Assembly (NCBI GenBank): GCA_021155985.1
Contig: JAJNBA010000047.1
Location: 1-32,635, forward strand
Source: Actinomycetes bacterium
Lineage (GTDB): Bacteria; Actinomycetota; UBA4738; HRBIN12
Direction: 5' to 3'
Length of the DNA: 32,635 bases
How positions within the stretch are numbered: position 1 is the first letter of the stretch; every line of letters begins with the position of its first letter. The notes under the pieces are model-generated. The model was not told the DNA's origin. It did not search any database and saw only the letters and a list, made by a program, of their open reading frames with translations. Positions 1-32,635 of the stretch are shown in pieces. The position numbers and the translations under genes were made by a program.

Positions 1-8
1 GGGGCGGT

Positions 9-38
9 CCGGCGTCACGCGCGGGCGCGTGACGCCGG
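9..38 (-). terminator. Perfect inverted repeat downstream of the first binding-protein gene
   Basis: Bases 9-22 and 25-38 are exact reverse complements, giving a 13-14 bp stem with a very tight loop, starting 14 bases after the stop codon at 53. No T-tract follows on the minus strand, so this is a hairpin-only terminator, as is common in G+C-rich bacteria, or a protective 3' end. It implies that the binding-protein transcript is monocistronic. Confidence 0.7.
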
Positions 39-52
39 AACCGGGCCGCTCG

Positions 53-1129
53 CTAGGTGCCCTCCGGGCACGGCGAATCGTCGGGCGGCGTCATCACCTC
101 GTGTCGCGGGAACTCGGCATCCTCCGGAATCTCCTCCAAGGCATCCTTCACCAGGTCGAACACCGGACGCTCTCCCTCGATCCACTCGTCGGTGAGGTAC
201 GGGCTCTCCACGAACCAGTCGAAGGTGTTCTCGAAGTAGTCCTTCATGAACTGCGCTTCGGACTCGTCTTCGACCGCGAAGTGCTGCGGGTAGGTGTCGA
301 TGATCTCGTCGCGGTGCTCCGCCCACTGGACCATCGCGCAGTCCCAGACCTCGAGGAAGAATGCGGCGGCCTCCGGGTTCGCGTCGAACCAGGCCGCGCG
401 CGAGACGAACGCGTTGCTGAGTACCCCTTCATGGCCGGGCACGATGGTCTCCCCGTAGAGCTGCGACGCTGACAGCCCGTCGTACATCACGGTCAGGTCG
501 CCTGACGCCATGTCCGGGATCACCTGCGTCGGGTCGAGGATCCCCGCGCACGCCTCGTCCTCGCGGAGCAGGTTGGGGATCACTTGGTAGTCGGCGGTGA
601 CGATCCCGATGTCGTCCGAGCCTTCGGCGACCTCCCGACCGTCGAACTCGTTGATCAACGAGCCCCAGATGATCGTGTTGCCGGTCACCGATTCGGTGGC
701 GATCTTGCACCCGGCGGGGAAGTCGGACGCCGTCTTGTACTCCGGATGGGCGGTCACGAGCACGTCCTTGTTCATGTTGAACTGTCCGAACGTGACGGTC
801 TCGATCCCCTGCTCCTCGAGCAGCGGCGTTTCGTACGTGCCGGTCGAGACGACGTCGGCGTGACCGCCGGCGAACGTGGCCCACTCGTCCCACGTCGCGA
901 GCTGGATGATCCGGAAGCCGGACTCCTGTTCCATCGTCTCGAGGATGCCCTGGTCCTTGACCCAGTCCCACGCCGGATCCGGCGCGAACGTGAACCGGAT
1001 GATGTTGCTTTCCTCGCCTTCACCGCCGCCTCCACCACCGCCGCCGCCACCGTCGTCGCCGCACGACACGGCGAACAGCGTTGCCGCGGCAAGGAGCGCG
1101 AGACCGCGAAGCACCCTGCGACCAGCCAT
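53..1129 (-). CDS. ABC transporter substrate-binding lipoprotein, NMT1/THI5-TauA type (paralogue 1)
   Basis: Extracytoplasmic binding protein of a NitT/TauT-type ABC importer, 358 aa. An arginine-rich N-terminus, a hydrophobic stretch (residues 10-20) and a lipobox ending at Cys23 mark a lipid-anchored protein. A linker of ten consecutive glycines (27-36) separates the anchor from the domain. The family core shows RFTFAPDPAWDW near the start, AGGHADVVS in the ligand region and TYPQHFAVE near the C-terminus, all shared with the two other binding proteins here (11531 and 18184). The ATG start follows GGGGAGGGGG. No permease or ATPase is adjacent and a terminator follows, so it is an orphan that may feed one of the two complete cassettes. 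Substrate unknown; related proteins bind sulfonates, pyrimidines or aromatic acids. Upstream lies a copy of the shared AT-rich motif (1168-1183). Confidence 0.9.
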   Translation of the reverse strand: MAGRRVLRGLALLAAATLFAVSCGDDGGGGGGGGGGEGEESNIIRFTFAPDPAWDWVKDQGILETMEQESGFRIIQLATWDEWATFAGGHADVVSTGTYETPLLEEQGIETVTFGQFNMNKDVLVTAHPEYKTASDFPAGCKIATESVTGNTIIWGSLINEFDGREVAEGSDDIGIVTADYQVIPNLLREDEACAGILDPTQVIPDMASGDLTVMYDGLSASQLYGETIVPGHEGVLSNAFVSRAAWFDANPEAAAFFLEVWDCAMVQWAEHRDEIIDTYPQHFAVEDESEAQFMKDYFENTFDWFVESPYLTDEWIEGERPVFDLVKDALEEIPEDAEFPRHEVMTPPDDSPCPEGT

Positions 1130-1167
1130 GTGGAGCCCCCTCCCCGCTATCGGGCCTCAAGTGACGC

Positions 1168-1183
1168 ACTCTATAGAATATGC
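1168..1183 (-). promoter_or_regulatory. AT-rich shared operator motif upstream of binding protein 1
   Basis: Read on the minus strand the site is GCATATTCTATAGAGT, matching 13 of 16 positions of the motif before the binding-protein gene at 18184 (GCACATTATATATAGT). It ends 38 bases before the ATG. A possible promoter overlaps it: TTGTCT at 1196-1201, with TATTCT at 1175-1180 (15-base spacing) or TTCTAT at 1173-1178 (17-base spacing). A repressor bound here would block that promoter. Confidence 0.5.
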
Positions 1184-1189
1184 GATGGC

Positions 1190-1201
1190 TTGTCCAGACA
1201 A
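1190..1201. promoter_or_regulatory. TTGTC-CA-GACAA inverted repeat, candidate GntR-type operator
   Basis: A perfect 5+2+5 inverted repeat in the 81-base divergent region. It fits the loose GT-n-AC dyad typical of FadR/FCD-type GntR operators. It ends nine bases before the EamA ATG at 1211 and touches that gene's ribosome-binding site. It also contains the putative -35 of the leftward promoter, so one bound protein could affect both genes. Assignment to a regulator is inference. Confidence 0.4.
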
Positions 1202-1210
1202 AGGGGATCG

Positions 1211-2128
1211 ATGGCGGCCGAGCGAGTCGTGAGAGGAGCGAGCGGCCGCCGGGAGCACCTCCGGGGCATCACGCTCTGCGCGATCGGCGTCGTCGTGATC
1301 AGTCCCGATGCCCTGATCGTCCGTTCCGTGGAAGCGGACGCGTGGACGACGGTGGCATGGCGGGGGATCTTCACCGCCGTCGGCACCGTGGCGCTGTTGC
1401 TCTTGCTGCGTCCCGGCATCGCTCCCCGCGCCCGTCGACTCACCGGGCCGCACCTGTTCGCAGGTGCGCTCTTCGCGGCGGCGAGCATCGCCTTCGTCTC
1501 GGCGCTCGATCGGACGGATGCGGCGAGCGTGCTGGTGATCATCGCTGCCGGCCCATCGATCGCCTCCGTCCTCGGGCGGGTCTTCCTCCACCAACGGGCG
1601 GCGGCGCGCACGTGGCTCACAGGCCTCGGCGTGGTGACGGGACTCACGCTGATCCTCGGCGGCAGCGTCGGCCAGGGCGACGTCGACGGCGACCTGCTCG
1701 CGCTCGCCGGTGCGACGTGCTTCGCGGGCTACTTGACCGTCTCGCGTGCAGCCCGACCAGCCGACATGACGCCGGCGATCGGGGTCGGCGGGGCGGCGGC
1801 CGCACTCGCGGGCTTCGTCGCCGGCGCCGATCCGTGGATCGACGCGAGGGACCTGCTCCTGCTCGCCGTGCTCGGGGTCGTGATCCTGCCGGTCTCCCTG
1901 GCGCTGATCACCCGAGCCACCCATCATGTGCCCGCGCCGGAGGTGAACCTGGTCGCGCTGCTGGAGACCCTCCTCGGGCCGCTGTGGGTCTGGTTGGCGA
2001 TCGGTGAGCGCCCCTCCGCGGAGGTGCTCGCCGGCGGCGTCCTCGTGGTCGGCGCCGTGACGATCCACTCCGCTCTCGCCCTGCGCGCCGAGCGGGACGA
2101 GGACACACCGGCCGGCGTGTTCGTCTAG
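1211..2128 (+). CDS. EamA/DMT-family membrane transporter
   Basis: A 305-aa integral membrane protein of the drug/metabolite transporter superfamily, with about ten hydrophobic helices in two EamA repeats (roughly residues 17-145 and 160-295). Family features include the conserved ATP-W-like start of helix 2 (TTVAWRG) and, in the second repeat, a PEVNLVALLETLLGPLW stretch that matches the usual 'P..a.....EPv.a.l.a' signature. Such proteins export metabolites or take up small organics, and the substrate cannot be read from sequence. The ATG at 1211 is chosen because AAGGGG lies just before it and the frame upstream looks non-coding. It is divergent from the binding protein at 1129 and converges with the oxidoreductase at 2125, overlapping by four bases. 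Confidence 0.85.
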   Translation: MAAERVVRGASGRREHLRGITLCAIGVVVISPDALIVRSVEADAWTTVAWRGIFTAVGTVALLLLLRPGIAPRARRLTGPHLFAGALFAAASIAFVSALDRTDAASVLVIIAAGPSIASVLGRVFLHQRAAARTWLTGLGVVTGLTLILGGSVGQGDVDGDLLALAGATCFAGYLTVSRAARPADMTPAIGVGGAAAALAGFVAGADPWIDARDLLLLAVLGVVILPVSLALITRATHHVPAPEVNLVALLETLLGPLWVWLAIGERPSAEVLAGGVLVVGAVTIHSALALRAERDEDTPAGVFV

Positions 2129-3117
2129 CGCAGATCGTCCAGCTCGACCGCGCTCCCCGACTCGACGCTCCGCCCGATCGCCTCCAGGACCGCGGCGACC
2201 TCGATCGCCTCGGGCATGCCGGTCTCCGGCTCGGCCTCTCCACCGATGCAGCGTGCGAACTCGACCATCTCGTCGTGCATCGTGTCGATCGTCTCGACCT
2301 CGTGCTCGGTCCGCGCGGGATCGCTCCGGACCTGTGTGTACAGGCGCGCGCCGTCCTCCTCGTTCCACGCAGCGGCGTCGCTGCCGAACACCGAGAGCGA
2401 GACGACGGGCGGCGCGAAGTACGTCGTGTTGATCGACGCGATCGGTCCCGACTCGTACTCCAGTAGAACGGTCGTCGCGTCGTCGAGGTCGTTGAACCCG
2501 TGGAACCGCGTGCTGAGCGCCGTCACCCTCTCCGCGGGGCCCATGAAGTAGTGGAAGGTGTCCACCGTGTGGACGCCGAGCGCCGTCATGCCACCGAAGG
2601 GGCACTCGGCGGGATCCTTCCGCCATGCTGGAAGGTCGGGCTTGTGGCCACCGGCGGCGGTATGCATGCCCTCGAGCTGCAGGACGGTGCCGAGCTCGCC
2701 GGCATCGATCATCTCCTTGATCCTGCGATTGGCCGGCTGGCGGCGTCGGTTGTGACCGACCTGGACCGTCACACCGGCTCGCTCGGCTACTTCACCCACC
2801 CGCTTCGCATCGGCGACCGTCAGGGTGAGGGGCTTCTCCACGAACACGTGCTTGCCGGCCTCGGCGGCTGCGACAGCGATGTCCGCGTGCGTCGAATGCG
2901 GGGTCGCCACGATCACCCCGTCGACCTCGGGATCGTCGAGCAGCTCGCCGAGATCGCCGGCGGCACGACATCCGTGCTCCTCGGCGAAAGCAACCCTGGT
3001 CTCCAGGGTCCTCGCGTAGCAGGAGACGACGTCCGCGACGCCGGACGCATGGGCGCTCTTGGCCAGGACGCCCCCGAACCATCCGAGTCCGACGATGCCG
3101 AGCCGAGCCGTGTCCAT
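2125..3117 (-). CDS. Gfo/Idh/MocA family NAD(P)-dependent oxidoreductase
   Basis: A 330-aa dehydrogenase of the glucose-fructose oxidoreductase/inositol dehydrogenase family. The N-terminal Rossmann fold carries GIVGLGWFGG (residues 7-16), followed by the ATPHSTHAD segment and the family signature EKP (94-96), whose lysine contacts the substrate. The C-terminal domain has GVHTVDTFHY (181-190), supplying the Asp-x-x-His pair seen in the active site. Members oxidise sugar or polyol hydroxyls, or reduce imines; the substrate here is unknown. It lies 42 bases downstream of the GntR gene at 3160 on the same strand and is probably co-transcribed with it. The 3' end overlaps the convergent EamA gene by four bases. 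Confidence 0.9.
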   Translation of the reverse strand: MDTARLGIVGLGWFGGVLAKSAHASGVADVVSCYARTLETRVAFAEEHGCRAAGDLGELLDDPEVDGVIVATPHSTHADIAVAAAEAGKHVFVEKPLTLTVADAKRVGEVAERAGVTVQVGHNRRRQPANRRIKEMIDAGELGTVLQLEGMHTAAGGHKPDLPAWRKDPAECPFGGMTALGVHTVDTFHYFMGPAERVTALSTRFHGFNDLDDATTVLLEYESGPIASINTTYFAPPVVSLSVFGSDAAAWNEEDGARLYTQVRSDPARTEHEVETIDTMHDEMVEFARCIGGEAEPETGMPEAIEVAAVLEAIGRSVESGSAVELDDLR

Positions 3118-3159
3118 CTCCGTCGCTCCCTTCGATGTTCGAACCGGATGTTTGTCCGC

Positions 3160-3858
3160 TCAGCCCGTTCCGCGCTCCTCGGGCCGGGTCATCTCGATCG
3201 GCATCGCGGCGTGCCCCTGCATCACAGCCGCGGCGCGATCGGCGTCGCGGTCGCGGAACGCCTCGATGAGAGCCTGGTGCTCATCGTCCGCGCGCCGCCG
3301 GATCTCGGGATGCCACCGCTGGGCCTGTGCCACGTAGACGGTGGACGCCTCCTCGAACCCCTTCAGGATCGAGGCGAGGCGCGAGACGCCCGTCGAATCA
3401 TGGAAGACCAGGTGGAACTGGGTGTTCAGCTCGACCCAGTTGCCGAGGTCGCGTTCCTTCGCCATCCGCTCTCGCAAGCGCTCGGCTTCCTGGAGCTCTT
3501 CCTCCGTGATCTTCTCGACCACGAGGCGGACCGCCAGCGGCTCGAGCTGATGACGGATCAGACGGATCTCCTCCATCTCCGGCCAGTTCAGCTCCCGGAC
3601 GACGCCGCCGCGGTGCCGGTCCAGGGTGATGAACCCCTCCGTGGCCAAGTCCCGCAGCGCCTCGCGCACCGGGGTCGTGCTGACGTTCAGCATGGTCGCC
3701 AGGTCGGCCTGGATCAGCCGGGACCCGCCGCTCAGGTCGCCTCGGAGGATGGCCCGTCGGAGCGAATCCTTCACGAATTCATGGGCGGTGCGCCTCCCAC
3801 CGGTGGTGGCGATGCTGGCCCAGTCCACGTCGCCGGTGACAGCCTTGTCCGTTGCCAT
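3160..3858 (-). CDS. GntR-family transcriptional regulator with FCD effector domain
   Basis: A 232-aa one-component regulator. The winged helix-turn-helix spans about residues 25-88, with the recognition region LIQADLATMLNVSTTPVREAL. The FCD helical bundle (about 97-221) retains the metal-binding pattern Asn145, His149, His194, His216 seen in FCD proteins that bind carboxylate or sugar-acid effectors. The start is placed at ATG 3858, behind GAGGTG; the open frame continues upstream only because it crosses the promoter, where a perfect palindrome (3921-3933) makes autoregulation likely. It probably controls the divergent M24/EamA pair and its own operon with the oxidoreductase at 2125. Related to the GntR half of the fusion protein at 9686. 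Confidence 0.93.
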   Translation of the reverse strand: MATDKAVTGDVDWASIATTGGRRTAHEFVKDSLRRAILRGDLSGGSRLIQADLATMLNVSTTPVREALRDLATEGFITLDRHRGGVVRELNWPEMEEIRLIRHQLEPLAVRLVVEKITEEELQEAERLRERMAKERDLGNWVELNTQFHLVFHDSTGVSRLASILKGFEEASTVYVAQAQRWHPEIRRRADDEHQALIEAFRDRDADRAAAVMQGHAAMPIEMTRPEERGTG

Positions 3859-3920
3859 GCCGCGCACCTCTTCCCGCTCGCGAGCAGCACATCTGGGACC
3901 TCGTTCGCACTTCCGACAGG

Positions 3921-3933
3921 ATGTATGATACAT
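3921..3933. promoter_or_regulatory. Perfect palindrome ATGTAT-G-ATACAT, probable GntR operator
   Basis: A 13-base exact dyad (six-base arms around one G) in the 174-base divergent region between the GntR gene (start 3858) and the M24 hydrolase (start 4033). GTAT-n-ATAC dyads are typical of FCD-type GntR operators. It is the most symmetric site in the window and the least like the CATTATATA copies elsewhere, so it may be the private site of the GntR at 3160. Confidence 0.6.
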
Positions 3934-4032
3934 ACCCGCCCGGAAAGACCAGGGACCCCGGGGCCTCGTTCTCGGCGTGGGAGCGAGGACGAGAGGCCGG
4001 CCCCGGGATCAGGGTAGACCCGGAGGAGAGTG

Positions 4033-5253
4033 ATGAGCGGCTACGCGCGCGGACCATTCGGGGTCGACTGGGAGGATCGGATCGACTTCCCCCGCCTCCG
4101 GAGCGACCGGATCGCGGCGGCGCAACAGGCACTCCGGACCTCGGACATCGACTCGCTCCTCCTCTGGAAGGACGAGAACGTCCGCTACCTCACCTCCCTC
4201 CGTGCGCAGCTGATCGCGGGCAAGATGAGCTCCCTCAACGGGGTGCTCCTGACGCGTGACGCGGGTCCGGTGCTCCTGTGCTCGGGCGGCGAGATCGACA
4301 AGGCGTCGATGGGGATGTCGTGGCTGACCGCAGCGCACCCGATCCCCATCATGGAACAGCGCGAGCTCGTGGATGGATTCGTCAAAGCGACGCTCGCGCC
4401 GCTCCTGAACGAGCTCGGCGTGGCGGCCGGCCGCATGGGCGTCGACCAGGTGAACTACTCGCTCGTCGAGTCGATGCAGACCCATCTCCCCGATCTCCAA
4501 CCCACGGACGGCGACCACCTGATGCAGCAGGTGCGCCTGATCAAGAGCGACGACGAGATCGCGATCATCGAAGAGGCCTGCGCGATCGGCGACGCGGTCA
4601 CGCAACGCGCGATCGACTCGAGCCGCTCGGGCCGCCGGGAGAACGAGGTGGCCGGCGACGCGATGCAGACCCTCTTCTACATGGGCGGGGAGATGGCGCA
4701 CGTGATCACTCCCTTCGTCGCGTCGGGCGAGCACATGTCGCCGCCGCATCGGATCTGCACGGACAAGATCATCCGCAACGGCGACCTCTGCTTCATCGAC
4801 ATCGGCGCGATGTGGAACGGGTACTTCGCGGACATCGGGCGAACGATGATGGTCGGGAAACCGTCGGCGATGCAGAAGCGGGTCTACACGGCGGTCTACC
4901 GAGGGCTGATGGCCGGCGTGGACGTGATGCGTCCGGGCCGCACGAACCAGGATGTGGCGGATGCCATCATCGCCGAGGTCCGGGAGCACGGGTTCGGCGA
5001 CAACCTGTTCAGCCTCTTCATCGGACACGGGATCGGCATGGGCGCGAACGAGCCCCCGTACATCGGGGAGACCCTGCCGGGATCGACGGTCTTCGACCTC
5101 AAGCCCGGCATGGTCTTCGCGGTGGAGCCCCTGGTGTGGGTGCCGGACGTGCAGGGCGGCGGCGGCGTGCGGATCGAGGACATGGTCCTCGTGACCGAGG
5201 ACGAGCCCCGCATCCTATCGCGGGTCGAGTACGACGACCGCTTGCTCGAGTAG
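4033..5253 (+). CDS. M24 family metallohydrolase (Xaa-Pro aminopeptidase/creatinase-like)
   Basis: A 406-aa cytoplasmic enzyme of pita-bread fold. The N-terminal creatinase-type domain covers about residues 20-165 and the catalytic domain 170-400. All five metal ligands of the M24 family are present: Asp256 (FIDIGAMW), Asp267 (FADIGRT), His332 (GHGIG), Glu365 (AVEPL) and Glu382 (RIEDM). It is therefore probably an active di-metal enzyme. The family includes prolidases, creatinase, ectoine hydrolase and the DMSP lyase DddP, so peptide bonds need not be the target; in a catabolic island a creatinase-like C-N hydrolase is plausible. ATG 4033 sits five bases after GGAGGA; a GTG at 4030 is an alternative. 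It is probably controlled by the divergent GntR and followed by an EamA transporter 43 bases on. Confidence 0.92.
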   Translation: MSGYARGPFGVDWEDRIDFPRLRSDRIAAAQQALRTSDIDSLLLWKDENVRYLTSLRAQLIAGKMSSLNGVLLTRDAGPVLLCSGGEIDKASMGMSWLTAAHPIPIMEQRELVDGFVKATLAPLLNELGVAAGRMGVDQVNYSLVESMQTHLPDLQPTDGDHLMQQVRLIKSDDEIAIIEEACAIGDAVTQRAIDSSRSGRRENEVAGDAMQTLFYMGGEMAHVITPFVASGEHMSPPHRICTDKIIRNGDLCFIDIGAMWNGYFADIGRTMMVGKPSAMQKRVYTAVYRGLMAGVDVMRPGRTNQDVADAIIAEVREHGFGDNLFSLFIGHGIGMGANEPPYIGETLPGSTVFDLKPGMVFAVEPLVWVPDVQGGGGVRIEDMVLVTEDEPRILSRVEYDDRLLE

Positions 5254-5296
5254 CCGGCCGGTCGTCCGCGAGCGATGACCGACCGATCCCGATGCG

Positions 5297-6295
5297 ATGA
5301 CGGGCGACCGGCCAGATGACCGACAGGACGCCGGATCGCGCGCCCTCGCACGCGACCGTTTCTGGGTCCGCTCCCACGACCAGGCACCCGTGCTGCGTCG
5401 GCCGGCCGTCTACCTGCTCGCCGCCGCCACCGTCGCGGTGCTCGGGCTCAACTGGCCGATCATGTCCGCGGGCGTGGACCTCATCCCTCCCCTGTGGCTC
5501 GCCGCGTTCCGGATGGGAGGCGCGGCCATCGTCGTCGCTGCCGGGATGGCGACGCGAGGCGTGCCGCGCCCGCGCCCCGCGGATCGACCCATCCTGTGGA
5601 GCGTCGGCCTCGCGCGCCTCGCGCTCGTGACGGCGCTCGTGTTCAGCGCCCTCGAGTTCGTCCCCCCCGGGCGGTCGTCGATCCTCGTCTACACCGCGAG
5701 CCTCTGGACGGTCCCGCTGGCGGTCGTGTTCCTCCATGAACGACTGACGTCGCTCCGCGTCGCCGGTCTCGTGCTCGGCTCTGCCGGCGTCGTCTTGTTG
5801 ATCGAGCCGTGGACGCTCGATTGGAGCGACGACGATCTCCTGGTCGGTCTCGGCATGCTCGTGGTCGCGGCGATCGCGAACGCCTCGACCACCGTGCACA
5901 TCCGGGCCCACCGATGGGCGGGGACGCCGTTCGAGCTGATGCCGTGGCAGTTCGCGGTGGCTGCTGTCCCGATCCTCGTCCTCGCCGCGGCCCTCGAGGG
6001 CGTGCCTCACATCCGATGGACCGCGGCCACCGTGGGTGTCGTCGCGTATCAGATCGTCCTGGGGTCCGCCTTCGGGTTCTGGGGCCTCCTCACGATCAGC
6101 CGCAGCCTCCCCGCGATCACCACGAACCTCACGCTGATGGCGGTCCCGGTGGTCGGCCTGCTCTCGTCGAACGTGATCGCGAACGAACCGCTGACACTCG
6201 CCGTCTCGGTCAGCCTCGCCCTCGTGCTCGCCGGAGTGGGCCTCGGCCTGTACTCCGATCGGAGGAGGAGCGACCCGCTCCCGTCGGTGCCCTAG
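5297..6295 (+). CDS. EamA/DMT-family membrane transporter
   Basis: A 332-aa multi-pass membrane protein with two EamA repeats. Ten hydrophobic segments start near residue 38; a conserved TASLWTVPLAVVFLHERL segment ends the first repeat, and the second repeat carries TLMAVPVVGLLSS. The start is uncertain: ATG 5297 has no good ribosome-binding site and gives a 30-residue charged N-terminus, while GTG 5390 would begin right before the first helix. It follows the M24 hydrolase by 43 bases and is likely co-expressed, perhaps moving that enzyme's substrate or product. It belongs to the same superfamily as the gene at 1211, but the two are clearly different in sequence. It converges with the peroxiredoxin gene, overlapping its stop by four bases. 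Confidence 0.85.
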   Translation: MTGDRPDDRQDAGSRALARDRFWVRSHDQAPVLRRPAVYLLAAATVAVLGLNWPIMSAGVDLIPPLWLAAFRMGGAAIVVAAGMATRGVPRPRPADRPILWSVGLARLALVTALVFSALEFVPPGRSSILVYTASLWTVPLAVVFLHERLTSLRVAGLVLGSAGVVLLIEPWTLDWSDDDLLVGLGMLVVAAIANASTTVHIRAHRWAGTPFELMPWQFAVAAVPILVLAAALEGVPHIRWTAATVGVVAYQIVLGSAFGFWGLLTISRSLPAITTNLTLMAVPVVGLLSSNVIANEPLTLAVSVSLALVLAGVGLGLYSDRRRSDPLPSVP

Positions 6296-6792
6296 TCTCC
6301 CGTCGGACGTTCCAGTGCCGCGAAGGCATCCAGCGCGTCCTCGATCGCGGGTTCCTGGAGCGCGTCATCCGTCACCCAGCGATGCCGGATGATTCCGCCG
6401 CCATCGATCACGAACAGGGAGCGCTTCGCGAGGCCGTCGTGCTCCTTCCAGACCTCGTACCGTACCCCGTAGGCCGCGCAGGTCTCCCGGCCCCAGTCGG
6501 AGAGCAGCGGGAACGGGACTCCGAGGTGCTTGGCGAACGCCATCTGCGAGAAGGTCGCGGTGACCGCGATCGCGGCGATCCTGCCGCCCATCGCCTCGAT
6601 CCGAGGCGCCATCTCCCCCAACTGGGAGAGCTCGTGACTTCAGACGGAGCCGAAGTCGAAGACGTAGAACGCGAGCAGCAGCGGCCGGTGCCCCTCCAGG
6701 AGATCGTCCAGCGACACCTTCTCCTCGAACGTCTTCCGGAGCCGGAACGGTGGCGCCGGATCGCCGACGCCGGGCCCGATCTCCTCAGTCAT
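6292..6792 (-). CDS. Peroxiredoxin (AhpC/TSA fold) with in-frame UGA at the catalytic position, probable selenoprotein
   Basis: Read through the UGA at codon 51, this is a 166-aa thioredoxin-fold peroxiredoxin. The N-terminal part (PGVGDPAPPFRLRKTF) and LLLAFYVFDFGSV precede the UGA; SHELSQLGEM and the rest of the fold follow in the same frame. In this family the segment is normally V-C-(T/S)-x-E-L, so the UGA replaces exactly the peroxidatic cysteine. Arg in AKRSLFVID and a Cys at residue 105 remain. The role would be reduction of peroxides by a selenol. ATG 6792 overlaps the stop of the cyclase gene by eight bases, supporting translation from there. A hairpin fitting bacterial SECIS rules follows (6602-6634). 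Standard gene calling would report only a 109-aa fragment from TTG 6621. The alternative is a nonsense pseudogene, less likely because the change falls on the one residue where Cys/Sec exchange is common. Confidence 0.82.
6602..6634 (-). promoter_or_regulatory. Candidate bacterial SECIS hairpin
   Basis: On the minus strand a perfect six-pair stem UCUCCC/GGGAGA (6629-6624 with 6617-6612) closes the six-base loop AGUUGG. A lower four-pair stem CGAG/CUCG (6634-6631 with 6605-6602) is separated by an asymmetric internal loop. The apical loop begins 16 bases after the UGA and has G at its second position, as published bacterial SECIS rules require (16-37 bases; a G among the first two loop bases). 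Confidence 0.65.
6640..6642 (-). other. In-frame UGA, probable selenocysteine codon 51
   Basis: Minus-strand TGA in the same frame as the peroxiredoxin on both sides. Codons before it encode FDFGSV and codons after encode SHELSQLGE, matching the active-site loop of peroxiredoxins around the peroxidatic cysteine. Confidence 0.8.
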
Positions 6793-7477
6793 CGAGCAAC
6801 GCCACCGCGCGGGTCGGCCCGCCGTGCGCGCCCTTCAGCTTCAGCGGGAGGCCGATGAACGTGAACCGCCGCCCCGCGACCTGATCGAGGTTCGTGAGGT
6901 TCTCGTAGTGGGTGATGTGGTGCTCGCGCCCCATCATGTGGATCGGGTAGATCCGGCTCGACGGATTGTCCGGGGTACAGGTGTCGATCCCGAAGGACTT
7001 GACCCCACGCTGCACGATCCAGTCGCCCACGTCGGCGCCGAGCCCCGGGAACTCCGTCAGGTACTCGGGCGTGCCGCCGTACTTCGTGGCCGTTCCCGTG
7101 TAGAAGAGGACGATGTCGCCGGGGCGCACATCCTGCCGTGCGTCCGCCAGGCCCTGCTCCACCCGCGAGACCGGGATGTCCGTCCGTGGCTCGGCGCCGG
7201 TCACATCGATGCAGATGGCCTCGCCGGTGAACAGCTCGAGCGGCATCTCGTCGATCGTCTGCGCCGAGGGATCGGGATCGAGGTGGCTGAACGAGTCCAC
7301 GTGGGTGGGCCCGTTGTCGTTCAGGAGGAAGCCCTTGGTCTGGAAGCTGAAGCCGCTGTCGAACCGTGGAGCGGTTTCGGCGTGCGTCGCATGGTCGAAC
7401 AGGACGGTCTTGAGGTGGCCCGGGTACACCATCATCCCGGTGTAGATCTCCTGCGACAGGTCGACGATCCTCGGCAT
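6785..7477 (-). CDS. Cyclase-family (kynurenine formamidase-like) metal-dependent hydrolase
   Basis: A 230-aa cytoplasmic enzyme of the family that includes KynB and isatin hydrolase. It opens with the family start IVDLSQEIYTGMMVYPGH. The metal-binding loop reads NDNGPTHVDSFSHLD, a variant of the canonical H-x-G-T-H-x-D with Asn at the first ligand position; GREHHITHYENLTNL near residue 195 supplies further His residues. Such enzymes hydrolyse amide or lactam bonds such as N-formylkynurenine or isatin; the exact substrate is unknown. The start at 7477 follows AAAGGGG, eleven bases after the SDR stop. The 3' end overlaps the selenoprotein start. It is the third gene of the leftward operon. Confidence 0.88.
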   Translation of the reverse strand: MPRIVDLSQEIYTGMMVYPGHLKTVLFDHATHAETAPRFDSGFSFQTKGFLLNDNGPTHVDSFSHLDPDPSAQTIDEMPLELFTGEAICIDVTGAEPRTDIPVSRVEQGLADARQDVRPGDIVLFYTGTATKYGGTPEYLTEFPGLGADVGDWIVQRGVKSFGIDTCTPDNPSSRIYPIHMMGREHHITHYENLTNLDQVAGRRFTFIGLPLKLKGAHGGPTRAVALLDD

Positions 7478-7488
7478 ACGCACCCCTT

Positions 7489-8268
7489 TCAGTACATCAC
7501 CATGCCGCCGCTCACGTTCAGGTCTGCCCCGGTCACGGCTGTGAGCTCGCCGAGCGTGAGCGCGACGACGGCGTCGGCGACCTCGCGGGCCTCGATCAGC
7601 CTCCCGACCGGGATGTCGGCGACCATCTCCGCTCGCGCATCCTCCGCCGAGATGCCGCGGCCCTCCGCCTGCGCCCGGAACGCCCATGCCATCCGCTCCC
7701 CCTCCACCGGTCCGGGCGACACGAGGTTCACCCGGACACCGGAGGGAGCGGTCTCGAGCGCGAGCGTGCGGACGAGCCCCACGAGGGCGAGCTTGCTGGC
7801 CGCGTACGGGGTGCGCCCCCACAAGGGGCGCTTGCCCGTCATCGATCCGATCACCACGATCGAACCACCGCCACGCTCGAGCATCGCGGGCAGGAACGCT
7901 CGTGCGCAGAGGAACACGCCGGTCACGTTCACCGCGAACGTCTCCTCCCACGCCTGACGATCGAGTTCCCACAGCGGCCCGCTGGGACCGCCCACGCCGC
8001 TGTTCGCCACGAGCGCGTCGGCGGCGCCGAACCGTTCCGCCGCTTCAGCGGCGAGCGCCGCGACGTCCTCCTCCGAGGTCACGTCGGTGCGGACGCACGC
8101 GGTGGCGGCGCCGAGCGCCGCGGCGGCCTCTGCGGTGGCGTCGAGGGTCACCGGATCGCGCCCTGCCAACACGACGTCCGCGCCGGCGGACGCCAATCCG
8201 ATCGCGATCTCTCGTCCGATCCCGCGACCGGCCCCGGTGACCACGGTCACCGGTCGTCGACCGCTCAT
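7489..8268 (-). CDS. Short-chain dehydrogenase/reductase
   Basis: A 259-aa classical SDR. The cofactor loop TGAGRGIG (11-18), NSGVGG at 89-94 (the NAG position), Asn114, Ser142, Tyr155 and Lys159 (YAASK) complete the catalytic tetrad. It probably oxidises a secondary alcohol with NAD(P). Its ATG overlaps the stop of the HisD-like gene in an ATGA arrangement, indicating translational coupling. Next to an HpsN-like dehydrogenase and a zinc alcohol dehydrogenase it sits where HpsO is found in dihydroxypropanesulfonate degradation clusters; that link is inference from context, since SDR sequences do not reveal the substrate. Confidence 0.92.
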   Translation of the reverse strand: MSGRRPVTVVTGAGRGIGREIAIGLASAGADVVLAGRDPVTLDATAEAAAALGAATACVRTDVTSEEDVAALAAEAAERFGAADALVANSGVGGPSGPLWELDRQAWEETFAVNVTGVFLCARAFLPAMLERGGGSIVVIGSMTGKRPLWGRTPYAASKLALVGLVRTLALETAPSGVRVNLVSPGPVEGERMAWAFRAQAEGRGISAEDARAEMVADIPVGRLIEAREVADAVVALTLGELTAVTGADLNVSGGMVMY

Positions 8269-9590
8269 CCCTCGTCCTCGAGGGGATGCGTCGGGGGGAT
8301 CGCGGGGAGGGCGTCCGGATACCGAGCCGGGTCGACCCGGAGCCTCGCGGTGAGCGCGTGGCCGAACATCAGCTCGGCGTCGGCGATCGCCGCGGTGGAC
8401 GCGGCGACACGTGCCGACCCCTCGGCCGTGACCCGTTGATACGTGACGGCCTTCAGGAACTTCCCGACCCACAATCCGCCCGTGTACCGAGCCGCCCCGC
8501 GAGTGGGGAGCACATGGTTCGTCCCGATCGCCTTGTCGGAGTACGCCACCGTCGCATGGGTCCCGAGGAAGAGCGTGCCGTAGGAGCTCATCCGCTTCAG
8601 GTACCAGTCGGGATCCTCCGTCTGGATCTCGAGGTGCTCCGGCGCGATGTCGTCGGCGACCGCGGCTGCCTCCTCCTCGTCCTCGCACACGATGATCGCC
8701 CCGTGATCGCGCCACGCGGTACCGGCGACCTCCTTCGTGGGCCACTCGCCTTCGAGCCATGCGTCGACCGCGTCGCTCACGGCGCGAGCGAGATCCTCCG
8801 AAGTGGTCACCAGGGTGGCGGGCGACGTCGGACCGTGCTCGGCCTGTCCGAGCAGATCCGCGGCGACGATCGCCGGGTCGGCGGAGTCGTCCGCCAGCAC
8901 CATCACCTCGGTCGGCCCCGCCAGCAGGTCGATCCCCACGGTGCCGAACAGCTGACGCTTGGCCTCCGCGACGTAGGCGTTCCCGGCCCCGACCAGCATG
9001 TCCACGGGCTCGAGGTCTTCGATGCCGAACGCCATCGCAGCGAACGCCTGGACCCCGCCGATACAGAGGATCTCGTCGGCTCCCGACGTCACCATCGCGT
9101 AGAGCTGGGGCGGATGCATCCCGGCCGGCCCGCGCGGCGGCGCGCACGCCACCACGCGCGGCACCTCCGCCACCTTGGGCACGAGCACGGTCATGATCGC
9201 GGAAGCGATCAGCGGGTAGAGGCCGCCCGGCGAGTACGCGCCGACGGCGCCTACCGGAAGGAACCGCTGTCCGAGCGTGACGCCGGGCAGGGTCTCCCAC
9301 TCCTCGTCGACCAGGGTCGATCGCTGCATCTCCGCGAACCCACGGATCTGCGCCTGCGCGAACGCGATGTGCTCGCGAAGTTCGTCGCTGATCACATCGG
9401 CGGCATCGCGGAGGGCGTCGTCGGCGACGCGGAACGACGGTGGGCTCCAGCCGTCGAACCGGTCGGAGTAGCGGCGCACCGCCGCCTCGCCGTCGCGCTC
9501 CACGGCTCCGAGGATCTCGCTGACGGTCGCGCGGATCTCGGACCACGTCTCCTCGGCGACCCCGGTCCGCTCCTTGAGGTATCGAGCCAT
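8265..9590 (-). CDS. Histidinol dehydrogenase family protein, HpsN-like (sulfopropanediol 3-dehydrogenase type)
   Basis: A 441-aa NAD-dependent four-electron alcohol dehydrogenase of the HisD family. The zinc ligands Gln249 and His252 (GQAEHG), Asp352 (YSDKAIG) and His411 (FGHALTA) and the catalytic Glu318-His319 pair (APEHLE) are all present. The stretch TNHVLPTRGAARYTGGLWVG resembles catabolic relatives such as HpsN more than biosynthetic HisD, and there are no histidine-biosynthesis neighbours. HpsN oxidises 2,3-dihydroxypropane-1-sulfonate to sulfolactate; another primary alcohol is possible here. ATG 9590 follows GGAGGG. It is the first gene of the leftward operon, with a perfect TATAAT in the promoter, and divergent from the dehydrogenase-regulator fusion. 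Confidence 0.88.
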   Translation of the reverse strand: MARYLKERTGVAEETWSEIRATVSEILGAVERDGEAAVRRYSDRFDGWSPPSFRVADDALRDAADVISDELREHIAFAQAQIRGFAEMQRSTLVDEEWETLPGVTLGQRFLPVGAVGAYSPGGLYPLIASAIMTVLVPKVAEVPRVVACAPPRGPAGMHPPQLYAMVTSGADEILCIGGVQAFAAMAFGIEDLEPVDMLVGAGNAYVAEAKRQLFGTVGIDLLAGPTEVMVLADDSADPAIVAADLLGQAEHGPTSPATLVTTSEDLARAVSDAVDAWLEGEWPTKEVAGTAWRDHGAIIVCEDEEEAAAVADDIAPEHLEIQTEDPDWYLKRMSSYGTLFLGTHATVAYSDKAIGTNHVLPTRGAARYTGGLWVGKFLKAVTYQRVTAEGSARVAASTAAIADAELMFGHALTARLRVDPARYPDALPAIPPTHPLEDEG

Positions 9591-9632
9591 CGCACCCTCC
9601 TCTCGGATCGGCTCGGTGCCCGACAGTTCGTA

Positions 9633-9645
9633 TATTATATCTAGG
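9633..9645. promoter_or_regulatory. AT-rich shared motif with -10 element in divergent promoter
   Basis: TATTATATCTAGG matches about 10 of 13 positions of the motif before the binding proteins. On the minus strand it contains a perfect TATAAT (9634-9639), a -10 box for the HisD-like operon with a leader of about 37 bases. The 95-base region also drives the rightward fusion gene at 9686, so a repressor here would control both sides. Confidence 0.5.
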
Positions 9646-9685
9646 CAACGCGCCGGGGCCACCCGGCTCGATCGCGGAGGAGCCC

Positions 9686-11350
9686 ATGCGCGCGATGGCG
9701 GTCGTGGACTACGGGAAGCCGTTGGAGCTCATGGACCTGCCCGAGCCCGAGCTCCGGCCGGGATTCGCGTTGCTGGAGGTCATCTCCTGCGGCGTCTGCT
9801 TCAGCGACGTCAAGACCTCCCGCGGTCGGATGCCGTTCAGCGAGGACCTCCGGCTCCCGCACATCCCCGGCCACGAGATCTACGGTCGGGTGATCGCCTC
9901 CGATCCCGAGGGAGCGGTGGCGGAAGGCACCCGCGCCGTCGTCTACCACTACTGGCCGTGCGGGGCCTGCTCCGCGTGTCGCCGTGGCGACGAGACGCTC
10001 TGCCGCAACATGGTCGGCTGGGCGGGTTTCACCCATCCCGGCGGCTTCACCGAACGGATGGCGGTCCCGGTGGGTCGGCTGGTGCCGATCCCGGCGTCGA
10101 TCGATCCGATCCACGCTGCGCCGATGTCGTGCGCGCTGGGGACGGCCTATCGCTCCGTCGTCACGCGAGGTGGCGTGGGCGCCGGGATGACGGCCGCGAT
10201 CGTCGGGCTGGGCGGTGTCGGGATCCACGCAGCGCAGATGGGCCGAGCCGCGGGCGCCCGCACGGCCGGGTTCGACGTCCACGAGCCCACCCTCGCGGCG
10301 GCTCGAGACCTCGAGCTCCAGGTCTGGCGGGCCGACGACGACGCGGCGATCGACGCCGTGATCGGCGGCACAAACGATGAAGGGGTCGACGTGGTCGTCG
10401 ACACGGTGGGACACGACGACACCCTCGACCTCGCCCGACGGCTGGTTCGTCCGGGCGGGCGGGTCGTCGTCGTCGGCTACACGCCCACGTCCGCGCTCTC
10501 CGTTCCGACCCCGAGGCTCGTCCTGGACGAGGTGGACTACGTGGGGTCGCGCTACGCGCACCGCGACGACCTCGCGAAGGCCGTCGCGCTCGTGGCGCGC
10601 GGCCTCGTATCGACCGTGGTGGGGATGATCCGACCCCTCGAGGGGGTGAAAGCCGTCCGATATCGTGAGCGCCGGCTGATGGCCTACCGACAGGACGCGC
10701 TCGGGCGGGACACCACCGCGAAGGTCGTCGCGGAGCGGCTCCGCGACGAGATCCAGCACGGCACGTTGGCCCCCGGAACCAGGCTGCGGCAGAACGACGT
10801 CGCGGAGCGGTTCGGCGTGAGCACGACACCCGTCCGTGAGGCGTTCGCGCAGCTGCAGGCGGAGGGCCTGGTCAGGATCGACCCGCACCGCGGAGCGGTG
10901 GTCTTCCACCCGAGCGTGGACGACGTGCTCGAGTTCTACGAGATCCGCGAGGCACTGGAGTCCGTCGCGGTCGCACACGCGATCCCGAACCTGCGCAAGG
11001 ACGTCGCTCGCGACCTCGGCGCGCTGATCGAGCGGATGCGTCGGACGGAGGACGCCAGGAAGTGGCTCAAACTGAACGACCAGTTCCATCTGCGTCTCTA
11101 CGAAGGTGCCGCGCGGCCTCGCCTCTCGGGCCTGATCGACAGCCTGCGCGACGCCTCCGCCCCGTACATCCACATGTTCGTGGCCTCGAGGCCGCCCTCG
11201 GAGCGGGCGAACGAACAGCACCAGGAGATCCTGGATGCGTGCGTCCGCGGCGATGCGGCGGGCGCGAAGCGGGCCATCCGCGAACACCTGCGAAGCGCCG
11301 CCCGCGACCTCGCCGCGTTCCTCGCCGCCCAGGAAAGCAGCACCCCCTAG
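9686..11350 (+). CDS. Zinc-dependent alcohol dehydrogenase fused in frame to a GntR/FCD regulator
   Basis: One 554-aa reading frame with two proteins' worth of sequence. Residues 1-331 are a medium-chain dehydrogenase: catalytic zinc ligands Cys38, His63-Glu64 and Cys149, structural-zinc cysteines 92, 95, 98 and 106, and Rossmann loop GLGGVG (174-179). The usual last 20-25 residues of the family are missing after RPLEGVKAV. Residues 332-554 are a full GntR regulator: winged helix with DVAERFGVSTTPVREAF, then an FCD domain with LNDQFHLRLY and EQHQEIL. ATG 10679 could be an internal start for the regulator alone, but it has no good ribosome-binding site. ATG 9686 follows GGAGGA. The join looks like a deletion that removed the dehydrogenase tail and the spacer. 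It is divergent from the HpsN-like operon, so the enzyme could play an HpsP-like role. A genuine bifunctional protein or a damaged pair are both possible. Confidence 0.85.
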   Translation: MRAMAVVDYGKPLELMDLPEPELRPGFALLEVISCGVCFSDVKTSRGRMPFSEDLRLPHIPGHEIYGRVIASDPEGAVAEGTRAVVYHYWPCGACSACRRGDETLCRNMVGWAGFTHPGGFTERMAVPVGRLVPIPASIDPIHAAPMSCALGTAYRSVVTRGGVGAGMTAAIVGLGGVGIHAAQMGRAAGARTAGFDVHEPTLAAARDLELQVWRADDDAAIDAVIGGTNDEGVDVVVDTVGHDDTLDLARRLVRPGGRVVVVGYTPTSALSVPTPRLVLDEVDYVGSRYAHRDDLAKAVALVARGLVSTVVGMIRPLEGVKAVRYRERRLMAYRQDALGRDTTAKVVAERLRDEIQHGTLAPGTRLRQNDVAERFGVSTTPVREAFAQLQAEGLVRIDPHRGAVVFHPSVDDVLEFYEIREALESVAVAHAIPNLRKDVARDLGALIERMRRTEDARKWLKLNDQFHLRLYEGAARPRLSGLIDSLRDASAPYIHMFVASRPPSERANEQHQEILDACVRGDAAGAKRAIREHLRSAARDLAAFLAAQESSTP

Positions 11351-11368
11351 CGCGACCCGGGACCGCCT

Positions 11369-11393
11369 GCCCCGCCTTGACGGTCGGCGGGGC
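11369..11393 (+). terminator. GC-rich hairpin after the dehydrogenase-regulator fusion
   Basis: GCCCCGCC (11369-11376) pairs perfectly with GGCGGGGC (11386-11393) around a nine-base loop, 19 bases after the stop at 11350. There is no T-tract. The loop contains TTGACG, which is also the likely -35 of the next operon's promoter. Confidence 0.5.
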
Positions 11394-11406
11394 GGCTCTC
11401 TAGACT
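11377..11406 (+). promoter_or_regulatory. Sigma-70-like promoter for ABC cassette A
   Basis: TTGACG (11377-11382) and TAGACT (11401-11406) are separated by 18 bases, placing the transcription start near 11413, inside the AT-rich motif at 11410-11422. An operator over the start site suits repression. The leader to the ATG at 11531 would be about 118 bases. Confidence 0.5.
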
Positions 11407-11409
11407 GCG

Positions 11410-11422
11410 CATTATATATAGT
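11410..11422. promoter_or_regulatory. AT-rich operator motif CATTATATATAGT, copy before binding protein 2
   Basis: Identical over these 13 bases to 18090-18102; with five bases upstream included, 17 of 18 match. ATTATATATAGT is near-palindromic (10 of 12 positions symmetric), as expected for a dimeric regulator, and stands out sharply against the G+C-rich background. Confidence 0.6.
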
Positions 11423-11530
11423 ACGCTGGAAGGTGGGGGACGCGGAACGGCGACCCGGCCCTGGGATCCCCCACCGCGGCCTCGATCCTGGCCGTGCGAG
11501 TCCCAACGGGTCCCGACGAGGGAGGGGCGG

Positions 11531-12592
11531 ATGCGGACGAGGAGTCTGGTACGACTCGTGGCGGCGACATGCGCGCTCGCGCTCATCGCAGCGGCGTGCG
11601 GTGAGGACGGGGGGACGGGAGGCGACGGCGAGCGAGCGATCGTCCGCTTCGCGTTTTCTCCGGACCCGGTGATCGACTGGATGAACGACCAGGGGATCAT
11701 CCCGGAGTACGAGGAGCAGTACAACGTCCGGCTGGTGACGACGTCCACCTGGGACGAGTTCACGTTCTTCGCCGGAGGGCACGGGGACATCGTGTCGATG
11801 GCGACGTACGAAACCCCGCTCCTCGAACAGGAGACCGGCGTCGACACCGTCACGTTCGGCTCGTACAACAACCTGCGCGTCCCCGTCTTCGTCCGGTCGG
11901 ACTCCGACTACGAGACGTTCGAGGATCTGCAAGGCACGAAGGTCGCCGTCCCGAGCGCGGTCTCCTCGACGATCGTGTGGGGGATGTTCATCAAGGACTG
12001 GTACGGCCTCGACTTCTGCATCGAGCGCCCCGATGGGAGCGATTGCGCAGACTACGAAGTCATCGAGGGCGACCACTTCGCGAACATGGAGCTCCTCGTC
12101 CGCGGCGATATCGAGGCATGCGTCTGCATCCCCGAGGCAGGCTTCCCGTATTGGCGAACCGGCGAGATCCGCGCGCTGTACGAGCCGACTCCCTCTCCGT
12201 GGGAGATCTACGCCGACATGTACGCCGACGGGCACAAGGGTCTGAACGGCAACAACTTCGTCGCCCGGAAGGACTGGTTCGAGAGCCACCCGAACGAGGT
12301 CGCCTTCTTCCTCGCGCTGTGGGAACGCGGGATCCAGGAGTGGTTCGAGAACAAGGAAGAGATCATCCGGACCTACCCGCAGCACTTCGCGGTGGAGGAC
12401 GACGAGGACGTCGACTTCGCGGTCCAGTTCATGGAGGAGCACGACTTCTTCACGGACACCGTGTATCTCGACGAGGAGTGGATAGAGAACGAGACGGCTG
12501 TGTACGACCTCATGAAGCAGACCGGCTGGATGGATGCCGACGCCGAGGTTCCCGAGTTCCAGGTCGTGGAGCCGAGCGAGCCGGAGGAGTGA
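11531..12592 (+). CDS. ABC transporter substrate-binding lipoprotein, NMT1/THI5-TauA type (paralogue 2)
   Basis: A 353-aa lipid-anchored binding protein: basic N-terminus, hydrophobic stretch and lipobox at Cys23, with only a short Gly-rich linker. It shares SPDPVIDWMNDQGI, AGGHGDIVSM, ETPLLEQETG and RTYPQHFAVED with the paralogues at 53 and 18184. A CIERPDGSDC segment (about residues 164-173) and a nearby CVC add cysteines not seen in the other two, possibly a disulfide. It is the first gene of cassette A and delivers substrate to the two permeases that follow. The ATG follows GGGAGGGG. The upstream AT-rich motif suggests substrate-dependent derepression. The ligand is unknown. Confidence 0.92.
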   Translation: MRTRSLVRLVAATCALALIAAACGEDGGTGGDGERAIVRFAFSPDPVIDWMNDQGIIPEYEEQYNVRLVTTSTWDEFTFFAGGHGDIVSMATYETPLLEQETGVDTVTFGSYNNLRVPVFVRSDSDYETFEDLQGTKVAVPSAVSSTIVWGMFIKDWYGLDFCIERPDGSDCADYEVIEGDHFANMELLVRGDIEACVCIPEAGFPYWRTGEIRALYEPTPSPWEIYADMYADGHKGLNGNNFVARKDWFESHPNEVAFFLALWERGIQEWFENKEEIIRTYPQHFAVEDDEDVDFAVQFMEEHDFFTDTVYLDEEWIENETAVYDLMKQTGWMDADAEVPEFQVVEPSEPEE

Positions 12593-12687
12593 CGAGCGAC
12601 GTCGGAGCGGGTACGGACCGTGTGAGCTGAGCGATCGGTCGGCGGGCGACGGGCCGGCCGACCCGATCGGACTGGAGAACGACGCAG

Positions 12688-13527
12688 GTGGCGACGCAGG
12701 ACGTGGAGGCGACCGCACCGGCGGTGCGGATCGACAGCGAGCCGGAGGAACCCAGGCCGGAACGCGCTCGCCGTCAGCGGTACCTCCTCTGGCGGATCGC
12801 GGGCTACGTCCTGTTCATCGGCGCATGGGCGTTCATCTCGAGCCTCACCGAGCCGTACATCCTGCCCTCGCCGGTAGCGGTCCTCCGCAAGATGGTGGAG
12901 GTGGTCGGCCGCGACGACTTCTGGGTCAACATCTTCGCGACCCTCCGTCACCTCGCGATCGGGTTCACGCTCGCGTTCGTGATCGGCAGCGCGATCGGCA
13001 TCGCGATGGGCCGGAGCGCGTACTGGGATGCCTTCTTCCGTGACTACGTGATGCTCACGCTAACGACGCCCGGCCTGGTGTTCGCGCTCGTGTGCGTGAT
13101 GATCTTCGGCTTGCTCGACATCGGGCCGATCGTCGCGATCGTCCTCACCTCGTTCGCGCACGTCACGGTGAACGTCGTCGAAGGCGTCCGCGCGATCCCG
13201 CGAGAGCTGATGGACATGGCGACGGCGTACGGTGTGCCCCGGTCCACGAGGATCCGAAACATCGTGCTGCCCGCGGTCGCGCCCTTCCTGTTCACGGCCA
13301 TCCGCTACGGGTTCGCGATCGCGTGGAAGATCACCGCGCTCACGGAACTCTTCGGCCAGACCGACGGGGTCGGGATCCAGATCCGCGTCGAGTTCCTGTT
13401 CTTCGACATCGCCGGCGTGCTGGCCTGGGCCTTCTTCCTCGTCGGCTTCGCGCTCGTGATGGAACGGCTCGTCCTCCAGCGGCTCGAGCGCCGGTTCTTC
13501 CGCTGGCGACCGAAAGCGTTCGCGTAG
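12688..13527 (+). CDS. ABC transporter permease, NitT/TauT (SsuC/TauC) type, cassette A subunit 1
   Basis: A 279-aa inner-membrane permease. A charged cytoplasmic N-terminus (1-33) precedes about six helices. YILPSPVAVLRKMVE after the first helix is typical of TauC/SsuC proteins, and the coupling loop EGVRAIPRELMDMATAYGVP (165-184) is the EAA motif that docks on the ATPase. GTG 12688 follows GGAG, 95 bases after the binding-protein stop. Next to it is a second, non-identical permease; most NitT/TauT systems use one permease as a homodimer, so a heterodimer is likely here. Confidence 0.92.
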   Translation: MATQDVEATAPAVRIDSEPEEPRPERARRQRYLLWRIAGYVLFIGAWAFISSLTEPYILPSPVAVLRKMVEVVGRDDFWVNIFATLRHLAIGFTLAFVIGSAIGIAMGRSAYWDAFFRDYVMLTLTTPGLVFALVCVMIFGLLDIGPIVAIVLTSFAHVTVNVVEGVRAIPRELMDMATAYGVPRSTRIRNIVLPAVAPFLFTAIRYGFAIAWKITALTELFGQTDGVGIQIRVEFLFFDIAGVLAWAFFLVGFALVMERLVLQRLERRFFRWRPKAFA

Positions 13528-13536
13528 GAGGCAGTG

Positions 13537-14418
13537 ATGGACACCACGGCAAGCTCGGGCAGCGTCGTCCGATCCGGGCGATCGTGGTTCCAGCGCACGT
13601 TCGTCACACCACGCGCCGCGCGGATCACGGCACCGGTGTTGTTCCTCGTTGCGTGGCAGCTTCGGCTCATGGATCGCTTCCTCGGCCTGCTGTTCCCGGG
13701 TCGAACCGAGTCCGCGCTGCTCCCGACGCCCGCCGAGGTCGTCGAGGCGATGTGGGAGCAGCTGCTGGACGGCAGGCTGCTGGAGGCGTTCTCGGTGAGT
13801 CTCTTGCGCCTCGCGCTCGGCTTCGCGCTGGCTCTCCTCGTCGGCTCGATCGTCGGCCTCGCGATGGGGCTCTCCTCGCGGATCGAGGCGATGCTGCACG
13901 ACTTCGTGATCGTCGGGCTCACGTTCCCCTACCTGATCTGGGGGCTCCTCGTCGCGATGTGGTTCGGCTACGGAACGATCGGCCCCGTTCTGGTGGTCTT
14001 CATCGCGGGGCTGCCGTACGTGATCCTGAACATGTCCGAAGGGGTGCATGACGTGTCGAAGGAGCTCCGCGATATGGCGGCTGCGTACGAGATCCCTCGC
14101 GATCGGGTGATGCGGCACTTGATCCTGCCGTCGCTCAGCCCGTTCTTCTTCGCCTCGCTCCGCTACGGCCTCGCGAACGGCTGGAAGGGACTGATCCTCG
14201 CCGAGGTGTTCGCGGCGACATCCGGCGCCGGCTGGCACATCACCTCGATGCGCGACTACGGCGACTTCGCAGGGGTCGTGGGATTCGCGATCTACTTCGC
14301 GCTGTTCTCGATCGTGGTCGAGCGGCTGGTCTTCGGCCGGCTGTCCCGCCGGGTCTTCCGCTGGCGACCGGCGACGGGCCGAGACGTGAGCGAGCCCCCC
14401 GAGGTAGCAGCCCCATGA
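13537..14418 (+). CDS. ABC transporter permease, NitT/TauT type, cassette A subunit 2
   Basis: A 293-aa permease with about six helices and the EAA-type loop EGVHDVSKELRDMAAAYEIP. LLPTPAEVVEAMWEQL after helix 1 is the family signature. It differs clearly from its neighbour at 12688, yet both end in FRWRP, showing common ancestry. ATG 13537 lies five bases after AGGAGG; GTG 13534 directly precedes it. The spacing of nine bases after the previous stop supports one operon and stoichiometric pairing with subunit 1. Confidence 0.92.
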   Translation: MDTTASSGSVVRSGRSWFQRTFVTPRAARITAPVLFLVAWQLRLMDRFLGLLFPGRTESALLPTPAEVVEAMWEQLLDGRLLEAFSVSLLRLALGFALALLVGSIVGLAMGLSSRIEAMLHDFVIVGLTFPYLIWGLLVAMWFGYGTIGPVLVVFIAGLPYVILNMSEGVHDVSKELRDMAAAYEIPRDRVMRHLILPSLSPFFFASLRYGLANGWKGLILAEVFAATSGAGWHITSMRDYGDFAGVVGFAIYFALFSIVVERLVFGRLSRRVFRWRPATGRDVSEPPEVAAP

Positions 14419-14446
14419 ACCTGTCGACCGAGGAGGCCTGACCGAG

Positions 14447-15187
14447 ATGGCGACCGTATCCGTGCAGAACCTCAGGAAGGTGTTCCCCGGCGAGGGCCGC
14501 GACGTCGTCGCCCTCGAAGACGTCTCGTTCGAAGCCTCTGGTCACACGTTCGTCAGCATCGTGGGGCCGTCGGGCTGTGGCAAGTCCACCCTTCTGAACA
14601 TCCTGGCGGGGGTGGAAACACCGACGGAGGGGACGGCCGACATCACGAAGGATGGATCGCGAGCCCGCGTCGGCTACGTGTTCCAGGCACCGCGTCTCCT
14701 CCCTTGGCGCTCGGTGATGGACAACATGCTGTTCGTCCAGGCCGAGCAGACCGACCAGGTGCGCGAGCGCGCCTCGCGCTACCTGGCGATGGTGGGGCTG
14801 AGCGAGCAGCACAAGGCGTGGCCGGCGCAGCTCTCTGGCGGCATGCAGCAGCGGGTGGGCATCGCCCGCGCGTTCTCGATCGAGCCGGACGCCCTGTTGA
14901 TGGACGAGCCGTTCAGCCACCTCGACGCGATCACCGCGCGTGGGCTGCGGCGGGAGCTCCACTCGATGTGGATGGAGACGAAGAAGACGGTCCTGTTCGT
15001 GACCCACGACGTGGGCGAGGCAGTCGAGCTCTCCGACCGTATCGTGATCCTCGAGAAGGGCGGGAAGCTCCGCAAGGACCTGAGCCTGGATCTTCCGTTC
15101 CCGCGCGATCCCGCCGACGACAAGGTCGCGTTGACGAAGGCGGAGGTGCTGCGCGAGTTCGAAGAGCTGGACCTGATCGCAACCTAG
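14447..15187 (+). CDS. ABC transporter ATP-binding protein, NitT/TauT type, cassette A
   Basis: A 246-aa nucleotide-binding subunit. Walker [10 protein letters not shown] (40-48), Q-loop FQAPRLLPW, signature LSGGMQQR, Walker B LLMDEP with SHLD, and the switch His in VTHD are intact. A single ATPase gene serves two permeases, so it acts as a homodimer. The C-terminal tail (LSLDLPFPRDP) matches SsuB/TauB-like subunits. It is highly similar to the cassette B ATPase at 21019. It starts 28 bases after the permease stop and is followed by two cupin genes. Confidence 0.95.
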   Translation: MATVSVQNLRKVFPGEGRDVVALEDVSFEASGHTFVSIVGPSGCGKSTLLNILAGVETPTEGTADITKDGSRARVGYVFQAPRLLPWRSVMDNMLFVQAEQTDQVRERASRYLAMVGLSEQHKAWPAQLSGGMQQRVGIARAFSIEPDALLMDEPFSHLDAITARGLRRELHSMWMETKKTVLFVTHDVGEAVELSDRIVILEKGGKLRKDLSLDLPFPRDPADDKVALTKAEVLREFEELDLIAT

Positions 15188-15230
15188 TCATCGTTCCCAC
15201 CTTTTCCGACACCGACGAAGGAGGACCACG

Positions 15231-15578
15231 ATGGGCAAGATCTCGTTCGACCGAGACGACGACAATCTCGTCACGCCGCAGTACTCGGAGGCACGCGGCC
15301 CCGTCCTGCGCAGCGAGAAGGTCGAGGTGACGAAGGCGATGTTCGCGAAGGACAGGGGCGCGAAGACACATGCCCACCCCGAGGAGCAGGTCTTCTACAT
15401 CGTGAGCGGGCGGCTGCGCGTCACGTGCGACGGCGAGACGTACGAGGTCGGGCCCGGCGAGGGCAGCTTCCATCCGTCGAACGCAGAGCACACCGTGACG
15501 GCGCTCGAGGATACCGTCGCGATCAGCTTCAAGAACCTCGTCGACTCGATCTACGAGCCGACCGGCGAGCTGAGATAG
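15231..15578 (+). CDS. Small cupin-domain protein (tandem copy 1)
   Basis: A 115-aa single-domain cupin. Motif 1 reads THAHPEEQVFYIVSG, with two His and one Glu metal ligands; motif 2 has GEGSFHPSNAEH with the last His. Such proteins bind a metal and act as isomerases, dioxygenases, decarboxylases or small-molecule sensors, and nothing narrows this further. ATG 15231 follows GGAGGA. It is followed by a paralogue 50 bases on; both open with F-D-x-(n)-VTP-(Q/K)-YS. The location straight after an ABC cassette suggests action on the imported compound. Confidence 0.88.
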   Translation: MGKISFDRDDDNLVTPQYSEARGPVLRSEKVEVTKAMFAKDRGAKTHAHPEEQVFYIVSGRLRVTCDGETYEVGPGEGSFHPSNAEHTVTALEDTVAISFKNLVDSIYEPTGELR

Positions 15579-15628
15579 CCGTACCCAGGTCGCAACCACC
15601 CTTCGACAGATCGAAAGGAGCACCTGAC

Positions 15629-15967
15629 ATGCCGTTCCTCGTATTCGACGAGATGAACAAGGAGACCGTGACGCCGAAGTACTCCACCGCCTACGGCGAG
15701 CTCGTGACCGGCGAGTTCATCGAGGTGGGCCGCCTGAGCTTCGAAAAGGGAACGGGCGCGGTCGAGCACGCCCACCCGCACGAGCAGGTGATGTACGTCA
15801 TCTCCGGCAAGCTCGCCGTGGATCTCGAGGGTGAGGACCATGCCGAGCTCGGCCCCGGCATGGGCTTCCATGCGAAGCCCAATCAGAAGCACCGCGTCCA
15901 GGCGGTCGAGGACACCCAGGTGATCAGCTCGAAGCACGTGATCGAAGGCGTCGGCCACAAGATCTGA
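15629..15967 (+). CDS. Small cupin-domain protein (tandem copy 2)
   Basis: A 112-aa cupin paralogous to the protein at 15231 (shared VTPKYS, HAHPHEQVMYVISGKL, GPGMGFHAKPNQKH). Metal ligands are the two His and Glu of HAHPHEQ and the His of QKHRV. ATG 15629 follows AAAGGAG. Two copies kept side by side may form a hetero-oligomer or a divided enzyme. The stop codon region is immediately followed by the reading frame of the MFS transporter. Confidence 0.88.
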   Translation: MPFLVFDEMNKETVTPKYSTAYGELVTGEFIEVGRLSFEKGTGAVEHAHPHEQVMYVISGKLAVDLEGEDHAELGPGMGFHAKPNQKHRVQAVEDTQVISSKHVIEGVGHKI

Positions 15968-16044
15968 GCACGCGGACGCCCTCGTCTCCTCGCCCGGTCC
16001 CCGGGGCGCCTGCCCTCAGGGCCTGGGCCGCGCCGGGCTGGGTC

Positions 16045-17286
16045 GTGGCCCAGCTCGCGGTCGCGGGCCTGTCGGGCACCGTCGTGAACGTCTCCGTGAC
16101 GGTCGCGGTCGTCGCGATCGCCGCGGAGTTCGGCGCATCGATCGCCGCGGCGGCCGCGACGATCCTCCTGTCCCTCGCCCCCAACCTCTTCGTCCTGGCC
16201 ATCGCACGCGCTGCGCAAGGAGCTGGACTCGCGGCCGTCGTTCCCGTCTCCGTTCAGGCGTCGGGTCAGCTCCTGGTGGGCGAGCAGCGGGCACGCGCGC
16301 TCGGCTGGTGGGGAGCGTCGAATGGGCTGGGGCTCGCCTTCGCCCCGCTGGTCGCAGGGGCGATCGTCGACGTCGTGGGCTGGCGGTGGGTGACGGTGCC
16401 GTCATGCCTCCTGGGGGTCGCGCTCGTCGTGACGGCACTCCGGGCGATCCCCGCCGACCTGCCGCACGGATCCGCCGTGCGGTTCCGCGGACTCGGCCTC
16501 ATCGCGGTGGTCACCGGCACGGGGATGTCGGCGCTCGCCGCGGCGTCGGCCGAGGCGTGGCTGGTCGCCGGCGCGCTCGCCGTCGTGTGTGCCGTGGCCG
16601 GGGTGATCGCCGGGCGAGCGACCCGCCCGGGCGGCGAGCTCGCCGACCTCCGTCGATGGGCCCACGATCACGGCGTCCGACGGTCGTCCCTCGGCGCCAC
16701 GATGCAGATGGTCGCGAACGGCCTGGTCCAGGTGGGTGTGCCGGCGTGGCTCATCGTGAACGGGCTCCTCGGCGCCGGGCAGGCGGCAGCGATCCTGATG
16801 GGGATGACCCTGACGATGGCGGCCATGGGCCCGATCACCGGGCGGCGAGCGACCGTGAGCTATCCCTCCCGGCTACGACGGGGTCTGGTCGGATGCGCGG
16901 CCGGCCTCATGGGGCTCGCCGTGGCAGCCGTCGCAGGCCCCTGGTGGCTCGCCTCACCATCGCTCGTGATCCTGGGCCTCGGAGCGGGCTCCTTGCTCTC
17001 CCCGTCCCTCACGGCGTTCAGCCAGACCGAGGCCGGAGCGAGCACCGTGGCGCTGTCCCTGTTCAACCTCGCTCGGCTCGGTGCGTTCGGGATCGGCGGG
17101 CTCCTGGGCGGGGCGTCGGTCGACGCGGGGGTGCCCGGGTCGGCGTTCCTCGTCGTCGCCGTGCTCTGCGGGCTCGCGGCGACGCGGGTGGGCTCCATCG
17201 AGGAGCGCGAGGCGACGAGTGCGACCGATGCACGAGATGGACGAAGAGCGCCGGACGGCGCAGGAGGAGGTACGGACCATGGCTGA
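16045..17286 (+). CDS. MFS transporter
   Basis: A major-facilitator protein of about twelve to fourteen helices; 413 aa from GTG 16045. AIARAAQGAGLAAVVPVS and LGWWGASNGLGLAFAPLVAG match the drug:H+ antiporter type signatures (motif C region). The start is uncertain: GTG 16045 lies inside what looks like an already coding N-terminus (in-frame residues APGWV precede it), and the frame is open back to CTG 15964, which overlaps the cupin stop, but no ATG, GTG or TTG lies between. The 3' end overlaps the crotonase gene by eight bases. It may export a product or import a related substrate. Confidence 0.85.
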   Translation: MAQLAVAGLSGTVVNVSVTVAVVAIAAEFGASIAAAAATILLSLAPNLFVLAIARAAQGAGLAAVVPVSVQASGQLLVGEQRARALGWWGASNGLGLAFAPLVAGAIVDVVGWRWVTVPSCLLGVALVVTALRAIPADLPHGSAVRFRGLGLIAVVTGTGMSALAAASAEAWLVAGALAVVCAVAGVIAGRATRPGGELADLRRWAHDHGVRRSSLGATMQMVANGLVQVGVPAWLIVNGLLGAGQAAAILMGMTLTMAAMGPITGRRATVSYPSRLRRGLVGCAAGLMGLAVAAVAGPWWLASPSLVILGLGAGSLLSPSLTAFSQTEAGASTVALSLFNLARLGAFGIGGLLGGASVDAGVPGSAFLVVAVLCGLAATRVGSIEEREATSATDARDGRRAPDGAGGGTDHG

Positions 17287-17992
17287 CGGACTCCGGCTCG
17301 AGACCGCCGGCACCACGCTGGTGGCCACGATCGATGCGGGCGAGGGCAACCTGTTCACCCGCGAGATGATGGATGAGCTCGTGGACGCGATCGTCGACGC
17401 GGGGCGCAGGGAAGAGATGCGCTTCGTCCGGCTCCGGGCGGTGGGCGAGTCGTTCTGCATGGGCCGCGCGAAGGGGGGGTCCACGCCCGACGAACTGCGC
17501 GGGATGGCCCGACGGATCGGAACCGTGAACGAGACGATCCGCACCAGCCCGCTCACCGTTCTCGCCGAGGTGAACGGGCCGGCGGCGGGCTTCGGCGTGG
17601 GGATGATCGGCGGGAGCGACGTCGCCGTCGGAGCCGACACCGCGACGTTCGCCTTCCCGGAGATCAAGGCCGGCTTCGCACCGGCCGTGGTGATCAGCTG
17701 GGCGCAGTACCAGCTCCCCCGCCGGCTGCTCTACGACATGGTCTCGACCGGGGACGCGATCGATGCGGCCACCGCCGTCGGCGCGGGGCTGCTGACGGAA
17801 GCCGTCCCGGCCGGCGAGCTCGAGGCCCGCGTGGACGAGCGCATCGCCCGGCTCGAGGCGGTCGACGCGTTCGCACTGCGGGAGATGAAGCGGTTCCTGG
17901 TCTTCACCAGGGCGATGGACCCCGCGACCGCGGCCCAGGCCTCGGTGGACACCCTCGTGTTCAGCGGGCTCCGCGTGATCGGGCAGTTCTGA
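17279..17992 (+). CDS. Enoyl-CoA hydratase/isomerase (crotonase) family protein
   Basis: A 237-aa crotonase-fold protein, slightly short for the family (about 255-265). The oxyanion-hole segments are SFCMGRAKGG (about residues 58-67) and VNGPAAGFGVGM (about 97-108); FPEIKAGFAPA follows. The acid residues of canonical hydratases are not evident, so it may be a divergent CoA-ester isomerase, hydrolase or C-C lyase; the family-level call is firm, the reaction is not. ATG 17279 follows AGGAGG inside the end of the MFS gene. It is the last gene of the cassette A operon. Confidence 0.88.
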   Translation: MADGLRLETAGTTLVATIDAGEGNLFTREMMDELVDAIVDAGRREEMRFVRLRAVGESFCMGRAKGGSTPDELRGMARRIGTVNETIRTSPLTVLAEVNGPAAGFGVGMIGGSDVAVGADTATFAFPEIKAGFAPAVVISWAQYQLPRRLLYDMVSTGDAIDAATAVGAGLLTEAVPAGELEARVDERIARLEAVDAFALREMKRFLVFTRAMDPATAAQASVDTLVFSGLRVIGQF

Positions 17993-18031
17993 GACCGAGG
18001 CGTCCCCGAACCACCAAGCAACCTCGAGCCA

Positions 18032-18049
18032 GCCCGTTGCCTGACGGGT
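18032..18049 (+). terminator. Weak hairpin after the crotonase gene
   Basis: CCCGT (18033-18037) pairs with ACGGG (18044-18048), with a flanking G-T pair and a six-base loop, 40 bases after the stop at 17992. No T-tract; low stability. Confidence 0.3.
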
Positions 18050-18089
18050 AGGACCGGACGGGCCAGGCAGGCCGGGTGGTGATGCTGCA

Positions 18090-18102
18090 CATTATATATA
18101 GT
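18090..18102. promoter_or_regulatory. AT-rich operator motif CATTATATATAGT, copy before binding protein 3
   Basis: Exactly the same 13 bases as 11410-11422, 81 bases before the ATG at 18184. The flanking CTGCAC also nearly repeats CTGCGC of the other copy, while the wider surroundings differ, which points to selection on the site rather than a recent block duplication. Confidence 0.6.
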
Positions 18103-18183
18103 CGTTGCAGACTCTCCCGTCGGCGAGGGAGGGCCTCGGGACGACGGTCCGGGAGGTCCGGACGGAAGGAGGGCGCGGGTCCG

Positions 18184-19245
18184 ATGAGGATCGAGCGAAG
18201 GACTGGGATCTTCCGAATCCTGGCGATCGTCAGCGTGTTCGCGATCGTGGCTGCGGCGTGCGGGGACGACGACGGCGGAGGTGGTGGCGGAGGTGGTGGC
18301 GGCGGCACCGGCGAGGACAACGTCATCCGGTTCACGTTCGCCCCGGATCCCGTGTGGGACTACCTGAAGGACTCGGGCATCCGTGAAGAGATGGAAGCCG
18401 ACTCGGGGATCCGCATCATCGAGCAGTCGAGCTGGGACGAGTTCGGCCTCTACGCCGGCGGCCACGCCGACGTGGTCTCGATCGGCTCGTTCGAGGTGCC
18501 GCTCCTGGAGAAGGAGACGGGCAACCCGGCGACCGTCTTCGGCAAGTACAACATCGACCGGAGCATCCTCGTCGTGCCGGCCGACTCCGACGCGCAGACG
18601 CTGGAGGACCTCCAGGGCGAGAAGATCGCCGTCTGGGACTCGGTCTCCTCGACCGTGATCTGGGGCGCGCTCGCCCGGGAGCTGTACGACCTCGACTTCC
18701 GGACCGGCGGCGGCGACTTCGAGCTCGTCGTCACGGACCTCGGCAACACCGGGGCGCTTGCGGCGAACCACGAGGTGGCGGGGGCACTCGTCCTGCCGGA
18801 CTTCAACGTGCCGGTCCTGCTGAACGAGGAGGTGCGGGTCCTCTACGACGGCCAGACGGCGGCGGATCTCTACGCCGAGGCCGTCGGCGCTCCCGACCAC
18901 GAGGGGCCGATGATCAACATCTTCATGGCCCCGACCGACTGGTACGAGGAGCACCCCGACGAGGTCGCGTTCTTCCTGGAGCTCTGGCAGCGAGGGATCG
19001 AGGAGTGGCAGGGCAACCAGGATGCGATCATCGAGAGTTACCCGCAGCACTTCGCGGTCGAGACCCCGGAGGAGATCCAGTTCATCAAGGACTACATGTC
19101 CGAACACGACTGGTTCGTCGAGTCGGTCTACCTCGACGATGAGTGGGTCGAGACGGAGTCGCAGATCTTCCCGCTGCTGGCGAACGCGGGCCTCGCGGAT
19201 TCGGACGAGCCCCCGACGTTCGACGTCGTGGACGCGCCCTCGTGA
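18184..19245 (+). CDS. ABC transporter substrate-binding lipoprotein, NMT1/THI5-TauA type (paralogue 3)
   Basis: A 353-aa lipoprotein with lipobox at Cys26 (VAAAC) and a run of eleven glycines (31-41) as linker. The domain opens with VIRFTFAPDPVWDYLKDSGI, very close to the orphan protein at 53, and keeps AGGHADVVSIGS, EVPLLEKETG and SYPQHFAVE. The orphan and this protein look like the closest pair of the three. It is the first gene of cassette B. ATG 18184 follows AAGGAGG at a long spacing; the open frame upstream crosses the operator and is not coding. Ligand unknown, presumably related to those of the paralogues. Confidence 0.92.
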   Translation: MRIERRTGIFRILAIVSVFAIVAAACGDDDGGGGGGGGGGGTGEDNVIRFTFAPDPVWDYLKDSGIREEMEADSGIRIIEQSSWDEFGLYAGGHADVVSIGSFEVPLLEKETGNPATVFGKYNIDRSILVVPADSDAQTLEDLQGEKIAVWDSVSSTVIWGALARELYDLDFRTGGGDFELVVTDLGNTGALAANHEVAGALVLPDFNVPVLLNEEVRVLYDGQTAADLYAEAVGAPDHEGPMINIFMAPTDWYEEHPDEVAFFLELWQRGIEEWQGNQDAIIESYPQHFAVETPEEIQFIKDYMSEHDWFVESVYLDDEWVETESQIFPLLANAGLADSDEPPTFDVVDAPS

Positions 19246-19292
19246 CCCGCGGTTGACGCTGAGGAGATGGCGCGGGCGACAGGGGTGATCCG

Positions 19293-20117
19293 GTGAGCTC
19301 GGTCCCCGTCGCCCGCGCCTCGCGAGGGGGCCGGCCTCCGTCGCTCGTCACGCGTCGGCGTGTCCGGGGGATCGCCGGACTCGTGATCGGCGTCGGAGGC
19401 TTCCTCCTCGTGTGGACACTCCTGTCCGCGCTGATCTTCGGTCCGTTCACCCTGCCGCCTCCGAGCAGGATCGGGTCGGTCATGTGGGAGATCGTCCGCT
19501 CCGGACAGTTCATCCATCACTTCGTCCCCACGATCCTGCGGCTCGCCTACGGATTCGGTCTCGCGCTGCTGATCGGGTTCCCCGTGGGATACCTGATGGG
19601 GACGAGCCGCTGGTGGCGTGCGTTCTTCCACGATATGACGATCGTGGCGGGAAGCATCCCCGGCATCACGTACGCGGTGTTGGCCCTCGTCGTGTTCGGG
19701 ATCAAGATCCTCGGCCCGATCCTGTCCGTCGGCCTCGTGTCGATGCCGTACGTGGCGATCAACGTGGCGGAGGGGTTGGACTCGGTGGACCACCGCCTCG
19801 TGCAGATGAGCGACGCGTATGGTCGCCGACGCGCTTCGATCGTCCGCAACGTCCTGATCCCGTCCGTTGCTCCGTTCGCCTTCGCCGGCGTGCGGCTGTC
19901 CTTCGCCCTCGCGTGGAAGGTGGAGCAGCTCACCGAGGTCTTCGGGTCCTCATCAGGGGTCGGCTTCCAGATCCGTCACGAGTTCGAGGACTTCTCGATC
20001 CCGGGGATGCTCGCCTGGGTGCTCCTGTTCGTCATCTTCATGATCCTCGTGGAACGGTTCGTGCTCGCGAAGCTCGAGCGGTACCTGTTCCGCTGGCGAC
20101 TGGAGGATCGACCGTGA
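19293..20117 (+). CDS. ABC transporter permease, NitT/TauT type, cassette B subunit 1
   Basis: A 274-aa permease with about six helices, LPPPSRIGSVMWEIV after helix 1, and the coupling loop EGLDSVDHRLVQMSDAYGR. The tail YLFRWR parallels the FRWRP tails of cassette A permeases. GTG 19293 follows AGGGGTG. Its stop overlaps the GTG of the next permease (GTGA), so the two are translationally coupled, consistent with a heterodimer. Confidence 0.92.
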   Translation: MSSVPVARASRGGRPPSLVTRRRVRGIAGLVIGVGGFLLVWTLLSALIFGPFTLPPPSRIGSVMWEIVRSGQFIHHFVPTILRLAYGFGLALLIGFPVGYLMGTSRWWRAFFHDMTIVAGSIPGITYAVLALVVFGIKILGPILSVGLVSMPYVAINVAEGLDSVDHRLVQMSDAYGRRRASIVRNVLIPSVAPFAFAGVRLSFALAWKVEQLTEVFGSSSGVGFQIRHEFEDFSIPGMLAWVLLFVIFMILVERFVLAKLERYLFRWRLEDRP

Positions 20118-20992
20118 GCCAAGCGACCACGGTGGCGCCCGCCTCTCCGATCGCAGGGGTCGGGCGACTCCTCCGCTCGCCACTCACCGCACGGATCGCG
20201 AGCTACCTGTTCCTCCTCGTGGCCTGGCAACTGCTCTCGCTCTACGAGGACCGGTTCCCTCCCCCGGCCGACGTGTTCGGGTTCCTCTGGATCGAGGTGA
20301 CCGGCGGCAGCCACGGCGGGATCGTCCGTGGCGAGTTCCTCGAGCACTTCGCGGCCACGCTCCCTCGATTCACGTTGGGGATCGCGATCTCGATGGTGCT
20401 GGGCATCGTCAGCGGCGTGGTGATCGGGGGGTCAAAGATCGCGGAGGCGTTGTTGAAGGACACGCTCCTGATGCTCGTTGCCCTCCCGGCGATCATCTGG
20501 GCATTCCTCACCCAGATGTGGCTCGGGCTCGGCGACACCGCGGTCGTGATCACCACGTTCCTCTCCGCGTTCCCATTCGTGGCGGTGAACGTCGTGCAAG
20601 GGATCCAGGCGGTTCCGCGAGATCTCCGCCGGATGTCGGGGGCGTTCCACGTGTCGTCGTACCGACGCGTGCGACACCTCCTGCTCCCGGCGGTCACGGG
20701 GTACCTGTTCGCCGGATTCCGGTTCGCCGTGATCATCGGCTGGAACGCGGTCCTGCTGGGCGAGTGGTTCTCATCGAGCGAGGGCGTCGGGTACCAAGCC
20801 CGGTACTGGTACGACGCCAACCGGTACAAGGGGTTCGTCGCCTGGGTGATCCTGTTCATCGGATTCATCGTCCTCATCGACCGGGTCGCACTCGTCCCGC
20901 TCCAGCGCCGGGCGTTCCGGTGGCGCGATACACAGGTGAAGCAGGCGCAGCGCCGGGTCGAGGGGATCGACGTCGCGGTGACGGGGGCGTAA
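20114..20992 (+). CDS. ABC transporter permease, NitT/TauT type, cassette B subunit 2
   Basis: A 292-aa permease with about six helices; PPPADVFGFLWIEV after helix 1 and the coupling loop QGIQAVPRDLRRMSGAFHVS, a drifted EAA motif in which the usual A-Y-G becomes A-F-H. The GTG start overlaps the preceding stop by four bases. A basic tail (KQAQRR) follows the FRWR segment. It pairs with the gene at 19293. Confidence 0.9.
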   Translation: MSQATTVAPASPIAGVGRLLRSPLTARIASYLFLLVAWQLLSLYEDRFPPPADVFGFLWIEVTGGSHGGIVRGEFLEHFAATLPRFTLGIAISMVLGIVSGVVIGGSKIAEALLKDTLLMLVALPAIIWAFLTQMWLGLGDTAVVITTFLSAFPFVAVNVVQGIQAVPRDLRRMSGAFHVSSYRRVRHLLLPAVTGYLFAGFRFAVIIGWNAVLLGEWFSSSEGVGYQARYWYDANRYKGFVAWVILFIGFIVLIDRVALVPLQRRAFRWRDTQVKQAQRRVEGIDVAVTGA

Positions 20993-21018
20993 ACGACCGA
21001 GACAGAGAGGAGGAGGGA

Positions 21019-21789
21019 ATGGCCACACTGCGGGTCGAGCACCTCAACAAGACGTTCCCGGCGATCGAGCGCGGCTCCGACGCCACGACAGCGATCGACG
21101 ATCTCTCGTTCGAGATCGGCGGGCACGTCTTCGTCTCGGTGGTCGGTCCGTCCGGCTGCGGGAAGAGCACGCTCCTGAACATCGTCTCAGGGATCGAGAC
21201 GGCAACTCACGGCAGCGTCTCGGTCTCCGAGGATGGCAGCCCGGCTCGCCTCGGGTATGTCTTCCAAGAGCCCAGGCTCCTCCCCTGGCGCACCGTGATG
21301 CAGAACATGCTCTACGTGCTGGAGGGTGAAGACGTGCCGGATCGAGCTCGCGACTACCTCCGGATGGTCGGTCTCGACGACGCCGGGGGGAAGTTCCCCG
21401 CTCAGCTGTCCGGTGGGATGCAGCAGCGCGTGGGGATCGCGAGGGCCTTCGCGGTCGAACCGGACCTGCTGCTGATGGACGAACCGTTCAGTCACCTCGA
21501 CGCGATCACCGCGCGGAGCCTCCGCGAGCAGCTCCAGGGGATCTGGACGGAGGCGAAGAAGACCGTGCTCTTCGTGACCCACGACATCGCGGAGGCGGTC
21601 CAGCTTTCGAACCGTGTCCTGATCCTCGCTCCGGGAGGCCGCCTGTTCGCGGACCTCCCGATCGAACTGCCGTACCCTCGGAAGGCGTCCGACACGGAGG
21701 TCGCGATGGCGCAGGCCGAGCTCCTCCGCCGGTTCGAGGAGATGCAGGAGGAGACCGACGCCGCCCGAGCCACGGACGTCGCGAGCTGA
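21019..21789 (+). CDS. ABC transporter ATP-binding protein, NitT/TauT type, cassette B
   Basis: A 256-aa ATPase with GPSGCGKST (Walker A), FQEPRLLPW (Q-loop), LSGGMQQR (signature), LLMDEP plus SHLD, and VTHD. The core is nearly identical in motif wording to the cassette A ATPase (14447), including MQNMLYV versus MDNMLFV, which supports duplication of an entire cassette. ATG 21019 follows GGAGGAGGG. The aldehyde dehydrogenase starts one base after its stop, tying transport to catabolism. Confidence 0.95.
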
Positions 21790-21790
21790 C

Positions 21791-23341
21791 ATGGCGATCG
21801 AGGACCGACGAGAGGCGCGCACCCGCGGGGAGGAGGTCCTCGGCGCGCTCGACGTGCCTCGCGATCTGTTGATCGACGGCCGCGAGGCCTCGTCCGCCGA
21901 CGGAGCCCGGTTGCCGGTGATCGACCCCTCCACGGGGCGTCAGGTGACCGACGTCGCGGCGGCCGGCGAGGCCGACATCGACGCCGCGGTCGCGGCCGGC
22001 CGCCGCGCCTTCGACGGCGGCGCCTGGAGCCGGATGGCGCCCGCCGCTCGAGCACTGGCCATGCACCGCTTCGCTGACGCGATCGAGGCGCGGATCGAAG
22101 ATCTCTACCTCCTGGAGACGCTCTGCAACGGGCGGCCGATCGGGGAGACACGCGCGCAGCTCGGGCGCCTGCCCGAGTGGTACCGCTACAACGCCGCGCT
22201 TCTCGTCGCGGACCGGACGGACGTGATCGCGATGCCCGGGCCGTACCACACCTACACGTCTCGTTTCCCGATCGGGGTGGTCGGCATCCTCAGCTCGTTC
22301 AACCACCCGATGATGATCGGGTCCAAGAGCCTCGCGCCGGCGCTCGCCACCGGCAATAGCGTCGTGCTGAAGCCATCCGAGCTCACGCCGCTCACGAGTC
22401 TCCTGCTCGGCCGGGTCGCGCTCGAATCGGGCGTACCGCCCGGCGTCCTGAACGTGGCGCCGGGGATCGGCTCGATCGCCGGGGCTCGCCTGTCCGCACA
22501 TCCGGGCGTGGGGAAGATCACGTTCACGGGCGGCACCGCCGCCGGTCGAGCGGTTTCCCGGGCCGCAGCCGAGCGGTTCGCGAAGGTCACCGTGGAGCTC
22601 GGCGGCAAGACGCCGGTGCTCGTCTTCGACGACGTGGATATCGCGGCGGCCGCCAAGGGCGTGGCGTTCGGGGCATTCGTGGCAGCGGGCCAAACGTGTA
22701 TCTGCGGCAGTCGCGTCCTCGTCCAGCGGTCGATCCACGATGCCTTCGTCGAGGCGCTGTCGACGATCGCGCGCTCGATCCGGATCGGCGACCCGTTCGA
22801 AGCCGACACGCAACTCGGGCCGCTGATCTCTGCCGCGGCGCGGGAGCGCGTGCTCGGCTACATCGAGCTCGGGGCGGAAGAAGGGGGCACGATCGCGGCC
22901 GGTGGCGGCATCCCCACCGTCCCCGGCCTGGAGGACGGCTTCTTCGTCGAACCCACCGTGATCACCGGCCTCACGAACGAGAGCCGCTGCGCTCGCGAGG
23001 AGATCTTCGGTCCGGTCGCGGTCGTGGTCCCGGTCGACGACGAGGAGGACGCGCTTCGCAAGGCGAACGATTCGGACTACGGGCTCGGCTCGGCGATCTG
23101 GACCCGCGACGTGGCGCGGGCGCACCGGGTGGCGGCGGGGCTCACCCACGGGATCGTGTGGGTGAACGATCACCATCGGCTCGATCCCGCCGCGCCGTGG
23201 GGTGGCGTCCGTGACTCGGGCAGCGGCCGCGAAGGCGGCTGGGAGTCGTTCCACGACTTCACGCACCTGCGGACCGTGACCGTGCGGACCGCGCCGGAAG
23301 ATGTGGACTGGTACGGGGGCGACACGGGCCGCCTCAACTGA
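21791..23341 (+). CDS. NAD(P)-dependent aldehyde dehydrogenase
   Basis: A 516-aa ALDH-superfamily enzyme that oxidises an aldehyde to the acid. Catalytic Cys303 (GQTCICG), general base Glu269 (VELGGKTP), Asn171 (SSFNHP) and the cofactor loop FTGGTAAGR are intact, and EEIFGPV is present near the C-terminus. The N-terminus is about 20 residues longer than usual. The FNHP wording with WYRYNAALL is typical of aldehyde dehydrogenases in aromatic or semialdehyde pathways, but the substrate is not determinable. The start is one base after the ATPase stop with no separate promoter, so it is part of the cassette B operon. Confidence 0.93.
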
Positions 23342-23363
23342 GGGCGGCCACGGAGGGAGTGGT

Positions 23364-24239
23364 ATGCGCCTGGTGACCTTCTCTGCCGACTCCGCGAGCC
23401 CTCGAACGGGCGCGCTCGTCGCCGGGGGCGTCGTCGATCTCGCCGATGCTGGCCTGCCGGCGGACATGACGGAGCTCATCCGACTCGGCGATCCCGCTCT
23501 TGCGAGCGCAGCAGAAGCGATCGAACGCGCTGCTCCGGTCGCTGATCACGACGTTCGGATCCACGCGCCGATCCCCCGACCGCGCAAGAACGTGATGTGC
23601 GTCGGCCGGAACTACGCGGATCACGCCGCAGAGTTCTCCCGGTCGGGCTTCGACGCCTCCGAGCGGTCCGCCGTGCCGGAGCACCCCGTGATCTTCACGA
23701 AGGCCGCCTCGTCCGTCATCGGACCCGACGAGCCGATCCTGGTCGCCAACGATCCGACCGGAACAACGGACTATGAGGGCGAGCTCGGAGTGGTGATCGG
23801 CCGGAGCGGACGGCGGATCCAGGAGTCCGATGCCGACGCCCATGTGTTCGGCTACACGATCGTGAACGACGTGACAGCTCGAGATCTCCAGCATCGCCAC
23901 GTGCAGTGGTTCCTCGGGAAGAGCCCGGACACGTTCTGCCCGATGGGGCCGGCGATCGTCACGGCCGACGAGCTGCCGGACGTCGGAGCATCGTGGCTCC
24001 GAACGCACGTGAACGGCGAGCTTCGACAAGAGGCACCGATCTCCAGTCTGATCTTCGATATCCCTTCACTGATCCGCACGATCTCCGAGACGATGCTGCT
24101 GGAGCCTGGGGACGTGATCGCGACCGGCACCCCAGCCGGCGCCGGGATCGGTCTCGAGCCGCCCAGGTTCCTGGTGCCCGGCGATCGTGTGGAGGTCTCG
24201 GTGGACGGGATCGGCACCCTCGGGAACCCCGTGAGATGA
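23364..24239 (+). CDS. Fumarylacetoacetate hydrolase family protein
   Basis: A 291-aa C-C bond hydrolase/decarboxylase/isomerase of the FAH fold, used in meta-cleavage and homoprotocatechuate-type pathways. An N-terminal extension (1-65) precedes the catalytic domain. CVGRNYADHAAE (79-90), the metal-binding DYEGELGVVIG (Glu138, Glu140) and NDVTARDLQ (Asp169) are all conserved, as is GKSPDTFCPMGP. It probably acts on a dioxo or enol acid formed from an aromatic or heteroaromatic ring. ATG 23364 follows GGAGGGAG, 22 bases after the aldehyde dehydrogenase stop. Confidence 0.93.
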   Translation: MRLVTFSADSASPRTGALVAGGVVDLADAGLPADMTELIRLGDPALASAAEAIERAAPVADHDVRIHAPIPRPRKNVMCVGRNYADHAAEFSRSGFDASERSAVPEHPVIFTKAASSVIGPDEPILVANDPTGTTDYEGELGVVIGRSGRRIQESDADAHVFGYTIVNDVTARDLQHRHVQWFLGKSPDTFCPMGPAIVTADELPDVGASWLRTHVNGELRQEAPISSLIFDIPSLIRTISETMLLEPGDVIATGTPAGAGIGLEPPRFLVPGDRVEVSVDGIGTLGNPVR

Positions 24240-24289
24240 ACCTCCGGAGGACAGGGACCGGGCGAACCGAGGAGGAACGGAGGTGAGCG

Positions 24290-24802
24290 ATGACGCGTGT
24301 GGACCTGCTCGACGATGAACACGATCTCACGCCCGAGGCGAGGACCGTGGCAGAACGGATCGCGGAGAGCCGTGGAGAGGTCTCCCGCCCGTTCCAGCTC
24401 CTCCTCCACTCCCCCGCGATGGCCGAGCGCGTCGCCGAGCTGGGCCACCTCGTGCGCTCCGGATCGAGCGTGACCGACGCCGACCGCGAGCTGGTCACCC
24501 TCGCCACCGGTCGAGCCATCGACTGTGCGTTCGTATGGGAATCGCACCTGCACGCGGCAACCGTGGCGGGGATCTCCGGGGAGACGATCGCGACGTTGCA
24601 GCGCGACCCCGCCGGCCTCGCCGAGCGCGAGCGAACACTCGTGTCGTTCGTCGACGAGCTCTGCGGAAGCCGGACGGTGTCCGACACGACCTTCGACGCC
24701 GTGCGGAGGCTCCTCGGGGTTCGCGCGGTGGTCGAGATCGCGCTCACGATCGGCTACTACACGATGCTTGGCTCCCTCATGGGAGCCTGCGACGAGTGTT
24801 GA
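24290..24802 (+). CDS. Carboxymuconolactone decarboxylase family protein
   Basis: A 170-aa all-helical protein of the AhpD/CMD fold. The active-site helix reads CAFVWESHLHAA: the C-x-x-x-W-x-x-H form found in decarboxylase-like members rather than the C-x-x-C redox pair of AhpD. Role likely decarboxylation or lactone handling downstream of ring cleavage; not certain. The C-terminus GACDEC adds two cysteines. The ATG follows CGGAGGTGA. Part of the cassette B operon, 50 bases after the FAH gene. Confidence 0.85.
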   Translation: MTRVDLLDDEHDLTPEARTVAERIAESRGEVSRPFQLLLHSPAMAERVAELGHLVRSGSSVTDADRELVTLATGRAIDCAFVWESHLHAATVAGISGETIATLQRDPAGLAERERTLVSFVDELCGSRTVSDTTFDAVRRLLGVRAVVEIALTIGYYTMLGSLMGACDEC

Positions 24803-24863
24803 ACACACGCCGGCACGGGTATCTCCTTGCCCTCTCGGAACGCTGCCGTCCGGAGCCCGCTCG

Positions 24864-25847
24864 ATGAGTTCGCTGCGGATCTCGTTCGGCTGCACGGTCA
24901 GTGACCGGACCCGACCGCTCCTGGACGGGCGCGCGGCGATCGAGGGATGTGAGCTCGAGCCGATCACCGGCGAACCGGAGGACCTCTTCGCGAGAGCGCT
25001 CCGGGACGAGGAGTTCGACGTCACGGAGCTCTCGCTCAGCAGCTACCTCATCGTCGTCGGAAGGCGATCCAGCCCCTACCTCGCCGTCCCCGCCTTCCCG
25101 TCGCGGGCGTTCCGACACTCCGCTGTCTACGTCAGGACCGACCGCGGCATCGACCGTCCCGAGGACCTCGTAGGCATGGCCGTCGGGGTCCCCGAGTTCC
25201 AGCAGACCGCAGCGTTGTGGGTCCGCGGGATCCTCGCCGATCGTCACGGCGTGCCGCCGACCGCGATCAGGTGGCGGAGCGGCGGGCTCGAGCTGCCTGG
25301 CGGCGAGGAGCGGATCCCCGTCCAGGTCCATGAGGGGATCGACCTCCAACCGATCGACGGGACCTCCACGCTCTCGGCGATGTTGGCCGACGGGCGGCTC
25401 GACGGCCTCGTGTCACCGCGACCGCCGTCGTGCTTCGAGGCCGGAGATCCGCAGGTCAGACGCCTGTGGCGCGATCACCGGGCGGAGGAACGCCGCTTCT
25501 ACCGTGATACCGGGCTGTTCCCGATCATGCACGTGGTCGCGATCCGACGGTCGCTCGCCGACCGGTACCCCTGGCTCGCCGCGAACGTCTTCCGCGGGTT
25601 CGCGGAGGCGAAGCGACTCGCGATCCACGACCTGGAACAGACGAACTTCCTCCGCGTGACCTTGCCCTGGATCGAGCTCGATTCCGTGCGTGCGCTGATG
25701 GGCGACGACTACTGGCCCTACGGGTTGGCGGCGAACCGGCCGGAGCTGGAGTCCGCGATCCGGTGGTCGGTCGAGGAAGGGCTCTCGCCTCGGTCCCTCG
25801 ATCCGACCGAGCTCTTCGCTGCCGAGACGCTGGACCTGGAGAAGTGA
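24864..25847 (+). CDS. 4,5-dihydroxyphthalate decarboxylase-like protein (binding-protein fold, no signal peptide)
   Basis: A 327-aa protein resembling the family annotated as 4,5-dihydroxyphthalate decarboxylase: it opens with RISFGCTVSDRTRPLLDGRA and carries FDVTELSLSSYL. The fold is that of a periplasmic binding protein, yet there is no signal peptide or lipobox, so it acts in the cytoplasm. Whether relatives are true decarboxylases or ligand-binding proteins is often unclear; in this operon, after an FAH and a CMD family gene, ring decarboxylation is a reasonable guess. ATG 24864 has only a weak CGGAGC before it. It is the last gene of the cassette B operon, ending 17 bases from the convergent ABM gene. 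Confidence 0.82.
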   Translation: MSSLRISFGCTVSDRTRPLLDGRAAIEGCELEPITGEPEDLFARALRDEEFDVTELSLSSYLIVVGRRSSPYLAVPAFPSRAFRHSAVYVRTDRGIDRPEDLVGMAVGVPEFQQTAALWVRGILADRHGVPPTAIRWRSGGLELPGGEERIPVQVHEGIDLQPIDGTSTLSAMLADGRLDGLVSPRPPSCFEAGDPQVRRLWRDHRAEERRFYRDTGLFPIMHVVAIRRSLADRYPWLAANVFRGFAEAKRLAIHDLEQTNFLRVTLPWIELDSVRALMGDDYWPYGLAANRPELESAIRWSVEEGLSPRSLDPTELFAAETLDLEK

Positions 25848-25864
25848 GTGTGGCCTGTCGGCGC

Positions 25865-26173
25865 TCAGCCGCCCACGTCGATCGGGTCGAGGACGACCAC
25901 GCCGATCGGCTCCTGCAGGAGGTCGGCGACCTGCCGCCGGTACTCGATGTAGTGCTCAGTCGCTCGATGCGCCTCGAGCGCTTGTTGGCTCCGGTAGCGC
26001 TCGAACAGATGGAGCACGCCACCGGCATCGCGCTCCTCGTAGAGGTCGTATCGCTCGCATCCCGGCTCTACCCTCGTCCGTTCCACCATCCATGCGAGCA
26101 GCGAGCGGAGGTCGCCCGCTCGCCCCTCCCGAGGATGGAACGAAGCGAAGACGGAAACCGCGTTGTCGGCCAT
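25865..26173 (-). CDS. Antibiotic biosynthesis monooxygenase (ABM) domain protein
   Basis: A 102-aa ferredoxin-like ABM protein. VSVFASFHPREGRAGDLRSLL starts the first strand and helix, and GCERYDLYEERDAGGVLHLFERY is the conserved central strand pair with the family's E-x-Y segment. Members include quinone or aromatic-ring monooxygenases (YgiN type) and heme-degrading enzymes; a cofactor-free oxygenase of a phenolic intermediate would fit here. ATG 26173 follows GAGGTG. It is transcribed alone, divergent from the D-2-hydroxyacid dehydrogenase. Confidence 0.85.
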   Translation of the reverse strand: MADNAVSVFASFHPREGRAGDLRSLLAWMVERTRVEPGCERYDLYEERDAGGVLHLFERYRSQQALEAHRATEHYIEYRRQVADLLQEPIGVVVLDPIDVGG

Positions 26174-26281
26174 GGTCACCTCGCAACGGACTCGAGCGAT
26201 CCTCGATTCGGTGCGGTGGCGGCCCGCCCCGAAGACGCGCCCGTAGTGTATCGGCCGTCCGTCGAGAGGAGCTGGTGAACC

Positions 26282-27214
26282 ATCGCACGGATCCTCGTCG
26301 TTGATCCCCTCCTGATCAGCGAGGGTTTCCGGATCGGTGCCGGCTGGGCCGGCCCGGAGCACGAGGTGCTGATCCCCGAGGCGTTCGATATCGAGCATCT
26401 GCGTTCACTGCTCCCGGAGGCTGCAGCCCTCCTCACGGCCCACGCTCCCGTGACGGAGGAGATGATCGAACTGGCTCCGGCACTCCGGCTCGTGGCGAAG
26501 CCGGGCGCCGGCGTGGACAACATCGATGTCGCCGCAGCCGCCCGGCGCGGCGTGACGGTCACGAACGTCCCCGGTGCGCGGGGCCGGGCGGTTGCCGAGC
26601 ACGCCCTGTTCCTCCTGCTCCACCTCGCGCGTCGGGGCTGGCTGCACGACGATCCCGTGTGGCGGGACACGCTGGCCACCCAACTCGGCGGGAAGATCCT
26701 CGGGATCGTGGGGCTCGGCGAGATCGGCGCTCTCGTCGCTCGCTTCGGCCAAGGCCTCGGGATGCAGGTCCTCGCCAACACACGGACTCCCGATCCCGAC
26801 CGCGCCCCGGGTGTCCCGGTGCGGTTCGTGGATCTCGACACGCTTCTGCGCGAGGCCGACGCCGTCATCCTCTGCGCCCCGCTGACCGATGCCACGCGCA
26901 ACATGATCGATCGGAGGGCACTCAGGATGATGAAGGAGGACGCGTGCCTGATCAACGTGGCTCGCGGCCCGATCGTATCGACGGAGGACCTCCTCGAGGT
27001 GATGCGCGCCGGCCACCTCGCCGGTGCGGGGCTGGACGTGACCGACCCGGAGCCGCTCCCGGAGGACCACGGGCTCCGTTCCCTGCCCCATGTCCTGATC
27101 TCTCCGCATAACGCCGGACGGACGATCGAGTCTCAGACCGAAGCGCTGGCGCGGATGCGGGAGAACGTGCGACTCGTTCTCTCCGGGTCTCCGCCGATCG
27201 ACCCGGTGGGCTGA
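26282..27214 (+). CDS. D-2-hydroxyacid dehydrogenase (PGDH/GhrB-like), start region disturbed
   Basis: NAD-dependent reductase/dehydrogenase of 2-hydroxy or 2-oxo acids, about 310 aa. Catalytic Arg (NVARG), Glu (DPEPLPE) and His (SPHNAGR) and the Rossmann loop GIVGLGEIG are intact. Coding sequence clearly begins with ARILVVDPLLISEG from about 26285, but the frame has a TGA at 26276 and no ATG, GTG or TTG before GTG 26366, which would cut off the first strand. GTG 26275, behind GAGAGGAG, is one frame off; removing one A from the AA at 26278-26279 would give GTG-ACC-ATC-GCA-CGG in frame. So either a one-base insertion (error or mutation) or an unusual ATC start at 26282. The downstream domain looks functional. 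Confidence 0.85.
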   Translation: MARILVVDPLLISEGFRIGAGWAGPEHEVLIPEAFDIEHLRSLLPEAAALLTAHAPVTEEMIELAPALRLVAKPGAGVDNIDVAAAARRGVTVTNVPGARGRAVAEHALFLLLHLARRGWLHDDPVWRDTLATQLGGKILGIVGLGEIGALVARFGQGLGMQVLANTRTPDPDRAPGVPVRFVDLDTLLREADAVILCAPLTDATRNMIDRRALRMMKEDACLINVARGPIVSTEDLLEVMRAGHLAGAGLDVTDPEPLPEDHGLRSLPHVLISPHNAGRTIESQTEALARMRENVRLVLSGSPPIDPVG

Positions 27215-27249
27215 TCTCGGGGTCGGATCGGCCGTCGCCCTTCCAGTCG

Positions 27250-28266
27250 TTACGGGGAGCGGTCCAGACCCAGGAGTCGCGCAGCGTTCCCCCCCGAGAT
27301 CATCGCGCGCTCTGCATCTCCGAGTCCCTCGACCCGGTCGAGCAAGCCCAAGGGGTCGTCCTCTCCCATATCGAACGGATAGTCGGTGCCCAGCAGGACG
27401 TGATCGGCACCCCATCGCTGCACGAGCGTCGACAGCATGACGGAGTCGAACACCATGGTGTCGAAATACATCTGGGCGAGGTAGGTGCTCGGAGGCCGGC
27501 TGATGTGTTCGCGACAATCGTCGCGCGATGCGTACGCGTGATCGAAGCGCGCCGGGTAGAACGGCAGGTACCCGCCGCCGTGCATCACACAGACTTTCAG
27601 CGTGGGGAACCGTTCCAGAACGCCGCCGAAGATCATCCGCGCGATGAACACCGTCGAATCCATCGGCATCCCGAGGGTGTTGATCAGGTAGTAGTCCGTC
27701 AGGCGCTGCCCCTGCGTGAAGCCGTTCGGGTGGACGACGAGGAGGAGATCGTGCTCCACGACCTTCTCGAAGAACGGCACGAAACGCGGATCGTCGAAGT
27801 CGTCGCCGTTGACGTTGGTGCAGATCTCCAGCCCGCCGAACCGGAGGTCGCGGACGACCCGATCGAGCTCACCGAGGGCAAGGTCGACGTCCTGGAGAGG
27901 AAGCGTGCCGAGGCCCACGAAGCGATCCGGATGGCTCTCGACGATCTCGTACAGCCGGTCGTTCACCATCCCCGCGAGCTTCTCCCCGATCTGTGGCTCG
28001 GGCCAGTAGAAGTACTGGGGTGGCACCACGGAGATCGCCTGCACGTCGACCCCCATGCGATCCATGTCACGCAACCGCTGCTCCGGTTGGGTGAGCTGGG
28101 GCACGATCTCGGCGAAGTGCGTGCGGTTGTACGCCTCGCTGGCGGGTCCGGAGAAGCCGATGAACGGGTCCTTGTCCGGAGTGAACAGCGGGGCTGCGAT
28201 CTCTTCGGCTTCAGGGGTCATCACGTGCGCGTGGATGTCGATCACCGCGCCGTTGCCGTTCGTCAT
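27250..28266 (-). CDS. Amidohydrolase-2 (ACMSD/gamma-resorcylate decarboxylase-type) metalloenzyme
   Basis: A 338-aa TIM-barrel enzyme of the ACMSD-related family, which decarboxylates aromatic or muconate acids or hydrolyses lactones. Metal ligands His12 and His14 (DIHAH), His179 (VVHPNGF) and Asp295 (GTDYPFD) are in place, with a further His at MHGGGY (229). ATG 28266 is preferred: GGAGGA lies just upstream, and the open frame further up crosses the promoter. Its leader contains TATAAT and a copy of the AT-rich motif. It lies downstream of the flavin monooxygenase on the same strand but with its own promoter. Confidence 0.9.
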   Translation of the reverse strand: MTNGNGAVIDIHAHVMTPEAEEIAAPLFTPDKDPFIGFSGPASEAYNRTHFAEIVPQLTQPEQRLRDMDRMGVDVQAISVVPPQYFYWPEPQIGEKLAGMVNDRLYEIVESHPDRFVGLGTLPLQDVDLALGELDRVVRDLRFGGLEICTNVNGDDFDDPRFVPFFEKVVEHDLLLVVHPNGFTQGQRLTDYYLINTLGMPMDSTVFIARMIFGGVLERFPTLKVCVMHGGGYLPFYPARFDHAYASRDDCREHISRPPSTYLAQMYFDTMVFDSVMLSTLVQRWGADHVLLGTDYPFDMGEDDPLGLLDRVEGLGDAERAMISGGNAARLLGLDRSP

Positions 28267-28323
28267 CCCATCCTCCGTCGTGACCGACGTCGTCCGAGGG
28301 ATGGGACGCCGTCGCAGGTCAGA

Positions 28324-28336
28324 CATTATATACAAC
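28324..28336. promoter_or_regulatory. AT-rich motif with -10 element before the amidohydrolase
   Basis: CATTATATACAAC shares its first nine bases with the two binding-protein copies. The minus strand reads a perfect TATAAT at 28325-28330, giving a leader of about 50 bases to the ATG at 28266. A similar site (11 of 13) lies at 29954-29966. Confidence 0.5.
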
Positions 28337-28353
28337 TCCGCGTGGAGGGCCGT

Positions 28354-29541
28354 CTAGTGCGCGGCGTAATTCCCGTCCTTCGGTCGGTAGAGGCCGAACG
28401 CCACGTCCGGGTCGCCGGGACGGAAGGTGCCGGTGACCTGCGCGCGCTCCCCCACCTCCCTCGTCCGAGCCGTGGTGGCGCGACCCAGCGCGAGCTGCGC
28501 GGGCTCCCACGCCGCGAGCGCCGCCGGCACGTCGTCGCCGGCCGCGTCGATCGCCTCCGCGAGGGAGCGCGCATCCGCGGCCGCCTTCGCCGTGCCGGCG
28601 GCGATGTGCGGCCGGAGCGCGAACGCCGCATCGCCGACGAGGCAGACCCTCCCGCGCACCATCGCGGGGACCTCGAGATCCACGATCACCTGGACGAAGG
28701 GCTCCCGGGTCGCGCGGATCAGATCCGTGAATGCCGGCGGCAGCTCCGCCGCCGATCCGCGGAGCTCGTCGACGTGTGCGTCGCGTACGCCTCCCGCCGG
28801 CAGGGACAGATCGTGGCGCACGCCGGAGCGGTCGGTGAGCAGCGACGCCAGCTCGCCACCGTCCGGCACGTTCCGGTACCAGACCCAATTCATCGATGCG
28901 CCGTCGGGCGCGGGGATCTCGTAGGACAGCACGTGCGTGCGGTCGCCGACGTGGTAGGTGAGCAGGTCGCGCAGCTCCTCGCGCGCCCGGGTGGGCAGCT
29001 CGCGTTCGGGGAGCGTCCCTCGCCACCCGACGTACCCGGCATAGGCGGGACGCAGGTCGGGGAACAGCAACCCGCGCACGGTCGACCGGATGCCGTCCGC
29101 TCCCACGAGCAGGTCGAAGGACCGGTCGCCCCCGTCGGCGAAGAGGGCGCGGATCTCGGCGGGGCCGTCCGCGACGTCCACGAGATCCTTCCCCAGGTGA
29201 TAGCGCGACGGGTCGAAGAAGTCGACGAGCGCCGCATAGAGGGTCGCGTAGGACGTGAATCGATAGGCGATCGGTTCCTCGAGGAGCACCTCCCCCGTCG
29301 CGGTGAGGTATCGAAGCGTCCGCGCCGAGGAGCTCACCCGGCCGAGGTCGAGCAATCCGTGATCCTCGAAGTAGCGAGTCGTGACGGGGTGGAGTACGAT
29401 CCCCGCCCCTCGCCCCTCCAGCGGCACGGGGGAACGTTCGAAGATGTCCACCTCGCACCCGACGTCGCGCAGCTGCAGCCCCGTGATCAACCCGCCGAGC
29501 GAGCCCCCGATGACGGCGACGCGCGGCCTGCCGGGGGGCAC
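28354..29541 (-). CDS. FAD-dependent aromatic monooxygenase, 2,6-dihydroxypyridine 3-hydroxylase-like
   Basis: A 395-aa single-component flavoprotein hydroxylase. The FAD dinucleotide fold GGSLGG (12-17), the middle GADGIRSTVRG (DG motif) and the C-terminal VGDAAFALRPHIAAGTAKAA (GD motif) are intact. The RPH-x-AAG-x-AKA wording, a YAGYVxWRG segment and a C-terminal FRPGDPDVAFGL closely recall 2,6-dihydroxypyridine 3-monooxygenase of nicotine-degrading Arthrobacter, recalled from memory rather than aligned. A hydroxylated N-heterocycle or phenol is a likely substrate. The start is GTG 29541, five bases after the cupin stop, with a weak ribosome-binding site. Confidence 0.9.
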   Translation of the reverse strand: MPPGRPRVAVIGGSLGGLITGLQLRDVGCEVDIFERSPVPLEGRGAGIVLHPVTTRYFEDHGLLDLGRVSSSARTLRYLTATGEVLLEEPIAYRFTSYATLYAALVDFFDPSRYHLGKDLVDVADGPAEIRALFADGGDRSFDLLVGADGIRSTVRGLLFPDLRPAYAGYVGWRGTLPERELPTRAREELRDLLTYHVGDRTHVLSYEIPAPDGASMNWVWYRNVPDGGELASLLTDRSGVRHDLSLPAGGVRDAHVDELRGSAAELPPAFTDLIRATREPFVQVIVDLEVPAMVRGRVCLVGDAAFALRPHIAAGTAKAAADARSLAEAIDAAGDDVPAALAAWEPAQLALGRATTARTREVGERAQVTGTFRPGDPDVAFGLYRPKDGNYAAH

Positions 29542-29546
29542 GGCCG

Positions 29547-29927
29547 TCAGTGCTTCAGCTCGACGGTGACGAAGCGGAGCGTTGTGTCGCCCACGTTCTC
29601 GAGATCGTGCACGAGCGGTTCATCTGGCGAATGCGTGAGGTACTTCGTCTCGCCCAGGCCGTAGTCGCGTACGACGAACGATCCGTCCGCGAAGCGCTGG
29701 AGCCCGCGACCGGGCTCGACGACGGTCCAGAAGTAGGTGGCGTCGTGCACGTGGAACGGCCCACGCTCGCCCGGCCCCAGGCGCACCTCGAAGATCCGGA
29801 CGTGGTCGTTCTCGAACCAGAGAGCCGTTCCGAGCTGGCGATTCTTCCCCGCCTCGGCCAGCTCCTGCGCGAAATCGTCGAGGGAGAAGGTCCCTCGCTC
29901 CTCACCGATCGCCGTGCCGCCGTCCAT
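29547..29927 (-). CDS. Cupin-domain protein
   Basis: A 126-aa cupin. Metal-type residues are His-x-His in GPFHVHDATYFW and a late His in LVHDLEN; the Glu of motif 1 is not obvious, so metal binding may differ from the tandem cupins at 15231 and 15629, to which it is only distantly related. It is the first gene of the operon with the flavin monooxygenase and may process the hydroxylated product or stabilise it. ATG 29927 is preceded by a G-rich stretch; an ATG at 29940 is out of frame. Confidence 0.82.
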   Translation of the reverse strand: MDGGTAIGEERGTFSLDDFAQELAEAGKNRQLGTALWFENDHVRIFEVRLGPGERGPFHVHDATYFWTVVEPGRGLQRFADGSFVVRDYGLGETKYLTHSPDEPLVHDLENVGDTTLRFVTVELKH

Positions 29928-29953
29928 CCCAAGCCCCCATCAGCGTACTCGTA

Positions 29954-29966
29954 CATAAAATACAAC
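29954..29966. promoter_or_regulatory. AT-rich motif in the divergent cupin / cyclic amidohydrolase promoter
   Basis: CATAAAATACAAC differs from the site at 28324 at two of 13 positions. Rightward it contains TAAAAT (29956-29961), a good -10 for the cyclic amidohydrolase; leftward TATTTT could serve the cupin operon. It lies in the 96-base divergent region. Confidence 0.5.
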
Positions 29967-30023
29967 CTTGCCGGAGAGCGCTGGACACGCGACTGCACCG
30001 GTTCTGCGACCGAAGGAGGAGGC

Positions 30024-31385
30024 GTGCGGGCAGATCTCGCGATCGTGGGTGGGACCATCGTGTCGGGCGAGGGGTCGCGGCGCGCCGATCTGGTCGTCCG
30101 TGACGGGCATGTCGCGGATGTGGCCGTCCCTGGCGGCGACGTCGAGGGAGCGACCGTGATCGATGCCGGTGGTCTGCTCGTGATGCCCGGGATGGTCGAC
30201 ACCCACGTGCACCTCATGGACCCGGGACCGACCGAGCGCGAGGACTTCCCCACCGGGACCGCCGCGGCCGCGGCGCGTGGCGTGACGACGATCATCGAGC
30301 ACACCCACGCGCATCCCGTCCGCGATCCGAACGAGCTCGCCGACAAGCGCGCGGCCCTGCGCGGCAGGTCGAACATCTCGTTCGGGCTCGCGGCGCACGT
30401 GTGGCCCGACCGGATCGAGACCCTCCGGGACACGTGGCGTGCTGGGGTGTCATTCTTCAAAGTCTTCACGTGCGCGACGCACGGCGTGCCGGCAGTGGAA
30501 GGCGATGATCTGCGACGGACCGTCCGCGCGGTCGCGGAGTTCGGGGGCACGTGTCTGGTCCACGCGGAGGATGAGACGCGGACCGCGGATGCCGAGCGGG
30601 CGTTGCGCGAGCAGGAGCGCGTGGATCCGGGCATCCTCTCCGAGTGGCGTTCCCGCGACGCCGAGCTCGTGGCCGTGGGGGCCATCGCCGAGCTGGCGGT
30701 GGAGACCGGCGCGCGGCTCACGATCGCGCACGTCTCCTGCCCCGAGGTCGCGGAGGTGATCGTGGGCGCGCGCGGCCGGGGCGCGGACCTCGCGGCAGAG
30801 GCCTGCCCCCAGTATCTGCTCCTCATGGAGGATGAGGTCGAGGAGCATGGCCCGCTCAGGAAGTTCACACCGCCCGCACGGAACCGCTCACGTGTGGAGA
30901 TGGACACGATGTGGGACCTCCTGCGGGACGGGACGCTCACGCACGTGGCGACCGACCACGCGCCGTCGACGCTGGGACAGAAGCGCGCAGGGGACTTCTG
31001 GGATGCCCCGTTCGGCCTGCCCGGTCTCGACACGACGACGCGGCTGCTGTTGGATGCTGCCGCGACCGGCCGGCTCACGTGGTCCGAAGTCGTCGAGCGC
31101 TATTCGGAGGACCCCGCCAAGCGGTACGGCCTGTGGCCGGCGAAGGGATCTCTCCATGTAGGAGCCGCCGCGGACGTCGCGCTCGTCGATCCGTCCGCGA
31201 CGGTGCGTATCCGAGACGAGGACGTGATCTCCAAGGCTGGCTGGACTCCCTACGCCGGTCGCACGACGACCGGCGACGTCGTCCGCGTGTTCCTCGGCGG
31301 CGAGGAGATCGCAGCCGACGGCGTCCCACGCGATGAGCGCACCGGGACGTTCATCCCCGGACCCGGCACAGCGCGCGAACGATGA
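30024..31385 (+). CDS. Cyclic amidohydrolase (allantoinase/hydantoinase/dihydroorotase family)
   Basis: A 453-aa TIM-barrel enzyme opening cyclic amide rings. All ligands of the binuclear metal site are visible: His61 and His63 (DTHVHLMDPG), the lysine to be carboxylated Lys146 (FFKVFTC), His180 (LVHAED), His236 (IAHVSCP) and Asp311 (ATDHAPS). TEREDFPTGTAAAAARGVTTI after the HxH is closest to allantoinases. Substrate could be allantoin, a hydantoin, dihydropyrimidine or another cyclic imide from heterocycle breakdown. GTG 30024 follows GAAGGAGGAG; the open frame further upstream crosses the operator. It is divergent from the cupin/monooxygenase operon and convergent with the RidA gene. Confidence 0.93.
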   Translation: MRADLAIVGGTIVSGEGSRRADLVVRDGHVADVAVPGGDVEGATVIDAGGLLVMPGMVDTHVHLMDPGPTEREDFPTGTAAAAARGVTTIIEHTHAHPVRDPNELADKRAALRGRSNISFGLAAHVWPDRIETLRDTWRAGVSFFKVFTCATHGVPAVEGDDLRRTVRAVAEFGGTCLVHAEDETRTADAERALREQERVDPGILSEWRSRDAELVAVGAIAELAVETGARLTIAHVSCPEVAEVIVGARGRGADLAAEACPQYLLLMEDEVEEHGPLRKFTPPARNRSRVEMDTMWDLLRDGTLTHVATDHAPSTLGQKRAGDFWDAPFGLPGLDTTTRLLLDAAATGRLTWSEVVERYSEDPAKRYGLWPAKGSLHVGAAADVALVDPSATVRIRDEDVISKAGWTPYAGRTTTGDVVRVFLGGEEIAADGVPRDERTGTFIPGPGTARER

Positions 31386-31419
31386 GGGACTCCGGTGATC
31401 GTCGCCATGAGCGTCATGA

Positions 31420-31809
31420 TCAGCTCGTCGGCCGGGCGGCGATGAAGTCGACCTCGATCAGCCAGTCGGGGTGGGCGAGGCCGGCGACGAACTGCAGTGT
31501 CGACGCCGGGCGGTGCCCGTCGAGGTACTCCTCTCGTACCGCTCGAGCGGTGGGAAGGTCCTCCCGCCGCACGAGGAGCATCGTGAGCTGCGCGATGTCC
31601 GAGATCTTCATGCCGGCGCCGGCGAGCACCCCGTCGATGTTGCGCCAGAGCAGTCGCGACTGCTCCTCGATGTCCGCCCCGATCCGTCCGTCGGTGTCGA
31701 CGCCGGTCTGCCCGGCGCCGAAGACGAGCCGCATCGGGGACTCGACCTCCATCCCGTGGGAATAGCTTCCGAACGGACCGGGAACGCCGGCCGGGTTGAA
31801 CGCGCGCAT
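31420..31809 (-). CDS. RidA/YjgF/UK114 family protein
   Basis: A 129-aa trimeric-type protein that deaminates reactive enamine/imine intermediates. The conserved Arg (HRPASTLQFV) and Glu (LIEVDFIA) of active members are present, and YSHGMEV matches the N-terminal ligand loop. Related stand-alone copies are frequent in N-heterocycle and pyrimidine (Rut-type) breakdown clusters, which suits the neighbouring cyclic amidohydrolase. ATG 31809 follows GGAAGGAG at ten bases; GTG 31842 in frame is less likely. Confidence 0.9.
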   Translation of the reverse strand: MRAFNPAGVPGPFGSYSHGMEVESPMRLVFGAGQTGVDTDGRIGADIEEQSRLLWRNIDGVLAGAGMKISDIAQLTMLLVRREDLPTARAVREEYLDGHRPASTLQFVAGLAHPDWLIEVDFIAARPTS

Positions 31810-31898
31810 CGGTGGTGGCTCCTTCCGTCGGGGGGCAGGCACCTTATCGGCCGGCGCCGCGTTCGCGCCGCCCGCGGATCCGCCCCTACCATGCGCAC

Positions 31899-32635
31899 GT
31901 GCGGATCCTCGTGTGGCACGGATGGCTCCTGGAGGGGTCGGGTTCCAACGTCGCGACCGCGCGGATCGTCGAGGTCTGGCGCGCCGGAGGACACGATGTG
32001 CTGCTGGTGTGCCAGGAGCGACATCCGGAGCGGTACCCGTGGATCGACGCGTGGGGGGTGCTGGACCGCGACGACGTCTCGACGATCGAACCGAACCCGA
32101 ACGCCTCAGATGCTCCCGGCCGATGCGTCCTGCTCCGCCCGGAGATCGGCACGCTCCTCCCCGTGTTCGTCGTCGATCACTACGAGGGCTTCGAGGACGT
32201 CCGCCCGTTCGTCGATCTCGCCGAAGACGAGCTGGAGACCTACCTCCGCGCGAACGTCGAGGCGCTCCGCGCCGCCGCGGCCGCGCATCGCCCCGACGTC
32301 ACGTTCGTCGGCCACGGGATCCCCGGAGCCGCGATCGGGCGCCGTTCCTTGGGAGCCGGCTCCTACGTCGCGAAGATCCACGGCAGCGATCTCGAGTACG
32401 CGATCCGACCCCAGGCCCGGTATCGGACGCTCGCTCGCGAAGGACTGGAGGCAGCTCTCGCCGTCGTCGGTCCCAGCGCGGAGTCGCTCCGGCGATGCGT
32501 GGAGCTCGTGCCGCAGACCACCTCGAACGCCCGGGTGGTGCCGCCCGGGGTCAACGTGGCGACGTTCCGGCCGCGACCGAGGGCGGAGGCCCTCCGAGAG
32601 GTGGCCGACCGGCTCGAGCAGGACGAGTCGACGCG
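31899..32635 (+). CDS. GT4-type glycosyltransferase, truncated by the window edge
   Basis: An open frame of at least 245 residues without a stop, running off the right end. It starts RILVWHGWLLEGSGSNVATARIVEVWRAGGHDV, the N-terminal Rossmann-like domain of GT-B glycosyltransferases, and continues with VAKIHGSDLEYAIR, VVGPSAESLRR and VVPPGVNVATFRP, the hinge into the nucleotide-sugar domain of GT4 enzymes. GTG 31899 has no ribosome-binding site; TACCAT at 31888-31893 could be a -10 for a leaderless transcript. The catabolic island appears to end here. Confidence 0.85.
   Translation, partial: MRILVWHGWLLEGSGSNVATARIVEVWRAGGHDVLLVCQERHPERYPWIDAWGVLDRDDVSTIEPNPNASDAPGRCVLLRPEIGTLLPVFVVDHYEGFEDVRPFVDLAEDELETYLRANVEALRAAAAAHRPDVTFVGHGIPGAAIGRRSLGAGSYVAKIHGSDLEYAIRPQARYRTLAREGLEAALAVVGPSAESLRRCVELVPQTTSNARVVPPGVNVATFRPRPRAEALREVADRLEQDEST

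Follow-up and report, generated by a model that had tools for sequence, protein, structure and literature searches.

The locus described here raises two questions: is a stop codon in the middle of a peroxiredoxin-like gene a lesion or a selenocysteine (Sec) codon, and, if it is the latter, what does the encoded protein do? The gene lies in a stretch of 32,635 nucleotides from an actinomycete genome (contig JAJNBA010000047.1), called the window below. A preliminary description, made from the sequence alone, had proposed a Sec-containing peroxide reductase. The features that we discuss are listed in Table 1.

Table 1. Features of the selenoprotein locus and its neighbors in the window.
Feature	Position	Strand	Remarks
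EamA-family transporter, neighbor outside the operon	5297..6295	+	convergent; 4-nt overlap with selenoprotein stop
AhpC/TSA (peroxiredoxin)-fold selenoprotein gene (predicted), 166 aa including Sec51	6292..6792	-	frame, PF00578, homologue column, structure model
SECIS-like hairpin	6613..6630	-	7-bp stem CUCUCCC/GGGGGAG, loop AGUU 6623-6620, 16 nt past UGA
UGA codon 51, putative Sec codon	6640..6642	-	stop in 20/20 clade members (17 UGA, 3 UAG)
Codons V44 to G48	6649..6663	-	Val-xxx-Gly where peroxiredoxins have Pro-xxx-Thr/Ser
Cyclase-family hydrolase (PF04199; kynurenine-formamidase-like)	6785..7483	-	start GTG 7483 or ATG 7477; 8-nt overlap with selenoprotein start
Short-chain dehydrogenase (SDR), same operon as selenoprotein gene	7489..8268	-	start ATG 8268 proposed
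Histidinol-dehydrogenase family protein (described earlier as HpsN-like), first gene of the operon	8265..9662	-	general hisD domain model passed

Re-translation of the minus strand from the ATG at 6792 to the TAG at 6292 gave 166 residues with exactly one internal stop, the TGA at 6642-6640, as the preliminary description had read it. In the alignment this codon, number 51, occupies the peroxidatic position of the peroxiredoxin fold. The earlier statement that family-like sequence flanks the stop also holds, with the Pfam AhpC-TSA domain (PF00578, 1.1e-24, residues 9-137) running across it. Gene calling with translation table 11 returned only the predicted 109-aa fragment (6292-6621, from a TTG start); standard calling thus cuts the selenoprotein gene short. 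GC content by codon position is typical of coding sequence both ahead of the UGA (0.72/0.38/0.92) and past it (0.68/0.47/0.88). Comparison with the closest relative (75% identity across 154 columns) gave a dN much lower than dS, both before the UGA (0.074 against 0.40) and after it (0.172 against 0.55). These rates indicate that the part before the stop and the part after it are both under purifying selection.

To the window gene we could add 19 relatives with 51-75% identity: 16 from a scan of bacterial genomes (51-61% identity) and three from genome searches, one from the same family, one from the same phylum and one from the Geodermatophilaceae. The 20 members form a single clade in the tree (support 97). 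A stop occupies the codon-51 column in all of them, UGA in 17 and UAG in three (two Geodermatophilus genes and one family member), and none has Cys. The preliminary description had proposed looking for Cys or UGA in this column, and had named a lone recent nonsense change as one outcome that would speak against Sec; the stop is kept in every close homologue. Because the clade was seen only as the Sec form or its UAG equivalent, never with Cys, in the searched genomes, Sec is apparently required in it. More distant actinobacterial relatives include both Cys forms and other UGA forms. A plasmid search returned only matches below 60% identity, the best among the matches listed being near 37%. The same phylum also holds a separate peroxiredoxin-like family with the motif VFYRGDW-U-PYC, in which an in-frame UGA lies three residues ahead of a Cys (UxxC type; loci L128, L138, L140, L146 and L154 in genomes G363, G183, G388, G247 and G336); a relative of that family, L144, has Asp in the UGA column.

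The genome from which the window comes carries all four genes that bacterial selenoproteins require, as the preliminary description had asked to be verified. selB scores 304 bits (cut-off 242), selA adjoins it directly upstream, selD scores 380 bits, and the tRNA-Sec (selC) scores 70 bits, with the anticodon TCA according to ARAGORN. The same genome has a second selenoprotein gene, an fdhA-like formate dehydrogenase (L085, C77:97599-99467) in which UGA occupies the Sec site, SCNRT-U-HAPSVVGL. Across the clade, the codon at the Sec site is complementary to the anticodon of the tRNA-Sec in all 12 of the checked genomes where one was detected. The anticodon is TCA (UCA) in nine out of nine such genomes with UGA genes and CTA (CUA) in three out of three with UAG genes; the CTA tRNAs were identified by their Rfam tRNA-Sec match, and the label Pyl that ARAGORN gives them derives from the anticodon alone. 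For one UGA gene, in a metagenome-assembled genome that may be incomplete (G005), no tRNA-Sec scored over the cut-off. Besides a normal tRNA-Sec(TCA), another genome (G058) has a tRNA (L094:1501-1593) whose variable arm is long and whose anticodon is GCA (Cys), but which reaches 57 bits as tRNA-Sec.

A hairpin that satisfies the published rules for bacterial SECIS elements (PMC13188914) follows the UGA. Its folding energy is -10.6 kcal/mol alone, and -8.0 to -11.3 kcal/mol in eight other members checked. This stability is not unusual for this GC-rich sequence (z -0.51), so we dropped it as evidence and relied on covariation and codon choice. In 19 sequences, four of the seven pairs change on both sides; shuffles averaged 1.4 such pairs and only one in 500 reached four. 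Sliding the hairpin register lowers all measures, and the loop AGUU is invariant. The Leu codon in the loop (+7) is TTG in 16 of 16 cases versus 21 of the 261 Leu codons elsewhere in the same genes, and the Ser codon is TCC in 15 of 15 versus 34 of 156 elsewhere. The sequences behind these codon and pair counts share ancestry, so the counts are supportive rather than independent.

We weighed two readings in which codon 51 is not a Sec codon. The first takes the gene for that of a Cys peroxiredoxin, the UGA having arisen by nonsense mutation (a pseudogene) or by an error in sequencing. This would explain the in-frame stop itself, and nothing else; the persistence of the stop in all 20 members, the selection past it and the presence of the Sec machinery bring this reading close to negligible, and as far as sequence allows it is refuted. 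It is also very improbable that the UGA is read as some other residue, by near-cognate suppression or general reassignment. The inserted residue is not visible from the sequence alone, but whether a gene has UGA or UAG, the codon agrees with the tRNA-Sec anticodon of its own genome, and general reassignment does not apply because UGA also terminates other genes of the same genome, for instance the cyclase at 6785. The selenoprotein reading is strongly supported by this comparative evidence, and codon 51 would direct selenium insertion.

Sec in a peroxiredoxin fold is in itself a known phenomenon (PMC13188914); what is unusual in this clade is the active site. The motif P-x3-[TS]-x2-C has been described as invariant in peroxiredoxins (PMC5719442). 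All 20 members instead have V-x3-G-x2-U, and because the defining motif is lacking we file the protein as an AhpC/TSA-fold selenoprotein. In 70 Cys relatives, Thr/Ser is kept in every sequence and Pro in 69, whereas the other Sec relatives keep Thr/Ser and have mostly lost Pro. The Pro at -7 is thus present in 69 of 70 Cys rows versus 3 of 31 Sec/UAG rows. Although Sec and the missing Pro coincide in these raw counts, Sec changes only about twice on the tree, leaving at most two independent pairs, and we therefore make no causal claim. The catalytic Arg (R124) is invariant in the clade, and no second Cys is conserved throughout it.

The AlphaFold model of the window protein (pLDDT 86) has an AhpC/TSA domain and fold, with SsBcp4 (3hjp; Foldseek 2.6e-13) as the closest structure and Mycobacterium tuberculosis AhpE (1xvw) close behind (TM 0.81-0.82). 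The Sulfolobus Bcp4/PrxQ proteins (3hjp, 2ywn, 4g2e) are the closest solved relatives both by profile (1e-33) and by fold; where 2ywn reads FYPAAFTQVC, the window protein reads FYVFDFGSVU. The 1-Cys enzyme AhpE shares the fold (TM 0.81, 33% identity), the conserved Arg and the lack of a conserved resolving Cys, but it has Cys where the window protein has Sec, together with Val/Gly at the motif Pro/Thr positions. PrxU of Eubacterium acidaminophilum (NF040737) likewise combines Sec at the peroxidatic position with an AhpC/TSA fold, but its motif is TxxU (PMC13188914) rather than GxxU, and the window protein scores 45.9 bits against the PrxU cut-off of 270. UAG-Sec decoding in the Geodermatophilaceae has been published, including an AhpC gene of Blastococcus saxobsidens DD2 (PMC5330540). 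This gene resembles our Geodermatophilus members in being AhpC-type, with a UAG Sec site, a bSECIS and a tRNA-Sec(CUA); it is the one such gene reported there, with UAG as opposed to the UGA of the window gene.

The operon runs from the histidinol-dehydrogenase-family gene through the SDR and cyclase genes to the selenoprotein gene; two of the junctions are overlaps, of 4 and 8 nt, and one is a short gap. The genes run straight into the selenoprotein gene, as the preliminary description had it. In one other genome (G105), the same operon set, 74-90% identical, adjoins the selenoprotein gene. Across 18 loci, a cyclase is a neighbor in five and an M24 hydrolase in seven; cyclases, SDRs, M24 hydrolases, GntR/FCD regulators and parts of SsuA/NMT1-type ABC transporters recur nearby in other genomes in varying sets. 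These neighborhoods suggest that the selenoprotein gene is linked to a catabolic pathway. A 554-aa frame in the window (9686-11350, plus strand) joins a zinc alcohol dehydrogenase and a GntR/FCD regulator, two parts that match as separate stretches in G105 (L080). At another locus (L081:3166-3603, genome G193), an HbpS-like gene (PF03928) begins right after the selenoprotein gene, and members of this cluster lie near the selenoprotein gene in four other loci.

With a probability of roughly 70%, we read the window protein as an AhpC/TSA-fold selenoprotein with Sec at UGA 51 that most likely acts as a 1-Sec hydroperoxide reductase. SelA would make Sec-tRNA-Sec and SelB would carry it, docking on the hairpin 16 nt downstream so that codon 51 is read as Sec. 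The selenolate, held by Arg124, would attack the peroxide, forming a selenenic acid that a low-molecular-weight thiol or thioredoxin-like protein may reduce back. Such an outside thiol is probably needed for resolution because the clade lacks a second conserved Cys. Mycothiol, the reductant of AhpE, was considered as a candidate, but the sole MshC match scores 227 bits, under the 485-bit cut-off, and is probably a cysteinyl-tRNA synthetase.

The replacement of Pro and Thr/Ser by Val and Gly across the 20 members may have changed the peroxidase chemistry. A non-peroxidase selenoprotein of the same fold, its substrate changed, for instance to a sulfur compound, a disulfide or another electrophile linked to the HDH-SDR-cyclase pathway, could account for the loss of both peroxide-orienting residues and for the recurrent catabolic neighbors. 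We nevertheless consider it rather unlikely: the protein has retained the catalytic Arg, the peroxiredoxin fold and the position of Sec, a selenolate is already ionized and may do without the Thr, and the neighbors differ between genomes. Peroxide is the substrate we infer and its reduction the likeliest function. Of the proposed Sec-containing peroxide reductase, then, the selenoprotein part stands on the conserved stop and the sel genes, and the peroxide reductase part is only probable, given the missing Pro and Thr/Ser.

This actinobacterial clade is known only in Sec form, with Val and Gly in place of an otherwise invariant Pro and Thr/Ser, and tentatively it may represent a new-substrate selenoenzyme tied to a hydrolase/dehydrogenase catabolic cluster. 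It also offers a clean case of a single Sec site whose codon changes between UGA and UAG together with the tRNA-Sec anticodon, and a natural experiment on whether a selenolate frees a peroxiredoxin from the thiol-activating, peroxide-placing Pro and Thr.
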